Shown here: positions 1 through 64,000 of the stretch, piece by piece
Position numbering within the stretch: the first letter of the stretch is position 1
Layout of the letters: every line of letters starts with the position of its first letter
From: Halobacteriovoraceae bacterium
GTDB lineage: Bacteria; Bdellovibrionota; Bacteriovoracia; Bacteriovoracales; Bacteriovoracaceae
Direction: 5' to 3'
NCBI GenBank assembly: GCA_002711995.1
Contig: PASN01000016.1
Location: 1-64,000 of the forward strand
Length of the DNA: 64,000 nt
Notes under the pieces: model-generated
Told to the model about the DNA's origin: nothing
Seen by the model: only the letters and a program-made list of their open reading frames with translations
Database searches by the model: none
Translations under genes and position numbers: made by a program

Positions 1-106
1 AGTAGAGTTGATCACGCCAGTAGCGATGGAAAAAGGTCTTCGTTTTGCAATCCGTGAGGGTGGTAGAACAATTGGCGCAGGAACAGTTACAGAAATTATA
101 GAGTAA
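1..106 (+). CDS. tuf: Elongation factor Tu, C-terminal end (partial)
   Basis: Only the last 34 codons lie in the window; the frame begins at base 2 and ends at TAA 104-106. The peptide contains [20 protein letters not shown], the highly conserved end of EF-Tu domain 3. EF-Tu delivers aminoacyl-tRNA to the ribosome as a GTP complex. Its place directly before rpsJ matches the usual str-S10 junction, although a terminator-like hairpin separates the two here. Confidence 0.95.
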
Positions 107-112
107 TTTTAA

Positions 113-152
113 AAAACAGGGAATTTGCTTGACAAGGCTTATTCCCTGTTTT
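113..152 (+). terminator. Terminator-like hairpin between tuf and rpsJ
   Basis: AAAACAGGGAAT (113-124) and ATTCCCTGTTTT (141-152) are perfect inverted repeats around a 16-nt loop. The 3' arm ends in four Ts and is followed by AAAAA, so it may work in either direction or only partially. The loop carries a TTGACA box, described separately. Confidence 0.6.
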
Positions 153-157
153 AAAAA
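129..157 (+). promoter_or_regulatory. Candidate sigma-70 promoter of the S10 cluster
   Basis: A perfect -35 box TTGACA (129-134) is followed after 17 bp by TAAAAA (152-157), four of six matches to TATAAT. A transcript would start near 164, about 20 nt before rpsJ and its GGAGT ribosome binding site (176-180). The -35 box lies inside the loop of the tuf terminator hairpin. Inference from motif match and spacing only. Confidence 0.5.
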
Positions 158-184
158 GAGCTTCATTTCGATATTGGAGTATAA

Positions 185-493
185 ATGAAAGCAAATAGGT
201 TGAGAATTAAGCTTAGAGCTTACGATTACAATATTCTTGATACTTCGGTTCAAGAGATTGTGCAAACTGCTAAGAATACAGGTGCTAAAGTGGCTGGGCC
301 GATCCCGATGCCAACTGAAATTAATAAGTACACAGTTCTTAGAGGACCACACGTTAACAAAAAGTCTAGAGAGCAGTTTGAAATGAGAACGCACAAAAGA
401 CTTGTCGATATTATCGACCCTACACAGCAGACAGTGGATAGCTTGATGAAGCTTGACCTTTCAGCAGGTGTTGACGTAGAGATCAAATACTAG
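185..493 (+). CDS. rpsJ: 30S ribosomal protein S10
   Basis: This 102-residue protein starts [16 protein letters not shown] and carries the [19 protein letters not shown]-type core seen in S10 (here with [14 protein letters not shown]). S10 belongs to the 30S head and, in other bacteria, also binds NusB in antitermination. It is the first gene of the S10 cluster. GGAGT (176-180) lies 4 nt before the ATG. Length matches the family (about 102-105 residues). Confidence 0.97.
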
Positions 494-574
494 TATAAGA
501 AGCAAACTTTGTTTGTTTAGTTAAATATTAACCATGAATGCATCCCAATAAGTGGGTGATGCTGTGGAGGCAAA

Positions 575-1228
575 ATGTCAGAAGCAACTAAAATAAGCTT
601 GCCAGCTCTTTACGGAAAGAAAGCTGGTATGACACGTATCTTCGATGAATCAGGCAAGCACATTCCTGTGACTGTCGTTCAATTAATCCCAAATGTAGTT
701 TCCCAAGTTAAAACTTTAGAAAAAGATGGTTACAACGCTTACCAGTTGGCCTACTTCGAAAAAAGAGAAAAACTTGTAAGTAATCCTTTGAAAGGTCACC
801 TGAAAAAAGCAGGCATTGACAAAACTTTCCATAGATTTGCTGAAATAAGATCTGAAGAAGTAAGCGAAGAAAATTTAGGCAAGGAGCTGTCTTTAGAAGT
901 ATTCACCCCAAACACTTTTGTTGACGTAACGAGTACTTCTAAAGGTAAAGGTTTTGCAGGTGCTATGAAAAGACACAACTTTCAAGGTGGTCCTGCTGCG
1001 CACGGTTCAAAATTTCACAGAAGAACTGGTTCAATCGGTAACAGAGCAACACCTGGCCGTGTTTTCCCTCAAAAGAAAATGCCTGGTCACATGGGTGTTG
1101 AAACTAAAACTATCCAAAACCTTCAAGTTGTTGAAGTTAATGAAGAGCAAGGCTACATGCTTATTAAAGGTTCTTTACCTGGCTCCAAGAATGGTTTTGT
1201 GAAAATCGCCAAGGCGCTTAAAAAGTAG
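575..1228 (+). CDS. rplC: 50S ribosomal protein L3
   Basis: This 217-residue protein has the L3 core GKGFAGAMKRHNFQGG followed by SIGNRATPGRVFPQKKMPGH, the loop that reaches the peptidyl-transferase centre. The N-terminus carries a short extension before LYGKKAGMTRIF. The start is set by a strong GGAGG (566-570) 4 nt upstream. The 81-nt gap from rpsJ is the largest gap in the early cluster and holds a small hairpin (540-562) next to the ribosome binding site. Confidence 0.96.
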   Translation: MSEATKISLPALYGKKAGMTRIFDESGKHIPVTVVQLIPNVVSQVKTLEKDGYNAYQLAYFEKREKLVSNPLKGHLKKAGIDKTFHRFAEIRSEEVSEENLGKELSLEVFTPNTFVDVTSTSKGKGFAGAMKRHNFQGGPAAHGSKFHRRTGSIGNRATPGRVFPQKKMPGHMGVETKTIQNLQVVEVNEEQGYMLIKGSLPGSKNGFVKIAKALKK

Positions 1229-1237
1229 GGGTAAATT

Positions 1238-1855
1238 ATGGCTGAAATAACATTAGTAAATTCAAAATTTGAAAAGTCAGGTTCCCTTGAAACAAAAGTT
1301 TCTTTAGATCCTGAAACTATAAGTGCGCCAGCTGTTCACCAAGTTGTAAAAGCTACTTTGGCTGGTAGAAGACAAGGTAATGCTTGCACTAAAAACAGAG
1401 CAAAAGTTAGAGGCGGAGGAGCGAAACCGTTCAAGCAAAAGGGAACTGGTAGAGCTCGTCAAGGTTCTTCAAGATCACCTATCATGGTTGGTGGTGGTAC
1501 CGTTTTTGGTCCTACTCCGAGAGACTTTACTCAAAAAGTTAACAAGAAAATGATGAATAAAGCTATTCAATCAATTCTTGCTGACAAAATGCAAGCAGGT
1601 AAGCTTACAGTTGTAGAGTCTTTTGACTCCAATGGTAAAACCAAGGATATGTTCAAGACTCTTACAGAAAAAAACTTGCTTCCAGGTTTGGTTGTTACTG
1701 AGCAGAAAGACAGTAAAGCAATCTTGGCAGCTAGAAATATTAGAAACGCTAAGGCAATGCCAGTTGAAGGTTTCAGTGTTTACGAGGCAGTGAAGTTTGA
1801 AAACTTGATCATTGAAAAAGCGGCTTTAGAAAAACTATTAAACAGGTTGGGGTAA
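1238..1855 (+). CDS. rplD: 50S ribosomal protein L4
   Basis: This 205-residue protein has the basic L4 tunnel loop GGGAKPFKQKGTGRARQGSS and GGGTVFGPTPRDF. L4 lines the peptide exit tunnel; in E. coli it also represses the S10 operon. The AGGGG ribosome binding site overlaps the rplC stop codon, which suggests translational coupling. The gap to rplW is only 2 nt. Confidence 0.96.
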   Translation: MAEITLVNSKFEKSGSLETKVSLDPETISAPAVHQVVKATLAGRRQGNACTKNRAKVRGGGAKPFKQKGTGRARQGSSRSPIMVGGGTVFGPTPRDFTQKVNKKMMNKAIQSILADKMQAGKLTVVESFDSNGKTKDMFKTLTEKNLLPGLVVTEQKDSKAILAARNIRNAKAMPVEGFSVYEAVKFENLIIEKAALEKLLNRLG

Positions 1856-1857
1856 TT

Positions 1858-2145
1858 ATGCATTTAGAACAAGTATTAATTAAACCATTACTTACAGAGA
1901 AGACCTCACTTGAAACTGAAACGACTAATAGATATGCGTTTTTGGTTCAACCAAAGGCTAGCAAAAACCACATTAAAAGTGCTGTGGAACAATTGTTCGA
2001 TGTGAAAGTAATGAACGTTAAAACAGCTGTTTTACCTGGAAAGGTAAAAAGAGCAGGCCGTCATACAAAAAAGTCTCAATCTTACAAGAAGGCTTACGTT
2101 CAAATTGCTGAAGGTCAAAAACTAGAACTATTTAAAGGTATATAA
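1858..2145 (+). CDS. rplW: 50S ribosomal protein L23
   Basis: This 95-residue protein has the L23 features: an N-terminal LIKPLLTEKTS segment and the VKAMNVKT-type strand (here FDVKVMNVKTAVLPGK), followed by a basic loop RAGRHTKKSQSYKKAYV. L23 sits at the tunnel exit and docks SRP and trigger factor. The start lies directly after the rplD stop, with a purine-rich GGTTGGGG stretch upstream. Confidence 0.95.
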   Translation: MHLEQVLIKPLLTEKTSLETETTNRYAFLVQPKASKNHIKSAVEQLFDVKVMNVKTAVLPGKVKRAGRHTKKSQSYKKAYVQIAEGQKLELFKGI

Positions 2146-2154
2146 GAGGCTAAT

Positions 2155-2979
2155 ATGGGCATTAAAAGATTTAAACCTACATCTCCATCGCTAAGGAAAA
2201 TGGCTGTCTTAAGCTCTGATGGTTTGACAAAAACAGTTGAACCATTGAAGAGGTTTATGGCCAAGAAAACCAAGACTGCTGGTAGAAACGCTTTCGGTAG
2301 AATCACTTCTAGAAGAAGAGGCGGCGGACATAAGCAAAAGTACAGAATTATAGATTTTAAGAGACAAAAAACGGATATCCCAGCTACAGTAAAAGCTATT
2401 CACTACGATCCAAACAGAACTTGCAACATTGCATTGCTTGCTTATGCTGATGGTGAAAAAGCCTACATCCTAGCACCAAACGGTTTAACCGTTGGTGACT
2501 CTGTGATCTCTTCTGAGAGTGCAGATATTAAAGTTGGTAACTCTAAACTTCTTAAAGACATCCCAGTGGGAACCCTAGTTCATAATGTTGAACTTCATCC
2601 TAAAAGTGGTGGACAAATGGCCAGATCTGCAGGTGCTTATGCACAGCTTATGGCTAAAGAAGGAAAAGAAGCTCTTTTACGTTTACCATCAGGTGAGCTA
2701 AGAAGAGTAAAAAGTAATTGTCGTGCAACAATCGGCCAGGTGGGTAATCTTGAGCATGAGCAAGAGAACATCGGTAAAGCTGGTAAAAACAGACTTAGAG
2801 GTAGAAGACCTAAAGTTCGTGGTGTTGCAATGAACCCGGTTGATCACCCACATGGTGGTGGTGAAGGTAGAACTTCTGGTGGTAGACACCCTGTTACACC
2901 ATGGGGTAAGCCAACTAAAGGTGCTAAGACAAGAAAAAATAAACGAACTAACAAGTTCATCGTTAAAAGAAGAAAGTAA
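2155..2979 (+). CDS. rplB: 50S ribosomal protein L2
   Basis: This 274-residue protein is of normal length and shows the L2 signatures: [20 protein letters not shown] in the N-terminal RNA-binding part and [20 protein letters not shown] near the C-terminus, the conserved loop with the histidine at the peptidyl-transferase centre. The C-terminus is very basic ([17 protein letters not shown]). GAGG before the ATG serves as ribosome binding site. Confidence 0.97.
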
Positions 2980-2994
2980 TTTAGGAGAATATAA

Positions 2995-3273
2995 ATGGCT
3001 CGTTCGATTAAAAAAGGTTTCTTTGTTGACTACCATCTTCTTAAGAAAGCTGATGAAGCAAATGCTGAGGGTAAAGCAAACAAAGTTATTAAAACGTGGT
3101 CCAGAAGATCAACAATTATTCCTGATTTTATTGGTCTAACTTTTGCTGTACATAATGGTAAGAAGTTTATCCCGGTTTACGTAACTGACAATATGGTTGG
3201 TCATAAGCTAGGTGAATTTTCTTTGACCAGAACTTACTACGGCCATGGTGCTGATAAGAAAGGTAAAAAATAG
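2995..3273 (+). CDS. rpsS: 30S ribosomal protein S19
   Basis: This 92-residue protein starts [18 protein letters not shown] and has the S19 core [19 protein letters not shown] and [17 protein letters not shown]19 lies in the 30S head and pairs with S13. TAGGAG lies 6-7 nt before the ATG. Length matches the family. Confidence 0.97.
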
Positions 3274-3283
3274 GTAGGTCAAT

Positions 3284-3616
3284 ATGATAGTTGTAAAAAA
3301 TAATAGTGTTAGCAAGTCCGCTAGAAAGGTTAGACAAGTAACTGACCTTATTAGAAGAAAAAAAGTTGAAGAGGCTCTTAGAATCCTACGTTTCAACGAC
3401 AAAAAAGAGATCTCAATCATGCTTACTAAGCTGCTTAACAGTGGCCTACAAATTGCGTCTGATAGCGAAAAATATGATCTTGATAACTTGATTGTCGAAA
3501 CGATTGAGGTTAATGAAGGACCTACTTTGAAGAGGATTCAACCTCGTGCCCAAGGTAGAGCTTTCAGAATAAGAAAAAGAACAAGCTACGTAACAGTCGC
3601 TCTTAAAGAAGCATAA
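3284..3616 (+). CDS. rplV: 50S ribosomal protein L22
   Basis: This 110-residue protein has the L22 helix SVSKSARKVRQVTDLIRRK and the C-terminal hairpin LKRIQPRAQGRAFRIRKRTS, which extends into the exit tunnel next to L4 and is a macrolide-resistance site in other bacteria. The gene follows rpsS by 10 nt and precedes rpsC by 11 nt. Confidence 0.96.
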   Translation: MIVVKNNSVSKSARKVRQVTDLIRRKKVEEALRILRFNDKKEISIMLTKLLNSGLQIASDSEKYDLDNLIVETIEVNEGPTLKRIQPRAQGRAFRIRKRTSYVTVALKEA

Positions 3617-3627
3617 GGAAGTAAATA

Positions 3628-4254
3628 ATGGGACAAAAAGTACATCCATACGGTTTTAGACTAGGGTATATTAAAGATTGGCATTCAAACTGGTATTCCA
3701 AAGACAATTATGGAGCCACTCTTCAAGAAGATTTGAAAATTAGAAAGTACATCGAGAAAAACCTTTCTAACGATGCAATTGCAAAAACTGAAATAACTAG
3801 AACTTCTGACCAGGTAAAGGTAACTGTTTACTCTGCTAAGCCTGGTGTAGCTATTGGAAAGAAGGGTGCTGGAATTGATAAAATCAGAAATGATCTAAAG
3901 AAAATTACAGCAGGAACTCTTTTCTTTAATATTGCCGAAGTTAAAAGACCTGATGCTGAAGCTAAGCTTATTGCTGATAACATTGCTAGCCAACTTGAAA
4001 AAAGAGTTGCATTTAGAAGAGCAATGAAGAAAGTGATGACTCAAGCTTTCCGTTCTGGTGTTAAAGGCATCAAGGTAAAGTGTAGCGGAAGATTGGGTGG
4101 CGCTGAAATGGCAAGAAATGAGGGATACTCTGAAAGGAAAGTACCTCTTCACACTCTTCGTGCTGATATTGATTATGACACTTCCGAAGCTTTGACTACG
4201 TATGGAAAAATTGGTGTTAAGGTTTGGGTTTATAAAGGTGAAATCTACAAATAA
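3628..4254 (+). CDS. rpsC: 30S ribosomal protein S3
   Basis: This 208-residue protein starts MGQKVHPYGFRLGYIKDW and contains the KH domain motif PGVAIGKKGAGIDKI and the C-terminal SGRLGGAEMARNE block. S3 lines the mRNA entry site and acts in helicase function. It is at the short end of the family range because it ends right after the conserved core. AAGGAAG precedes the ATG. Confidence 0.97.
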   Translation: MGQKVHPYGFRLGYIKDWHSNWYSKDNYGATLQEDLKIRKYIEKNLSNDAIAKTEITRTSDQVKVTVYSAKPGVAIGKKGAGIDKIRNDLKKITAGTLFFNIAEVKRPDAEAKLIADNIASQLEKRVAFRRAMKKVMTQAFRSGVKGIKVKCSGRLGGAEMARNEGYSERKVPLHTLRADIDYDTSEALTTYGKIGVKVWVYKGEIYK

Positions 4255-4272
4255 CCCAGTGTCGGATTTTGG

Positions 4273-4309
4273 TTGTTCTAAGAACAAACTGATTATGGGC
4301 ATTGCCCAT
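4273..4309 (+). other. Two adjacent inverted repeats between rpsC and rplP
   Basis: TTGTTCT-A-AGAACAA (4273-4287) is a 7-bp perfect inverted repeat around one base, and ATGGGC-ATT-GCCCAT (4295-4309) is a 6-bp stem with a 3-nt loop. They sit in a 75-nt gap, one of the larger ones inside the cluster, just before the rplP ribosome binding site. There is no T-tract, so they do not look like a terminator. They may be an mRNA processing or regulatory structure. Confidence 0.4.
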
Positions 4310-4329
4310 TACTTGAAAAGAGGTAAAAA

Positions 4330-4737
4330 ATGTTAAGTCCTAAAAAAGTAAAATGGAGAAAGCAGCAGAAAGGCAGAATGAAAGGTGCAGCCCACAGAGG
4401 TAACACCATCACTTTTGGTGAGTTCGCTATTCAAGCTCTAGAACCAGGATATATTACAAATAGACAGATTGAATCTGCCCGTATCGCCATCTCAAGAAAG
4501 ACAAAAAGGGGTGGTAACATATGGATTAAGATATTCCCTGACAAGTCCCTTACTCGTAAGCCAGCTGAAGTAAGAATGGGTAAAGGTAAAGGTTCTCCTG
4601 ATAGTTGGGTTGCAATCGTTAAGCCTGGAAGGGTTATGTTTGAAGTAGGTGGTGTTGAAGGTGAACTTGCTAAAGAGGCTTTGAGACTAGCAACTTACAA
4701 ACTCCCTATAAAAACTAAAATTATAACTAAAGAATAG
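4330..4737 (+). CDS. rplP: 50S ribosomal protein L16
   Basis: This 135-residue protein starts [19 protein letters not shown] and has the L16 signatures [33 protein letters not shown] and [21 protein letters not shown]16 shapes the A-site tRNA elbow region of the 50S subunit. GAGGT lies 6 nt before the ATG. Length is typical. Confidence 0.97.
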
Positions 4738-4794
4738 TGGAATTATTAGGCGAAGTATTATATATACGGCCAATAAATTTTAGAGGTAAAAAAC

Positions 4795-4989
4795 ATGCTA
4801 AAAATGAGCGAAGTAAATAAAATGGACGCTTCAGCAATTAAAGGTCAAGTCTCTGAACTTAGAAAAAGACTTTTTGAACTTAAGTTGCAAAAAGCAACAA
4901 CTAGTGTTGAGAAATCACACGAGCTAAAAAGCGTAAGAAAAGACATCGCAAGACTTTTAACTGCTTTAAACAGTAAAGAGAGTAATTAA
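4795..4989 (+). CDS. rpmC: 50S ribosomal protein L29
   Basis: This 64-residue two-helix protein has the L29 pattern: [17 protein letters not shown] followed by [13 protein letters not shown]. It binds near the tunnel exit next to L23. TAGAGG (4780-4785) points to the ATG at 4795; an in-frame ATG at 4804 is possible but worse spaced. The gap after rplP is 57 nt and AT-rich with no visible structure. Confidence 0.93.
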
Positions 4990-4991
4990 TT

Positions 4992-5243
4992 ATGAGTGAT
5001 TCATCAAAAAGATTTAAAAGAAAGCTTAGAGGAACTGTTGTTAGCGACAAGGCTGATAAGACAATTGTTGTAAGAGTTCAAAGAAGATTCAATCACCCTA
5101 TTTATAGTAAGTTTGTGAATAAAACAAAAAAGTACCATGCTCATGACGAGCAAAACCAAGCAAAAGTTGGTGACCTTGTAACAATTATAGAGTCAAGACC
5201 ACATTCTAAGACAAAGAAGTGGGAATTGTTCTCTTCGAAATAG
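4992..5243 (+). CDS. rpsQ: 30S ribosomal protein S17
   Basis: This 83-residue OB-fold protein has the S17 motifs [20 protein letters not shown] and [19 protein letters not shown], ending with a basic tail. It is a primary 16S-binding protein. The gap from rpmC is only 2 nt, and no clear Shine-Dalgarno sequence is present in the AT-rich junction apart from the GAGAG in the rpmC end, so translation is probably coupled to rpmC. Confidence 0.96.
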
Positions 5244-5267
5244 AAAAGTTTATTTGGGAGAATTCCG

Positions 5268-5639
5268 ATGATACAAATGCAATCAAAATTAGAAGTGGCG
5301 GATAATTCTGGCGCAAGAGTCGTAAAGTGTGTAAAGGTTCTTGGTGGCTCCAAAAGAATGTCAGCTAAGCTAGGCGACGTAGTTGTTGTAGCTGTTCAGC
5401 AGGCTTTACCTGGTGGAAAAATAAAAAAAGGCGATGTTAAAAAAGCCGTAATCGTACGAACAAAATACCCAGTGAGACGAGAAGATGGTTCTTATATCCA
5501 GTTTGACAACAACAGCGTTGTTATTCTTGGTACTCAAGGCCAAGACCCTGTAGGTACTCGTATCTTTGGCCCAGTTGCTAGAGAGCTTAGAAATAAAAAC
5601 TACACTAAGATCTGTTCTTTAGCTCCTGAAGTTCTTTAA
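5268..5639 (+). CDS. rplN: 50S ribosomal protein L14
   Basis: This 123-residue protein starts [19 protein letters not shown] and contains [20 protein letters not shown] and [13 protein letters not shown], the L14 signatures. L14 sits at the subunit interface and forms bridge B8. GGGAG precedes the ATG at normal spacing. It opens the part of the cluster known as the spc operon in E. coli; no separate promoter is obvious here. Confidence 0.97.
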
Positions 5640-5654
5640 TTATATAGGTGAGTT

Positions 5655-5966
5655 ATGCAAAAACTAAAAGTAAATGACGAAGTAATTATTTTGGCAGGAA
5701 AAGATGCTGGCAAAAAAGGAAAAGTTAAAAAAATAAACGCCAAGAAAAAACTAGTAATGGTTGAAGGTGTTAATGTTTTTAAAAAAGCTGTAAAGCCAAC
5801 TCAAGAAAACCCAAATGGTGGGTTTGCTGACATTGAGAAAGGTGTTCATTTGAGCAATGTAGCTGTTGTTTCTCCGAAAACAGGTGGCCCAACTCGAGTG
5901 AGAATTGAAAACAAAGATGGAAAAAAAGTTAGGGTCGCAACTAAATGTGGCTCTGAGTTAAAATAG
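5655..5966 (+). CDS. rplX: 50S ribosomal protein L24
   Basis: This 103-residue protein has an N-terminal KOW motif (DEVIILAGKDAGKKGKVKKI) and the L24 core VEGVNVFKKAVKPTQENPNGG. L24 is an assembly initiator of the 50S subunit. AGGTGAG lies just before the ATG. Length is typical. Confidence 0.96.
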   Translation: MQKLKVNDEVIILAGKDAGKKGKVKKINAKKKLVMVEGVNVFKKAVKPTQENPNGGFADIEKGVHLSNVAVVSPKTGGPTRVRIENKDGKKVRVATKCGSELK

Positions 5967-5978
5967 TAGAGGTTGTCC

Positions 5979-6524
5979 ATGGCAAGTAGACTAAGAACTC
6001 TGTATACATCAGAGGTTAAAAAGAAAATGATGGACAAGTACAATTATAAAAACGTTCATCAAATTCCAAAGTTGGAAAAAATTGTACTTAATAGCGTAAC
6101 ACGTGACGCTGTAACAAATGGTAAAGTGGTTGATAGTATCGTTTCCGATTTAGCTGCAATTTCTGGCCAAAAACCAGTGATCGCTAGAGCTAAAAACTCA
6201 ATCGCATCTTTCAAGCTTAGAGAAGGTCAAGCACTAGGTGCATCTGTTACCCTTAGAGGGGACAGAATGTACGAATTTCTTGATCGTCTGATCTCTTTCT
6301 CCCTTCCAAGAGTAAAAGACTTTAGAGGACTTAACCCTAAAGCTTTTGACGGAAAGGGAAATTACACTTTAGGTGTAAAAGAGCAGATCATGTTTCCTGA
6401 AATCAATTACGACAAGATCGACAAAATTAGAGGAATGGGGATCTCCTTCATTACTACTGCTGATTCAAACGAAGAAGGTAGAGATCTATTAAAAATGTTC
6501 GGAATGCCGTTCAAAGAAAAATAA
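5979..6524 (+). CDS. rplE: 50S ribosomal protein L5
   Basis: This 181-residue protein contains the L5 motifs [44 protein letters not shown]-type (here [16 protein letters not shown]) and [20 protein letters not shown]-type. L5 contacts 5S rRNA and P-site tRNA. I chose ATG 5979 over the in-frame TTG at 5973 because TAGAGG (5966-5971) then has normal spacing and the resulting length equals that of E. coli L5 plus two residues. Confidence 0.96.
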
Positions 6525-6534
6525 GGAAGTAAGC

Positions 6535-6840
6535 ATGGCAAAGATAAGTGCAATTGCAAAAAATAATAGAAGAAAAGAAATGGCCAATAAGGGTGAAGCT
6601 AAGAGAGCTGAGCTTAGAGCCAAAATAAGTGACCCTGAAACTGGTGACGCTGAAAGATTGGAGCTTCAAAAGAAACTTCAAAAGCTTCCACGTGATACTA
6701 GTAGAATCAGAGTAAGAAACAGATGTGAACTTACTGGTAGACCTAGAGGTGTTTACCGTGACTTCAGACTTTCAAGAATTAAGTTTAGAGAACTTGCACA
6801 CCAAGGGATGATTCCAGGTGTAACAAAGTCCAGTTGGTAG
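6535..6840 (+). CDS. rpsN: 30S ribosomal protein S14 (zinc-independent type)
   Basis: This 101-residue protein is the long, zinc-free form of S14: it has [20 protein letters not shown] in the C-terminal half but lacks the paired CxxC motifs of the short zinc form. The end, [17 protein letters not shown], is canonical. AAGGAAG lies before the ATG. Confidence 0.96.
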
Positions 6841-6852
6841 GAGAAATAAATT

Positions 6853-7233
6853 ATGATGACTGATCCATTGGCAGATATGCTTACAAGAATTAGAAATGGA
6901 ATGAGAGCAGGCCATGCTAAGGTTGATATTCCTGCTAGCAAAATGAAAGCTAACGTTTGTAAAGTCCTTAAAGAAGAAGGCTTTATTAAAAATTTTAAAA
7001 TTGTATCGAAAGAAAACACTATTACTATCCGTGTTGCTCTAAAAGAGGGTGCTCTTGTGGGTCTTCAAAGAGTATCTAAACCGGGTCTTCGCGTTTATAA
7101 AGGATACAGAGAAATGCCACGTGTATTAAGTGGTCTAGGAATTTCTGTAGTTTCAACGTCTGCAGGTATCGTTTCTTCACGTAAAGCTAAAGCAATGAAG
7201 CTTGGTGGAGAAGTTCTCTGCAATGTTTGGTAG
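6853..7233 (+). CDS. rpsH: 30S ribosomal protein S8
   Basis: This 126-residue protein starts with [20 protein letters not shown] after one extra Met and has the S8 C-terminal block [20 protein letters not shown]. In E. coli S8 binds 16S rRNA and represses the spc operon. Two adjacent ATG codons (6853 and 6856) are both compatible with the TAGGAG upstream; the first is used here. Confidence 0.96.
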
Positions 7234-7242
7234 GAGTTAACC

Positions 7243-7782
7243 ATGTCAAGAATAGGTAAAAAACCAGTTGAAGTACCTGAGAAGGTAAATGTAACTATTA
7301 AAGAAAGATTGGTTGAAGTAAAAGGCCCAAATGGAGCTTTAACTTACACTCACAATCCTGAAGTAGAAGTTTCTCAAAAAGATAACACTTTGGTTGTAAC
7401 ACCGCTAGATAGCTCTAATAAAAGTAGAGCTCTTTGGGGTCTTACAAGAACACTTCTTTCCAATATGGTAGAAGGTGTTACAAAAGGTTTTACAAAGTCA
7501 CTAGAGTTTAACGGTGTAGGTTATAAAGCAGCTGTCTCTGGCAACAAGTTGACCTTAAACTTGGGATATTCTCACCCAATAGATTATGAACTTCCAGAGG
7601 GAGTAACTGCCAAAGTTACAAGAAATGTCATCGACATCTCTGGAGCAAACAAAGAATTAGTAGGTTTTACTGCTGCTAAAATTCGTTCATTTAGACCGCC
7701 TGAGCCTTATAAAGGTAAGGGAGTTAAGTATGCTAATGAAACAATTATTAGAAAAGCTGGTAAAGCAGGCGCTAAGAAGTAG
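7243..7782 (+). CDS. rplF: 50S ribosomal protein L6
   Basis: This 179-residue protein starts MSRIGKKPVEVPEKV and ends with the L6 signature RSFRPPEPYKGKGVKYANE near the C-terminus. L6 has two similar domains and lies by the sarcin-ricin loop. TAGGAG lies before the ATG. Confidence 0.97.
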   Translation: MSRIGKKPVEVPEKVNVTIKERLVEVKGPNGALTYTHNPEVEVSQKDNTLVVTPLDSSNKSRALWGLTRTLLSNMVEGVTKGFTKSLEFNGVGYKAAVSGNKLTLNLGYSHPIDYELPEGVTAKVTRNVIDISGANKELVGFTAAKIRSFRPPEPYKGKGVKYANETIIRKAGKAGAKK

Positions 7783-7789
7783 GTAAGCT

Positions 7790-8164
7790 ATGAGAAAAAC
7801 ATATAAAAAAATTAAGAATGCTTCTAAAGCTAAAATCTATAGAAGAAAGCTCTCTATTCGTAACAAGATCACTGGTACTACTGAAAGACCTAGGATATGT
7901 GCAACAAAAACAAATAAAAACCTTTATGTTCAAGTTATTGATGATACTAAGGGTGAAACAATTGTTTCTGTTCAAACTTTCGGCAAGCAGGCAAGTGAAG
8001 GTCGTGCAAATGTTGAAGGAGCTAAGGCTGTTGGAGCTGATGTAGCAAAAGCACTGTCTGGTAAAAATATTAAGAATGCAGTTTTTGATAGAAACGGTAG
8101 AAAGTATACGGGCGTAATTGCTGCTCTTGCCGATTCAATCAGAGAGAACGGAATTCAGATTTAA
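7790..8164 (+). CDS. rplR: 50S ribosomal protein L18
   Basis: This 124-residue protein shows the L18 features: [24 protein letters not shown]-type ([12 protein letters not shown]) and the C-terminal [24 protein letters not shown]18 binds 5S rRNA together with L5. The gap after rplF is 7 nt. Confidence 0.96.
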
Positions 8165-8176
8165 TAGGGGTAATAA

Positions 8177-8770
8177 ATGACTAATAATACTGAAACAAAA
8201 GAAGCAAAGCCTTCTGAGAAAAAAGCTCCAAGAGGTAGAAAAGGCGGTAAACCTGCTCCAAAGAAAGGCACAGAAGTTGTGGCTGATGTTGAAGAGAGAG
8301 TTGTAGCCGTTAACCGTGTAGCTAAAGTTGTAAAGGGTGGTAGACGCTTCTCTTTCTCCGCTCTTGTTATCGTTGGAGATATGAAGGGTAGAGTTGGTTT
8401 TGGTCTAGGTAAAGCAAAAGAAGTTCCAGATGCTATTAGAAAGGCCAGCCAAGAAGCCGCTAAGAAAATGGTATATATTCCAATCGAAAAAGGAACAATT
8501 CCTCATACAATTTTAGGGGAATTTGACGCTGGTAAGATCCTTTTCCACCCAGCTGCTGAAGGTACTGGTATTAAGGCTGCAGGTGCTTGTCGTACCATCC
8601 TTGAACTTGCGGGTGTTAAGGACGTACTTACAAAGTCACTAAGAGGATCAAACCCTCATAACGTAGTAAAGGCTACTTTTGCTGCATTGAAGGGATTAAG
8701 ATCTGTGGAAGAAATCGCTAAGGCTAGAGGTGTTGAGACCAAAGGTCTACGTATTAGTAGAACAAGATAA
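8177..8770 (+). CDS. rpsE: 30S ribosomal protein S5
   Basis: This 197-residue protein has the S5 double-stranded RNA-binding region [18 protein letters not shown] and [20 protein letters not shown]. It is longer than E. coli S5 (about 167) because of a Lys/Ala/Pro-rich N-terminal extension of about 40 residues before VVAVNRV. S5 takes part in accuracy and helicase activity at the mRNA entry. Confidence 0.96.
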
Positions 8771-8788
8771 TAAAATCTCAGAGGAATT

Positions 8789-8971
8789 ATGAGCACTATA
8801 ACGATTAAATTAAAAAAAAGTCCTATCTCTTGTACTGAAAAGCAAAAAGCTAATGTAAGAGGGCTAGGTCTTAGAAAAATTGGTTCAGTATCAACTTTGG
8901 AAAACACTCCATCTGTAAGAGGAATGATCAAAAAGATTATTCACATGGTGGAAATTGTTGAAGAAAAATAA
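8789..8971 (+). CDS. rpmD: 50S ribosomal protein L30
   Basis: This 60-residue protein has the short bacterial L30 form: ITIKLKKSPISCTEKQKANV followed by LGLRKIGSVSTLENTPSVRG. AGAGGAATT precedes the ATG. It lies between rpsE and rplO, as usual. Confidence 0.95.
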   Translation: MSTITIKLKKSPISCTEKQKANVRGLGLRKIGSVSTLENTPSVRGMIKKIIHMVEIVEEK

Positions 8972-8991
8972 AAAATCACTTGAGGTAGAAA

Positions 8992-9465
8992 ATGTTAACT
9001 CTAAATAACTTGAAAAGCCCTAAAGGTGCACACAAGAATATTAAAAGAATTGGCCGTGGCCAAGGTTCTGGCTGGGGTACTCAGGCTGGTAAAGGTCATA
9101 AGGGTCAAAAGGCAAGATCTGGCGGTGGTGTTAAGCTTGGTTTTGAAGGTGGGCAGATGCCAATCTACAGAAGGCTTCCAAAAAGAGGCTTTTCTAATGC
9201 TCCATTTAAAACCGAATATGCTGTACTAAATCTTGGAAGAATTTCAGAAAAATTCTCTGAAGGTGAAGTAACTAGAGAGTCACTTATTGAAAAAGGTCTT
9301 TTGAGTGGCCGTTTTAAGTCTTTGCCAATTAAAGTTCTAGGTAAAGGTGAAATCAATAAAGCATTAACTTTTAAAGGGATTGCAAAATTCTCTAAAAATG
9401 CTGAAGAAATGATTACTAAAGCTGGCGGCAAGATCGAAGCTCAAGAGAACAAGGAAAGCAAATAA
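8992..9465 (+). CDS. rplO: 50S ribosomal protein L15
   Basis: This 157-residue protein begins with the glycine-rich L15 segment (GRGQGSGWGTQAGKGHKGQK and GVKLGFEGGQMPIYRRLPKR), which runs into the 23S core, and ends in the globular domain with KAGGKIEAQE. The stop codon shares one base with the secY start (9465), so the two are translationally coupled. Confidence 0.96.
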   Translation: MLTLNNLKSPKGAHKNIKRIGRGQGSGWGTQAGKGHKGQKARSGGGVKLGFEGGQMPIYRRLPKRGFSNAPFKTEYAVLNLGRISEKFSEGEVTRESLIEKGLLSGRFKSLPIKVLGKGEINKALTFKGIAKFSKNAEEMITKAGGKIEAQENKESK

Positions 9466-10784
9466 TGGCTGGAGCTCAGGGAAAACTTGAAGAGCTAAGA
9501 AAAAGAGTACTTTTTACTCTTTTTATATTAGGTGTATTTAGGGTTGCAACTCAAGTTCCCACTCCAGGTGTGGACAGTGCAGCCTTAACTTCTTTTTTCG
9601 AGGGAATGCAGGGCTCAGTATTTGGTGTTTTCAACAACTTTACAGGCGGTGCATTGGAGCGTTTTTCCGTTCTTGCCCTGGGGATAATGCCTTATATTAC
9701 TTCCTCAATTATCTTCAGTCTTTTGACTGTTTCTTTCCCTGCTTTAGGCGAGATTCAAAAAGAACCAGATGGACATAAGAAAATTCAACAGTGGACACGA
9801 TATGCCACTGTTCTTCTATGTGTTATTCAGGGCTATGGTTTGGCTGTTGGACTAGAGGCTCTAAAAAGCCCTAGCGGTATGCCTATTGTTCTAGATCCTG
9901 GAATGGCTTTTAGAGGCCTTACAGTTATTTCACTCACTGCTGGCACAATGTTTGTTATGTGGCTTGGGGAGCAAATTACTGAAAGAGGTATTGGGAATGG
10001 GATTTCACTAATAATTTTTGCAGGTATTGCCGCAGGAATTCCAAGTGGCATAAGAGATACGTTAAATCTATTTCAAAATGGCGAACTTTCAGGTCTAAAC
10101 CTTGGTCTAGTGGCTACAATTATGTTTGTGTCCTTCTGGATTATAATCTTTACTGAAAAAGCTTTCAGAAAAATACCTGTTCAGTACGCTAAGAGAGTAG
10201 TGAACAACCGTGTTTTTGGTGGGCAGAGCTCACACTTGCCTGTTAAAATTAACATCTCTGGCGTTATGCCACCTATTTTTGCATCGGCACTACTAGGCTT
10301 TCCTACTACTGTATCTCAGTTTATTCCTGAAGGAAGTGGTCTGAAGATGTACTTTGATACTATTCAGCAGTCTCTTTATCCTGGAAAGACTCTATATAAC
10401 GTAGTTTTTGTAGGCCTAATAATATTCTTCTGCTATTTTTATGCACAAATCCAATTTAAGACAAAAGACATCTCTGAGTCTCTAAAGAAAAATGGTGGTT
10501 TTATTCCAGGAATTAGACCTGGTGAGAAAACTGCTGAATTTTTGGACAATGTAGTGAACAGACTAACATTGGTCGGGGGTGTTTATATTTCAATAATTTG
10601 TATTATGCCTGCGATTTTGTTTAACGTAGCAAAGGTACCTTTTTATTTCGGTGGAACTTCGCTTTTGATTTTAGTTGGTGTTGCTATAGACACTATGGCC
10701 CAAGCGGAAAGTTTCATGATTTCTCAGCGATATGACACTGCGTATAAGTCACGCGGCAAGTATAGTGGAGCGAGAAGGTTCTAA
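9465..10784 (+). CDS. secY: Protein translocase subunit SecY
   Basis: This 439-residue inner-membrane channel has about ten transmembrane segments and the SecY signatures GIMPYITSSIIFSLL and the plug/loop region TERGIGNGISLIIFAGI, plus the cytosolic loop QYAKRVVNNRVFGGQSSHLP. It forms the SecYEG pore. It overlaps rplO by one base and adk by one base, so three genes are coupled. SD-like AAGGAAAG lies in the end of rplO. Confidence 0.98.
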   Translation: MAGAQGKLEELRKRVLFTLFILGVFRVATQVPTPGVDSAALTSFFEGMQGSVFGVFNNFTGGALERFSVLALGIMPYITSSIIFSLLTVSFPALGEIQKEPDGHKKIQQWTRYATVLLCVIQGYGLAVGLEALKSPSGMPIVLDPGMAFRGLTVISLTAGTMFVMWLGEQITERGIGNGISLIIFAGIAAGIPSGIRDTLNLFQNGELSGLNLGLVATIMFVSFWIIIFTEKAFRKIPVQYAKRVVNNRVFGGQSSHLPVKINISGVMPPIFASALLGFPTTVSQFIPEGSGLKMYFDTIQQSLYPGKTLYNVVFVGLIIFFCYFYAQIQFKTKDISESLKKNGGFIPGIRPGEKTAEFLDNVVNRLTLVGGVYISIICIMPAILFNVAKVPFYFGGTSLLILVGVAIDTMAQAESFMISQRYDTAYKSRGKYSGARRF

Positions 10785-11419
10785 TGAAGGAAAACTTAAT
10801 ATTCTTAGGCGCACCTGGTTCTGGCAAAGGAACTCAATCTGCAAAGCTTGTTGAGGCAAACGGCTATGAACATGTTTCAACTGGAAATCTTTTACGTGCA
10901 GAGATTCAGAAGGAGACTGAGCTAGGAAAAAAAGTTAAAGAAGTTATGGCAAATGGCCAGCTTGTGTCTGATGAACTTGTAGTAGAGTTACTTAAGGCAA
11001 ACTTGGAGTTAAAAAGTACATCTTATATCTTTGATGGATACCCAAGAAATATTAAACAAGCAAAAACTCTGGAAGGTATTTTAAACGATTATCCTTACAC
11101 GGCAGTATACTTTAAAATTGATACTGAAAAGATGGTCGAAAGGCTTACCAATCGTAGAATGACTAAGGATGGAAAGCATATTTACAATCTTAAAACAAAT
11201 CCTCCGAAGCAAGAGGGGATATGCGATGTAACTGGAGAAAAATTAATCCAGAGAAAAGACGATACTGAAGAGGTTGTAAGAAGTAGAATGGAAGTTTTCA
11301 ATTCGACTATGGGCGAAGTTGTTGATTACTATTCTAGCAAGAATAAACTAGTTGAGGTGGATGCAGATCAACCAATGCAGCAAGTTTATGACGCAATAAT
11401 TAAGAAAATAAAACAATAA
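10784..11419 (+). CDS. adk: Adenylate kinase
   Basis: This 211-residue enzyme (ATP + AMP to 2 ADP) has the P-loop [10 protein letters not shown] near the N-terminus, the AMP-binding ISTGNLLR-type segment ([11 protein letters not shown]), the FDGYPRN motif and a long LID ([18 protein letters not shown]). The LID lacks the four-cysteine zinc site of Gram-positive enzymes; only one Cys is present there. Start overlaps the secY stop (TAATG). Confidence 0.97.
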
Positions 11420-11432
11420 CCAAATTTGTTTA

Positions 11433-11461
11433 TTGCCATTGTTATACATATTGTATATACA
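11433..11461 (+). promoter_or_regulatory. Candidate internal promoter before infA
   Basis: TTGCCA (11433-11438) is followed after 17 bp by TATACA (11456-11461) in the AT-rich 68-nt gap between adk and infA. The gap also holds an ATACA-TAT-TGTAT inverted repeat. It could give infA-rpmJ-rpsM-rpsK-rpoA-rplQ separate expression. Confidence 0.4.
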
Positions 11462-11487
11462 AGGGTGTTCAAATCATAGGTGAATTA

Positions 11488-11715
11488 ATGGCAGAAGTTA
11501 AAGGTGACATTCTAGAGGTCGAAGGTGAGGTTCTTGAGCTATTACCTAATACGAAGTTTAGAGTGAAGCTGCCAAATGGACATGTAATTTTGGCACATAT
11601 TAGCGGTAAAATGAGAATGAACTTTATAAAAATTCTTCCAGGAGACAAGGTGCTTGTTGAAATTAGCAAGTATGACTTGAGCAAGGGAAGGATTATATAT
11701 AGAAGCAAAGGGTAA
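11488..11715 (+). CDS. infA: Translation initiation factor IF-1
   Basis: This 75-residue OB-fold protein has the IF-1 core [40 protein letters not shown] and [15 protein letters not shown]-1 blocks the A site during initiation. AGGTGA lies 5-6 nt upstream of the ATG. It is followed by rpmJ, as in many bacteria with infA in the ribosomal cluster. Confidence 0.97.
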
Positions 11716-11720
11716 ATAAA

Positions 11721-11837
11721 ATGAAAGTAAGGGCAAGTGTAAAGAAAATCTGTAAAGACTGCAAAGTTATAAAAAGAAAGGGTGTTTTGAGAATCATTTG
11801 CAAGGCAAACCCAAGACACAAGCAAAGACAAGGTTAG
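11721..11837 (+). CDS. rpmJ: 50S ribosomal protein L36
   Basis: This 38-residue protein, too short for most gene calls, reads [20 protein letters not shown] and ends RHKQRQG. It has the zinc-ribbon ligands C11, C14, C27 and H33, so it is the zinc-binding form. It starts 5 nt after infA and is followed by rpsM after 12 nt. Confidence 0.96.
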
Positions 11838-11849
11838 TAGGAGAGCGTA

Positions 11850-12230
11850 ATGGCTAGAATATTAGGTGTAGATTTACCAAGAAATAAAAAGATGAAAATC
11901 GCTATAAGGTCACTTTATGGCGTTGGGCCAAAAATCGGTCTAGAAGTTCTGGAAAAGGCTGGTGTTGACGGTGACCTAAGCTCAACTGAGTTGAGTGAAG
12001 AGCAAGTAAACAACATTAGACAGGCTCTTGATGATTATACTGTTGAGGGTGATCTTAGAAGGGAAGTTGGTTTAAATATTAAAAGATTGAAAGACCTTGG
12101 GTGCTATAGAGGTATAAGACATAGAAAAAGTCTTCCATGCCGCGGACAAAGAACCCACACTAATGCCAGAACTAGAAAAGGCAAGTCAGTGGCAATTGCA
12201 GGTAAGAAATCAATTAAGCAAATGAAATAA
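11850..12230 (+). CDS. rpsM: 30S ribosomal protein S13
   Basis: This 126-residue protein starts [19 protein letters not shown], has the helix-two-turn-helix [18 protein letters not shown] and the basic tail [20 protein letters not shown] with NARTRKGK. S13 contacts the P-site tRNA and S19. TAGGAG lies before the ATG. Confidence 0.97.
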
Positions 12231-12242
12231 CAGGATAATTTT

Positions 12243-12635
12243 ATGGCTAAGCAATCTGGTAAGACTGGTAAAAAGAAAACTAAAAAGAACGTTCCACATG
12301 CTGTATGCAGCATTCAAGCTTCTTTTAACAATACAATTGTAACTTTCACTGATCCTGCGGGCAATGCACTGGCTTGGGCATCTGCAGGTGGTTTAGGTTT
12401 TAGAGGTTCAAAGAAATCAACTCCTTTTGCTGCTCAAGTTGCTTCTCAGGAAGCTGCTAAAAAAGCAATGGAGCATGGTGTTTCCTCTGTTGACGTTAAG
12501 GTGAAGGGACCTGGGGCTGGAAGAGAAAATGCTATCAGAGCTCTATTGTCTGTTGGCCTGAAGATTACTTCTGTTGCCGATAAGTCTCCTATGCCACATA
12601 ATGGCTGTAGAGCACCTAAAAGAAGAAGAGTATAA
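12243..12635 (+). CDS. rpsK: 30S ribosomal protein S11
   Basis: This 130-residue protein has the S11 signatures [54 protein letters not shown] and the end [15 protein letters not shown]. It forms part of the mRNA exit platform. It is followed directly by rpoA; rpsD, usually found here, is missing. Confidence 0.97.
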
Positions 12636-12659
12636 TTTATAATTAAGGGAGTTGATTCA

Positions 12660-13694
12660 ATGTCAATTAATAACACATTCTCCGCCAAAAATTGGATCGA
12701 TATGATCCGTCCGACAGCACTTGAGGTTGATAAGGATGCTTTAACGCCTAATTACGGCAAGTTCGTCGCGAAGCCATTGGAAAGAGGTTACGGTTTAACA
12801 CTGGGGAATTCTCTAAGAAGAGTATTGCTTTCTTCTTTGCAGGGTGCTGGAATTGTTGCTGTGAAAATTGATGGTGTAGAGCACGAGTTTGGCACTATCA
12901 ATAATGTAAAGGAAGAAGTTTCTGAAATTATCCTTAATCTTAAAGAAGTTAAATTTAAGATCATAGATAAAGAGGAAGTTAACTTAGTCTTGGAAAAGAA
13001 CTCTGAGGGTGCAGTTAAGGCTTCTGATATTGCAGAAAACGCAAATGTTGAAGTTCTTAACCCTGAGCATACAATTTGTAACATTTCATCTGGTGGATCC
13101 ATCAGAATGGAAATTAAAGTTGCTCGTGGTAAAGGCTATGTTTCAGCTTTGGATAATAAGGAAAAGTTTGACCTTCCTATCGGTTGGATGTTCCTAGATA
13201 CATTGTTTTCTCCTGTAAATAGAGTTAACTACACTGTTACCAATGCTAGAGTTGGTAAAAGAACAGATTACGATAAGCTTACACTTGAGGTTTGGACAAA
13301 CGCAGGTATTGACCCTCATGATGCAGTTGCTTTTTCCGCAAAAATTCTTAGAGACCAACTTGCAGTATTCCTAAACTTTGAAGATGAGGAAACTCCTGTT
13401 GAGATTAAAACAGCTCAACAAACAACAACTTCATCTCCTACTAACGAGGCTCTTTTGAAGCCTGTTTCTGAGTTGGAACTTTCTGTAAGATCTGCAAACT
13501 GCTTGCAAAACGCGAATATTAAGTATATCTACGAATTAGTTTCGAAGACTGAAGGCGAGATGTTAAGAACTAAAAACTTTGGCCGTAAGTCTTTGAATGA
13601 GATTAAAGAGATCTTGACTCAAATGGGTCTTGGTCTAGGTATGAAAGTTGATAGCATAATGAAGCAAGTTCAAAATGCTAAAGACAATCAGTAA
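12660..13694 (+). CDS. rpoA: RNA polymerase alpha subunit
   Basis: This 344-residue protein has the alpha N-terminal domain (FVAKPLERGYGLTLGNSLRR, LLSSLQGAGI and VEHEFGTINNVKEEV) for dimerisation and beta/beta' assembly, then the C-terminal domain (ELSVRSANCLQNANIKYIYE and RTKNFGRKSLNEIKEIL) for UP-element and activator contacts. It is slightly longer than E. coli alpha (329), mostly in the C-terminal part and linker. GGGAG precedes the ATG. Confidence 0.98.
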   Translation: MSINNTFSAKNWIDMIRPTALEVDKDALTPNYGKFVAKPLERGYGLTLGNSLRRVLLSSLQGAGIVAVKIDGVEHEFGTINNVKEEVSEIILNLKEVKFKIIDKEEVNLVLEKNSEGAVKASDIAENANVEVLNPEHTICNISSGGSIRMEIKVARGKGYVSALDNKEKFDLPIGWMFLDTLFSPVNRVNYTVTNARVGKRTDYDKLTLEVWTNAGIDPHDAVAFSAKILRDQLAVFLNFEDEETPVEIKTAQQTTTSSPTNEALLKPVSELELSVRSANCLQNANIKYIYELVSKTEGEMLRTKNFGRKSLNEIKEILTQMGLGLGMKVDSIMKQVQNAKDNQ

Positions 13695-13708
13695 ATCAGG
13701 GGAATGTA

Positions 13709-14065
13709 ATGAGACACTCTAAACACAAATACAAATTAGGCGTAACGCCATCTCACAGAAAATCTCTAATGAGAAACCTTGCTGTTTCTATGATTGATCA
13801 TGGAAAAATCAAGACAACACAAACAAAAGCTAAAGCTCTTAAAGGCTTTGTTGAGAAACTGGTAACTCTTGCAAAAGAAGACACTGTTCATAATAGAAGA
13901 CAGGCCTTTTCTAAATTAAACAACAAAGAAGCTGTAACTAAGCTTTTCACTGAAGTTGGGCCGAAGTTCAAAGAAAGAAATGGTGGTTATACTAGAATTA
14001 TCAAACTTGCTGACGGTAGAGTTGGTGATGCTTCTAAAATGGGATACATCTCATTTGTAGATTAA
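13709..14065 (+). CDS. rplQ: 50S ribosomal protein L17
   Basis: This 118-residue protein starts MRHSKHKYKLGVTPSHRKSL with the RNLAVSMIDHGKIKTTQTKA core and ends GGYTRIIKLADGRVGDASKM, the L17 signature. It closes the cluster and is followed by a strong intrinsic terminator. Confidence 0.97.
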   Translation: MRHSKHKYKLGVTPSHRKSLMRNLAVSMIDHGKIKTTQTKAKALKGFVEKLVTLAKEDTVHNRRQAFSKLNNKEAVTKLFTEVGPKFKERNGGYTRIIKLADGRVGDASKMGYISFVD

Positions 14066-14090
14066 TAAGAAATTAAAAAGAATCTAAATA

Positions 14091-14124
14091 AACCTTCCTG
14101 CAGCAATGTTGGAAGGTTTTTTTT
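14091..14124 (+). terminator. Intrinsic terminator after rplQ
   Basis: AACCTTCC (14091-14098) pairs with GGAAGGTT (14111-14118) around a 12-nt loop, followed by a run of eight Ts (14117-14124). It ends the ribosomal transcript. Its 3' arm GGAAGG is also the only Shine-Dalgarno-like sequence for the next gene. Confidence 0.85.
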
Positions 14125-14127
14125 ATT

Positions 14128-14697
14128 ATGCATAACAAAGTTTTAATCATTTCTTTGATTGTTGCCACTGTTTTTGGTTACGCTGTTTTTCAGGCCTTAA
14201 AGCTGGATAGCAAGCTTGAGTCCTCTAAAGACTACTTTCAAACCAATACTATTTTAAAAACCCTTCCCGATGTTAGTTTTCCAAGCTTTTCAGATGGTAA
14301 AACGATAGAATTAAAAAAGATTCAACAAACCGACAAGTTGATCATTGTTCATTTTTGGGCAACTTGGTGTGGACCATGTGAGGAAGAGTTCCCAGCACTT
14401 TTGGAGCTTACAAAAACGGTAAGTGATAAAAGTGATGTGGTTTTCCTCTTCATCGCTGTCAATGACAAGAGAAAGGACATTATAAAGTTCTTAAAAAAGT
14501 ATGATGCCTTAAAAAGCGAAGACTTTAACCTTTTATTAGATGATGAATTAAAGCATCAAAAATTCTTTGGAACCTATAAACTGCCTGAAACCTACCTCTT
14601 CAATAGAGATGGCAGTCTCCTAAGAAGGTTTTCAGGTGCCCAAAACTGGATGGATCCGGAGTTCCTCGAATATTTTAAATCTTTATCAAGACCATAG
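14128..14697 (+). CDS. TlpA-like membrane-anchored thioredoxin
   Basis: This 189-residue protein has an N-terminal membrane anchor (about residues 5-24, VLIISLIVATVFGYAVFQAL) and a thioredoxin domain with the active site FWATWCGPCEEEFPAL, cis-proline region TYKLPETYLFNRDG and an ending typical of TlpA/ResA. Such proteins reduce disulfides outside the cytoplasm, often for cytochrome c maturation; no cytochrome genes are nearby. The start codon lies 3 nt after the rplQ terminator T-run and no later Met would keep the anchor. Expression must come from readthrough or an unseen promoter. Confidence 0.85.
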   Translation: MHNKVLIISLIVATVFGYAVFQALKLDSKLESSKDYFQTNTILKTLPDVSFPSFSDGKTIELKKIQQTDKLIIVHFWATWCGPCEEEFPALLELTKTVSDKSDVVFLFIAVNDKRKDIIKFLKKYDALKSEDFNLLLDDELKHQKFFGTYKLPETYLFNRDGSLLRRFSGAQNWMDPEFLEYFKSLSRP

Positions 14698-14763
14698 GTT
14701 GCTGAAATTAATAAGGTTTTAGGAGCTTTTGTGTTTAAATTTTTGGCATAAATGCAAAATGTG

Positions 14764-14791
14764 TCAAGTTTCTCTCCAATACTGTCGATAA
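14764..14791 (+). promoter_or_regulatory. Candidate sigma-28 (FliA) promoter before the sigma-54 activator
   Basis: TCAAGTTT (14764-14771) and GTCGATAA (14784-14791) each match seven of eight bases of the FliA consensus TAAAGTTT / GCCGATAA. The spacer is 12 nt, one more than the enteric optimum of 11. The start of transcription would be near 14798, some 30 nt before the ATG. Motif-based inference. Confidence 0.4.
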
Positions 14792-14829
14792 AAGTATGAA
14801 ACTTTTTTTACAGTTTAAGGGGGGATCCT

Positions 14830-16407
14830 ATGATTGACTGGAAAAACATAAAAGACCTACATGTTAATAAGAAGCTTGAAAGCCTCATTGGTAATTGGTT
14901 TGGTGTTGATATTTTCTATACTGATAAGCATGGCAACATCCACTCAGATATAGTCAAACCTGAACATGATTTTGACAGTCACTTCTTTAAAGTTCAACAG
15001 AGTATGCCATATGGAAAAGAGCTTTTATCCCAAGACATTGAGAAAGGACTAGAGCTTCTCAATGAGACTCAGGAGCAGTGCTTCTACTTTAATTCTTTTT
15101 TCCCCCACGTTAGAATGTTAGCCTCAAAGATAGAAGTAGATGGTGAGTTCTTGGGTGCAGTTTTTGCTTATCCCTATGTTACTGACCAAGTGACAAAGGC
15201 GGAACTCAAGCAAATTGAGGATAAAATGATTGAGTGTGGTGCCGATAAAGACGACGCACATTCTGCTTGTGATCATATTAAAAAACTTCAAATTCATGAA
15301 TTCGAATATCTCAAAGAACTTATAAGTCTTGTGGCAGGAGAAGTTTCCACTGTCTATGCAGAAGTGAGCAAGCGCGAAGAGCGTATCGCTGATCTGAATG
15401 CTGAGTTAGGCAATAAGTACAGATTTCACAATATCATTGGAAAGTCGAAGCCAATGCAGGCCGTTTATCATCTTCTTTCTAAAGTTTCCAAGTCTGAGGC
15501 AACCATCCTTATTCAAGGGCAAAACGGTACAGGTAAAGAAATGGTTGCTAAGGCCATTCATTACAACTCTCAGAGAAAGGACGCTGTGTTTATGGCAGTC
15601 AATTGCTCTGCTTTCAATGATAACCTTCTCGACTCTGAGCTCTTTGGCCACGTAAAAGGAGCCTTTACAGGAGCAGTTAAAGATAAAAAAGGAGTCTTTG
15701 AGGTGGCCAATGGCGGAACTCTATTCCTGGATGAGGTCGGTGACATGTCCTTGTCAATGCAGGTAAAGCTTTTGAGAGTGCTTCAGGAATCAACATTCCT
15801 GCCTGTAGGAGCAACATCTCCTAAAAGAGTAAATGTTCGCGTAGTAGCCGCGACAAACAAACCACTAAAAGAGATGATTGCTAAAGGCGAGTTTCGAGAA
15901 GATTTATATTATAGAATAAATGTCATAAATGTCGCACTGCCTGCACTTAAGGATCGCCGCGAAGACATACCTGTCTTGATGGATCACTTCCTAGAAAAGA
16001 AGTGTGCCGAGATGGGTCATTCATTAAAGCAGTGGAGTAAAAAAACTCTAGAAAAGTTTCTTGATTACAATTGGCCAGGAAACGTTAGGGAGTTGCAGAA
16101 CGAGGTTGAACGACTTGTGGTTCTGGCCGGAGAGGATAAAACTATAACTCCTGACATGATCAGTGAAAGAATTAAAGATGCCGTAGATGGTCCAACACCT
16201 GTTGGAAACCTAAGAGGTATTAACACAAAGGGCTCTCTGAAAAAAGCACTTGAAGAGCTTGAGTCGTACATGATTAAGGAAGGTCTTAAGCGATGTAACT
16301 TTAACAAGTCAAAACTCGCAAAAGAACTTGGCATCAGTAGGGCCGGCCTAATAATGAAGGTTGATAAGTACGACCTCGATAAACGCAAAAAAGCAGCCAA
16401 CGAATAA
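14830..16407 (+). CDS. Sigma-54-dependent transcriptional activator
   Basis: This 525-residue enhancer-binding protein has three parts. Residues about 1-190 are a sensory region without a clear receiver Asp; it is GAF/PocR-like at best and ends in a coiled linker. The AAA+ domain (about 195-440) has Walker A GQNGTGKE (about 230), the sigma-54 contact loop GAFTGA (about 277-282) and Walker B FLDEVGD. The C-terminus (about 478-515) is a Fis-type helix-turn-helix (FNKSKLAKELGISRAG). The target operon is unknown. A strong terminator follows. AAGGGGGG lies before the ATG. Confidence 0.92.
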   Translation: MIDWKNIKDLHVNKKLESLIGNWFGVDIFYTDKHGNIHSDIVKPEHDFDSHFFKVQQSMPYGKELLSQDIEKGLELLNETQEQCFYFNSFFPHVRMLASKIEVDGEFLGAVFAYPYVTDQVTKAELKQIEDKMIECGADKDDAHSACDHIKKLQIHEFEYLKELISLVAGEVSTVYAEVSKREERIADLNAELGNKYRFHNIIGKSKPMQAVYHLLSKVSKSEATILIQGQNGTGKEMVAKAIHYNSQRKDAVFMAVNCSAFNDNLLDSELFGHVKGAFTGAVKDKKGVFEVANGGTLFLDEVGDMSLSMQVKLLRVLQESTFLPVGATSPKRVNVRVVAATNKPLKEMIAKGEFREDLYYRINVINVALPALKDRREDIPVLMDHFLEKKCAEMGHSLKQWSKKTLEKFLDYNWPGNVRELQNEVERLVVLAGEDKTITPDMISERIKDAVDGPTPVGNLRGINTKGSLKKALEELESYMIKEGLKRCNFNKSKLAKELGISRAGLIMKVDKYDLDKRKKAANE

Positions 16408-16410
16408 TAA

Positions 16411-16438
16411 AAAGCCTGACTTGAGTCAGGCTTTTTTT
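16411..16438 (+). terminator. Intrinsic terminator after the sigma-54 activator
   Basis: GCCTGAC-TTGA-GTCAGGC (16414-16431) forms a 7-bp GC-rich stem, flanked by AAA and followed by eight Ts. A clear factor-independent terminator. Confidence 0.9.
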
Positions 16439-16481
16439 TGCGCCTCGTCTTTCTCTAAAACCGTATACCCACATCCTAGAC

Positions 16482-16510
16482 CTGACATTTTTATTTAAAC
16501 GTTATATAAA
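16482..16510 (+). promoter_or_regulatory. Promoter of the acyl-CoA carboxylase operon
   Basis: CTGACA (16482-16487, five of six) is separated by 17 bp from TATAAA (16505-16510, five of six). The start point would be near 16517, followed by AAGGAGA at 16525-16531. One of the best sigma-70 matches in the window. Confidence 0.65.
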
Positions 16511-16535
16511 GACTTAAATTTTTCAAGGAGATGTG

Positions 16536-18095
16536 ATGCTGTCTAATCAGGAGAAGAGAGACCATTTAGCAAAATTAAATGAAGATGCGAGACTTGGTGG
16601 TGGTGAGGCCAGAATTCAAAGGCAACATGATCAAGGAAAGTATACTGCGCTAGAGAGAATCCTAAAATTGGTGGATCCAGAGACATTTATTGAGTTCGAT
16701 AAGTTTGTCACACATAGATGCAACTCATTTGGGATGGAAAAAAATAAATATTTAGGAGATGGTGTTATTACTGGTGTGGCCAGAATAAATGGCCAGAAAG
16801 TAGCTCTTTTTTCCCAAGACTTCACCTGCTGGGGGGGTGCCCTAGGAAAAGCATATGCTCAAAAGATATGCAAAATAATGGACTTCGCACTTGATAATAA
16901 AATTCCGATTATTGGAATCAATGACTCCGGTGGCGCTAGAATCCAAGAGGGTGTCGAGTCATTGGCCGGATATGCCGACATTTTTCACAGGAATGTTAAA
17001 GCTTCAGGAGTAATACCACAGATTTCACTTATAATGGGGCCGTGTGCGGGAGGAGCAGTGTACTCCCCGGCGATGACAGACTTTATATTCATGGTTGATA
17101 AAACTTCCTATATGTTTGTCACTGGTCCAGACGTAGTTAAAACTGTTACTCATGAAGAGGTGACAAAAGATGAGCTGGGTGGCGCGCACACGCACAATGA
17201 AAAGTCTGGTGTGGCGCACTTTTTATGCCAAGATGAGGACGATTGTCTTGAACGCGTTAGAGAGCTGCTATTCTTTTTACCAAGTTCAAACTTTAAGCCG
17301 CAGGAGCAAAGCTTTACGACAGATTCAGTTGGAAGAAAGAATGCAAAGCTTAAAGATTTTGTGCCTGTGAATTCCAAAAAACCTTACGATATGAAAGAGT
17401 TAATAATGGAAGTTGTTGATGAAGAACACTTTCTAGAAGTTCAAGAAGGCTTTGCTAAAAACATAATCTGTGGTTTTGCTCGAGTAGGGGGAAATAAGAT
17501 AGGCATAATTGCGAACCAACCAGCAGTATTGGCCGGTTGTCTTGACATTGAATCCTCCAATAAAGCCGCTAGATTTGTTAGGTTCTGTGACGCTTTTGAA
17601 ATTCCTCTTTTGACCCTTGTTGATGTCCCTGGCTTCTTACCTGGAACAACGCAGGAGTACGGAGGAATTATTAGACATGGTGCCAAGCTTTTGTACGCTT
17701 TTAGTGAGGCTTCTGTTCCAATGATTACATTGATTACTAGAAAGGCCTACGGTGGTGCTTACGATGTTATGGCATCTAAGCATATTGGTGCTGACATAAA
17801 TCTTGCTTATCCAACTTCGGAAATTGCGGTTATGGGAGCTGAGGGAGCTGTGAATATTATCTTCAGAAATGAACTTAAAGGCCTTGAGGGTGAGGAGTTT
17901 GATAAGAAAAAAGCGCAACTAGTAGAGGGTTATGAGAATGAATTCGCCAATCCTTATAAAGCTGCATCTTTAGGCTACCTGGATGAAGTCATTTATCCAG
18001 AAGACACCAGAGAAAAGATTTTCAAGTATTTAGAGTTCTTGAAGGATAAAAAGATTCAAAGACCAAACCGTAAGCATGGCAATATCCCACTTTAG
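16536..18095 (+). CDS. Acyl-CoA (propionyl-CoA-type) carboxylase, carboxyltransferase subunit
   Basis: This 519-residue crotonase-fold protein transfers CO2 from carboxybiotin to an acyl-CoA. N-terminal half: [20 protein letters not shown] and [20 protein letters not shown] (oxyanion Gly motif). C-terminal half: [20 protein letters not shown] and [20 protein letters not shown]. This PccB-like pattern fits propionyl- or acetyl-CoA carboxylases acting on short chains; substrate cannot be told from sequence. ATG 16536 is preferred over GTG 16533 because AAGGAGA (16525-16531) is then better spaced. First of three genes. Confidence 0.93.
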
Positions 18096-18104
18096 GAGAG
18101 TTTT

Positions 18105-19541
18105 ATGAAAAAGATACTTATTTGCAATAGAGGTGAAATTGCCATTAGAGTTGCCAAGGCCATTCGCGAATTAGGTCATATAGCTGTAGGTTTCTACACA
18201 GACAGTGAACCAGAGGCTTCACATCTGGAATACTGCCACGAATGGGTTCATCTTAAAGGGTCCAGTAACACTGAAACTTATTTAAATATTGAACAAATTG
18301 TAGAGTTGATTAAGCTTCATAAGATTGATGCGGTTCACCCTGGCTACGGTTTCTTGTCCGAAAACACCGAATTTTGTAAAAGACTTGAAGAGCTAGGAAC
18401 AATCTTTATTGGTCCCCATTCTGATGCAATTCATAAAATGGGTGATAAGGCCGTTTCAAAGCAGATGGCCAAAGAGGCCGGCGTTCCTGTTGTGCCTGGG
18501 TCTACAGGTGAAATTGACTCTGCTGAGGAAGCTGCATCAATCGCCAAAGATATTGGATATCCTGTACTATTAAAGGCCGTCGCTGGTGGTGGTGGTAAGG
18601 GAATGAGAGTGGTGAATGATGAAAGTGAACTATCTAAAAGCTTTGATGCTGTTCGAAGAGAGGCCCTTTCATCTTTTGGAAATCCTGGCGTTCTTGTAGA
18701 AAAATTCATAGTTAATCCTCATCATATCGAAGTTCAAATCATAGCTGACAACAATGGAAATATTTTTCACTGCTATGAAAGAGAGTGTTCTATACAACGT
18801 AGACACCAAAAGATTGTGGAAGAGGCACCTTCACCATTTATAGGATCGGATGAAGAGTTAAGGTTGGACGTCTGCAACACCGCTATCAAACTTGCAAAGG
18901 CCGTAAATTACAACTCTGCTGGAACTGTTGAATTTATCATGGGAGAGGACAAATCGTTCTACTTCCTAGAGATGAACACAAGAATTCAGGTGGAGCATCC
19001 AATTACAGAAGAGATAACTGGAATAGATCTTTTGGTTAATATGATCAAGTCTGCTTTAGGTGAACCTTTAGATTTTTCTTCTCAAGAAGAAATCTCAATA
19101 AAAGGGCACGCGATTGAATGTCGTGTATGTGCTGAGGACCCTATTACGATGCTCCCAGCTCCAGGACAGGTGAATGGTTTTGAATATACTTTTCCGCAAG
19201 GCATTAGGTTTGACCACTGTATCTACAATGGACTTGAAGTAAAATCGGACTTTGATCCGATGATAGGAAAGCTTATTGGATATGGACATAACAGAAATGT
19301 TGTTATACGAAAGTTAGACAATGCACTAGATGGTTTATTAATTGAGGGATTAAAAACCAACGTTCCTTTGCACAAAGTGATCCTAAAAGAGGAAAACTTT
19401 AAAAAAGGCTTGTATACGACAAACTACATTGGCGAAGTTGCTCCTCAAGAGGGTGTGGAAGCAACAAAGGATGTGGAAAGCTTGTATAAAAAGGCCATCG
19501 CAATCGAAATGAACGCATTACAAGAGGGAAGAGGGAAATGA
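18105..19541 (+). CDS. Biotin carboxylase subunit of acyl-CoA carboxylase
   Basis: This 478-residue ATP-grasp enzyme carboxylates biotin with bicarbonate and ATP. It starts KKILICNRGEIAIRVAKAIR and has the Gly-rich ATP loop AVAGGGGKGMRVV, the lid region VEKFIVNPHHIEVQI and the EMNTRIQVEHPITEEITGID catalytic segment. In many bacteria the PCC alpha chain carries the biotin domain as well; here it is separate and encoded by the next gene, which overlaps by 4 nt (ATGA). Confidence 0.95.
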   Translation: MKKILICNRGEIAIRVAKAIRELGHIAVGFYTDSEPEASHLEYCHEWVHLKGSSNTETYLNIEQIVELIKLHKIDAVHPGYGFLSENTEFCKRLEELGTIFIGPHSDAIHKMGDKAVSKQMAKEAGVPVVPGSTGEIDSAEEAASIAKDIGYPVLLKAVAGGGGKGMRVVNDESELSKSFDAVRREALSSFGNPGVLVEKFIVNPHHIEVQIIADNNGNIFHCYERECSIQRRHQKIVEEAPSPFIGSDEELRLDVCNTAIKLAKAVNYNSAGTVEFIMGEDKSFYFLEMNTRIQVEHPITEEITGIDLLVNMIKSALGEPLDFSSQEEISIKGHAIECRVCAEDPITMLPAPGQVNGFEYTFPQGIRFDHCIYNGLEVKSDFDPMIGKLIGYGHNRNVVIRKLDNALDGLLIEGLKTNVPLHKVILKEENFKKGLYTTNYIGEVAPQEGVEATKDVESLYKKAIAIEMNALQEGRGK

Positions 19542-20035
19542 GATATTACATAATTAACTCCGAGGGAAAAGAAGTATTCTTTGATGTTAGTTCAATTAAC
19601 TCAACAAAATCTGAAGCTATTGGTTTTCAGGTTAAGACTGAGAAGAGTGGAACAAAAGAGTATTACGTTCGCTCACTCGCAGGAAAGAACTACATCTCAG
19701 AAGATATGATCTCTTGGGAAAAAGCTCCAAGAATTTCAAACTCCAAAGGAATCGTTAATGTTAACGAAGCCTTGAATGTTTATCGAGGCTTCAAGCCTTC
19801 TGGCCTTGGCCAAGGAAGCGCGGGCACTCTTAAAACTGACATGCCTGGGAAAGTTGTTAAAGTTCTGACAGCTGAGGGAGCTGCGGTGAGCAAGGGTGAT
19901 ACTCTGCTTATCTTAGAGGCCATGAAGATGGAGAATGAAATCAAAGCTGGTGTTGATGGCATTGTTAAAACTGTTAACGTTTCAGAGGGCCAAAACCTGG
20001 AGTCTGGCCACGTGATGATCGAAATAGAAGAGTAA
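19538..20035 (+). CDS. Biotin carboxyl carrier protein of acyl-CoA carboxylase
   Basis: This 165-residue protein has a roughly 90-residue N-terminal region of unknown fold, probably the contact to the other subunits, then a biotinyl domain (about 95-165) with the acceptor motif LILEAMKMENEIKAG. The Lys of MKM is the biotin site; the ligase birA is present at 47586-48266. The start overlaps the carboxylase stop. A weak stem AAAGG-TTGA-CCTTT follows the gene. Confidence 0.93.
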   Translation: MRYYIINSEGKEVFFDVSSINSTKSEAIGFQVKTEKSGTKEYYVRSLAGKNYISEDMISWEKAPRISNSKGIVNVNEALNVYRGFKPSGLGQGSAGTLKTDMPGKVVKVLTAEGAAVSKGDTLLILEAMKMENEIKAGVDGIVKTVNVSEGQNLESGHVMIEIEE

Positions 20036-20095
20036 GTATTTGAAAAAAGGTTGACCTTTGAAGCTTTTACCTAACTTAATTATTTTAACATGGTA

Positions 20096-20104
20096 TGTTA
20101 TAAT
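20096..20104 (+). promoter_or_regulatory. Extended -10 element 8 nt before a start codon
   Basis: TGT-TATAAT (20096-20104) is a perfect extended -10 box. No good -35 is present (TTAATT at the 17-bp position). Transcription would start around 20111, while the next gene begins at ATG 20113 (or GTG 20110), giving a leaderless or almost leaderless mRNA. Confidence 0.55.
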
Positions 20105-20112
20105 GATAGGTG

Positions 20113-20697
20113 ATGAAAGATAGCGGAAAAGGTCACATTATCCTATCAGAAAGTTTGAAGTCCTACTTCTTCAAACAGCTTAAAGATATTAATCAAAAGT
20201 CCCTTTGTCCTGTTCCTGAGGAAACAATTTATTATTCTAGTGAAGTTTTGGAGAAATGCGCTTTTTCTACGAGTCTATTCAGTTTTGAGGACGGTAGAGT
20301 TAAGCATAAAATCTTAGGTAAAAAGCTTCTTGAGGCTTCTAACGGATCTCCTGAAGCAAGAAAGAGAACATACAAGGAAGTTGGTGATACTGCTTTAATA
20401 ATGTCTGGTTATTTTTCAAGATCAATCAACGGTAAAATTTTAGGTCAGGATTACTACTATAGGCTAGGGCAGATGGCCTATGAGAAATTAAATTTAAGTC
20501 AGCCGGCCTGCTTCGACATACCAAGCTTTTATAAAATTATGTCAACATGCTTTGAAAACTTGGCCAGTATGATGGCAATTGTGATGGACTTAAATGAGAG
20601 CAACCAAGACTCGCCTTATTTATTAAAGGAAGGTGCGTCCCCAAAACAGAGTTTTATTTTGGGGATTCATCCAAATGACACTAAGAAAGCATCTTAG
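20113..20697 (+). CDS. Hypothetical protein, unrecognised
   Basis: I do not recognise this 194-residue protein. It has no signal peptide or membrane segment and looks like a mixed helical soluble protein with several aromatic residues (GQDYYYRLGQMAYEKL) and four scattered cysteines. It lies alone between the carboxylase operon and the convergent M16 peptidase, overlapping the latter's 3' end by 4 nt. ATG 20113 is used; GTG 20110 in the same frame is possible. There is no proper Shine-Dalgarno sequence, and the perfect extended -10 just upstream suggests a leaderless start. Confidence 0.75.
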   Translation: MKDSGKGHIILSESLKSYFFKQLKDINQKSLCPVPEETIYYSSEVLEKCAFSTSLFSFEDGRVKHKILGKKLLEASNGSPEARKRTYKEVGDTALIMSGYFSRSINGKILGQDYYYRLGQMAYEKLNLSQPACFDIPSFYKIMSTCFENLASMMAIVMDLNESNQDSPYLLKEGASPKQSFILGIHPNDTKKAS

Positions 20698-23255
20698 CTT
20701 GGTTTACCTACCTGAATAATATTCCAATCTGTAGTGAGGAACCTTTTTAGAAACCTGTTAAAGTCTTCTTGAGTAAAGTTTCTAATTTTTTCAAAGCTAA
20801 CATGTTGATAATCAAGCCCTAATTGGTGCAATACTGGTATTGCGTAGAAGTTTGCGTAATCATCATTGGTTTGAATGTTAAGAAGGTTTTGACCATCAAT
20901 CATATTTTTTATTCGGTTAAATTCTTTCTTTGAAAGGCCGCGATCACGAAGTTTGTTTAAGATCTTAATGATCGCATCAATAGCGGCTTTGCATTTCTCA
21001 TTTCCGGCTCCGATATAGATACCCCAATATCCGGCTTCCAGTGCTGTATGGTGTAAAGGTTGAACTGCGTAGCATAGACCTTTGCGGTCCCGCACATCCA
21101 CAAATAACTCAGATGATTGTCCAGACAGATAGGAAGTTAACATTTTAAGATACAAATCCTCCGTTGTGCCAACTTTAAACGAGGGCCTTCCTACGAAAAT
21201 ATGGGTTTGTTCTCTGTCGAATTCAACTTTAATATTTTGGCCTGTTAGAGGCTTAAGCTGGTTTTTCTTCTTTGCTTTTGGCTGTCTTGCAGGCAGTTTT
21301 TGAACTATAGGTTGAAGCTTTTCAATCACATTTTCGAGCTCATCGCTGCCACAGTAAACTAAGACAACTTCACTTTTTTTAAGTCTTTCGTTGTGAACAT
21401 CCATTACAGAGCTTCTCTTTATTTTCTTCAGAGATTTTTCATTTCCTATTAAGTCCATTGAGTAGGGGTGTTGGTTGAATACCGTTTGATTTAATTTATT
21501 GAAACAGATCTTCACCGGGTCTTCTTTTTGGATTAATAGTTGACGCTTTAAAAGCTCTTTTTCAATTTTTAAATATTGATTTGGAAAACTAGGTTGAAGC
21601 AATGAGCCAGCAAAGTGATCAACAAGAGTTTCAAAGTGTTCACTTAGGCCGTGGAGGTTTAGTCCATAAGCGTTTTTACCGGAAAAGCCATGCATATAAG
21701 CAGATTTTTTTTCAAGCTCATTTTTAAGCCCCTCAAACTTAACTTTGCCGTAACCATAGGTAAGAAGTTTTGATGTGAAATGGTAGATACCATTATCCAT
21801 AGGGGTTTCATGCGCTAGGCCACCCTTCAAGTAAGCGTGAAGCACAAATGTAGGTGAAACTTTATTTTTGCGGTAAACAAGCTTCACACCCTTTTTAAGT
21901 TCTAAAACCTTAACTTCGGGGTCGAACTTCGATTCGATCTGCTTAAATTTGGAAGTCTTTTGTTTTACGGTTTTTGTAATTGATGAGAGCTTAGACTGGA
22001 AAAGCTCAAGCTGCTTTTTTATTTTCTCAGAATCCGCGTTCTTAGGGATTTGAGCGTTAATATGAGCGGCCTTGCTAAAAATATCGATTAGTGCTTTAGA
22101 TACTGATACCCGACTGGTGTTTTTTATTTTTTGAATAAACTCTTCTTCGCAGTGGATGTCACCAGATTGAGCAAATCCATGGCCAAGTGTAAATGCGAAG
22201 GACTCAATGGATTCTCTTTCATAAATTTTGGATGCCACATACTGATTCTTAATCCTTAAAACCTCATCCTCTTGAAAGCCTTTGATAAGAGACTCTTTCA
22301 ATGATTTCAAAAATTCATTCAATGCCCCTTGAAGGTTTTCTTCAGGAAGCGCAAGTCTGATAAAATGAGATCCTCCGTCATTAAAAAACATGGTCGAACC
22401 CGAAATATTTGAAGCAAGCTGAGTTTGAGAAACGAGCCTTCTATAAATGGGAGATATTTCCCCATATGATAGGCAGTTAAGGGCCAAGTCTTCAATAGGA
22501 CCTTCATCTGAAGTATAGGTTGGCGCTTGAATATTAAGTGTCAAAGTTATTTGATTTACGTCTTTTTTGTGAACATTGACCTTTGCCTCCGGCTTCAGGC
22601 TGAAAGTTGGAAACTTTGTTTCTTTACCCGATGGAAGCTTATATTTTTCAATCAAACTTGAAAGCTTTTCTTCTTGTTGTATATCTCCAGATATAATGAG
22701 AAGAGCGTTGGAGCTGTTGTAGTTTTCATTTCGAAAATTTATCAGCTGCTCTCTTGAAAAATTCTTAATTGTTTTTTCTGTTCCCAAGATAGGGTACTTG
22801 TAATTTTTGGTGAAACAGTTTTTTTGAAGGTGAAAAAAATTGTACTGACTTGGGTTGTCAAGTGACCTTCTATACTCTTCAAAAACAACCTCTCTCTCTG
22901 GAATGAGCTCTTTTTCCTCAAATAATGGGTTAGTAACCATATCCATAAGGATGTCGACGGTTTTATTTAATTTTCTATTGGGTGTGTTGATGTAATAACA
23001 GGTGTAATCAAATGATGTGAAAGCGTTAATTTCTCCACCATATGACTCAACATCTCGGGCTATTTGTGCTCCAGGTCTTTTTTCAGTGCCTTTAAAAAAC
23101 ATGTGCTCTAAAAAGTGAGCTATGCCTAAGTCTTTAGTCTTTTCTAAAGCGCTTCCTGCTCTAAACCACATTTGAACACTTGCGCATGTGCTTCCTGGCG
23201 AATGGATAAAGAGAGTGTTCAAATTGTTTGAGAGTGTTTTTTGTTCTATTTTCAT
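20694..23255 (-). CDS. M16-family zinc metallopeptidase (double-length)
   Basis: This 853-residue protein has an M16 N-terminal domain with the inverted zinc motif HFLEH (H47, E50, H51) and the distal Glu region PEREVVFEEYRRSLDNPSQY. The second half (from about residue 430) repeats the M16 fold without HxxEH and is presumably the inactive partner domain, ending with a GLCYAVQPLHHTALEAGYWG segment. No signal peptide is visible, so it is probably cytosolic. Relatives degrade oligopeptides or process pre-proteins. It is transcribed alone from a good promoter. Confidence 0.9.
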   Translation of the reverse strand: MKIEQKTLSNNLNTLFIHSPGSTCASVQMWFRAGSALEKTKDLGIAHFLEHMFFKGTEKRPGAQIARDVESYGGEINAFTSFDYTCYYINTPNRKLNKTVDILMDMVTNPLFEEKELIPEREVVFEEYRRSLDNPSQYNFFHLQKNCFTKNYKYPILGTEKTIKNFSREQLINFRNENYNSSNALLIISGDIQQEEKLSSLIEKYKLPSGKETKFPTFSLKPEAKVNVHKKDVNQITLTLNIQAPTYTSDEGPIEDLALNCLSYGEISPIYRRLVSQTQLASNISGSTMFFNDGGSHFIRLALPEENLQGALNEFLKSLKESLIKGFQEDEVLRIKNQYVASKIYERESIESFAFTLGHGFAQSGDIHCEEEFIQKIKNTSRVSVSKALIDIFSKAAHINAQIPKNADSEKIKKQLELFQSKLSSITKTVKQKTSKFKQIESKFDPEVKVLELKKGVKLVYRKNKVSPTFVLHAYLKGGLAHETPMDNGIYHFTSKLLTYGYGKVKFEGLKNELEKKSAYMHGFSGKNAYGLNLHGLSEHFETLVDHFAGSLLQPSFPNQYLKIEKELLKRQLLIQKEDPVKICFNKLNQTVFNQHPYSMDLIGNEKSLKKIKRSSVMDVHNERLKKSEVVLVYCGSDELENVIEKLQPIVQKLPARQPKAKKKNQLKPLTGQNIKVEFDREQTHIFVGRPSFKVGTTEDLYLKMLTSYLSGQSSELFVDVRDRKGLCYAVQPLHHTALEAGYWGIYIGAGNEKCKAAIDAIIKILNKLRDRGLSKKEFNRIKNMIDGQNLLNIQTNDDYANFYAIPVLHQLGLDYQHVSFEKIRNFTQEDFNRFLKRFLTTDWNIIQVGKPS

Positions 23256-23289
23256 ATTGGTTCCAATTCTAATCTTTTATAATTCGTGT

Positions 23290-23318
23290 ATTATAGTATC
23301 ATATTATTTTATTTTAAA
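23290..23318 (-). promoter_or_regulatory. Promoter of the M16 peptidase gene
   Basis: On the minus strand TTTAAA (23318-23313) is followed after 17 bp by a perfect TATAAT (23295-23290). It lies in the divergent region between the peptidase and the glycosyltransferase gene and points at the former. Confidence 0.55.
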
Positions 23319-23331
23319 CTGCAGAGATAAG

Positions 23332-24618
23332 ATGAAAGTTGGACTAGTTTATTCATTTGAAGATTCTAATTGGTTTAGTGTCACTAAGATTGTAGGCAAC
23401 CTTCTTAAGGCCTACAAATCGGAAGAAATAAAAGCTGAACTCGTACATATTGATTTCTCAATTGATAAGACCAAGCAGGACAATGTTGAAGCAGCTAACA
23501 ACGCTTTTGAAAAGGGACTGGATAGGCTTGTTTTTATAGACCACAATCCACACCCTTTTCTGTTTTTATCATCGATCAGGCCTGATGATCTAGACCTCCT
23601 TGATGAGATAACTTTTCATGTATACGGAGACTTCACTCTCTACTTAAGATCGTGGAAGGCCTGCGAGCACTTCTTAGTCGGTAGAAAAATTAAATTTGTA
23701 TGTGCGTCTGATAAGCAGGCGAAGCTGATTAAGAAATTTTTATCCAATGATTGCGTTTCGGTAAGCCCTTTTCCGGTGGATAGTAATGAATTTAAATTCT
23801 CTGATCAAAACAAATCGATTGTGAGAGAAAAACACGGCCTTAAAGAAGACGATTTCATTTTTCTCTACACTGGTCGACTTTCAGAGCAAAAGAAAAGCAA
23901 GGAGATGATTGAAAACTTCCTTGAATGCCTCGTCGAGAAAAAACTTCCAATGAACTGTAAGCTTTTAATCGCAGGTAAGTTTGACAACCTGGGCACACCC
24001 TATTTGGAAGAGGATCAACTCTTAGGGGAGTATTTTAGAAAAACTCAGAAAGTTTTAAATCGATTTCCGGAGGAAATTAGTAGAAACGTAATCTTGATAG
24101 GCAACATACCTAACGCATCGCTCGTCGATTATTATAATTGCGCAGATCGTTTTGTAAGCTTTAGCTGTTATCATGATGAAGATTACGGAATGTCAGTAGC
24201 CGAAGCGTTGATGTCCGGCCTGCCTTGCTTGCTTACCGATTGGGCTGGATATAGCTCCTTTAAAATTCCAGAGCTAGACGGCGCCACTGTTCACATTCCG
24301 GTTAAGTTGGGTGAGAAGAGGGCTGAGTACAATAAGCATTCCGCTATGCAGGAGCTTGAATCTTGCTTTCTAAAACCTCTAAGCAGCTCTAGCAGACAAA
24401 AACTTGCCGAGCTAGCCAATGAAAAATTCTCTATAGGTGCATGTTCCAAGAAGTTACAAATAATTCAAGAATCTAGTGAAGAAGGATTTAAAGGATTTTC
24501 GAGGCTTTTACACCACCTAGGTGCCGTGAACGAATTTAAACCTCATCTTTTTATGAACGAGTGTAGTAAAACATTCAACGAATTTTATTATAAGGTATAT
24601 GATGTCTACGCTGAATAA
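23332..24618 (+). CDS. Glycosyltransferase, GT4-like
   Basis: This 428-residue protein has a GT-B layout: N-terminal half starting MKVGLVYSFEDSNW, then FLYTGRLSEQKKSKEMIENF at about residue 180 and the donor-binding EX7E-like segment DEDYGMSVAEALMSGLPCLL at about 283-302. It probably adds a sugar to a surface glycan. The ATG at 23332 fits the homology start, although an in-frame extension runs further upstream through the divergent promoter. The next gene overlaps its 3' end by about 20 nt. The polysaccharide exporter follows on the opposite strand. Confidence 0.8.
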   Translation: MKVGLVYSFEDSNWFSVTKIVGNLLKAYKSEEIKAELVHIDFSIDKTKQDNVEAANNAFEKGLDRLVFIDHNPHPFLFLSSIRPDDLDLLDEITFHVYGDFTLYLRSWKACEHFLVGRKIKFVCASDKQAKLIKKFLSNDCVSVSPFPVDSNEFKFSDQNKSIVREKHGLKEDDFIFLYTGRLSEQKKSKEMIENFLECLVEKKLPMNCKLLIAGKFDNLGTPYLEEDQLLGEYFRKTQKVLNRFPEEISRNVILIGNIPNASLVDYYNCADRFVSFSCYHDEDYGMSVAEALMSGLPCLLTDWAGYSSFKIPELDGATVHIPVKLGEKRAEYNKHSAMQELESCFLKPLSSSSRQKLAELANEKFSIGACSKKLQIIQESSEEGFKGFSRLLHHLGAVNEFKPHLFMNECSKTFNEFYYKVYDVYAE

Positions 24619-25558
24619 AGTCCAGAAACTGATCCAAGGTTCCCATGACGAAGTTCTAATGTGTAAAAAGTGGAACGTCTTTTATAGTAGTCAATTATAC
24701 CGGGACGCTAATGATAAACTTTGGCCAACAACTCATCGTTATTACTTTGAGGGAAATCCAAGTTTTCTCTGCGAATACAAAAACTTTGCAGATATGGAAA
24801 GATTTCCGATCATTATGTTGAGAGATAGTCTTGTTACCCTGGCTGCGTTTTTTCTAACTAATACAATCCCACCAAAAAAGTTTAAAACAATTTTCTTAAT
24901 ACCTAAGCGCTGGAGTCATATTGTTCCAAGGTCTTGGAGGGATAATGTGGCGTCTTTTGAAATTATCAGACCTCAAGCGGAAAATCCGGAGACAGTTTTG
25001 GCATTTGGCCACTTCAATGACTACAGCTTTTGGAAGGATTCCCCCAAAAAAACCTTTGAAAGAGTTAAGTCGATCCTGCCTGAGAACTCGAAAAAAATCT
25101 TCTATGTTCCAATGAGGGATAGGAGCGTGTTCTCTCATATCGATGAGTCTCCCTCCTATGCTGAATGTATGAGGATTATATTCCAAAACTTTGGCTCTGA
25201 CATTGAACTTGTAACGGACAATAATAAAATTCTCAATGTTAAGCTAAGTTCTAAGGATGCATATTGTGACTTAACCCCTGACAACTTACTCTGCTCAGAT
25301 AGCTATCTTCACCACTGGTTTGGCACTAAGAATATTGGAGAGTTGGGCGGCAAGAAAGTTGAACAGACAAACAATGACCTTGTATACCCTCTGAGCTTGT
25401 ACCACAGTATCTGCATATCCAAACTTCAGTTTGATGAACAGGCCTTTGCTTCCTTGTTCTACAAAACTAAAGTTCAGAAAATTCCTACTGATGAAGCAAA
25501 TCCAGGGTTTCACATGTTTTTAAAAGATTTGGTAAAAGCGGGCGATCTAAAAATTTAA
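24599..25558 (+). CDS. Hypothetical protein coupled to the glycosyltransferase
   Basis: I do not recognise this 319-residue protein. It is soluble-looking, rich in aromatic residues, and starts MMSTLNKVQKLIQGSHDEV (a second ATG follows at 24602). It overlaps the glycosyltransferase gene by 20 nt, so it is co-translated and probably works in the same glycan pathway. Its middle part (EIIRPQAENPETVLAFGHFN) could belong to a nucleotide- or sugar-binding fold, but I see no diagnostic motif. Its stop overlaps the convergent peptidase gene by 4 nt. Confidence 0.75.
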   Translation: MMSTLNKVQKLIQGSHDEVLMCKKWNVFYSSQLYRDANDKLWPTTHRYYFEGNPSFLCEYKNFADMERFPIIMLRDSLVTLAAFFLTNTIPPKKFKTIFLIPKRWSHIVPRSWRDNVASFEIIRPQAENPETVLAFGHFNDYSFWKDSPKKTFERVKSILPENSKKIFYVPMRDRSVFSHIDESPSYAECMRIIFQNFGSDIELVTDNNKILNVKLSSKDAYCDLTPDNLLCSDSYLHHWFGTKNIGELGGKKVEQTNNDLVYPLSLYHSICISKLQFDEQAFASLFYKTKVQKIPTDEANPGFHMFLKDLVKAGDLKI

Positions 25559-25914
25559 AAGATAAATCTCATAAGGAACTTTTTCCAGGATGGAAGAGTA
25601 GGCGCTGTAACGACACCAAGTATTTGCTCTTCATTTACTGGGGAGTCCAATTCTTTACTGTTCAGCCCTTTAGTATGGTAAACTAAACTGTCCGATCGAA
25701 CCTCTTTTTTATAGAGAAAGTGGCAAATTAATTTGTCATCCTGCCAAAAGACGATCGTGTCGAATTCTTTAAGGTCTTCGGAATTGAAAGGCCTAATAGT
25801 AACTCTATCACCTGCCTTTATAAATGGGTCCATTGAACCTGTTAGTATCTTTACCTGCCTAGGTTTTTTAAAGTTTGACTTGATCTTGTTGAACTCTTCT
25901 TTTGTGATTTTCAA
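25555..25914 (-). CDS. Small S24/S26-type (signal peptidase-like) protein
   Basis: This 119-residue protein has the nucleophile box TGSMDPFIKAGDRVTIRP (Ser of SMxP) and later LICHFLYKK and HTKGLNSKELDSPVNEEQIL, which resemble boxes of the SipW/ER-type signal peptidases where His and Asp replace the Lys of the usual dyad. No membrane anchor is predicted at either end, except a weak hydrophobic tail. It overlaps the ABC ATPase by 4 nt (ATGA), so it belongs to the exporter operon. Substrate unknown; it may process a secreted protein or act in regulation. Confidence 0.65.
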   Translation of the reverse strand: MKITKEEFNKIKSNFKKPRQVKILTGSMDPFIKAGDRVTIRPFNSEDLKEFDTIVFWQDDKLICHFLYKKEVRSDSLVYHTKGLNSKELDSPVNEEQILGVVTAPTLPSWKKFLMRFIF

Positions 25915-26699
25915 AAGTGTGGCCCGTTTGTTTGCTTAAGATAAAATTCAAGTCCCTCTGAAGGGGAGCCGTCAAAGACAATTTTTTTCTCATCCAAAAC
26001 GATAACACGATTGCAAAGCTTTTCAATAAGCTCATTGTGGTGGGATATGAAAATAACAGCGCCTGAGTCATGAATCATTTCTTCGACTCGCTTTGAAATC
26101 TTTTGATTGAAAAAAGTGTCTGCGCCGCTAAAAACTTCATCCATTATTAATAGATCGCAAGGTCTTGCCGAAATAATACTTAGAAAGTGTCTGGCCTTCA
26201 TTCCTTTGCTGTAGTGCTTGAAGGGCGTGTAGATAAACTCATTGAGCTCAGAGAACTCCACCGCATCGGTGATTATAGCATCGCGATCACGGCGTGAGTG
26301 GTTGTGAAATATTAGGTTTGTAAGAATTCGCGCATTCTCTATCCCAGATAGTTCTGGCTGCACCACAACTGAAGTCTCAAAAATCGCTCTCACAATTCCG
26401 TTTATAAAAATATTGGGGGATTTTCCATGCATACCGGCAATCGTTCTGCATAAGGATGTTTTCCCTGTGCCATTCACTCCTAGCAGACCTAACCTCTCTC
26501 CCTTTTTTAGTTCGAAGTTTAATCCCTTGAGCAGTTCAAGTTGATTTTTTTCCTTGAAGAGAAGCTTTACAGGATTGGTTAGAGCTTTAACAAAGATGTC
26601 ACGAATTGAATCCATCCCTGCATATGCAAGACGGTAAGTAATATCCAAGTCCTGGACCTTTAAAATCGTGTCTTGGTTAGATGTAGAGGTATAGCTCAT
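25911..26699 (-). CDS. ABC transporter ATPase, polysaccharide export type
   Basis: This 262-residue ATPase has Walker A GVNGTGKT (LGLLGVNGTGKTSLC), a signature-like HYSKGMKARHFLSIISARPC and Walker B LLIMDEVFSGAD. The layout matches KpsT/TagH/Wzt-like ATPases that energise export of capsules, O-antigens or teichoic acids. It lacks the C-terminal carbohydrate-binding domain of Wzt. It overlaps its permease by 23 nt, which indicates tight coupling. Confidence 0.88.
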   Translation of the reverse strand: MSYTSTSNQDTILKVQDLDITYRLAYAGMDSIRDIFVKALTNPVKLLFKEKNQLELLKGLNFELKKGERLGLLGVNGTGKTSLCRTIAGMHGKSPNIFINGIVRAIFETSVVVQPELSGIENARILTNLIFHNHSRRDRDAIITDAVEFSELNEFIYTPFKHYSKGMKARHFLSIISARPCDLLIMDEVFSGADTFFNQKISKRVEEMIHDSGAVIFISHHNELIEKLCNRVIVLDEKKIVFDGSPSEGLEFYLKQTNGPHF

Positions 26700-27441
26700 T
26701 TCTTTTTCTCTTCCATGTTAGGTAACTTGCAGCGCTGACCACTGCCACAAATAAAGATGCCGAAACAATCGACTCATTGAGCATCGTCTGATTAAAGTTC
26801 CAAAGACTATTTTGGAACGGCTTGATCACAGCGTAAAAAGGATTAATTCTCATTATCCATTGATATTGTGCGGGCACTAGGCTTTCTGGGTAAAAGATTG
26901 GGGTCAAAAAATATAGGATGCTAAATCCAAACTGAATTACATATTGAACATCTCTGTAAAACACTTGAAGTGTGCTTACCAAAATGTTTAGTGAGAGAGT
27001 CATAAGCAGCATTAAGGTTAAGTTAAGGGGCAAATAAGCGATTCCCTTAAGTGGAATACCCTCATTAAAAAACACAAAAAAGAATAGAAAAAAGAAAGGA
27101 ATGATGAAGTTTATAAAGTTGTCCAAAAGCTTTGAAAACAGAAGTGAGAGAGGGTTTATTTGAAAAGACATTAAAACGTCTCTCATTGTTAAGAAAGTGT
27201 TTGCTGTGGCCTGAATTGTTGAGGTCATAAATACCCACGGCAGAAGCCCGGCCAGTAGAAAAACAAAATACCTATCAACATCAAGCCTAAGAATATGCTT
27301 AAAGACTATGGAGTGTACTGCAAACATAATCAATGGATTGAACATTACCCATAGAAAACCCGCAAAGGTGTTTCTATATCGACCCTTCATATCCGCCAGA
27401 GTTAATGTGTACACCTTTAAAAAATTGCTTTTTAGGCTCAT
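26677..27441 (-). CDS. ABC-2 permease, polysaccharide export type
   Basis: This 254-residue protein has six predicted membrane segments and the N-terminal amphipathic motif of KpsM/TagG-like permeases (DMKGRYRNTFAGFLWVMFNP). With the downstream ATPase it would move a lipid-linked or finished polysaccharide across the inner membrane. It starts its operon. The promoter-like -10 lies only 6 nt from the ATG, and no Shine-Dalgarno is visible, so the mRNA may be leaderless. Confidence 0.87.
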   Translation of the reverse strand: MSLKSNFLKVYTLTLADMKGRYRNTFAGFLWVMFNPLIMFAVHSIVFKHILRLDVDRYFVFLLAGLLPWVFMTSTIQATANTFLTMRDVLMSFQINPLSLLFSKLLDNFINFIIPFFFLFFFVFFNEGIPLKGIAYLPLNLTLMLLMTLSLNILVSTLQVFYRDVQYVIQFGFSILYFLTPIFYPESLVPAQYQWIMRINPFYAVIKPFQNSLWNFNQTMLNESIVSASLFVAVVSAASYLTWKRKRNELYLYI

Positions 27442-27447
27442 TACATT

Positions 27448-27476
27448 ATGATAATTCAGGGTGGTGATTTTTCCAA
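27448..27476 (-). promoter_or_regulatory. Promoter placed for a leaderless permease mRNA
   Basis: On the minus strand TTGGAA (27476-27471) and TATCAT (27453-27448) are 17 bp apart. The seventh base after the -10 is the A of the permease ATG (27441), exactly where transcription would begin. Confidence 0.5.
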
Positions 27477-27511
27477 TAATATTCGCACCCCAACAATAAA
27501 GCCCTTTTTTT

Positions 27512-28630
27512 ATGCAGAGTTCTTCACTTTATATTCATTATCCCTTTTGTAAGAAGCTTTGCAATTATTGCGATTTTTATAAGAAAACCATATCACCCAA
27601 GCAGAGTTATAAAGATTTGGAAAAGGGGATAAATACCCATTTTAATTCCTTGATCTCACTTATTGATGAAAACGGCGCAGAACCCCTAAACACCTTTGAC
27701 ACCATATATGTTGGTGGTGGAACTCCATCCTTGTGGGATGAAGACGGAGCAAAGTTCCTTAGTGATTTTTTCAACGATAAAAGTTTGAAATTTAATTCAA
27801 ACTTAGAGTTTACTATGGAGGTGGATCCAGGTGCCTGGACTGAAAATGGCCTTAAAGCATGGAGCGAAGCTGGTGTGAATCGGTATTCTATTGGCCTGCA
27901 AAGCTTAAATAGTGACTTTGTAAAAATAATGGACCGTTCTCATGATGTTGGGGACTCAATTAAGACTTTAAAATATTTTCATGATTCTAAGTGCAACTTT
28001 TCCGTTGATTTAATGCTTGGACTTCCTTACTCAATTGAAAAGAAACGAAGAATAGAGGATGAGATTGATATGGCCATGAAGTATGGTCCTTCTCACTTTA
28101 GCGTATATATCCTAAAAACAAGGAACAACTACCCACATAATTCAAATCTTCCAGATGATGATTATGTAAGTGATGAGTACCTAAGGGTTAGTAGAATCTT
28201 GCGATCCTACGGCTTTGATCACTATGAAGTCAGCAACTTTGGATTGCCTGGCCTTTATAGCAAACACAATCAAAAGTATTGGAAGGCAGAGACTGTCCAC
28301 GCTTTAGGCCCAAATGCCACAGGTTTTTTAAGGCTGCCTGATGAGAAGGCCATTCGCTATCAGCATCGTCCAAGCAACACTGGAGTGACTCAAGAGAGCC
28401 TAAGATCTGAGGACTTGAAATTGGAAAAGGTCTACCTGGCCCTCAGAACCAGTACTGGTCTTGATTTGAATGATCACTTTAGGCCTGAAAAGCTTCAACA
28501 TTTGATATTGAAGTGGAAAGAGCTTCAGTATGTTAAGTCCTTCACAAAAGATAATTTGATCTTGTCACCACAAGGTTATTTGATGATTGATTCTATTATG
28601 GATGATCTTTTTAAGGCAGGCGTCCTGTAA
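27512..28630 (+). CDS. hemW: HemW-like radical SAM protein
   Basis: This 372-residue radical SAM protein begins SLYIHYPFCKKLCNYCDFYK with the CxxxCxxC cluster motif and has IYVGGGTPSLWDEDG, the HemW/HemN GGGTP SAM-binding motif, and SIGLQSLNSDFVKIMDRSHD. HemW is a haem chaperone related to coproporphyrinogen dehydrogenase. The HemN-specific N-terminal extension is absent, which favours HemW. The ATG follows a T-rich stretch with no Shine-Dalgarno sequence. Confidence 0.9.
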   Translation: MQSSSLYIHYPFCKKLCNYCDFYKKTISPKQSYKDLEKGINTHFNSLISLIDENGAEPLNTFDTIYVGGGTPSLWDEDGAKFLSDFFNDKSLKFNSNLEFTMEVDPGAWTENGLKAWSEAGVNRYSIGLQSLNSDFVKIMDRSHDVGDSIKTLKYFHDSKCNFSVDLMLGLPYSIEKKRRIEDEIDMAMKYGPSHFSVYILKTRNNYPHNSNLPDDDYVSDEYLRVSRILRSYGFDHYEVSNFGLPGLYSKHNQKYWKAETVHALGPNATGFLRLPDEKAIRYQHRPSNTGVTQESLRSEDLKLEKVYLALRTSTGLDLNDHFRPEKLQHLILKWKELQYVKSFTKDNLILSPQGYLMIDSIMDDLFKAGVL

Positions 28631-28690
28631 GTATTTGTAATTCTGTTGGTGTGATCCGAAAAAACATTTAATTTATTTTGGTTGTTGGCG

Positions 28691-28715
28691 TTGACAACAA
28701 TAAAAGCGACCCCAT
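28691..28715 (+). promoter_or_regulatory. Candidate sigma-32 (heat-shock) promoter of grpE-dnaK
   Basis: GTTGACA (28690-28696) and CCCCAT (28710-28715) are 13 nt apart, close to the sigma-32 pattern CTTGAAA / CCCCATnT. No sigma-70 -10 sits at 16-18 bp from the TTGACA. No CIRCE repeat (HrcA operator) is visible. Start would be near 28722. Confidence 0.5.
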
Positions 28716-28751
28716 TGTTATATATGAATATAAAAAATGGAGTGATGCAAA

Positions 28752-29309
28752 ATGGAAAATGAAGTTAAAGAGGGTGAAGCTGAGGCTAAAGTTAGCCAAG
28801 AAAAAGAGCCTTCTGAAGAGTCCAAGGCCGAAGCGGTTTCAGAAACAGAAGACAAGGGTCATGACGAAATAAAGGATTCTGAAAACTATAAAGACAAGTA
28901 TTATTACGTTGTTGCAGAAATGCAAAACATGCAGAAGCGCTTTGATAGAGAAAAGCAAAACTTGTTGAAGTACGGAAATGAAAAGGTCCTTAAAGATGTT
29001 CTCGACGTTGTGGACAATTTTGAGAGAACTTTAGGTTTTATTTCTGACACTGATGATAAGAAAGTAAAAAATATTGTAGTCGGAATTGAAATGATCCAAA
29101 AACAACTTTTGGAGGCTCTTGAAAAGCATGGACTTAAAAAAGTGGATGCAATGGGGGAGTCATTTGATCCGAACTACCATGAAGCTTTAGGGCAGGAAGA
29201 GTCAGAAGGCAAAAAGGACGAAGAGGTTATCAAGGTGCACCAAAATGGTTACATGTTAAATGATCGTCTAATTAGACCTGCAAAAGTCGTAATAGCTAAA
29301 AATAATTAA
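28752..29309 (+). CDS. grpE: Nucleotide exchange factor GrpE
   Basis: This 185-residue protein has an acidic, disordered N-terminus (about residues 1-45), then the coiled-coil KYYYVVAEMQNMQKRFDREK and the C-terminal beta-domain with HQNGYMLNDRLIRPAKVVIA, the GrpE signature. It releases ADP from DnaK and acts as thermosensor in E. coli. GGAG (28739-28742) lies 9 nt before the ATG. It is first in the heat-shock operon. Confidence 0.96.
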   Translation: MENEVKEGEAEAKVSQEKEPSEESKAEAVSETEDKGHDEIKDSENYKDKYYYVVAEMQNMQKRFDREKQNLLKYGNEKVLKDVLDVVDNFERTLGFISDTDDKKVKNIVVGIEMIQKQLLEALEKHGLKKVDAMGESFDPNYHEALGQEESEGKKDEEVIKVHQNGYMLNDRLIRPAKVVIAKNN

Positions 29310-29328
29310 TTAAATAAGGAGAATTGTT

Positions 29329-31254
29329 ATGGGTAAAATTATTGGAATTGACTTGGGTACAACCAACTCATGTGTAGCCGTTTATGAAAATGGCAAATAT
29401 AAAATTGTTCCTAATGCTGAGGGGCACAATACTACACCTTCCGTTGTGGCTTTTAATAATAAAGGTGAAACCCTTGTTGGACAGGTAGCAAAAAGACAGG
29501 CGGTTACCAATCCAAAGAAAACCCTATACGGAATCAAGCGTTTAATTGGTAGAAAGTCCAATGCGGCTGAAGCTCAAGATTTTGCGAAAGTTGCTCCATT
29601 TGAAGTTTTTGCCAATAAAAATGGTGACGCTTGGGTCAAAGTTGACGGAAAAGAGATGTCTCCTCAAGAGATCTCTGCAAGAATTCTTGAAAAAATGAAA
29701 AAGTCGGCTGAGGACTACCTTGGAGAAACTGTAAGTGAAGCGGTTATTACTGTTCCTGCTTACTTTAACGATGCTCAAAGACAGGCCACAAAAGATGCCG
29801 GCAAGATTGCAGGCCTTGAAGTTAAGAGGATTATCAACGAGCCTACCGCAGCTGCTTTAGCTTACGGTATGGACCAGAAAAAAGATATGAACATCGCGGT
29901 TTTCGACCTTGGTGGTGGTACATTTGATATCTCTATTCTAGAGATCACAGACGATGGTGTATTCGAAGTTAAGGCGACAAATGGTGATACATTCTTAGGT
30001 GGTGAAAACTTTGACGAGGAAATCATCAACTGGATGGCCGAAGAATTCCAAAAAGAGCAAAGTGTTGATCTTAGAAAAGATCAGATGGCGCTTCAGCGTT
30101 TGAAAGAAGCGGCTGAAAAAGCTAAGCATGAGCTTTCTTCAACTACTTCTACTGATATCAACCTTCCATTTATCACTGCAGATGCTGAAGGTCCAAAACA
30201 CCTTAACTTAACTCTTTCTAGAGCTAAGTTTGAAGACCTTATTGGCAAGCACCTTGATAGAATTGCAGAGCCATGCCAGGTTTGTATTAAAGACTCTGGT
30301 TTGGATAAGAATGAGATTCACGAAGTTATTCTTGTTGGTGGTTCGACTAGAATTCCAGCTATCCAGACAAGAGTTAAAGAGATTTTTGGTAAAGAGCCTT
30401 CAAAAGGTGTTAACCCTGATGAAGTTGTTGCTGCTGGTGCAGCCGTTCAGGGTGGTGTTCTTCAAGGTGACGTAAAAGACGTTCTTCTTCTTGATGTTAC
30501 TCCACTATCTCTTGGTATCGAGACTCTTGGTGGTGTTATGACCAAGATTATCGAAAAGAACACGACGATTCATACTAAGAAGTCCCAGGTGTTCTCTACA
30601 GCTCAAGACAACCAGCCGGCCGTGTCAATCCACGTGCTTCAAGGTGAGAGAGAGTTTGCAAATGACAACAAAACACTTGGCAAGTTTGATTTGACTGGGA
30701 TCGCTCCAGCTCCTAGAGGTGTGCCACAGGTTGAGGTAACTTTTGACATCGACGCAAACGGCATCATAAACGTAAGCGCAAATGACAAGGCTACTGGCAA
30801 GAAACAAGATATTGTTATCACTTCTGGCTCTGGTCTATCTGAAGATGAGATTGAAAAAATGGTTAAGGAAGCTGAAGCAAACAGAGATGCTGACCAAAAG
30901 AGAAGAGAGGTTGTGGATGCTAGAAACAACTTGGACTCTTTAGTCTTTGCAACTGAGAAAGCTCTTAAAGATGCTGGAGATAAAGTTCCAGAGGATAAAA
31001 AGGGTGACGTTGAAGCAGCTCTTACAGAGGCGAAGTCCAAGCTTCAATCAGATAATCTTGATGAAGTTAAGGCTGCAACTGAGCGTCTGCAAAATGCATC
31101 TCACTCAATCGCCCAATTCTTGTACCAACAGCCGGGAGCTGAAGGACAACAACCAGGTGCAGAAGCAAACGAGCAGCAAGCATCTTCTGAAGATGCTTCC
31201 AAAGACAAGAAAGATGACGATGATGTAGTGGACGCTGACTTTAAAGAAGTATAA
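29329..31254 (+). CDS. dnaK: Chaperone DnaK (Hsp70)
   Basis: This 641-residue Hsp70 has the nucleotide-binding signatures [32 protein letters not shown] and [14 protein letters not shown], the linker [20 protein letters not shown] and a normal C-terminal domain ending in an acidic [13 protein letters not shown] tail of the EEVD-like bacterial type. It refolds proteins together with DnaJ and GrpE. AAGGAG lies before the ATG. Confidence 0.98.
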
Positions 31255-31272
31255 GGTTTGACCCATATTAAC

Positions 31273-31300
31273 AAAGACCTCCTTAACGGGAGGTCTTTTT
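31273..31300 (+). terminator. Intrinsic terminator between dnaK and dnaJ
   Basis: AAAGACCTCC (31273-31282) pairs with GGAGGTCTTT (31289-31298), 10 bp around a 6-nt loop, followed by Ts to 31300. It stands 20 nt before dnaJ, so it would reduce but perhaps not abolish dnaJ transcription from the grpE promoter. Confidence 0.8.
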
Positions 31301-31319
31301 ATATTTTGGAAAGTGCAAT

Positions 31320-32399
31320 ATGAGTAAAAGAGACTATTACGAAGTTCTTGGGGTTGATAGAAGTGCCTCAAAAGAAGAGATCAAGAAGGCCTATAGAAAG
31401 TTGGCCATGAAATATCACCCTGATAGAAACCCGGGTCCAGAGGGAGAGTCTAAGTTTAAAGAAGCCTCTGAGGCTGCAGAGGTTCTTTTGAATGAAGAAA
31501 AGAAAGCAAGATATGATCAGTTTGGTCACGCCGGTGTTGATGGACAGGCCGGAGGCTTCGGAGGAGGATTCGGCGCAGGTGGCGATTTTGGCGACCTAGG
31601 CGATATTTTTGGCGATCTCTTTGGTGACATGTTCGGAGGCGGGGCCCGTGGCGGCGGTCGCAGAGGTCCCGGAAGATCTAGGGCCAGAAGAGGTGACGAC
31701 ATGGCAGTTGTTGTGGATGTTACCTTTGAAGAGGCGGCTTTTGGCTGTGAGAAAGAAGTTTCTATTGTTAAAAACGTAATTAAAGAAGGAACTACTGCTC
31801 AAACTTGTGACATGTGCCAAGGCCATGGAGAAGTTAGAAGACAGCAAGGATTCTTTACCATTTCGCAGACTTGTCCAAAATGTGGCGGTGCTGGTGAAAT
31901 GGCTCAGAGAGTCAAGAAAAAATCTACATTGTCTGTGAAGGTTCCTGCCGGAATTGACTCTGGCCAGAGACTTAAACTTGCAGGAGAGGGCGATGTTGGT
32001 GGCCAGGGTGGACCTAATGGCGATCTATACGTGCAAATAAGAATCAAAGAACATGAATTTTTTGAAAGAGACGGCTTTGATGTTTTTTGCAAAGTTCCAA
32101 TAACTTTCTCTCAAGCAGCTCTAGGTGCTGAAATAGAAGTTCCAACTCTTAACGGAAAAGTAAGCATGTCCATTCCTTCTGGCACACAGTCTCATAAAAA
32201 AATGAGATTAAAGGGCAAAGGGATTCAACGTTTAGGTGGATACGGCCATGGGGACCAAATTATTACTGTTATTGTTGAGACGCCGACTAAGCTTAGCGGA
32301 GAGCAGCAGGAGTTGTTTGAGAAGCTTGCTCAGTTGGAGGATACCAACAGCCCTATGTCTCGAGGTTTCTTTGAAAAGGTGAAAGATCTCTTTCAATAG
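31320..32399 (+). CDS. dnaJ: Chaperone DnaJ with a reduced zinc domain
   Basis: This 359-residue co-chaperone has a J-domain with HPD (H33-D35), a long Gly/Phe-rich region and the C-terminal beta-domains. The zinc domain carries only two CxxCxG motifs (C163/C166 in [10 protein letters not shown] and C185/C188 in [10 protein letters not shown]) instead of four. By position these are motifs 2 and 3, i.e. zinc centre II; motifs 1 and 4 (centre I) are missing, with VKNVIKEG at the first site. It follows dnaK after a terminator; ribosome binding site GGAAAG. Confidence 0.95.
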
Positions 32400-32479
32400 T
32401 TTTTGTTTTGAGCGAGAACTTTCCCATGACAGCTACACCTTTGACCGTTAAAATACAGGTAAAATAACACGAAAAGCAT

Positions 32480-32503
32480 AGGCGGCCGGTTGGCCGCCTT
32501 TTT
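32480..32503 (+). terminator. Intrinsic terminator downstream of dnaJ
   Basis: GGCGGCC (32481-32487) pairs with GGCCGCC (32492-32498) around a GGTT loop, followed by five Ts. It lies 80 nt after the dnaJ stop and 26 nt before the next gene. Confidence 0.85.
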
Positions 32504-32528
32504 ATTATTGATTTATTAGGGAGCTTGC

Positions 32529-34496
32529 ATGAAAAGGTTCATCATTTCTGTATTAGCATTTAGCTGCTTATTTATAAGCTGTGCCAACATTAAAATGTTA
32601 ACCCCTGAAGATATTTACTCCAAAGACTTCCTTCTTAAAATGGATCAAATACAAGAGGTCTATAAGTCAGGCAATAAGATGGCCGCTACTGCTCAGCTTA
32701 AATCATTGAATGATTCCAATTTAAGTGAAGCGGAGCGGGGGAAGAAGTTAAATTTTCTAGGTATCATTGCCTTTTCCGATGGAAACTTTGCTGAGGCGTC
32801 TGAATATTTTTCTCGCGCGAAAGGATTGGTTAGGCTGGACAAGGCCTTGGCCTCCCAGACAAGACTAAATCTTGCTAGCTCTTATTTTAAGCTTGAAAAG
32901 TTTCAGTTGGCCTTCAACACAATTGAGACAATTGACCCTTCTGTTTTTTCAGAGAGCGAAAAGAAAAAATATCACAAGTTAAGGTTGGTGTTGGCCGAGG
33001 GGGAAAACGCTCACAAGGCCATAGTATCTTCCCTAATATATCTTTTAAAAGACAAAAAGTTATTTTCGGAGATTAACCAGTCAGAGCAAAAGACACTTCT
33101 TATGGATAGCTTCAGAAAGTTGTCAGGCTCTGAGAGAGTTTTCTTATTGGAAAAACACGATGAGAAAGAAGCGGTGGTTATCCCTTTTCTTGCAGCTGAA
33201 GAGGCCTTGCAAAGGTATTACTTTGGAGACCGCGCAGGAGCCGAAGATGTGTTGGAGTGGCTTGAGAGTAACTTTGGCGAATATGAAGATGTGCAAAACT
33301 TTGTTTCAGAGTTCCAATATAGGATAGAAAACTTTTCCAAGGTGGATGTTGGCGCAGTTGGAGTAGTGCTTCCACTATCTGGCGACAAGGGGAGATTTGG
33401 GAAGAAGGCCCTCATGGGCATCGATACAGCTTTGAACAAAGGCTCTGATCAGCTTGGATCAACCAAACTTTACACAAGAGACAGTAAAAACAATCCGACA
33501 GTCGCAAAGAAGTTAGTGCATGACTTAATTCAAAAACATCATGTGTCTGTAATTATAGGTGGTCTTTTTCCATCCACGGCCAAAGAGGAGTATCTTGAGG
33601 CCAGAAAGTATGGAGCTCTTTTCATATCTCTATCTCCTGTATACTTAGAAAAAGAAGAAAAAAACCATCTACTTATTGAGGTTCCTGGCTCTGTGCAGTC
33701 TCAAGTTGCTGCGATCTTCTCAGAGGATTTCCTTGCTAAGAATGGTAGCGATATCGCTATGATTTATCCAGACAGCGAGGGTGGGCTTGCTTATGTAAAC
33801 GAAGTGTGGAGAAAAGCTAAAGAGGGTAAGATTAACATCAAAAGCCTGGCCTCTTACGACAAAAACGTTAAGGACTACAGGGAGTGGGTCCAAAAGCTTT
33901 TAGGTCTTAAATATACAAGAGAAAGAAGCGAAGAGTTCGAATTGTGGAAAGAGATTTACTCGTTGGAAAGAAAAAATTCAAGTATCAGAAGAATACAAAC
34001 TCTTAGGCCTATAGTTGATTTTGACTGGGTGTTTGTGCCTTCTTATCCACATGAGGCCTTACAGATTATCCCTTCATTTACATACTTTGATGCGAAAGGC
34101 CTTAAGTACGTGGGTGGTCCAAGTTGGATGAGTAGAAAGCTTGTTAGGGAGCAGAGGAATCTGGGCTCTCTTAGGTTTGTAGGCGATGACCCAGACGATT
34201 TTGACAAAAGCTTTGTAAATGTGTTTTCAAAAAGAAACAAAAGCAATCCTTCCTTAGTGGAAACCCTTGCCTTTGAAGGAATGAATTTGGCCCTGAGCAT
34301 CCTTGAAGATTCGAAATTTGATAAAAGAGAGGAGCTTGAGAGAAAACTAGTTAACATGCAACTGATTGATGGTATCACCGGTCAGTGGAAGCTGGATGAG
34401 GGAATATGGTTGAAAGATCTTGATATTCTTAAAATTCAGAATAACGACATTAAAAAAGTGAACTTAGATGCTCCCGCTGACAAAAAGTCTTCGTAG
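32529..34496 (+). CDS. LpoA-like lipoprotein with periplasmic binding-protein domain
   Basis: This 655-residue protein has a lipoprotein signal (lipobox FISC, Cys18), a helical TPR-like N-terminal region (about 40-250) and, from about residue 270 (VGAVGVVLPLSGDKGRFGKK), a type I periplasmic-binding fold related to LivJ and to the C-terminal domain of LpoA. In E. coli LpoA is an outer-membrane activator of penicillin-binding protein 1A. The combination TPR plus PBP-like domain supports this role; mreB and nagZ nearby fit a cell-wall context. The last codons form part of a large hairpin. Confidence 0.75.
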   Translation: MKRFIISVLAFSCLFISCANIKMLTPEDIYSKDFLLKMDQIQEVYKSGNKMAATAQLKSLNDSNLSEAERGKKLNFLGIIAFSDGNFAEASEYFSRAKGLVRLDKALASQTRLNLASSYFKLEKFQLAFNTIETIDPSVFSESEKKKYHKLRLVLAEGENAHKAIVSSLIYLLKDKKLFSEINQSEQKTLLMDSFRKLSGSERVFLLEKHDEKEAVVIPFLAAEEALQRYYFGDRAGAEDVLEWLESNFGEYEDVQNFVSEFQYRIENFSKVDVGAVGVVLPLSGDKGRFGKKALMGIDTALNKGSDQLGSTKLYTRDSKNNPTVAKKLVHDLIQKHHVSVIIGGLFPSTAKEEYLEARKYGALFISLSPVYLEKEEKNHLLIEVPGSVQSQVAAIFSEDFLAKNGSDIAMIYPDSEGGLAYVNEVWRKAKEGKINIKSLASYDKNVKDYREWVQKLLGLKYTRERSEEFELWKEIYSLERKNSSIRRIQTLRPIVDFDWVFVPSYPHEALQIIPSFTYFDAKGLKYVGGPSWMSRKLVREQRNLGSLRFVGDDPDDFDKSFVNVFSKRNKSNPSLVETLAFEGMNLALSILEDSKFDKREELERKLVNMQLIDGITGQWKLDEGIWLKDLDILKIQNNDIKKVNLDAPADKKSS

Positions 34497-34506
34497 CGGG
34501 AGCTTT
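34470..34506 (+). terminator. Hairpin across the stop codon of the LpoA-like gene
   Basis: GCTCCCGCT (34470-34478) pairs with AGCGGGAGC (34495-34503), with an inner GAC-AAAAA-GTC stem in the loop, followed by TTT. It spans the TAG stop (34494-34496) and lies between two convergent genes. On the minus strand there is no T-tract, so it mainly serves the plus-strand gene. Confidence 0.6.
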
Positions 34507-34510
34507 ATAA

Positions 34511-35074
34511 TTAATTAGGATACTTTAAGTAATAAATCTCAGACATATTACGCCCGTATTGATCCAGGTCCAATCCATAACCTATGACGAATTGATCCTC
34601 TATTTGCTTTCCGATGTAATCGGCCTTCACTGGGACCGCTCTTTTGTAGGGTTTGTCAAAGAGAGTAATTACCTCAATATTGGATGGTTCAGCTTGAGCA
34701 ATTCGTTCTTTGACAAAATTAAGCGCCCTTCCAGTGTCGATGATTTCCTCAACGATGAGTACGTTTTTATTTAAAACATCAGAACTTAGATCTTTTGAAA
34801 TTACTATGGTTCCATTGCTTTCCTTGCTTCTGCCAACGGCCTCCACCTTCATAAAATCAATGTAGACTTTTACATTTTTGATTTGCCTTGCGAGGTCAGA
34901 CATGAAGATCATGCTTCCCTTGAGCAATCCCACAAGCACCAGCTCTTGGCCCTTGTACTTTTGACTAATGGTGTGCGCCAGTGACTCAACCACAGTTTGG
35001 ATTTCTGATTCGTCTATATACTCAACGAATTGATCGGATACAAAGTTAGATGGAAATTTTAAAAATTCAGACAT
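34511..35074 (-). CDS. hpt: Hypoxanthine phosphoribosyltransferase
   Basis: This 187-residue purine salvage enzyme makes IMP (or GMP) from hypoxanthine (or guanine) and PRPP. It shows LVLVGLLKGSMIFMSDLARQ near the N-terminus and the PRPP loop VLIVEEIIDTGRALNFVKER; the family usually has VEDIIDTG, so the first acidic pair reads EE instead of ED. GYGLDLDQYGRNM is the conserved C-terminal motif. GGAG precedes the ATG. Confidence 0.93.
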   Translation of the reverse strand: MSEFLKFPSNFVSDQFVEYIDESEIQTVVESLAHTISQKYKGQELVLVGLLKGSMIFMSDLARQIKNVKVYIDFMKVEAVGRSKESNGTIVISKDLSSDVLNKNVLIVEEIIDTGRALNFVKERIAQAEPSNIEVITLFDKPYKRAVPVKADYIGKQIEDQFVIGYGLDLDQYGRNMSEIYYLKYPN

Positions 35075-35176
35075 GTTTAGTTCTCCTAATGAAAAGATTT
35101 TACCGAATTTCTAAAATTTATAAACGACTAAATTAATTTGATAAGATTTGTCAGGCATGAGGCAAATTTCTTTTTG

Positions 35177-35205
35177 TTGCGTGCTTTTGGGCCAAGTGTT
35201 ACATT
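35177..35205 (+). promoter_or_regulatory. Candidate promoter of mreB
   Basis: TTGCGT (35177-35182) and TACATT (35200-35205), each four of six matches, are 17 bp apart, in the 170-nt divergent gap between hpt and mreB. Confidence 0.35.
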
Positions 35206-35244
35206 TTACATACAAACGCTCAATTTTTTTAAAGGATAAAAACA

Positions 35245-36282
35245 ATGTTTAAGAAGGTTTTGGATTGGTTTTCCAATGATCTCGCTATCGATCTTGGTAC
35301 GGCCAACTGTCTCGTGTATGCGAAAGATAAAGGCATTATTGTAAATGAGCCATCAGTTGTAGCTGTACATCAAGGCTATAGAGGTGAGCAGAAAGTTTTA
35401 GCGGTAGGTAAAGAAGCCAAAGAAATGTTGGGTAGAACTCCAGGCTCAATCAAGGCAATCCGACCTATGAAGGACGGTGTCATCGCTGACTTTGAAGTAA
35501 CCCAGGCGATGTTGAAATATTTTATTCAAAAGTCAATGAATGGCTCCAAGATGGTCAAGCCTAGGATCATCATTTGTATCCCATTTGGCATTACTCAAGT
35601 TGAAAAACGAGCGGTAAAGGAATCAGCTGAGCAGGCCGGAGCAAGAGAAGTTTATTTAATTGAAGAGCCTATGGCCGCTGCAATCGGAGCTGGACTTCCT
35701 ATCACGGATCCTTCTGGAAATATGATCGTCGACATCGGTGGGGGAACTACTGAGGTTGCAGTCATTTCCCTTGGTGGAATCGTTTATTCCAAATCTGTTA
35801 GGGTTGCTGGCGACAAATTTGACGATGCTATCGTTAACTATATTAAGAAAAAATACTCTCTCCTTATTGGAGAGAGAACTGCTGAAATGATTAAGATGTC
35901 CATCGGAAACGCTTACCCGTTTGATGAAGAAATTAAAACCTACGAAGTTAAGGGGAGAGATTTAATTGCTGGGGCTCCTAAGACTATCGAAGTTACTTCG
36001 GATGAGATCAGAGAGGCACTTTCTGATCCTATAGCGGAAGTTATTGAAGCGATAAAAACATCCCTTGAAAAAACTCCTCCAGAGTTGGCCGCTGATATTG
36101 TGGACAATGGAATTATTCTTGCTGGGGGCGGCTCGCTTCTTGCAAATCTTGATATGCTTATTAAGGAAAAAACAGGCCTACCTGTTTCGCTTGCCGAAGA
36201 CCCGCTTACTTGCGTGGTTCGAGGATGTGGAATGGCACTTGAAAATATTAGCCTACTAAGACAGGTAACCACTCTTTCATAG
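35245..36282 (+). CDS. mreB: Rod shape-determining protein MreB
   Basis: This 345-residue actin homologue has an N-terminal membrane helix ([20 protein letters not shown]), phosphate-1 and -2 motifs ([14 protein letters not shown] and [19 protein letters not shown]) and the adenosine motif [14 protein letters not shown]. It guides lateral wall synthesis. The usual partners mreC and mreD do not follow; instead a PilZ protein, a lipoprotein and nagZ do. Confidence 0.97.
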
Positions 36283-36288
36283 GAAAGT

Positions 36289-37101
36289 ATGAACGACAAA
36301 AGCAGTGTTCACTTCCAAGAGCTAACTGAAAATGAAAAAACAAGCAAGCTCTCTCAGTTTATTCGAAACGGCGGAGAGCTTGTTGTTTGGGAAAAGGGCT
36401 CCAAGGAGAGGCTAAAGCTTAAGGCGTATGAGCTTAAAGAGCTTAACCTCTACTGCAGCAAGGGGAGCTCATCCATCGAGGCCAAAGAAGTTTTGTACTC
36501 TTTTGAGCTGAATGGTCTTTCTTTCTTTGGCACTGCAGAGCTTGGGGAAATTGATAAAACTAACATTCTTTTAAATTGCGAGAAGAAACTTTTTAAAAGT
36601 GAAAGAAGGTCGAACTTTAGACTTCTTACCTTTCCTCATCACAGGGTGTTTATAAAGTTTCCGTTAGAGCAAGAAGAAGCTCAGGAAGGCAATGTCATTG
36701 GCATGAAGCTTGGCATGAGTGAAACTGGTCTTTTTAAAAAGTTCTTATCTCTTGTAGAGGAGGGAGACCAGGAAGACTCAATGGTTGGAAACTCTTTTAG
36801 AGTCTTGGATCTTTCTGTGACCGGAGCTTCTTTTAGAGTGGGAGGACTTGAATCAAAGTTCTTTGAGCAGACAACCAAGTTTTCAGATTTGGAGCTGGTG
36901 TTCAATCGAAAAAAAGTGAACATCCCTGGGGCAGAAGTCGTTTATAATGTGGAAATGATTTCGGATTCCAATTCTGGGCACATTTACAAAGTTGGCGTTA
37001 AGTTTTCAGGTATTGATGTGAATCTTGATCAAGAGCTAGGGGCTCTGATTAATAGTGTTCTTAGGGATTTTGAAACTGAGTTTGAAGATTTTGTGGAATG
37101 A
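36289..37101 (+). CDS. PilZ-domain protein (probable c-di-GMP receptor)
   Basis: This 270-residue protein has a YcgR-like arrangement: an N-terminal beta domain (about 1-95) and a C-terminal PilZ domain with the c-di-GMP motif RSNFR (RxxxR, about residue 107) and, about 65 residues later, DLSVTGASF (D/NxSxxG). Both binding motifs are intact, so c-di-GMP binding is likely. It begins 6 nt after mreB and overlaps the next gene by 4 nt, which links second-messenger control to the cell-shape locus. Confidence 0.8.
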   Translation: MNDKSSVHFQELTENEKTSKLSQFIRNGGELVVWEKGSKERLKLKAYELKELNLYCSKGSSSIEAKEVLYSFELNGLSFFGTAELGEIDKTNILLNCEKKLFKSERRSNFRLLTFPHHRVFIKFPLEQEEAQEGNVIGMKLGMSETGLFKKFLSLVEEGDQEDSMVGNSFRVLDLSVTGASFRVGGLESKFFEQTTKFSDLELVFNRKKVNIPGAEVVYNVEMISDSNSGHIYKVGVKFSGIDVNLDQELGALINSVLRDFETEFEDFVE

Positions 37102-37844
37102 AGCTTCTAAAGTTTTTGTTTCTAACTATTTTAACTTCCTGCTCTTTGCATATGGTCAATTCTTCTCGAATTGCTAGTTCATCGGCAACCTACTTATTTA
37201 AAGATCGAACAGGAGAGTTTCTCCTTAAGCGATCGGTTAAAGCTTCCAAATCAAAGATTGTTGTTAAGAGAGAGATTTTTTCTCCCAATGAGCTTAATAG
37301 GCCAGTGGAAAAAACAGTTTCTGTCTCAAAACTGGGAACAGTTAAAACTCCGAATGGTGTTGTGCCTGGCATGAGGCCAGAAGTCTCTCAACACTCAATA
37401 TGGTTTGAAGGCGAAAAATACTTTTCACAATTAAAACTTAGCCTTAAGGAAAAGGCCTTCAATGTTACTATGAAGAGCCCTGAAGAAAAGTGGAGTGGGG
37501 AGACTACAATCAAGTTTCCCGCTGGAAAGATTTTTTGCTTTTTCTCTCAAATTCCAGAATGTGCTAAAAGGTATGGCCTGTTGGATGAAAGAAGCCGTCC
37601 CGTGCAAATTCAGGTTATTTGGGATAACTATCCCTATCACAATGAAATTTATGATAATCTATCTAAGGATGGATTTGAAAAAAGCACCTGGGCCTTTGAC
37701 AGCAATGAAGACGGCCTGGATAGATTTGGCCTTTTGATAGGTCAGCAACTGGTTCTTTATGAATTTGACTCTGAAGATAATTTTGTAAATATGTACTGGG
37801 TGCTTCAAGGTATTTCTATGCAAAAAAGCGAGGAACAAAATTGA
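37098..37844 (+). CDS. Hypothetical lipoprotein
   Basis: I do not recognise this 248-residue protein beyond its lipoprotein signal MKLLKFLFLTILTSCSLHMV (lipobox LTSC, Cys15). The mature part is beta-rich in appearance and has two further Cys (FCFFSQIPECAKRYG), which could form a disulfide in the periplasm. It overlaps the PilZ gene before it (ATGA) and the nagZ gene after it, so all three are translated together. Confidence 0.75.
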   Translation: MKLLKFLFLTILTSCSLHMVNSSRIASSSATYLFKDRTGEFLLKRSVKASKSKIVVKREIFSPNELNRPVEKTVSVSKLGTVKTPNGVVPGMRPEVSQHSIWFEGEKYFSQLKLSLKEKAFNVTMKSPEEKWSGETTIKFPAGKIFCFFSQIPECAKRYGLLDERSRPVQIQVIWDNYPYHNEIYDNLSKDGFEKSTWAFDSNEDGLDRFGLLIGQQLVLYEFDSEDNFVNMYWVLQGISMQKSEEQN

Positions 37845-38908
37845 ATATTAATGAGCTTGGACAATTATTCATTACTGGTTTTGAGTCAATCGCACTTTCA
37901 GAACAAGAGGGTGAGTTTCTAGAATCTAACAATATCGGTGGAGTAATTCTTTTCACTAGAAATTATCAAGATCCAGCGCAACTGGCCGAGTTGGTAAACC
38001 AAATACAAACCAAAAGAGACGAATACCCTCTTTTCATTTCTGTGGATCAAGAGGGTGGAAGAGTGAAGAGGTTTAAGGACAGCTTCATACAGCTTCCTTC
38101 AATGTTAACTCTTGGAAAAAATGATTCTCCGAAACTCACATTTGAACTTCACCAAGCGATGGCAGCAGAACTCTCTGCCTGTGGTATAAATCTTGATTTT
38201 TCTCCCACATGTGACATCTGGACAAATCCTAAAAATACCGTGATTGGTGATCGTGCCTTTGGAGATAATCCCGAGTTGGTGGAGCGTCACGTTAGCGCCG
38301 CCATTAGGGGCTTGCATGCTGGAAATGTTATTGCTTGTGCAAAGCATTTTCCAGGACATGGGAACACCACAAAAGACTCTCATTATGAATTGCCATATGT
38401 AACGGCCGAAATGAACCAACTCGAAAAGATAGAACTAAAACCTTTCATTAAGGCGGCAAAGTCTCGCGTAGAATTTATGATGATGGCGCATTTAATAGTT
38501 GATGCGATTGATCCGGATTTACCCTGCGCTCTAAGCAAGAAGGCCTACGATTTTTGTAGAGAAAGACTTAAATATAAAAAAATCATTGTAACTGATGATA
38601 TGGAGATGCATGCAATCACCAAGCACTTCAGCGTTGAGGAAGCTGCTATAAAAGCTTTAGAGTCTGGTGCTGATATTCTCCTTTATCGCTCAATGGAGCA
38701 GAGTAGTATTGCTTTTAAGGCCGTAAAAGAGGCTGTAAGAAACGGAAGGCTCAAGTTAAAAATGATTGAAGAGAAGATCGAACGTGTAAAGGCGTGTAAA
38801 AAAAGTCATTTCAAAGGTTATGAACCGATATATATCCCTTCAATTGCCAAGGCCTTAAATTCTGAGAATCAGAGTAAGCTTTTAAGCAAAGTTAATTTGG
38901 AAGCATAG
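37841..38908 (+). CDS. nagZ: Beta-N-acetylhexosaminidase NagZ (GH3)
   Basis: This 355-residue cytosolic glycosidase removes GlcNAc from muropeptides during wall recycling. It has the GH3 NagZ motif KHFPGHGNTTKDSHYELP (about 167-184), including the Asp-His dyad DSH, and the nucleophile region IVTDDMEMHAITKHF. It starts with TTG at 37841, overlapping the TGA of the lipoprotein gene; GAGGA lies just upstream. It closes the mreB block. Confidence 0.92.
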   Translation: MNINELGQLFITGFESIALSEQEGEFLESNNIGGVILFTRNYQDPAQLAELVNQIQTKRDEYPLFISVDQEGGRVKRFKDSFIQLPSMLTLGKNDSPKLTFELHQAMAAELSACGINLDFSPTCDIWTNPKNTVIGDRAFGDNPELVERHVSAAIRGLHAGNVIACAKHFPGHGNTTKDSHYELPYVTAEMNQLEKIELKPFIKAAKSRVEFMMMAHLIVDAIDPDLPCALSKKAYDFCRERLKYKKIIVTDDMEMHAITKHFSVEEAAIKALESGADILLYRSMEQSSIAFKAVKEAVRNGRLKLKMIEEKIERVKACKKSHFKGYEPIYIPSIAKALNSENQSKLLSKVNLEA

Positions 38909-38948
38909 AGTAAAAATTTCCCCACCTGCTGTGGCCCTGAAGTCTGGC

Positions 38949-38986
38949 CAAATATTTGATATTATATAGTTGGAGTAAATATTTGG
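38949..38986 (+). promoter_or_regulatory. Direct repeats and -10 box before the TadC/FHA operon
   Basis: CAAATATTTG (38949-38958) recurs as TAAATATTTG about 27 nt later, and TATAGT (38965-38970), five of six matches to a -10 box, lies between them. No convincing -35 is present. The repeats are self-complementary and could bind a regulator. Weak evidence. Confidence 0.3.
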
Positions 38987-38994
38987 AGCACTGA

Positions 38995-40389
38995 ATGGGC
39001 CGCAAAAAGCTTATCTATTTTTTTGTGTTTTTGCTTTCGTTTGTACTAAGCGGATCGAAGGCCTTCGCCCAATGTACTGATGAGTTTGATAGTATAGGCC
39101 TGGACTGTGCTAAAGAAAAACTTGCTGAGGCCGGCGAGATAAAGTTCTTAGTTACAAAGGATCCTAAAAAAACTAAGGGCAAGACATACTTCTTCATTTC
39201 TAAAAATGGGATGCCCGGCAAATTTATAATTCGTTCAACATTTCTTTCCAAAGATGAATGTTCAATCTCATTGGATGTTACAACGTATCTGGGTCAAAGC
39301 TCAATAAGTCCTCCGGGGCATTTTGGAATTTCTAAAAATTATAACACTTGGAGCATGGACAGAGCGGGCTTTGATAAAACAAGCTCTGACGACTTTCGTC
39401 TTTACCAAAAACGTGGGAAGTGTGTATTTGCTTCTAGTGAGGCGACAGGCGTTTTTTACAAAAAGCTTAAGCAACCAGAGCTAATTCAAGGTCGTGACAC
39501 TTTATACTATGCCGGAAACTTTTTAATATTCCTTGCTGTGTTTCTTGTCGCAAGGGCCGTGTTTCAGGATGAAGATAAATTTAAGGCGCAGTCCAAACTT
39601 GAAGACGCCCAGAAAGACGATAAACAAGACGTTCCCAATGATATCGTTTTAAAATACTCAAGGCCTTTCTTCAAAATGTATTTCACTCCTGTTGTCAGTG
39701 GGATGAAAAGTAAAAAGAAAATTAGAGACAAGTACAAACGAAAGCTCGCTTCTGCAGGTTTAAGCAAGGCATTGTCTCCTGAGGATATGTTTGCCTTTAA
39801 GTTGTTTTTGATTATTGGGTTTCCAATTGTATTTCTAGGTCTTAGGGCCTTCCTCGAGGAAAGCTGGCCTTTATCGTTTGTTCCAATAATAAGTGTTCTT
39901 GGCTTCTTCTATCCGGATATGTGGTTGTCTGGAAAAATTGCCAAGAGAAAAGAAGAGCTAATTCAAAATATGCCTTTTATTGTGGATATGCTTGCCTTGT
40001 CGGTTGAAGCTGGACTGGATTTCATGGCGGCGATCCAGAAAGTCTTGGAGAAAGCTCCACCGTCTGCAATGTCTGATGAGTTTGAAATTCTTTTAAAAGA
40101 CACAAAAATTGGTGCGAGTCGAGCTGAAGGACTTAGACAGCTTTCGTGGAGAGCTGACTGTCTGCAAGTTTCATCTTTCACAGCGACTTTAATTGCAGCA
40201 GACGCTGTCGGAGCGTCTGTGGGGCCGATTTTAAAGACCTTGGCCGCTGAAATAAGACAAAAGAGAAGTGCGGACGCGGAAAAGAAGGGTGCCACTGCCG
40301 CAACTAAGATTCTTTTTCCAGTTATGTTTTTAATTATGCCGGCAGTTGGACTGGTTATTATGGCACCTATTTTTTTACAATTGATGTGA
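38995..40389 (+). CDS. TadC-like T2SF protein with secreted N-terminal domain
   Basis: This 464-residue protein ends in a TadC-type T2SF domain (about 300-464) with RKEELIQNMPFIVDMLALSV, EAGLDFMAAIQKVLEKAP and GASVGPILKTLAAEIRQKRS, plus several membrane helices (about 169-190, 262-310 and 440-464). TadC is an inner-membrane platform subunit of Tad/Flp pili. Unusually it starts with a cleavable-looking signal peptide (KLIYFFVFLLSFVLSGSKAF) and a domain of about 130 residues with several Cys that would be periplasmic. It heads a tightly packed operon with DUF192, FHA and PP2C genes; no TadA or TadB is in the window. Confidence 0.85.
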   Translation: MGRKKLIYFFVFLLSFVLSGSKAFAQCTDEFDSIGLDCAKEKLAEAGEIKFLVTKDPKKTKGKTYFFISKNGMPGKFIIRSTFLSKDECSISLDVTTYLGQSSISPPGHFGISKNYNTWSMDRAGFDKTSSDDFRLYQKRGKCVFASSEATGVFYKKLKQPELIQGRDTLYYAGNFLIFLAVFLVARAVFQDEDKFKAQSKLEDAQKDDKQDVPNDIVLKYSRPFFKMYFTPVVSGMKSKKKIRDKYKRKLASAGLSKALSPEDMFAFKLFLIIGFPIVFLGLRAFLEESWPLSFVPIISVLGFFYPDMWLSGKIAKRKEELIQNMPFIVDMLALSVEAGLDFMAAIQKVLEKAPPSAMSDEFEILLKDTKIGASRAEGLRQLSWRADCLQVSSFTATLIAADAVGASVGPILKTLAAEIRQKRSADAEKKGATAATKILFPVMFLIMPAVGLVIMAPIFLQLM

Positions 40390-40398
40390 TGGAGACAA

Positions 40399-40743
40399 AT
40401 GAGAATTGTGCATAAAAAAACGAACAAGGTGATTGCTTCCCAAGTGAGAGTGGCAAACACCTTCCTTTCTAGATTGAAAGGTCTAATGTTTATAAAACAA
40501 ATGAAAGGGTTTGACGCAATGTTGATTGAGAACACAAATTCAGTGCACAACTGCTTTGTTAGATTTTCAATCGACCTAATTTTTATAAACTCTGAATGGA
40601 AAATTGTGAAGATCGTTAAAAATTTCAGGCCATGGCGATTTAGCTGGATTTATTTCAAGGCAAGACATGTTTTAGAACTTCCGGCCGGCTCCGTTGGAGA
40701 TGAGATCCAGACAGGGGATTATTTGGAGGCGCAAGGTGTATAA
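40399..40743 (+). CDS. DUF192 protein
   Basis: This 114-residue protein matches the DUF192 pattern: RLKGLMFIKQMKGFDAMLIE, NTNSVHNCFVRFSIDLIFIN and ARHVLELPAGSVGDEIQTGD. Function of the family is unknown; members are often secreted, but this one lacks a signal peptide. DUF192 genes occur next to Tad/Flp genes in other bacteria as far as I recall, which fits the TadC neighbour. It overlaps the next gene by 8 nt. Confidence 0.85.
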   Translation: MRIVHKKTNKVIASQVRVANTFLSRLKGLMFIKQMKGFDAMLIENTNSVHNCFVRFSIDLIFINSEWKIVKIVKNFRPWRFSWIYFKARHVLELPAGSVGDEIQTGDYLEAQGV

Positions 40744-42304
40744 ATTAGTGGCCGTCGGAGGGAAACTTCGTGGAGCCGAAATTCAATTAAATGAAGGTGA
40801 AAATGTCCTTGGTAGAGGACTTGATGTTGATCACCCACTCAAAGTGGCGGGAGTTTCAAAGCGTCACATGTCCATCAATGTGAATGGAGACACTTGCTAT
40901 GTCCAAGACCTTGGATCCTCGAATGGCACTTTCGTTAATGGCAAACTTGTAAAGAATCAAACGGTAAAGGGCGGAGACAAAATTGCGATTCCCAATGTGA
41001 TCTTTCAAGTGGTCTATGTGAAAGAGAAAAAGGTCATTATTACCAAAAAAGTGGCCAAAGTTGATGAGGGAGGCGAGGACTCTATTGAGTTCAGAGATGT
41101 TGCTCCAAAAGATTTCATTGGAAGAGTAAAATATTTTTTCAAACACAAAATCATGTCTGTTGTTTACAGTTTTAATGAGCAATATGAGTGGAGTGTTCTC
41201 TTAGGTATTATTCTTTTTGTTTTTGTATGTACGAATATAGGTCTAACTATTGGTCCTGTTTTACATGATGGAAAAGAGCTTTTAAAAAATGAAATTGTGG
41301 CAAGGGGTGGTCAATACGCCGAAGAGGTTGCGAGATTTAACAGAGCGGCCCTTAGTCGAGGAGACCTAAATAGACTGAACACAAACTTTTTAGAAAACTC
41401 CGCCGAGGATGTGAAGTCCTATGAGCTTTTTGATTTGGAGGGGCGGATCGTTCGCCCTGTGGGAAAGTTAAACTCGTATGTTGAAGATGCTTTTTCCGTT
41501 AAGGCCTGGAAGCAAATTTTAGGAGGCGGGGAAAACGCTCTAAGAAAAACTATTTATGAAGTTGTAGGGGATGGAGAGATAGGTATTGGGAAGGCCATCC
41601 TTGCATATGACACCAACACAGGTAAAGAGGAGCCCGTTGGAATTATTGCAATTCGGTTTAAACCAAGATCCTGGGCGGCACAAGCGGCGAATCAGTCAGG
41701 GTCATATCTAGAAGAATTGATCATTACTTGCATTGTGGGCGTAATCTTTTTTGGCATTGTTTACTACATGACCACTAGGCCTTTGGAGCTCATGAGAATT
41801 CAAATAGAAGAGGTCCTGAGAGGTAAGCGAAAAGAGCTTCAATTGCCAATTCTATTTGATGAGATTCAACCGCTGAACAATACTGTAAATTCTATTCTCC
41901 AAAGACTTAAAGAGCTTCAGAGCGAAGATGGCGGCGACTTTGTGGAAATAGAAGAAGATGGACCTTACGTTAGAAGCCTTTACGAGTTCATGCAAGGCGC
42001 TCAAGGTCCAGTGATGGTGCTCAACTCTGAAAAGCTAATTGAGCATATAAACTCTGAAGGCGAGGACTTAACTGGTATGAGAGAAAGTTCCTCTGCGGGA
42101 ACCAGTCTACTGGACTCTGCCAGGGACCAAGGCTTCGCTGCGACTGTAATTGATTTATGCGATCAGTCCGCCAACAATGAAGGAACAAGCCAAAGCGAGA
42201 TGTATGAGCTAACAGGCAAAAGCTATATGATTCACGTCTCTTCTCTTTTAGGCAAAGATAATTTTGCCAAGGCCTTCTATGTAACATTTGTGGAGGATGA
42301 ATAA
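40736..42304 (+). CDS. Transmembrane FHA-domain sensor protein
   Basis: This 522-residue protein has a cytosolic FHA domain (about 1-95; NVLGRGLDVDHPLKVAGVSK, RHMSINV and LGSSNGTFVNG), a membrane helix (about 152-172), an extracytoplasmic segment of about 150 residues, a second helix (about 326-347), a HAMP-like stretch (TTRPLELMRIQIEEVLRGKR) and a PAS-like end (about 405-522). There is no kinase or methylation domain. The start is GTG 40736, set by GGAGG (40725-40729) 6 nt upstream; a longer TTG-started reading has no such site. It probably links an outside signal to a phospho-threonine partner. Confidence 0.78.
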   Translation: MYKLVAVGGKLRGAEIQLNEGENVLGRGLDVDHPLKVAGVSKRHMSINVNGDTCYVQDLGSSNGTFVNGKLVKNQTVKGGDKIAIPNVIFQVVYVKEKKVIITKKVAKVDEGGEDSIEFRDVAPKDFIGRVKYFFKHKIMSVVYSFNEQYEWSVLLGIILFVFVCTNIGLTIGPVLHDGKELLKNEIVARGGQYAEEVARFNRAALSRGDLNRLNTNFLENSAEDVKSYELFDLEGRIVRPVGKLNSYVEDAFSVKAWKQILGGGENALRKTIYEVVGDGEIGIGKAILAYDTNTGKEEPVGIIAIRFKPRSWAAQAANQSGSYLEELIITCIVGVIFFGIVYYMTTRPLELMRIQIEEVLRGKRKELQLPILFDEIQPLNNTVNSILQRLKELQSEDGGDFVEIEEDGPYVRSLYEFMQGAQGPVMVLNSEKLIEHINSEGEDLTGMRESSSAGTSLLDSARDQGFAATVIDLCDQSANNEGTSQSEMYELTGKSYMIHVSSLLGKDNFAKAFYVTFVEDE

Positions 42305-42308
42305 GATA

Positions 42309-43286
42309 ATGGGCGGCGCGGTTAAAATTCTCAAGCACTACGAGATGCCAAAGCAAAAAGGCGAGTATTTTCGCTTGGTCTGCCTTAACGGCAAGAACAA
42401 AGGGCTTGCTTATCTCCTTGCCGAAAATAGGGTGGTCATGGGAAGAGGAGAAAAGGCCCATATTAAGGTTCATGATTTAAAGTCTTCGAGAGAGCATGCT
42501 GAAGTTGTAAAAGTCGGCGCAAGTTACGTCATTACAGACCTTGGGTCTCAAAATGGTGTTGTTGTAAATGATTTGAAAATCAAACAACACTCCTTGGGAC
42601 AAGATGATAAAATTATCATTGGCACCACCGTTTACAAGTTTGAAAGATTTGAAGTCACTGAGGATAAAGAAAAGAAAAAAACAAAGAAAAAAGAAGAGAA
42701 GGTGTTCGAGGATGAGACTTTTGAAGAAAAAAAGTCAAAGCTCACCCCTGTTTTGTCAGGAGTTGCCGTACTTGCCTTGCTGGTGTTGTTCTTAGATTCA
42801 CCTGAAAAATCAAAGACGGAAACCAAACGATCCAGCGCCAATTATAAAGTAAATGAAGTTTCCGATCCTTTTATAAACACATTAAAGCGTAAAAAAGCTG
42901 AAGATAAGAGAAACAAAGAGAAGTTGAATATATATTTTCAAAAAGGACTCCGAGAATTTAGAGAGGGGAACTTCTTTAGGGCCATAGCTGAGTTTGAGCA
43001 TGCCCTTTCATGGAGCCCTAATGACGGCCTTGCGCAATTTTACCTCAGAAAGACTAAGGAGGCCTTGGACAATTCGATTGAAGAAATGTTTATAAAGGCC
43101 AAAAGGGACGAGGAGTCCTTAAAGTACCAAAACGCCGCCGTCTCTTACTGCGCAATACTTAGGCTCTTGCACCGATACCCTGAAGATGACCGCTTTGTTA
43201 ACGCAAAAGAAAGTATCTCTAGACTGGAAGAAAAGCTTGGCTATGAAGAAGGTCAGATCGAATGCGCGGAGGAGGTTGGAAAATGA
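42309..43286 (+). CDS. Membrane-anchored FHA protein with TPR-like tail
   Basis: This 325-residue protein has an FHA domain (about 20-110; RVVMGRGEKAHIKVHDLKSS, REHAEVV and LGSQNGVVVND), a Lys/Glu-rich linker, one membrane helix (about 147-166; PVLSGVAVLALLVLFLD) and a TPR-like C-terminus with QKGLREFREGNFFRAIAEFE. The C-terminal part would face the periplasm. ATG 42309 is used with GGAGG 42292-42296; ATG 42297 directly abuts this site and is less likely. It overlaps the next gene by 4 nt. Confidence 0.78.
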   Translation: MGGAVKILKHYEMPKQKGEYFRLVCLNGKNKGLAYLLAENRVVMGRGEKAHIKVHDLKSSREHAEVVKVGASYVITDLGSQNGVVVNDLKIKQHSLGQDDKIIIGTTVYKFERFEVTEDKEKKKTKKKEEKVFEDETFEEKKSKLTPVLSGVAVLALLVLFLDSPEKSKTETKRSSANYKVNEVSDPFINTLKRKKAEDKRNKEKLNIYFQKGLREFREGNFFRAIAEFEHALSWSPNDGLAQFYLRKTKEALDNSIEEMFIKAKRDEESLKYQNAAVSYCAILRLLHRYPEDDRFVNAKESISRLEEKLGYEEGQIECAEEVGK

Positions 43287-45514
43287 AGTTTGAAATTTTT
43301 AAAGACTCCCGCAAGTTATCTGAGTTGGAAGTGCCACTTCTGGAACTGCAAAATGGTGGTGAGATCTATGTGGGTAGATCTGATGACTGCCATATTGTTT
43401 TGGATGATCAACAAGTTTCAAGGCATCACGCAATGATTTCCTTGAAGGATGGTGAGCTAAACATAAAAAGACTCTCTGACATGGGGGCTGTTAGCATTAA
43501 TGGTGTTGGTCAAAAAGAGTCCGTTATCAAAGAAGGGGACAAGGTTTCCATTTTGGACTATCTAATTCTAGCAAAAGATTTTCCAGTCCAAGTGGAAGAA
43601 AACACCTCTCCTCTTCTAGATGAACCAACAACAATCATGGAATCCCCAGTGCCTGATTTAGAAGATGATATTCCAGAGCCAGAACCCATTGAGGATCCTA
43701 CGGAGGTTCTCAGTGAGAGCGAAGAAGAAGCTCCTGTTGAGGAGGAAGTTGAAGGGGATGATGAAGACTCAAGCTTTGCTGAAGAGGAGCCTTCTGAAGA
43801 TGATGAATTCGGTGGAGGTTTTGAGGACAGTAATTCCTTTTCAGAGGATGCTTCGGAAGACACAGAATCCGAGGATGGCTTTGATGAAGATATGGGATTT
43901 GGCGCAGAATCAGACGGATTTTCTGATGATGCTGGATTTGGGGGGGATGACGAAGACTCCACTCAAGTCTACCAATCATTTGCAAAGTACTATCTGATCA
44001 TCGACGGAGAGTATGCACCTTTTGATAAATTTCAAATTGAAGACTCTGAAGTTTACATTGGTAGAGATGCTGAGAAATGCCAAATTGTGCTGAACGATCC
44101 TGAAGTTTCCGGGCGACACGCCCTCATCAAAAAGACGATGGTTAATTGTTCAATCGAAGATTTGGACTCCTCCAATGGAACAATGTTTAATGGAGAGAGG
44201 ATCAACAAGTCAGAGCTTGGCAATAACGATAATTTTCAAATTGGTTCAACGATATTCACAGTAAAAATTCAATCTGACTTAATTGAGTCTGAAAAAGATA
44301 TGCTCATGCCAGTCGACGAAGATCAAGAAGTTGAAGTCGAAGAAGTGGTTGAGGAAGAGGTTGACTATAACGAGCTCGACTCTGGAGAAGGTGGGGAGTT
44401 TGGTGTTGAGCCCGCAGAGGAGAAAAGTCTCTTCAAGAGAATTTGGAAGGATCCTAAGAAGAAAAGAATTGCGATCGTAGTCGGACTCCTGCTCGTCGTC
44501 TTGCTTTTAAGTGAAGAGGAGACTGGGAAGAAGCCAGCTTCAAAGGCAAAAGATAAAAAGGCAGAGCAGGCAAAAGTTCAAGAAAAGAAGCCTGTTGAAA
44601 AAAGGGAGCTCTCACCAGAGGTCATTGAAAAGCTGGAGGAAAACTACGCTCTTGCTCTCTCTAAATATGAAGGAGGAGAGTATTATGAGGCCAAGGAATA
44701 TTTAGAAATTATTCGCACTATTGATCCAAGTTACAAGGACACAGAAACTCTTAGAAAGCTTGTTCAACAAGGGCATGAGGAGCTATTAAGACTCAAAGCC
44801 GAAGAGCAGGCCGAAAAAGAAAGAAAAAAGCGTCAATTGAAAGTAAAAGCTTTGCTTGAAAAGGCACAAGAGGCCGTTCGCAAAAGAGAGGTCGCGGTAG
44901 CTGAAAGCTTATTTAATCAAATTTTAGAACTGGATCCCGAGAATATGGATGTGCCACAGCTAAAGCTGGAAATTGAGGCCTATCAAGCAGCCGAAAGAAA
45001 GAAAAGGGAGGAGGCGCAAAGAAGGAAGGCCTTGAGAAAGGCCATGCTGGACGCTCTGAGTCCTGGTAAGACATTATTTTTAAAAGAAGAGTGGTATAAG
45101 GCAATTGATCGCCTCACAAAATTCACTCAAAAGCCCAATATCGATGAAGACCTTATGAAAGAGGCGACTGAAATGCTTAAAGAGGCCAAGGTGAACCTTT
45201 CGGCACAAATAAACCCACTTCTTGGTAGAGCAAGATCTTACAGAGAAGGCCAAGACCTGAAGAGGGCATATGAAACTTATGGAGAAGTTTTAAAGTATGA
45301 CCCATCAAATGAAGAGGCCTTGACTGAGAGGGAAAAGATATTTGACTCACTTAGAACAAGATCAATGAAAGTTTATAGAGAGGCCTTAATCTCTGAAAGT
45401 CTAAGTTTATTTGAAGAAGCCAGAGAGAAGTTTGAGGAGGTTCAGCAAATATCTCCAGTCAACAGTGAATACTATAATAAGGCCACTGAGCGCCTAAAAA
45501 ACTATTTGGAGTAG
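43283..45514 (+). CDS. Double-FHA membrane protein with acidic linker and TPR/coiled-coil tail
   Basis: This 743-residue protein has FHA-1 (about 15-100; IYVGRSDDCHIVLDDQQVSR), a very acidic low-complexity linker (about 108-230), FHA-2 (about 238-335; VYIGRDAEKCQIVLNDPEVS and LDSSNGTMFNG), a second acidic stretch, one membrane helix (about 393-411; IAIVVGLLLVVLLL) and a helical, TPR-like tail (about 430-743) rich in EAxxxxEEA-type repeats. Both FHA domains keep the Gly-Arg, Ser-x-x-His and Asn-Gly residues for phospho-threonine binding. ATG 43283 overlaps the previous stop and has GGAGG upstream. Confidence 0.8.
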   Translation: MKFEIFKDSRKLSELEVPLLELQNGGEIYVGRSDDCHIVLDDQQVSRHHAMISLKDGELNIKRLSDMGAVSINGVGQKESVIKEGDKVSILDYLILAKDFPVQVEENTSPLLDEPTTIMESPVPDLEDDIPEPEPIEDPTEVLSESEEEAPVEEEVEGDDEDSSFAEEEPSEDDEFGGGFEDSNSFSEDASEDTESEDGFDEDMGFGAESDGFSDDAGFGGDDEDSTQVYQSFAKYYLIIDGEYAPFDKFQIEDSEVYIGRDAEKCQIVLNDPEVSGRHALIKKTMVNCSIEDLDSSNGTMFNGERINKSELGNNDNFQIGSTIFTVKIQSDLIESEKDMLMPVDEDQEVEVEEVVEEEVDYNELDSGEGGEFGVEPAEEKSLFKRIWKDPKKKRIAIVVGLLLVVLLLSEEETGKKPASKAKDKKAEQAKVQEKKPVEKRELSPEVIEKLEENYALALSKYEGGEYYEAKEYLEIIRTIDPSYKDTETLRKLVQQGHEELLRLKAEEQAEKERKKRQLKVKALLEKAQEAVRKREVAVAESLFNQILELDPENMDVPQLKLEIEAYQAAERKKREEAQRRKALRKAMLDALSPGKTLFLKEEWYKAIDRLTKFTQKPNIDEDLMKEATEMLKEAKVNLSAQINPLLGRARSYREGQDLKRAYETYGEVLKYDPSNEEALTEREKIFDSLRTRSMKVYREALISESLSLFEEAREKFEEVQQISPVNSEYYNKATERLKNYLE

Positions 45515-45516
45515 TT

Positions 45517-46254
45517 GTGAATATTAAGACTTTTTCGGCAGAATCAAACCCAGGTCCCTTTCTTCAAGTAAATGAGGATGGCTATGACTTTGACTTAATT
45601 AATGAAGTGTTTATTTTGCTCGACGGTTTTGGTGGTTCTGGAATTGGTGATGTTTGTGTTTCAAATCTTAAGCAGAACATTAAAAGCTTTTACACCAAAT
45701 TTTGCTCTGATCCAGATGCGACTATGCCTTTCTATTTTAGCCCTAGATACCTTTTGGAAGGCAATGCTTTAATAAACTCTCTGCTTCACGCACATGGCAA
45801 ATTGTATAAAGAGAACTTGGAAAAAGAGTTTTCCGCAAGAGCTGGCTCTTCTGGAATCTTTATGGCAAAGGCCGAGAGTGTTCTAACGATCGTATCTGTT
45901 GGAAACTGTGCCTGTTATTTGTATCGCAAAGGTGAACTGTCCAAAATATTTATTGAAGACAGCTTTCAATTTCTTACCAATAGCAGCTATCAAAACCACT
46001 TAAAAACTACGCCCATTAGCGGCATAGGCCTATTTCCTGAGCTTGACTATCAAGTAAAGGAGTTAAGGCTTTTTCCTGGCGACAAAGTGATTGCACTCTC
46101 TGATGGAGCATATGCTCGGCTTTCAGAAGGGGAATTGCGAGACATTGTGAACAACCCTGAAATAGAAGGCAAAGAAAAGATAGCTAAACTCTTCAGCATG
46201 TCCAATCAGAAGGGGAATCTGGACAACCAGTCCTGCATGATTTTGGAATTTTAA
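45517..46254 (+). CDS. PP2C-family protein phosphatase
   Basis: This 245-residue protein has the PP2C motifs: FILLDGFGGSGIGD (metal-binding Asp-Gly-x-Gly-Gly), GSSGIFMAKAESVLTIVSVG with the conserved Gly-Asn (VGNCACYLYRKGEL), DKVIALSDGAYARLSEGEL and DNQSCMILEF. Such Stp1-like enzymes remove phosphate from Ser/Thr. It follows the FHA genes directly (GTG start 45517, 2 nt after the previous TAG), so it is the likely eraser of the marks these FHA domains read. No matching kinase is in the window. Confidence 0.82.
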   Translation: MNIKTFSAESNPGPFLQVNEDGYDFDLINEVFILLDGFGGSGIGDVCVSNLKQNIKSFYTKFCSDPDATMPFYFSPRYLLEGNALINSLLHAHGKLYKENLEKEFSARAGSSGIFMAKAESVLTIVSVGNCACYLYRKGELSKIFIEDSFQFLTNSSYQNHLKTTPISGIGLFPELDYQVKELRLFPGDKVIALSDGAYARLSEGELRDIVNNPEIEGKEKIAKLFSMSNQKGNLDNQSCMILEF

Positions 46255-46336
46255 CCTAAGTATCTAAAAATAGACATTGCGACTATTGATGCGTACCATA
46301 TTGTAAAACACTCTATTTCAATTGAGGGATTAATTG

Positions 46337-47602
46337 ATGGAACAAAAGATACTTATCGCAGATGATAGTTTGACCATACAGAAAGTGATCAAAATCACTT
46401 TGGCAAACGAACCTTTTGAGCTTCACGACTGCTCACAAGCAAGCATATTAAAAGATACAGTTGAGAGCCTTCGTCCTGCGATGGTTTTGTTGGATTTTAA
46501 CTTGTCTGAAAATAAGACCGGCTATGACCTTTGTAGAGAAATAAAGGCCGTTGACTCTAAAATCCAAGTTCTTATGCTTTTTGGAACCTTCGACACCATA
46601 GATGAGGGACTTCTTGCTGACTGCGGATGTAACTATCATATCGTTAAACCATTTGATGGAACCAAATTTATAAACCTTTGTCGCTCTATGGCCTCTGACT
46701 ATGAAAGTGGAGACACGGGCAGTGAAGCAACAAGTGCGGTGGAAGAATCTAGTGATTTCCCAGAGCCAATATCTACTTCTGAGGAAGATGAGTGGGTGGT
46801 GAATCAACCTTCTTACGAGGAGCCTGTCGAGGAAAAACTGGAATCTTCTGAACCGAACCCTCTTGAAAATGAAATTGAAAGCTGGGGGATGGAAGTTCCA
46901 TCCATAATAGGAGCTGAGGAAGAAACACAAGATTATGAGATTCCTTCAGTCATTGCTTCATCTGAGTCCGCTGAAAAAGAAGAAGTATCTTCAGATCTAG
47001 CTCCGTCAGATGAGGCCCAAAGTTTGGATTCGGAAGAAGCCGCCTCCAGTGAAGAGCCTAATCTACCAAGCTCCAGTGATCTTGAATATCCAAGTGAAAT
47101 CACCACTCAGGAGCCTGAAACAAGTTCAAAGCTTATCTCTTTGGATGAGTTGAGTCCCGACGAGGATATGGATGTTTTTGAAGGTGGAACTGAGACTGAA
47201 GAGGATGTTAAAAACCTAGAAAGTCTAATAGAGGATGAAGTTGGTGAAGAGGGAGACCTGTGGGCCGCGGATGTTATAGAGTCTTCTGATGAGGAGGATG
47301 AAGACCTCCCTATGGTGGAGCCTCATGGCCTTGAGGAAGTGAGCTCAACTCCTTCCGATTTTCCTGCCGATGTGATGGAGCAGCAGATTGAACCAATCGA
47401 TGTTGAAAAAATGTCAAAAGACATTAAGTCCGAACTGGAGAAGGAGCTCTCTGATAAGCTATCTCCGCTTGTTGAAAAATATATTCAAGAGTACTGTGAG
47501 CAACAAGTCGAAAAAATTGCTTGGGAGGTCATTCCTGACCTAGCAGAAAATCTTATTAAAAAAGAAATCCAAAAGATTTCAGATTCTATCTTGGATCAAT
47601 AA
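46337..47602 (+). CDS. Receiver-domain protein with long acidic linker and conserved tail
   Basis: This 421-residue protein has an N-terminal receiver domain (about 1-120; phosphoacceptor D53 in LLDFNLSENKTGYDL, IADD and VKPFD motifs), an acidic Ser/Glu-rich linker (about 130-345) and a helical C-terminus ending with VEKIAWEVIPDLAENLIKKE. The layout recalls RomR of Myxococcus and Bdellovibrio and the PopZ-type tail of polar hub proteins; this is a resemblance, not a firm assignment. ATG 46337 is preferred over TTG 46334. The end overlaps convergent birA by 17 nt. Confidence 0.8.
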   Translation: MEQKILIADDSLTIQKVIKITLANEPFELHDCSQASILKDTVESLRPAMVLLDFNLSENKTGYDLCREIKAVDSKIQVLMLFGTFDTIDEGLLADCGCNYHIVKPFDGTKFINLCRSMASDYESGDTGSEATSAVEESSDFPEPISTSEEDEWVVNQPSYEEPVEEKLESSEPNPLENEIESWGMEVPSIIGAEEETQDYEIPSVIASSESAEKEEVSSDLAPSDEAQSLDSEEAASSEEPNLPSSSDLEYPSEITTQEPETSSKLISLDELSPDEDMDVFEGGTETEEDVKNLESLIEDEVGEEGDLWAADVIESSDEEDEDLPMVEPHGLEEVSSTPSDFPADVMEQQIEPIDVEKMSKDIKSELEKELSDKLSPLVEKYIQEYCEQQVEKIAWEVIPDLAENLIKKEIQKISDSILDQ

Positions 47603-48266
47603 CCAAACTTGCACTAAAGAGCTCGGTGTTTTTGCCATCGAGCTCTACTATTGCTTGGCCGTATTCTCCCACACCTTTAAATTTTGCCCTATATTTACCA
47701 TTGCTTTCAATTACTTCAATCTCTTCCTTTAGGTGAAGACAGTGCTTCTCCCATTGGCTTAGAATCGTATTAGAGGGCATTCTATTGTCCATAATATAGT
47801 ATCGAAGTTCTTTGGAAACTGTTTCTATATCCACTCTCTGTGGAGAGTTGAATAGTGAGCCCATTTGTGTAAGTTCGCTTGGAATATCACCTTGATAGAT
47901 ATTGATACCAATCCCTACTACCAGTCTATCTCCTGAATTTTGAATCAGGATTCCTCCACATTTTTTTCTGTCCATATTAAACAAGTCGTTTGGCCATTTA
48001 AACTGCGTTGAAACGTTGAATTTTTTTAATAAAAACTGTCTTGTGAGCACCGCCATTTCCAGAGAGCTCAAAGAGTAGATGTCTGACGGCCAGGTGGTGA
48101 ATGAAATTGCGATTGCTTGATCTGCAGAGTGCCATTCTTTACCTCTTTGGCCTTCACCTGAAATTTGTTCTTCACAAGAAACCAAAACTTCTTCGGAATG
48201 CTGCTTGGAAAGCTCTATTGCTAATTTCTGAGTGGACTCACACTGAGATCTGTGAACATGTATCAT
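47586..48266 (-). CDS. birA: Biotin protein ligase
   Basis: This 226-residue enzyme activates biotin with ATP and attaches it to carrier lysines. It has an N-terminal STQ-type motif, the Gly-rich biotinyl-AMP loop GEGQRGKEWHSADQAIAISF, KWPNDLFNMDRKKCGGILIQ and GIGINIYQGD. It lacks the DNA-binding domain of E. coli BirA. Its main target in this window is the carrier protein at 19538-20035. It is divergent from rph. Confidence 0.92.
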   Translation of the reverse strand: MIHVHRSQCESTQKLAIELSKQHSEEVLVSCEEQISGEGQRGKEWHSADQAIAISFTTWPSDIYSLSSLEMAVLTRQFLLKKFNVSTQFKWPNDLFNMDRKKCGGILIQNSGDRLVVGIGINIYQGDIPSELTQMGSLFNSPQRVDIETVSKELRYYIMDNRMPSNTILSQWEKHCLHLKEEIEVIESNGKYRAKFKGVGEYGQAIVELDGKNTELFSASLVIDPR

Positions 48267-48268
48267 TG

Positions 48269-48297
48269 TTGAAGACTACTAAAAAAAACGTTATAAA
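48269..48297 (+). promoter_or_regulatory. Promoter of rph
   Basis: TTGAAG (48269-48274) and TATAAA (48292-48297) are 17 bp apart, between divergent birA and rph. The spacer contains eight consecutive As. AAGGAG follows near 48309-48314. Confidence 0.6.
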
Positions 48298-48321
48298 TGA
48301 ACCTTCATAAAGGAGCCATTA

Positions 48322-49032
48322 ATGTCTTTAATCAAAAGAAGCGAGCCACGAGAGATCAAATTTACAAAGAATATAAACCCTTATGCCCAGGGAAGTGTCA
48401 TGGCGGAGTTTGGAAATACAAAAGTCCATATTACCGCCACTGTGGAGGAAAATGTTCCACCGTGGATGAGAGGGACAGGTACTGGTTGGGTCACAGGCGA
48501 ATATAACATGCTTCCAGGATCAACCCATGACAGGATAAGAAGGGAGAGAAAAGGTCCATCTGGAAGAACTCAAGAAATTCAGAGACTTATAGGTCGAGCG
48601 CTTAGGGCCGTTGTTGATTTCAAAAAGCTTGGTGAGAGACAAATCATTATAGATTGCGACGTTTTGGTTGCCGATGGTGGGACGAGAACCACCTCTATCT
48701 CTGGTGCGTACGTTGCACTTGCAATGGCCGTGGAAAAATTGTTGAAAGCTGGCCTAATTACAGAGTCTCCAATTAAGGAGCAGCTGGCGGCATTAAGTGT
48801 TGGAATAGACAAAGAGGGAAAGATCATTGCAGATCTTAACTATGAAGAAGACAGCACTTGCGAGGCTGATGTGAACATCGTCATGACTGAGTCTGACAAG
48901 TTCGTAGAGGTTCAGGGAACGGCCGAGGGGGAACCATTCTCTAGAGAGCAATTGGATGCAATCTTGGAATGTGCAAAAGATGCAATGAAAACAATATTCA
49001 AGGCGCAAAAAGAGGTTCTAGAAAATGCATGA
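48322..49032 (+). CDS. rph: Ribonuclease PH
   Basis: This 236-residue phosphorolytic exoribonuclease trims tRNA 3' ends. It has RGTGTGWVTGEYNMLPGSTH, RRERKGPSGRTQEIQRLIGR and DCDVLVADGGTRTTSISGAY, the RNase PH signatures including the phosphate-binding Arg residues. AAGGAG lies before the ATG. It overlaps the next gene by 8 nt, the common rph-rdgB pairing. Confidence 0.96.
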   Translation: MSLIKRSEPREIKFTKNINPYAQGSVMAEFGNTKVHITATVEENVPPWMRGTGTGWVTGEYNMLPGSTHDRIRRERKGPSGRTQEIQRLIGRALRAVVDFKKLGERQIIIDCDVLVADGGTRTTSISGAYVALAMAVEKLLKAGLITESPIKEQLAALSVGIDKEGKIIADLNYEEDSTCEADVNIVMTESDKFVEVQGTAEGEPFSREQLDAILECAKDAMKTIFKAQKEVLENA

Positions 49033-49600
49033 GTTTATCCTAGGTTCAAGCAACCCACATAAAGCTGATGAGCTAAATGAGCTTTTGGGTGGGGCGGCTA
49101 AAATAAAACCTGCTTCAGAGAAGCTTAAAGTCGTGGAAGATGCTGACACTTTTGAGGGAAACGCCTTCAAAAAGGCCAAGGCCTATCATGACTTTTTTAA
49201 GTCTCCAGCGTTGGCAGATGACTCTGGCCTTGTTGTAAAAGCTCTGCCAAATCTACTGGGTGTAAAATCTGCTAGATTTGCTCCCGAGCTTCCTGATTAC
49301 AGAGACAAAAATCTAAAGCTAATTGAGCTTATGAAAGATTTTAAGGGAGAGGACAGGTCTGCATACTTTATATGCAATCTTTGTTTTTATCTCTCTGAGT
49401 CAGAGGTTTATTTCTTCGAGGGCAGAGTAAATGGCACAATTGGGCATGAGCTTAAGGGTGACAAAGGCTTTGGATATGATCCTATATTTGTGCAAGATGG
49501 GCTTGAGGGCAAACATCTGGCCGAGGTCTCAGAGTGGAAGATGAAGAATAGCCATAGAGCAAGAGCTTGTCGCGAGGCAGTAAAATTCTTTCAAAACTAA
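49025..49600 (+). CDS. rdgB: dITP/XTP pyrophosphatase (RdgB/HAM1)
   Basis: This 191-residue house-cleaning enzyme hydrolyses dITP, ITP and XTP to monophosphates. Motifs: ILGSSNPHKADELNELLG near the N-terminus, ALADDSGLVVKAL with the catalytic Asp, and KGFGYDPIFVQDG followed by AEVSEWKMKNSHRARA at the C-terminus, as in RdgB. It is translated together with rph. Confidence 0.94.
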   Translation: MHEFILGSSNPHKADELNELLGGAAKIKPASEKLKVVEDADTFEGNAFKKAKAYHDFFKSPALADDSGLVVKALPNLLGVKSARFAPELPDYRDKNLKLIELMKDFKGEDRSAYFICNLCFYLSESEVYFFEGRVNGTIGHELKGDKGFGYDPIFVQDGLEGKHLAEVSEWKMKNSHRARACREAVKFFQN

Positions 49601-49610
49601 AAAAACTTCA

Positions 49611-49643
49611 TTGCCAAAATAGTTTTAATACATTAAAACTATT
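49611..49643 (+). promoter_or_regulatory. tRNA-Pro promoter overlapped by a perfect inverted repeat
   Basis: TTGCCA (49611-49616) and TAAAAC (49634-49639) are 17 bp apart, with a start near 49646 and the tRNA at 49661. The spacer and -10 lie inside a perfect 12-bp inverted repeat AATAGTTTTAAT-AC-ATTAAAACTATT (49618-49643). It could be an operator, or a weak AT-rich terminator for rdgB. Confidence 0.4.
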
Positions 49644-49660
49644 GTCCATATCTGATTTGT

Positions 49661-49737
<77 letters not shown>

Positions 49738-49752
49738 TTCATTAAAGATATT

Positions 49753-49777
49753 TGCTGAAAGTCCCAAAATTTCAGCA
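49753..49777 (+). other. Hairpin between tRNA-Pro and its terminator
   Basis: TGCTGAAA (49753-49760) and TTTCAGCA (49770-49777) form an 8-bp stem with a 9-nt loop. It follows the CCA end and may be part of the 3' trailer removed during tRNA maturation. Confidence 0.45.
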
Positions 49778-49781
49778 CCTT

Positions 49782-49812
49782 AAAAAGCCCTCTCCAAGAG
49801 GGCTTTTTTTTT
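49782..49812 (+). terminator. Intrinsic terminator after tRNA-Pro
   Basis: GCCCTCT-CCA-AGAGGGC (49787-49803) is a 7-bp GC-rich stem flanked by five As and nine Ts. The A-tract on the other side makes it usable in both directions, and the convergent MCP gene ends at 49817. Confidence 0.9.
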
Positions 49813-49816
49813 GAGA

Positions 49817-51256
49817 TTAGGCTGCTTTCACACCATTCTCTTGCGATTTCTGTTCAGAGTTAAAGATAAGCTTTAGATTTCCGGCCCTTTCATTGAGGAC
49901 ACTCGCAGTGGTATTTACCTTATCGGTGGAAGACTTTATTTCGCTGCCACGCTGGAATATGTTCTGAATTTCTTGGTTCATTTCATTTATTCTCACTTCT
50001 TGCTGAGAGGCGGCCTCTTGGATTTCTTTTATGCAGGAGTTTAATGAATTCATTTGTTCGGTAATTGATGCAAAGTTCTCACCTAGGTGTGACTCGCTTT
50101 CACCTAGTGAAGATGAGACTTCTTCGCAGTTTCTTTGTGTTTTGTTAAAATCTGCCTTAATTTTCTCAACTGATTGACTTAGAATTTCGTTGCTTTCGCT
50201 GGCCAGGTCCGAAATCTCCTTGGCGGCATCTCCTGAGTTTTGAGCTAGGGTCCCAACTTCTTCGGCCACAACAGCAAAGCCCTTTCCATGTTCGCAGGCC
50301 CTTGCAGCTTCAACGGATGCATTAAAGCTTAAAAGTTTTGTTTGAAAAACGATATCGTTGATAATGTTTGTTTTATCTAAGACCTCTTTTACAGCAACTA
50401 CAACTTTCTTTAGTTCATTTTCTGTGTGTGTTTTTAGTTGTGAGATGTCTCTTTCAAGTTGGGACAAGTTTCTACTTGAATGACTTATATCTTCCACTAT
50501 TTTGGAGCCTTCCCTCACCGAATCCGCGGCTTTTTGAGAAAGTTGATTGGTTTGAACGCAAAACTCGGAAGTCCTTCTGATCATTTCTGTAATTTCTGTC
50601 GAGGCCTCAGAAAGAGCTGTGACTGATTTTGAGTTTTCAAGTCCGAGCTGCCCAAGCAGAGCTGCTACCGAAATGTTTTCTTGTGAGTTCTCTTCCAAAA
50701 AATTGGCCAGGGGAATGACCTCGTCGCTCAATTTATATTGAAGCTGCAGAGAATCTTTAAACTTTTTTGAGACGAAAATGCACGCGCTTGCCTCAATCAC
50801 AACAAATCCTGCGTGAATGGCCACAATCCCCAGAGACGCTTCATAGTTAAAAACACTCTCAGGCAGGAAGAAGTAAAATAATGTATGGTGAACGGCCGCT
50901 GTTAGTGCTGCAGACAGAATAGACAAGGGAGAGGCCAAAAGGACTAGGACCCCAATGGCTACAAAAATGTGAAAGTGCCACTCAATCATGCCTTTACCTA
51001 AATGAATCATAAGGCCAGAAAAAGCAATTGTGGTAAAGCCCAACATTAAATTAGGTAAGGCCCTCGTTTCGCTTATTTTGCTAATAAAATATTGAGCGCC
51101 AATCAAAAGGATGGGAAGTACCACGGCCAACCATGCTTGAGTTTCAAAATATGCTGCCATTGCGTAAAATACGGGAATATGGCCTAAAAATACAAATAGC
51201 CCCACCTTTTCAATTCTGCCTTGATAACTATCAATAGTCTTAGTTTGCTTTGGCAT
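49817..51256 (-). CDS. Methyl-accepting chemotaxis protein with multi-helix membrane domain
   Basis: This 479-residue MCP starts with five to six membrane helices (about 15-180), with a [15 protein letters not shown] and [17 protein letters not shown] region of conserved His, seen in membrane sensor domains of other signalling proteins. There is no large periplasmic domain. The cytosolic part has the MCP tip region [20 protein letters not shown] and long coiled coils. It may sense membrane or redox state. It overlaps the thioredoxin-like gene by 17 nt, with GGGAG as ribosome binding site. Confidence 0.88.
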
Positions 51257-51845
51257 ATTTAACTCCCATTGGATCGAGGAGTGCTTGGTATTTCTTGCTT
51301 ACAGCACACCCTCTCACCGGATATTCCTTATGATCTATGCTTTTTGATTTTTTAATAAGAGATTTAATATCTATTTTTGTTAATGGTGTTATTGTGTTTT
51401 TGGAGTACCCTCCAGCGTATTGGAGGTGATTTTTTTTGTCATGGATCACTAGCATCGGCACAGCGTTTACTGCCTCAGGTATTTCAGTTGAGAGTGACTC
51501 GTAAGAAATATTCAATACGTTGTAGCCTTTGGCCAAGAGGGCCTTGGTGAAATGTCTGTCGAAGTCATCTATTAGAACCACCTTTTCTTGAATGATTTCA
51601 GAGCTTAAAGGCGTCCTTTTTAAAAGATCTTCTTTGATGACTTTCGAACAGGAACAAGAGGGCGTCAGAAAATGAACGACGTTGGTGTCTTTAGCGCTCT
51701 TTTTTGAAAAATAGGCTAAAGACTTTGCCACTGATTTTTCATTAAGCTTGAAGCTAACATTGTGAACTCCGTGGAGATTTGAGATAAACCCTGTAACTCC
51801 CAAAATCCAAAAAATCGCAAAAGCGTAGGTTGTAGTTCTTTTCAT
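51240..51845 (-). CDS. Membrane-anchored thioredoxin-fold-like protein with CxC motif
   Basis: This 201-residue protein has an N-terminal signal anchor ([20 protein letters not shown]) and a thioredoxin-like layout: [20 protein letters not shown] with a CxC motif in place of CxxC, a [11 protein letters not shown] cis-proline-like segment and a third Cys in [10 protein letters not shown] near the end. It may be a periplasmic redox protein. The overlap with the MCP gene suggests a shared function. ATG 51845 is used; TTG 51851 is also in frame. No Shine-Dalgarno sequence is visible. Confidence 0.65.
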
Positions 51846-51852
51846 ATTCAAA

Positions 51853-51880
51853 TTTTCGGAAATGATTAAGAAAAACTTAA
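51853..51880 (-). promoter_or_regulatory. Candidate sigma-28 (FliA) promoter of the thioredoxin-MCP pair
   Basis: On the minus strand TTAAGTTT (51880-51873, seven of eight) and TCCGAAAA (51860-51853, six of eight) are 12 nt apart, the same spacing as the candidate at 14764. The start would be near 51846, at the ATG itself. FliA control of an MCP gene would make biological sense. Motif inference only. Confidence 0.35.
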
Positions 51881-51920
51881 CTATCTTGGAGGGGGAAAAT
51901 ATCTTTTTTAAGGAATTTCT

Positions 51921-53189
51921 TTAAGTTGCCTTACTAAGCCTTATTGAGAATCTCGTTCCTTTATTGTCTCCTTCTGTTGCGGATTCAACCTCTAGGGAAC
52001 CGTCCATTTTTTCAAGCATCGACTTAGCTATAATCATACCTAGTCCTGATCCTTTTTCATTTCTAAATCCCAGCCTAGTAGTGTCAAATCCGCTATTGAA
52101 TAGATTAGAAAGAATCTCCTCTGGCATCCCAACGCCATTGTCTTTAACCGTTAAAACCACTTCGTTTTCATTAACAATCTCATTGATGTGGATTTGTGAG
52201 TTTGTGGGTGAAAACTTGATCGCGTTGGATAGGATATTCGCTAAAACCTGGTTTTGAAGAAGACTTGGGTCGCACAACACATGGCTTTTAATATCAGCGA
52301 CAACTATCTCTTGTTTATTCTTATCCAGAATGTGAGAGAAATCTTTTATGCTACCCTCAATAATATCTCTTAAGAGGTGTCTGCCTAAGCGTAAGGATTT
52401 CTTCTGGATATCGAAAAGGTGCATAGCCCTCACAGAGCCAATAATGTTGCCTAGTCCATCAACTGCGTTGCTAATGTCTAAGATATTCTTTCCACTGGAG
52501 TTGCAGGTGTTCTTTCTACTTAATGCCGAATTGTTTAATGAGATTTTTTGAATATTGTTGCTCATATCATGTAAAAGAATTTGAAGAAGCTTATAGTTCT
52601 TGTCCTTTTGCTCTTCAAGACTAAGTGAGTGCCTCTCGGTAACTCCCACATAGTGAAAAACTACTATAGACGCAATGCCAATGTATCCAAATACAAGAAG
52701 AGACTGGGCAAACATTCTTCCATTTTGAGAGATTTCGTTGGGAAAGTTGAATCCTAATAGCTCTAAACCCAGATAGGTTGTGGCAATAAAAAACACGATG
52801 CAGGTTGTGGCAATTGTGCTTTTTTTACCCTCAATAACACCTGCAAGAAGAGGAATAATACCAAACCATATAAGAATATGACTGTTGAAGCCTCCGGTAA
52901 AGTAAGCAAAGGTCGATTGGTGAATAACTCCTGGCAAAAGCATACCAAGGGTAACAAGAAGAAGATTGTTGGTTTTTAAAAAAAGCAGCGGGCTTAAAAG
53001 GTGAATCACTGAACATGTTATTCCCACCACTGCCGGAATTGGTGAAGAGATTGTGATGGCCGCGCAAAAGGCATACGCCCACATTAAGATGCTCGTTGAT
53101 GCCGTGGCCAACAAGTGAATGTAAACCTTTCTGGATATAGACTTGTCATTTGAAAGACTCCAAGCAAGATCCATTATACTAATGTTCAT
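51921..53189 (-). CDS. Membrane-bound sensor histidine kinase
   Basis: This 422-residue protein has about six membrane helices (about 25-185) with no large outer domain, then a His box (LLQILLHDMSNNIQKISLNN) and an HATPase domain with NAIKFSP (N box), VKDNGVGMPEEILSNLFNSG (G1) and GSGLGMIIAKSMLEKMDG (G2). It has no receiver domain, and no response regulator gene is adjacent, so the partner is encoded elsewhere. The chemotaxis pair follows after a 70-nt gap. Confidence 0.9.
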   Translation of the reverse strand: MNISIMDLAWSLSNDKSISRKVYIHLLATASTSILMWAYAFCAAITISSPIPAVVGITCSVIHLLSPLLFLKTNNLLLVTLGMLLPGVIHQSTFAYFTGGFNSHILIWFGIIPLLAGVIEGKKSTIATTCIVFFIATTYLGLELLGFNFPNEISQNGRMFAQSLLVFGYIGIASIVVFHYVGVTERHSLSLEEQKDKNYKLLQILLHDMSNNIQKISLNNSALSRKNTCNSSGKNILDISNAVDGLGNIIGSVRAMHLFDIQKKSLRLGRHLLRDIIEGSIKDFSHILDKNKQEIVVADIKSHVLCDPSLLQNQVLANILSNAIKFSPTNSQIHINEIVNENEVVLTVKDNGVGMPEEILSNLFNSGFDTTRLGFRNEKGSGLGMIIAKSMLEKMDGSLEVESATEGDNKGTRFSIRLSKAT

Positions 53190-53249
53190 CCAAGTATTTT
53201 ACGCTCGAAGATCGTTGATAACCTTATTATTTTTGTTTAAGGGTAAAAT

Positions 53250-54188
53250 TTACTTGTTTGGACCTCTTCTCTGGATAATTTCCATCGCTATATAAGAGGG
53301 AATTGCGGCCATCAATGGAACAATGTAATAAACAGCTCTAAATGAAATAATAGCGGCCAACAAAGGCGCGCTGGGAAGGTTTTCATTTAGTTTTAAAAAA
53401 ATGGCCTCCAGCACACCCATTCCTGAAGGAATTCTGGCAACAACACCCCCAAGGCTTGCAGCTAGAAATGTAAAGAGTGCTTGCGGATAGCTTATATTTA
53501 GCTCCATCTCTCTCATAAATGTGAACGCTATAAATGAGGCCAGACTCCATTGAGATATGGCCAAGAAGCTTTGAATAAAAGCATAACTGAGGGGAGGAGC
53601 TGTGAGTGTGCGTCCTTTGAGTTTTAATACCTTCCTTTGTTTGCAAAAGATAAAATATACTCCAACAATCACAAGGGCCAGAATTGACAGCAGCTTTAAG
53701 GTTAAGGAGTGCTCAAAAAGTCTCTGTGGCAGCCATTCTGCCTTTGCTAAAATAAATATAGAGCTAAGAAGTGTAAATCCCAACCAGGTCGTTCCAACTG
53801 ATAGCAGAGCTATCATAGTTGTTGTTTTCTTTGGAATTCCCCATCCAGAATACATCCTTATCCTGAAACCCAACCCTCCAATTAAGGCGCCCAAATTAAA
53901 GTTGAAAGCATAGCTGATGAGTGCGGTTGCGGCAGTTTTTAGGTAACTTAATTTTTGTGTCCTGAGGTATCGAAAACCCATGTAGTCGTAAGTTGATAGA
54001 ATTAAATAATTTACAAAGACCATTGCCAGACATAAAGCGAGTGTCCCAGCTGACAACTCTTGTATTGCCAACACTACTTTCTCCCAATCTATCTTTGAAA
54101 AGACTTGGTATAGAAAATAAATAACTATGACCGTAAAAACCGCGGTTAACACTGGAAAAATTTTTTTTGCTAGTTTTTTACCTTTCAT
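53250..54188 (-). CDS. YbhN/UPF0104-family membrane protein
   Basis: This 312-residue protein has about eight membrane helices and the family signatures SYAFNFNLGALIGGLGFRIR and AASLGGVVARIPSGMGVLEA, as in the flippase-like domain of MprF/AglD and E. coli YbhN. The start ATG 54188 has AAAGG upstream; an in-frame TTG lies 18 nt before it. It overlaps the phospholipase D gene, the same pairing as clsB-ybhN of E. coli. Confidence 0.85.
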   Translation of the reverse strand: MKGKKLAKKIFPVLTAVFTVIVIYFLYQVFSKIDWEKVVLAIQELSAGTLALCLAMVFVNYLILSTYDYMGFRYLRTQKLSYLKTAATALISYAFNFNLGALIGGLGFRIRMYSGWGIPKKTTTMIALLSVGTTWLGFTLLSSIFILAKAEWLPQRLFEHSLTLKLLSILALVIVGVYFIFCKQRKVLKLKGRTLTAPPLSYAFIQSFLAISQWSLASFIAFTFMREMELNISYPQALFTFLAASLGGVVARIPSGMGVLEAIFLKLNENLPSAPLLAAIISFRAVYYIVPLMAAIPSYIAMEIIQRRGPNK

Positions 54189-55626
54189 ACAGAGCCTTTG
54201 CAGCAAATAGGAGAGTGGTCAAACCTAGAAGAAGGGTCAGGTTAAAGTAACTTTTAGGCCAACGAAATTTTATATCCACGAAAGGGAGCAGCCATAAAAA
54301 CACTTTCTCCTTAAGAGGGACTTCATACAGCGGTACGGCAGCTAAAGTCTTATCTTTTTTATGTGAATGCTCTAGGATCGATGCTTTCAAACTGTTATTT
54401 AGTCTCCAAGAGCTCGTAAAGACTTCTTTTGAAATATCCAAGTGTTCTGCTAAAAGAGTTATTGGCGCATCATTTATAAATGTCTCTTCTTCAGGAGTGG
54501 CGGCCTCCAAACAAATATTCATTTCATTGTCCACTTTGAGGGAGCGGTGATTGAGATTGGCGGAGCCGACAGTAAACAGCTTTCCATCCACCGCCATAAG
54601 TTTTGAATGCACAACAATGAATTTGTCTAACTTATTCGTTTCGGTTTTTGGGTAGAGAATAAGTAGGCGATCATACTTATCACTGGCCTTTAGCCTTTTT
54701 ATGGCCTTTCTCCTCTCATTGCTAAATATCGCCCGTTCAAAGAAGCCGGGATAGGAGCGTGGCACAATGATCACGATCTCTGGACCGTTAACTTCATTCA
54801 ACTTTTCACATAATGAGCGAATGACTTCTGCGTGGGATAGGTATTGATTCTCAATGAAGATATACTTTTTAGAGGATCTAATGGCGTCCAGGTAAAATTT
54901 TTCAATCTCAAAAACATTTCTCGTGGGATCTGTTCTTGAAATGGCCACGTTTACATCTCTCAGCTGTGGAGGATGTTCTGAAGGCCAATTGGTGGAGTGT
55001 TCCTCATTTAAATTTTTGTCGCGAGGGTGAAAACGATCTGCTAGAGCTTCTGAAACTTGTTTGACAACTTTTCCGGATATGGCCAATTGAACATCATGAA
55101 CTGGGTTGTACTTAACGCCTTTTCCATCTATGCGCTTGGCATCCTCCACTCGGTGCAACTGTGTATCCCAACGTCTCTTTGTTATGTCGATGCCACCTAG
55201 AAAGCAAAGTTGTTTGTCAATGATACATACCTTCTCATGATAAGAGGAAAAGGTTGTGGGTGTTCTCACTTGTCTGTAGTGCACCTTTGAGTTGGATTTT
55301 TTCCACCACTTGAAAGGAGCAAAAAGCTCTCTATCAAATTTTAGATAGAGGGCAGGCTTCCACGACGAAACTGATATGCTCACATTTTTGGAGCTTGCGA
55401 CACCTAAAAGATAAATCCTTAGATTTTTTGGATAGTCGGGATTAATGGTGTGCAGGCCAAGTCTTGCATCCACCTCCCAGCCAAAAATTTGAATACTTGA
55501 TTTTGCTTTAGGGAGAGTATTGAATAGAGCATCAAAATAATTTGCGCCATCATAGAGAAGGGCAAGCTTCTCAGCATTGGAAATCTTCCAGCAATTATGT
55601 CCCTCTTTGAGCAGTCTTTCATCCAT
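54178..55626 (-). CDS. Phospholipase D/cardiolipin synthase-like protein
   Basis: This 482-residue protein has two HKD motifs: YHEKVCIIDKQLCFLGGIDI (about 139-158) and VVHSKLMAVDGKLFTVGSAN (about 340-359), followed by a single C-terminal membrane helix (about 458-476). Each contributes the H-x-K-x4-D residues of the PLD active site. The E. coli ClsB/YbhN pair suggests cardiolipin or other phosphatidyl transfer. Unlike ClsB it has a C-terminal anchor. Confidence 0.85.
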   Translation of the reverse strand: MDERLLKEGHNCWKISNAEKLALLYDGANYFDALFNTLPKAKSSIQIFGWEVDARLGLHTINPDYPKNLRIYLLGVASSKNVSISVSSWKPALYLKFDRELFAPFKWWKKSNSKVHYRQVRTPTTFSSYHEKVCIIDKQLCFLGGIDITKRRWDTQLHRVEDAKRIDGKGVKYNPVHDVQLAISGKVVKQVSEALADRFHPRDKNLNEEHSTNWPSEHPPQLRDVNVAISRTDPTRNVFEIEKFYLDAIRSSKKYIFIENQYLSHAEVIRSLCEKLNEVNGPEIVIIVPRSYPGFFERAIFSNERRKAIKRLKASDKYDRLLILYPKTETNKLDKFIVVHSKLMAVDGKLFTVGSANLNHRSLKVDNEMNICLEAATPEEETFINDAPITLLAEHLDISKEVFTSSWRLNNSLKASILEHSHKKDKTLAAVPLYEVPLKEKVFLWLLPFVDIKFRWPKSYFNLTLLLGLTTLLFAAKALYER

Positions 55627-55700
55627 ATTGATCCCACATTAAGGGTCTCAAATGTTTCTTAATTGCTCAAAATTGGCGATCAACAATCTTTAGATAAGGC

Positions 55701-57044
55701 CTAGACCCACTTCATATCATTTAAGTTGAATTTGGCAGTCTCTTTAATTTTTTTATCACTATTATAAAGAGAAATATCTAGCTCCGGAGCTTCCTTGTCC
55801 ACTTTGATGTCTAAGTATTTATAGAACTTGTTTCCACTTTTCATTGGGGGAGACAAGAACTCAATACCACTTGCCTTAACATTCAATTCTCCCGGACCAT
55901 CAAAAAAGAGCTCCACTCGCTTGTAGCTGGTGTCAATTGTCTTGCTAACAACGGTGTTGCCTCTTTTTTGGATGTCTTTTACGACTCTTGGTCTTCGACC
56001 TTCTTTCAATGAAATATTTTGAGGAGTCTGTCCAAATTCAATAACTGGAAATTGTCTGTCAAAGAAACACTGAAAGTTTTCCGGGTTAAGGTCTATTTGA
56101 TTTGCCCAGACTTGAAAATTCTCCCACAACCAAAAAGAAGTTAGACATCCTCCATGCAAGTCATCAAATTTTTTTAAATCCTCTGGAGCGTCTTGGTCTA
56201 AAAGTTGTTCAAAAATCTTAATCCTCATTTCACTGACATGATAAAATTCTTCTGCGCCTCGTAGAGATTCTTGCGCCCTATCTTCAATTAAATATAGAGG
56301 ATTTTTTAGTTTAAAGAGTGATGGGTAAGAGGCCTTCTCGGCTATAAGGTTTGTGTCTTTGAATAAATCATGAATTTCATCAGCCGTCAGATTTGCCTTA
56401 TTTTGAGCGTCTTTGTACTTTTCAAAGGCGTCTTTCACTTTATCTAGGCCTGGTTTTTCATCCATTCTCATGGCATTGCCCTCAGGGCCTGTGTCTGGCC
56501 CCATGAATGGGTAGTGCACCCAAGGCCTGTTGTGAACATATGCCGCATATTTGACTGCCAGGTCTGGTCTCATGATTAAGGGGTTGGTTTCATCACTAAG
56601 TCCGCCCATGTTCACATGGCACCCGCCTTCAGTGGCTCCTTTCACTCCATACCACCAATTTCTATAGGGCACTAAGCCTGCCACCTCGGCTGCCTTAAAA
56701 AGGGGAGTTGCCATCTCTATAAGACCATCCAGCAAACGAGGTGGAGTTTTCACCTCAATTGAGCCGGGATCCATTGTTACAACAAAACTTGGATTTCCAT
56801 CCTTGTCGAAAGTTTCATATTGCATATGCTTCCAGATGTCTTCGCTTTCAATGTATTCGCCATCCAGCTCTTTTGCGATGGCCTGCGCCAGAGCCAGCAT
56901 TTTTTCTCTTTTGAGCGGCGTGTCTGAGGTCGCCGTGAAGCCCTCATCGCTCCACCACTGCTCGATAGTAAAGGTTTGTTCGAAGCCAAAGCTCATCAAC
57001 TTGGATAGGTCGGATTTCTTCATAAATTGCTCTTTAATGGTCAT
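55701..57044 (-). CDS. Amidoligase-like protein (DUF2126/COG4196-like)
   Basis: This 447-residue protein resembles the C-terminal, glutamate-cysteine-ligase-like part of DUF2126 proteins: VTMDPGSIEVKTPPRLLDGL, TEGGCHVNMGGLSDETNPLI, MRPDLAVKYAAYVHNRPWVH, MRMDEKPG and FFDRQFPVIEFGQTP. In that family the corresponding segments are DPGVIEVN, GGNHVxLGG and RPDLLRSL. It lacks the N-terminal transglutaminase-like part of the full-length family. An ATP-dependent amide-bond-forming role is likely; substrate unknown. ATG 57023 (with AAAGAG upstream) is an alternative start. Confidence 0.7.
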   Translation of the reverse strand: MTIKEQFMKKSDLSKLMSFGFEQTFTIEQWWSDEGFTATSDTPLKREKMLALAQAIAKELDGEYIESEDIWKHMQYETFDKDGNPSFVVTMDPGSIEVKTPPRLLDGLIEMATPLFKAAEVAGLVPYRNWWYGVKGATEGGCHVNMGGLSDETNPLIMRPDLAVKYAAYVHNRPWVHYPFMGPDTGPEGNAMRMDEKPGLDKVKDAFEKYKDAQNKANLTADEIHDLFKDTNLIAEKASYPSLFKLKNPLYLIEDRAQESLRGAEEFYHVSEMRIKIFEQLLDQDAPEDLKKFDDLHGGCLTSFWLWENFQVWANQIDLNPENFQCFFDRQFPVIEFGQTPQNISLKEGRRPRVVKDIQKRGNTVVSKTIDTSYKRVELFFDGPGELNVKASGIEFLSPPMKSGNKFYKYLDIKVDKEAPELDISLYNSDKKIKETAKFNLNDMKWV

Positions 57045-57051
57045 TTTTGTC

Positions 57052-57071
57052 TAGCATATGTCCATATGCTA
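57052..57071. promoter_or_regulatory. Perfect 20-bp palindrome between divergent genes
   Basis: TAGCATATG-TC-CATATGCTA has 9-bp perfect arms around two bases. It lies 7 nt before the amidoligase-like start and about 45 nt before the epimerase gene, so a protein bound here could control both directions. No similar site was noticed elsewhere in the window. Confidence 0.5.
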
Positions 57072-57119
57072 TTGATGTAAACTGACTGGGAAGGGATTAC
57101 CCTTAAGGCTGGAGGCTTG

Positions 57120-58505
57120 ATGAAAATTTTAGTGACAGGTGGAACTGGCTTTGTTGGCTCAAAAGTTGTGATCTCTCTGTTTGAACAAGGCCATGAGCTA
57201 TTTATCCTTACCAGGAGCGCTGCAAGAGCTAAGAAGAAGCTGCCTTTGCCGATTTCATTTCTTGAGGGGGACCTTTCAAAGGGAGTTGTTGAGAACCTGC
57301 CTTCAGTGGACGCAGTGATTAACCTCGCCGGTGAAAATATTGGAGAGGGAAGGTGGAGTCCTGAGGAAAAGAAAAGAATTAAACGCTCACGGGCGGCACT
57401 TTCTAAAAATCTAATTTCTTCTCTTAGCTTAGATAGTATTGAGGTATTTTTACAGGCATCAGCGATTGGATATTATAGAGATTCAAAAGGTGATGAGTGG
57501 ATCGATGAGAATACAGAAATGGGAGAGCACTTTTTAGCGGATGTGTGTAAAGAGTGGGAAGCTCCAGCTCGAAGCTTGCCTGAAAATATTAGAGTCGTTA
57601 TTCCCCGGATTGGAGTGGTTCTTGGAAGTGACGGCGCCCTCATGGCAAAGTTGATCCCACTTTATCGTGCCGCTCTTGGTGGAGTGCTTGGCGATGGAAA
57701 GCAGTGGATGAGCTGGATTCACATTGAAGATCTTGTAAAGTTTATTACCCAATCCATGGATATACCTAAATTTAGAGGCACAATAAATCTTACGGCGCCG
57801 TCCCCAATTACAAATCGAGAGTTTAACAGCGAACTTTCTAGATTCTGCCAAAGACCCGCGCCGTTCAAAGTTCCTAAATTTATGCTGAAGGCCACAATGG
57901 GCGAGAAATCATATCTTGCATTGAGTAGTCAAAGAATTTCATCTCGACTTGGAAGTGAGCTTGGTTTTGATTTTAAATTTAATAATATCTCCAGCGCCTT
58001 GAAGGAGATTTGTGGCCATGAGCAACTTGCCCATGAAGAGGAAGAGGGGTTTCATTACAAGCTTGATAGGCTCATGTATATTAAAAAACCTAAGAAAGAA
58101 GTTTTCGAATTTTTTGCAAGGCCTGGAAACTTGGAACTTGTAAGTTCAAAAAGTTTGGATATTGAGCTGACCCATATTAGTGATGAAAGGCTGAAGGAAG
58201 GAGCCATTTTTAATTTCAAAGCAAAAAAATATGGAATTGGAATGACGATAAAGTCAAAAGTAGTTTCCTTCGAAGAAGGGGAGAGCTTCATTGATGTGCA
58301 AACTTCTGGTCCATTTGAATCATGGAGTCATAAGCACAAATTCATCGGTTTTAGGGGTGGAACAATCGCAGTTGATCAAGTCCGTTATCGAATGCCATTT
58401 AAAATCTTTGGCGACTTTGCCGCTAAAAAGGGACAGAGCGAGGTTGCTGGAATGTTTGATCAAAGAATAAATGATATTTTAAATTATTTTGAGGAAAAAA
58501 GATGA
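57120..58505 (+). CDS. SDR epimerase (TIGR01777-like) fused to an SRPBCC domain
   Basis: This 461-residue protein has an NAD(P)-binding N-terminal part (ILVTGGTGFVGSKVVISLFE; INLAGENIGEGRWSPEEKKR) typical of the YfcH/TIGR01777 family, followed (about 305-461) by an SRPBCC lipid-binding-like domain (YIKKPKKEVFEFFARPGNLE). This fusion is known in several bacteria, often next to photolyase genes. Two adjacent ATGs (57117 and 57120) are possible. It overlaps the photolyase start by 4 nt (ATGA). Confidence 0.88.
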   Translation: MKILVTGGTGFVGSKVVISLFEQGHELFILTRSAARAKKKLPLPISFLEGDLSKGVVENLPSVDAVINLAGENIGEGRWSPEEKKRIKRSRAALSKNLISSLSLDSIEVFLQASAIGYYRDSKGDEWIDENTEMGEHFLADVCKEWEAPARSLPENIRVVIPRIGVVLGSDGALMAKLIPLYRAALGGVLGDGKQWMSWIHIEDLVKFITQSMDIPKFRGTINLTAPSPITNREFNSELSRFCQRPAPFKVPKFMLKATMGEKSYLALSSQRISSRLGSELGFDFKFNNISSALKEICGHEQLAHEEEEGFHYKLDRLMYIKKPKKEVFEFFARPGNLELVSSKSLDIELTHISDERLKEGAIFNFKAKKYGIGMTIKSKVVSFEEGESFIDVQTSGPFESWSHKHKFIGFRGGTIAVDQVRYRMPFKIFGDFAAKKGQSEVAGMFDQRINDILNYFEEKR

Positions 58506-59908
58506 AATCATTAGTTTGGCTCAGAAGAGATCTGAGACTAAAAGACCAAATGGCGTTGAGCTATGCGACTCAAAACAGCGATGAAGTATACATTGCTTTT
58601 GTTTTTGACACCCTTATTTTAGATAAGCTCAAGGATAAAAAAGACCATAGACTATACTTCATTTATAAAACTCTAGAAACTTTAAACGAATACCTCTCCA
58701 GCAAAAATGCTGGCATATATATGCTTCATGGAGACCCTGTTGAGGAAATTCCGAAGTTAGCTAAAAAACTAGAGGTGGATAGGGTTTGCGTAAATAGAGA
58801 TTATGAAAAATACGCAAAAGATAGGGACTCAAAAGTCAAAAAATCTCTGTCTGAAAAAGATATTGAATTTGAGAGCTTTAAGGATCAAGTCATTTTTGAG
58901 TCCGACGAAATTCAAACCAATGATGGGACCTTTTATAAAGTTTTTACTCCATATAAGAATTCATGGCTTAAAAAACTTTAAAATGTTGAGGACGCCATTT
59001 CTGAAAGACCTGTAGATGTATCAAAGCTTACATATAAACAAATAAAAGGCTTTTCTAAAAATATCACATTGGACGAGCTAGGCTTTGAAGAAGCTGAAGA
59101 GGCCAAAAAGAGGGATGTTAACCCTAAAAAAACATTAAAGGACTTTTTAAAGAGAGTGGACAAGTATCACGAGGAAAGAGACTTTCCAGCATTAGACTCG
59201 ACTTCCCACATGAGTGTCTATTTACGTTTTGGCAATGTCTCAATTAGAGAGCTTGTGCGCTCATTAAAGCCCATAAGGGGAGAGGGCAAACAAACGTGGC
59301 TCAGTGAGCTTGTTTGGAGAGATTTTTATTCTGGCTTTTTGGACACCCATAATGAAGTGGAGACCAAATCATACAAGTACTCCGAGGTGGAGTGGGATAA
59401 TGATCCAAAGCTGTTTAAGGCGTGGAAAGAGGGGAAAACCGGTGTTCCAATAGTTGACGCCGGGATGCGCCAGCTTAATGAAACGGGATGGATGCATAAC
59501 AGAGTGAGAATGATAGTTGGCTCCTATCTAACAAAAATTTTACAAGTGGATTGGCGCAAGGGTGAGAAGTACTTTGGTGAAAAGTTAATTGACTACGATC
59601 TTGCTTCCAACAATGGAGGCTGGCAATGGTGCTCTTCGACGGGGACGGACGCAGCTCCTTATTTCAGAATTTTCAATCCTTACCGACAGTCAGAGCGCTT
59701 TGACAAGGAAGCCAAGTACATAAAGAAGTTTGTGCCTGAACTTGAGAAGCTCCCGGCCAAATATATTCATGAACCTCTCAAGATTGACTCCAAACTAGAA
59801 GAAAGCCACAACTTTAAACATGGAAAGGATTATCCCAAACCTGTTGCGGACTATAAAAGCAATAGAGAGAAAAGTATAAAAATCTTTAAGGAGGCCTCAA
59901 ATGGTTAA
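58502..59908 (+). pseudogene. phr: Deoxyribodipyrimidine photolyase interrupted by in-frame TAA
   Basis: The full frame is 468 codons, the usual size of class I photolyase. Codon 160 (58979-58981) is TAA, directly after VFTPYKNSWLKKL, a conserved segment; the frame then continues as NVEDAISERPVDVSK without shift. The N-terminal part (KSLVWLRRDLRLKDQMALSY) has the antenna fold; the second part has SELVWRDFYSGFLDTHNEVE, VDAGMRQLNETGWMHNRVRM and NNGGWQWCSSTGTDAAPYFR, all key FAD and DNA residues. No other decay is seen. A TTG at 59069 could restart only the C-terminal part. It overlaps its neighbours by 4 and 8 nt. Confidence 0.85.
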
Positions 59909-60755
59909 GTATGATGTTGTTGTCATAGGCGCTGGGCCGTCTGGTATATTCTTGGCAAGAAAGCTGAAAGAGCTTGGAAAGTCTGTGGCGATTTTTGAAA
60001 AGAGCAATAACATAGGCGGCAGACTCGCAACAAGAAGATTTAAGAATCACACATTCAATATAGGTGTTAACTCCTTTGAGTCCACCGTTAAAGAACTTAA
60101 TGAAATGGTCGAGGCCGGAATTGAAAATGAGACTCTTATAAGAGATGGAGTTCAGATAAGGGCGAAAGACTCTATTACGGCGTGGACTAAAGGTCTCGTG
60201 GAAAATATTGAAGTTCACAAGAAGGCTAAACTTGAAAAGTTGGAGTGTGGTGAAAATGAGAATATTCTTCATTTCGATGGACATGAGTCTGTAGCTTCAA
60301 AAGATGTTGTTGTAACTATTCCGGCCCCTCAAGCAAAAGAGGTGCTTGAGAACTCGGGACTTAATGCCAGCAGTTTTGAAAAGGTCACATATAAAAGCTC
60401 AATCATTTATATGGTTGAACTTGAGAAGGAGCTAAAAGACCTAAAAGAATTTCACACGCTTCAACATGTTAAAAAAGACAACCTTCATTTTTATTTGCTT
60501 GAATTTGAGGAAGATTGGAACGAAAAGTCCAAAGAAGATCTTAGAGAGGAGTTTGATGAGATTTTTAAACCCATAGAGTCGTATGTTCATAAATGGAAAT
60601 ACGCCAAAGTGGACAAGTCTATATCCTCTGATCATCAATTCGATTTTAAATCAAATTCAATTTATATGGCCGGAGACTATTTTTTTGGAAGTGATATGGA
60701 TGCCTCAATCCTGTCTGCTCAAAATATTTTAGACAACGTCTTTTACGTGCAATAA
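59901..60755 (+). CDS. FAD-dependent oxidoreductase (renalase/amine-oxidase-like)
   Basis: This 284-residue protein has the FAD-binding dinucleotide motif VVVIGAGPSGIFLARKLKEL, followed by KSNNIGGRLATRRF, the GGR(L)x3R-type motif of the amine oxidase/renalase group, and a C-terminal MAGDYFFGSDMDASILSAQN that closes the FAD site. It lies downstream of photolyase with an 8-nt overlap and GGAGG (59890-59894) inside photolyase. Substrate unknown. The three-gene grouping with SDR-SRPBCC and photolyase suggests a light or oxidative stress context. Confidence 0.85.
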   Translation: MVKYDVVVIGAGPSGIFLARKLKELGKSVAIFEKSNNIGGRLATRRFKNHTFNIGVNSFESTVKELNEMVEAGIENETLIRDGVQIRAKDSITAWTKGLVENIEVHKKAKLEKLECGENENILHFDGHESVASKDVVVTIPAPQAKEVLENSGLNASSFEKVTYKSSIIYMVELEKELKDLKEFHTLQHVKKDNLHFYLLEFEEDWNEKSKEDLREEFDEIFKPIESYVHKWKYAKVDKSISSDHQFDFKSNSIYMAGDYFFGSDMDASILSAQNILDNVFYVQ

Positions 60756-61223
60756 GGCTTCAGTATTGCTCGTAGCCTCCTTAAAGGGAAATTTTCTTTG
60801 GCGAAACACGGACTTTCCACTCCAGAGGAGGAGCATCATGAGTTTGGTTTTATGATTGCTACACTGCTTTGTTGTGGCGGTTTCAAATCTGGTTAATTTA
60901 AGGGAAAGGATGCCAGCAGATACAATCGCCAACACTTGTAAGAAGGACTAAACTCAGAAATGTCGAGAAATATAGAAATGTGGGTAGGAGGCGTTGCGTA
61001 AATCAATGTCGATCGTAAAAAAGTTCATTTTTTTTGAGGACTTAACCGCTTTAGATCATTGGCTGTCTAGAAACAGTTCCCAGAAGCTGCATCAATAGGG
61101 CTTGAAACCTCTCTTATGGCCTTTTCAATTGGTGAAAAGTTTGCTAAATCATAGACAATCGCTCTGCAATTGGGAGATTATCTCAATTCACACACACACT
61201 ATTTTTTGAGGGACTTGAGCAGC
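60756..61223. other. 468-nt gap before smc without an identified gene
   Basis: I found no credible coding region on either strand. Inverted repeats are present: GCCTCCT (60775-60781) and AGGAGGC (60986-60992) could pair over about 200 nt, and ATCAT/ATGAT arms near 60836-60857 form a local stem. A short SD-plus-ATG (GGAGGAG near 60826, ATG 60838) opens only a five-codon frame. A (CA)5 stretch lies at 61191-61200. No terminator or riboswitch family was recognised. It might hold a structured RNA or just the smc leader. Confidence 0.4.
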
Positions 61224-64000
61224 ATGAAATTGATTCGTTTACACCTGCAAGGCTTTAAATCGTTTAAAGACAAAACCACTATACATTTTGACGAGGGAAT
61301 TACTGGCATCGTTGGCCCCAATGGATGTGGTAAATCCAATATCGTAGATGCCCTTTTTTGGGTAATGGGTGCTCAATCTGCCAAGCACCTTCGTGGAACG
61401 AATATGAAGGACCTCATATTTGCAGGCTCCTCCAAGTACAGTCCAGGAAGGTTTGCAGAAGTAACTCTTGTTCTTCAAAATGACACCGGAAAGCACATCC
61501 ATATTGGCAATCAGGTAACTAGACCATCAGAAATAGCCTTAACCAGAAAGCTTTATAGAAACGGTGAAACTGAATACAGAATCAATGGAATGCCAGCAAG
61601 GCTAAAAGATATCCATGAAGTGTTCATGGACACTGGTGCCGGCGCTAAGTCTTACTCTATTATTGCACAAGGGGAAATTAATAGACTTGTACAAGCTAAG
61701 CCTGAAGAGCGTCGTGTAATGATTGAGGAAGTTGCGGGCATCACGAAGTTTAAGATTAGAAAAAAAGAATCTCTTAAGAAAATTGAAAGAACTCAATCTA
61801 ATCTCAATAGGCTAAGTGACCTTCAGTCTGAAATATACAAAAACTTAAAACAATTGGAAAAACAGGCCGAGAAAGCTGACAAGGCCAGAAAACTAAAAGA
61901 AAAAATAAAGCGTCATCAGTTGATCGTTGATTCCCATAAAGAATTCGACTTCCTCACAGATTTTGTAAATGCAAAGAGAAAGCTAAAGCAGAATGAAGAG
62001 GACTTTGAACAGGCCAGCATGAGAAAGGACCAATTGGAACTTGCTCTTGAAGATGAAAGGATCAAAAAGACCGACCTAATGGAAAAGATCGATGGTCTTC
62101 AAGCTGAATACAACGAAATGGCCAAAGAGCTTGCAGCCAGTGAAGAAAGGCTCAAGCACTTAAAAAGAGCAAGAGAAGATAAAGAAAACAGAATAGAAGA
62201 GCGTCAAAGAGAAAATGAGGAACTTCAAGGTGATATTGAGGCAAGGTCTGAAAAGCTTGAAGAGCTAAAAGATAAATTAAGAGACTTAGAAAGCGCCAAC
62301 TATGAAGAGATGGACTTCTCCACAATGGAAGAGAGAGTCGAAAACCTTAAGCTTGACCTTTCTGAGAAGGAAGAGTCAATCAGAGACCTTGTATCCGAAC
62401 TTGAACAGGCCAAGGAAGAGTTTTCTGAAATTGATCAAAGAGTCTTTAGGAACAATTCTAAAATCGAGGAGTACTCCGGCAACCTCGAAGACATAGCTAG
62501 CGAGATTGAGGAAATTGAAACATCCACGGCCAACTTTTCTGACGATTTGGTTAAGCAGCGTGAGGAAGTGGCACAACTAAAAGACACTCTTTCTGACTTG
62601 GAAGAGAAACATTCCACAGCTAAAAGCGAGCTAAAAGAGAAAAGTGAACTTCTAAAGGAAAAAGACTCTAAACTACGTGTCCTTTCAAAAGAAGTTATCC
62701 AGCTAGAATCCAAAAAGCAGTCTTTGATAGATATTAATAAGTCTGGAGAAGGCGTTAAAGAAGGTGCCCTTCAATTTTTAGAAGGCGAAGCTAAGGACTC
62801 CTTTGAAATTCTTGGAAATATTATTGAGTGTGAAAAAGAATACGCTAAAGCGCTTGAAACTTTATTCGACACTAGTTTTGACGCTTTAGTTGCAAGCAGT
62901 AAAGACAATGAAGCTTTGGGGGGATGGTACAATGAAACCCCTTCTGCGAGCTTGGACTACATTATCCCTCAGGAGAACGGTGCGGACTGCGGGGTAGAAA
63001 CAATTGAAAGACTTCAATTAAAAGGTCTTGAGGGCGTTGTCGCAATCAATGACATTCTTAAAGTTAACGAGGATAAATTCTCCAAGGCCATGGCTATTTT
63101 CTTCAATGGCTATTATATAGCTCAAAACTTAAGTGGAGAGTTGGCCCTCAAGGTTGCTGAAGATATTCAATTTAAAGGACTTGTTTCTTTAGATGGCAGT
63201 GTATTTGTAGAGAAAGGTCTCAATGACGTAAAAATATCGAAAAGAAACCCTGATGAAGAGGTTATGGGCGTTGTTCAAAGAAACAACCTGATAAACGAAC
63301 TCTCTGAGCAGTATGAAGCTAAAAAGGCCGAGCTTGACGAGTTAGAACAATTAGTAAGCGCTTTAGAAGAAGAAATTGAAGATTAAAGGTCCCAGTATGA
63401 AGACCTTTCCGCCACACTTTCAGAAACCAATACAAGGTTTGTTTCTTTAAAGTCTTCTCTTGAATCAAGAGAGGAGAGCTTTGGCGCGACTTCTTCAAGA
63501 CTTGATATCTTAACAAAAAGAAAAGCAGAAATATCAAAGGCCAAGCTTGAAATTCTTGAAAAAGAAGAGGGTCTTCTGGACCAAAAGAATGACTTAGAAG
63601 AAAAAATTGAGGCTTACCAAGAGCAGCTTGAAGAGTTGAAGGAACGTGAACAGGAAATAAAGGCATCTTACGAAGAGCAACGTGGCGAATTGCTGGAGGT
63701 TCAAGCGAATGCCAAAACTTTCCATTCACAAGTAGAGGGCCTTCAGTCACAAATTGAAGATGTTGAGGCACAGCTTCAGAGATATAAAGAAAAGCAACTG
63801 TCGAATAACGAAATGCTGGACACCCTTGAATTTGAAATTCAAGAGGCTGAGCAGTCTCTTGAGGGACTCCAGGAGCAAAACAGCGACCAGGCCGAAGTTA
63901 TGAGCGAAAAGGAGAGCTTTTTAAACCTTGTAAAAGATGAATTGACCCAACTACTAACAGGGATGCAAGGTAGAGAGTCAGAAGTAAAAGAGCTTGTAAG
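61224..64000 (+). pseudogene. smc: Chromosome partition protein SMC, 5' part, interrupted by in-frame TAA
   Basis: The protein starts MKLIRLHLQGFKSFKDKTTI with Walker A GPNGCGKSNIVDALFW (from about residue 31), continues into the Q-loop region and a long coiled coil (about 170-500), then the hinge (about 510-665; ILGNIIECEKEYAKALETLF, GLVSLDGSVFVEKG). Codon 721 (63384-63386) is TAA, following LVSALEEEIED; the same frame then runs open to the window end as coiled coil (RSQYEDLSATLSETNTRF and so on). The C-terminal head lies outside the window. ATG 61224 has GAGGGA upstream. As read, the product would be a 720-residue half SMC without the signature motif. Confidence 0.85.

Follow-up and report, generated by a model that had tools for sequence, protein, structure and literature searches.

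Is a Tad-type machine controlled by proteins that read phosphothreonine? The question is raised by six genes in the window, by which we mean the whole stretch of DNA analysed, 64,000 nucleotides of contig PASN01000016.1 (C16) from a Halobacteriovoraceae bacterium. An earlier note on this DNA had proposed such control, and we believe it is plausible judging from the sequence. The explanation we consider reasonably probable is that this 'tadC-FHA' operon encodes the second inner-membrane platform protein of a single Tad-type (Kil-like) pilus machine, together with a phosphothreonine-reading, contact-related regulatory membrane assembly.

The six-gene block and its relatives

The block (38995-46254, forward strand) consists of six open genes. 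The first (38995..40389, +) encodes a TadC/CpaH-type inner-membrane platform protein of the T2SF family (PF00482, 3e-13) and the second (40399..40743, +) a DUF192 protein (PF02643, 4e-18) in which a TM scan found no transmembrane segment. Then come three FHA proteins: FhaA, with a GTG start (40736..42304, +; FHA, 5e-14), FhaB (42297..43286, +; FHA 6e-13, TPR_2 7e-4) and FhaC (43283..45514, +; two FHA stretches 3e-28, TPR_2 1e-7), the orthologue of Bd0474. The sixth gene, again with a GTG start (45517..46254, +), encodes a predicted PP2C Ser/Thr phosphatase. The contents and order had been read correctly before, and the domain matches confirm all of them, including the four FHA domains in three membrane proteins, each of which passes the Pfam cut-off. 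The tight packing, claimed as overlaps or gaps of about 10 nt or less, holds as well: from 5' to 3' the spacings are +9, -8, -8, -4 and +2 nt, with 86 nt to the preceding gene and 82 nt to the following one. No site for FliA, the attack-phase sigma factor, was found upstream of tadC or of the genome's own Tad cluster with an E. coli-type consensus, for which counts were near chance.

The block is not a chance arrangement, since of 40 loci taken from across the phylum 32 have all six genes in the same order on one strand (in one of the 32, TadC lies 2.6 kb upstream). A lack of conservation in relatives had been named as grounds for giving up the proposal; the cluster is conserved. The incomplete loci include one at a contig end, one with an FHA gene in two frames, those of families f3 and f7, where the sixth gene is absent from the locus, two divergent f9 loci, and one f14 locus at which the reading of the 40 did not find the cluster. 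TadC is the first gene of the operon in nearly all loci, and the DUF192 gene keeps its position in nearly all of those sampled. A homologue of FhaA is present in 190 of 192 Bdellovibrionota genomes, a count in which the weakest matches in distant genomes may represent the FHA domain alone; a profile search placed full-length FhaA matches in most of the distant genomes that were re-checked. What is new here is this intact six-gene order, the conservation of the FhaA site, the distribution of kinases and PP2Cs, and the occurrence of active and dead forms of the sixth protein.

The double-FHA protein of the Bdellovibrio copy (L174) has 12 of 12 published Bd0474 interface residues, and because of this we regard the block as orthologous to Bd0470-Bd0475 of Bdellovibrio bacteriovorus. 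Two other genomes of the same family also have all 12 and two do not. The order, tadC-DUF192-FHA-FHA-FHA/FHA-(PP2C fold), is identical in L174 and the window. It follows that a system of this composition, of which the earlier note knew no description, had in fact been described: Bd0470-0475 was treated as one operon in a 2025 paper, which also reported binding of Bd0474 to Bd0075 by two-hybrid, gave an AlphaFold-Multimer ipTM of 0.604 for Bd0475 with Bd0473 and labelled Bd0475 hypothetical (PMC12034629), and a Tad-like system with FHA proteins, Kil, had been described too (PMC8460266). Bd0470 (TadC) and Bd0474 are predation genes of B. bacteriovorus. Transposon mutants of tadC fail in attachment, killing and rounding, while those of Bd0474 attach and do not kill or round (PMC6561027), which is to say that they stall between attachment and killing. 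A role in predation for the window's operon would be carried over from B. bacteriovorus, and we see the FHA proteins as the leading candidates for turning prey contact into action of a Tad-type machine.

The platform protein and its machine

Six T2SF matches were found in the genome that holds the window. They belong to two PilC/GspF-type proteins with two T2SF domains each, one TadB-like protein and the window TadC. There is thus a single TadC-like gene and a single TadB-like gene, which bears out the suspected Tad-like partner and supplies the tadB whose search had been suggested. The TadB-like gene sits in a cluster at C18:171-179 kb with Flp-like/pilin-like genes, a prepilin peptidase, CpaB, a secretin and a CpaE-CpaF fusion ATPase. 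This cluster contains no TadC, so the Tad genes are split over two loci, TadC on C16 and the remainder on C18. Since the C18 cluster lacks a TadC and the genome has just one, the window TadC is the only available partner of TadB; we assign it as the missing partner by elimination, in a genome that is 96% complete.

The window TadC differs from Bd0470 in being extended by about 185 aa at its N-terminus (38995-39550), where it has a signal peptide and an extra domain of about 140 aa. Long forms of 408-476 aa also occur in L063, L064 and L065, and most other loci have about 300 aa. Two further CpaF-like ATPase genes lie off the Tad cluster, on C20 and C3 (L020: 9411-10553; L023: 4926-7423), and one of them adjoins a secretin-like gene. 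They bear on the comparison with Kil, one trait of which is a single Tad ATPase.

Among the known systems closest to the block is Kil, the Tad-like killing apparatus of Myxococcus xanthus, which assembles where the cell touches its prey and kills it (PMC8460266, PMC12075869). Its Tad genes also lie in two separate loci. In kil cluster II the genes right after TadC encode first an FHA-TM protein and then an FHA-TM-TPR protein; our TadC family HMM matches the TadC there at 4e-72 (the TadB at 4e-19), and our FhaC model gives 2e-45. The Kil authors proposed an FHA signalling cascade with an analogy to type VI secretion and named an FHA-fused ATPase as a signature of Kil (PMC8460266). There are also differences. 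The Myxococcus locus has no DUF192 gene and no PP2C, and FhaA of the window carries a sensor-like HAMP-PAS part. Myxococcus KilF has an N-terminal FHA domain, whereas the window genome's Tad-cluster ATPase (700 aa, T2SSE) is fused to a CpaE/MinD-like domain and carries no FHA domain. For this last reason we speak of a predicted Kil-like machine and stop short of placing it among Kil systems.

Could TadC be a passenger and the operon control a different target, such as type IVa pili, gliding by Agl/Glt or type VI secretion? The T6SS core protein VipB is missing from the window's own genome, from another genome of its family and from the Bdellovibrio genome, and is present in Myxococcus; with no VipB in the own genome, control of a T6SS is ruled out there. 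The gliding machinery includes an FHA protein, GltG, and the FHA domains of the block do match both GltG and T6SS TagH, in each case below the cut-off. One author group has also linked Tad-locus proteins to type IVa pili (PMC3818213). Against a passenger role, TadC heads the operon at nearly every locus and precedes the FHA genes in kil cluster II too, and mutants of TadC and of Bd0474 are both defective in predation (PMC6561027). We consider a target other than the Tad-type machine quite improbable.

Three FHA proteins as readers or as scaffold

The three FHA proteins had been described as membrane proteins with tails of TPR-like repeats. This fits only two of them. FhaB has an FHA domain, one TM segment (149-167) and a TPR-like tail, and FhaC has two FHA domains, one TM segment (396-414) and a TPR tail, but FhaA has two TM segments and is built differently: FHA, TM, an extracytoplasmic alpha/beta domain, TM, a HAMP-like helix and a PAS-like domain. 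An AlphaFold2 model of FhaA (mean pLDDT 79, pTM 0.37) shows the FHA domain, the two TM helices, the extracytoplasmic domain and the C-terminal PAS-like domain. Its FHA part matches OdhI, GarA and DgcB at Z 17-19, and residues 144-522 match a WalK sensor model. We take the WalK match to reflect domain layout and not identity of fold, because its rmsd is 16 over 339 residues and because the FHA part filled the VIA-align match list. FhaA would thus be a sensor-like FHA protein. Going by the order of the TM segments and the published model of Bd0474, the FHA heads should be cytoplasmic, and the TPR tails of FhaB and FhaC and the sensor-like domain of FhaA should lie outside the inner membrane.

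Are the FHA domains able to read phosphothreonine? The predicted Arg, Ser and Asn of the site are present in FhaA, FhaB and the second FHA domain of FhaC, and the set is incomplete in the first FHA domain of FhaC. Conservation was scored over 43-52 homologues per protein. In FhaA, G26, S41, H44, S61, N63, G64 and N68 are kept in 52 of 52 homologues and R27 in 51. The G, R and S of the FhaB site are kept in all 43, and the Arg, Ser and Asn of the second FHA domain of FhaC in 50-52 of 52; the first domain mostly has Phe or Tyr in place of the usual Asn. Apart from that domain, the sites look competent. There is a precedent in DgcB of Bdellovibrio, where a phosphothreonine peptide acting through the FHA domain gates prey invasion (PMC6733907). 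DgcB shares the FHA fold with FhaA (Z 17.6); it differs in being a soluble FHA-GGDEF cyclase with no link to Tad.

FHA-TM proteins can also be purely structural, as in SctD/YscD of the type III secretion system. The three proteins might accordingly form an SctD/YscD-like inner-membrane ring or scaffold round the Tad platform, with FHA domains that serve as protein-protein modules and do not depend on phosphothreonine. Two observations speak for this and against the reading we favour: all three proteins match the structural Pfam domain Yop-YscD_cpl above the cut-off, and the first FHA domain of FhaC has lost the usual Asn. The layout of an FHA domain, a single TM segment and an extracytoplasmic tail is that of SctD, and TIGR02500 (yscD) matches FhaA and FhaC weakly, at 28.8 and 27.2 bits, below its cut-off of 86. 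A purely structural FHA domain, however, would have less reason to conserve the full phosphothreonine-site set that FhaA retains. We think a mainly structural role is unlikely, although it is the likeliest of the alternatives, and the sixth gene bears on it from both sides.

The phosphatase and the kinases elsewhere in the genome

The Pfam matches of the window's sixth protein are weak (SpoIIE 6e-5, PP2C_2 0.016). A chance match is nevertheless ruled out by NCBIfam Stp1_PP2C (6.5e-15, residues 11-243) and by matches to the PDB: a profile match of 6e-24 to tPphA and a best single-sequence match of 7e-5 to PppA of the P. aeruginosa T6SS. The operon thus resembles the PpkA-Fha1-PppA pathway of type VI secretion in pairing an FHA reader with a PP2C, but it has no kinase and its genome has no T6SS. 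The acidic residues that bind metal are complete (E20, D21, D36, D196 and D236, with all four aspartates), and the window PP2C looks active. Of the seven relatives in the same clade six also have the full set of aspartates, which makes 7 of 8 members with the window counted in; L063 alone departs from this, with two kept.

Bdellovibrio is a different matter. In the Bdellovibrionales clade to which it belongs none of the four metal aspartates is kept in any of 19 loci, and Bd0475 itself is a PP2C fold that has lost them all. Other lineages have intermediate sets, and the tree requires at least two separate losses of the metal ligands. An HMM built without the Bdellovibrio family still recovers the degenerate Bdellovibrio gene at 2e-10, so its homology is not an artefact of its own inclusion. 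One degenerate form was modelled (pLDDT 75) from an alignment that included intact PP2Cs; the model superposes on PP2C structures across about 190 residues, at Z 16-17.6. The fold thus persists although the usual mechanism of catalysis is no longer possible, and in all of the Bdellovibrionales clade the sixth protein is a pseudoenzyme of PP2C fold.

The earlier note held that PP2C erases what the FHA domains read. This agrees with the ligands kept in the window's family. It fails as a general mechanism, because all four metal aspartates are gone across the Bdellovibrionales clade; the operon phosphatase appears dead in the best-studied predators, so writing, reading and erasing cannot generally form one cycle inside the operon. 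A pseudoenzyme retained where erasing is impossible fits the structural alternative, while metal ligands retained by all but one of the 8 members of the window's clade do not. We tentatively suggest, with somewhat less than even confidence, that the conserved role of the sixth protein is binding: in the Bdellovibrionales a phosphatase would once have become a pseudophosphatase and stayed fixed next to the FHA readers of a pilus used in predation, where it might serve phosphothreonine sites as decoy, as protector or as assembly factor, and the Bacteriovoracaceae would have kept the enzyme.

It had also been said that no kinase is encoded. This stands for the block, which has no kinase gene, but not beyond it. 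The suggested genome search found Hanks kinases at C13 and C6, off the block. In a check of 23 genomes none lacked a Hanks kinase scoring above the cut-off, and each also had at least one PP2C_2 match above the cut-off outside the operon. Twelve genomes were read for the long kinase of the window's genome, and 10 have a homologue of about the same size that matches it over most of its length or over the kinase part. The Bdellovibrio genome has one kinase above the cut-off, at 3.06 Mb and possibly Bd3148, and Bd3148 has been suggested as the kinase for DgcB, the FHA-gated invasion enzyme (PMC6733907).

Might this instead be a general phospho-signalling operon, like the FhaA-FhaB-PstP operons of Gram-positives, that adjoins tadC by history? 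Our PP2C HMM does match PstP-like proteins of FHA-FHA-PP2C operons (1e-30 and 4e-21). The block, however, has no kinase, RodA or PBP gene, its TPR and sensor architectures are specific to it, and TadC is fixed as its first gene. We give a housekeeping role very little credence.

Returning to phosphothreonine control of a Tad-type machine, the mechanism we infer, including the phosphorylation itself, the ligands, the direction of control and the role in the host, would run as follows. Contact with prey would lead a Hanks-type kinase, whose gene lies elsewhere, to phosphorylate threonines of the machine or of the FHA proteins. The FHA heads would bind these phosphothreonines, and the platform would be assembled or switched on. 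FhaA may supply a periplasmic input, and the TPR tails may bind further proteins of the envelope, just as Bd0474 binds Bd0075. Within the window's family, the operon PP2C would reset the phosphorylation. In Bdellovibrio its descendant, without metal-dependent catalysis, would probably be a binding partner, and other PP2Cs would erase. The conservation of the operon and of the FHA sites, the one or few Hanks kinases per genome and the active and dead forms of PP2C make the phosphothreonine hypothesis directly testable in laboratory predators.

Several minor observations deserve mention. In the window's genome the long Hanks kinase and a DgcB-like FHA-GGDEF protein lie about 3.5 kb apart (L022: 6584-8503 and 11997-12905), a neighbourhood that differs in L194. 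At L025 (5509-7028) two genes overlap, one for a PP2C of 263 aa and the other for an atypical, short kinase of 243 aa. The gene that begins 82 nt 3' of the block (46337-47602, +) encodes a response regulator with a receiver domain, an acidic linker of about 200 aa and the C-terminal motif VEKIAWEVIPDLAENLIKKEIQKI. The five further loci read from the same family all have it in the same position. A Bdellovibrio ORF at 2.68 Mb matches its C-terminus (5e-9), and the protein is a possible RomR-type polarity regulator. Further downstream, a photolyase/cryptochrome-like gene (58502-59908, +) apparently comes as two separate ORFs of 159 and 279 aa, which a frameshift may have produced.
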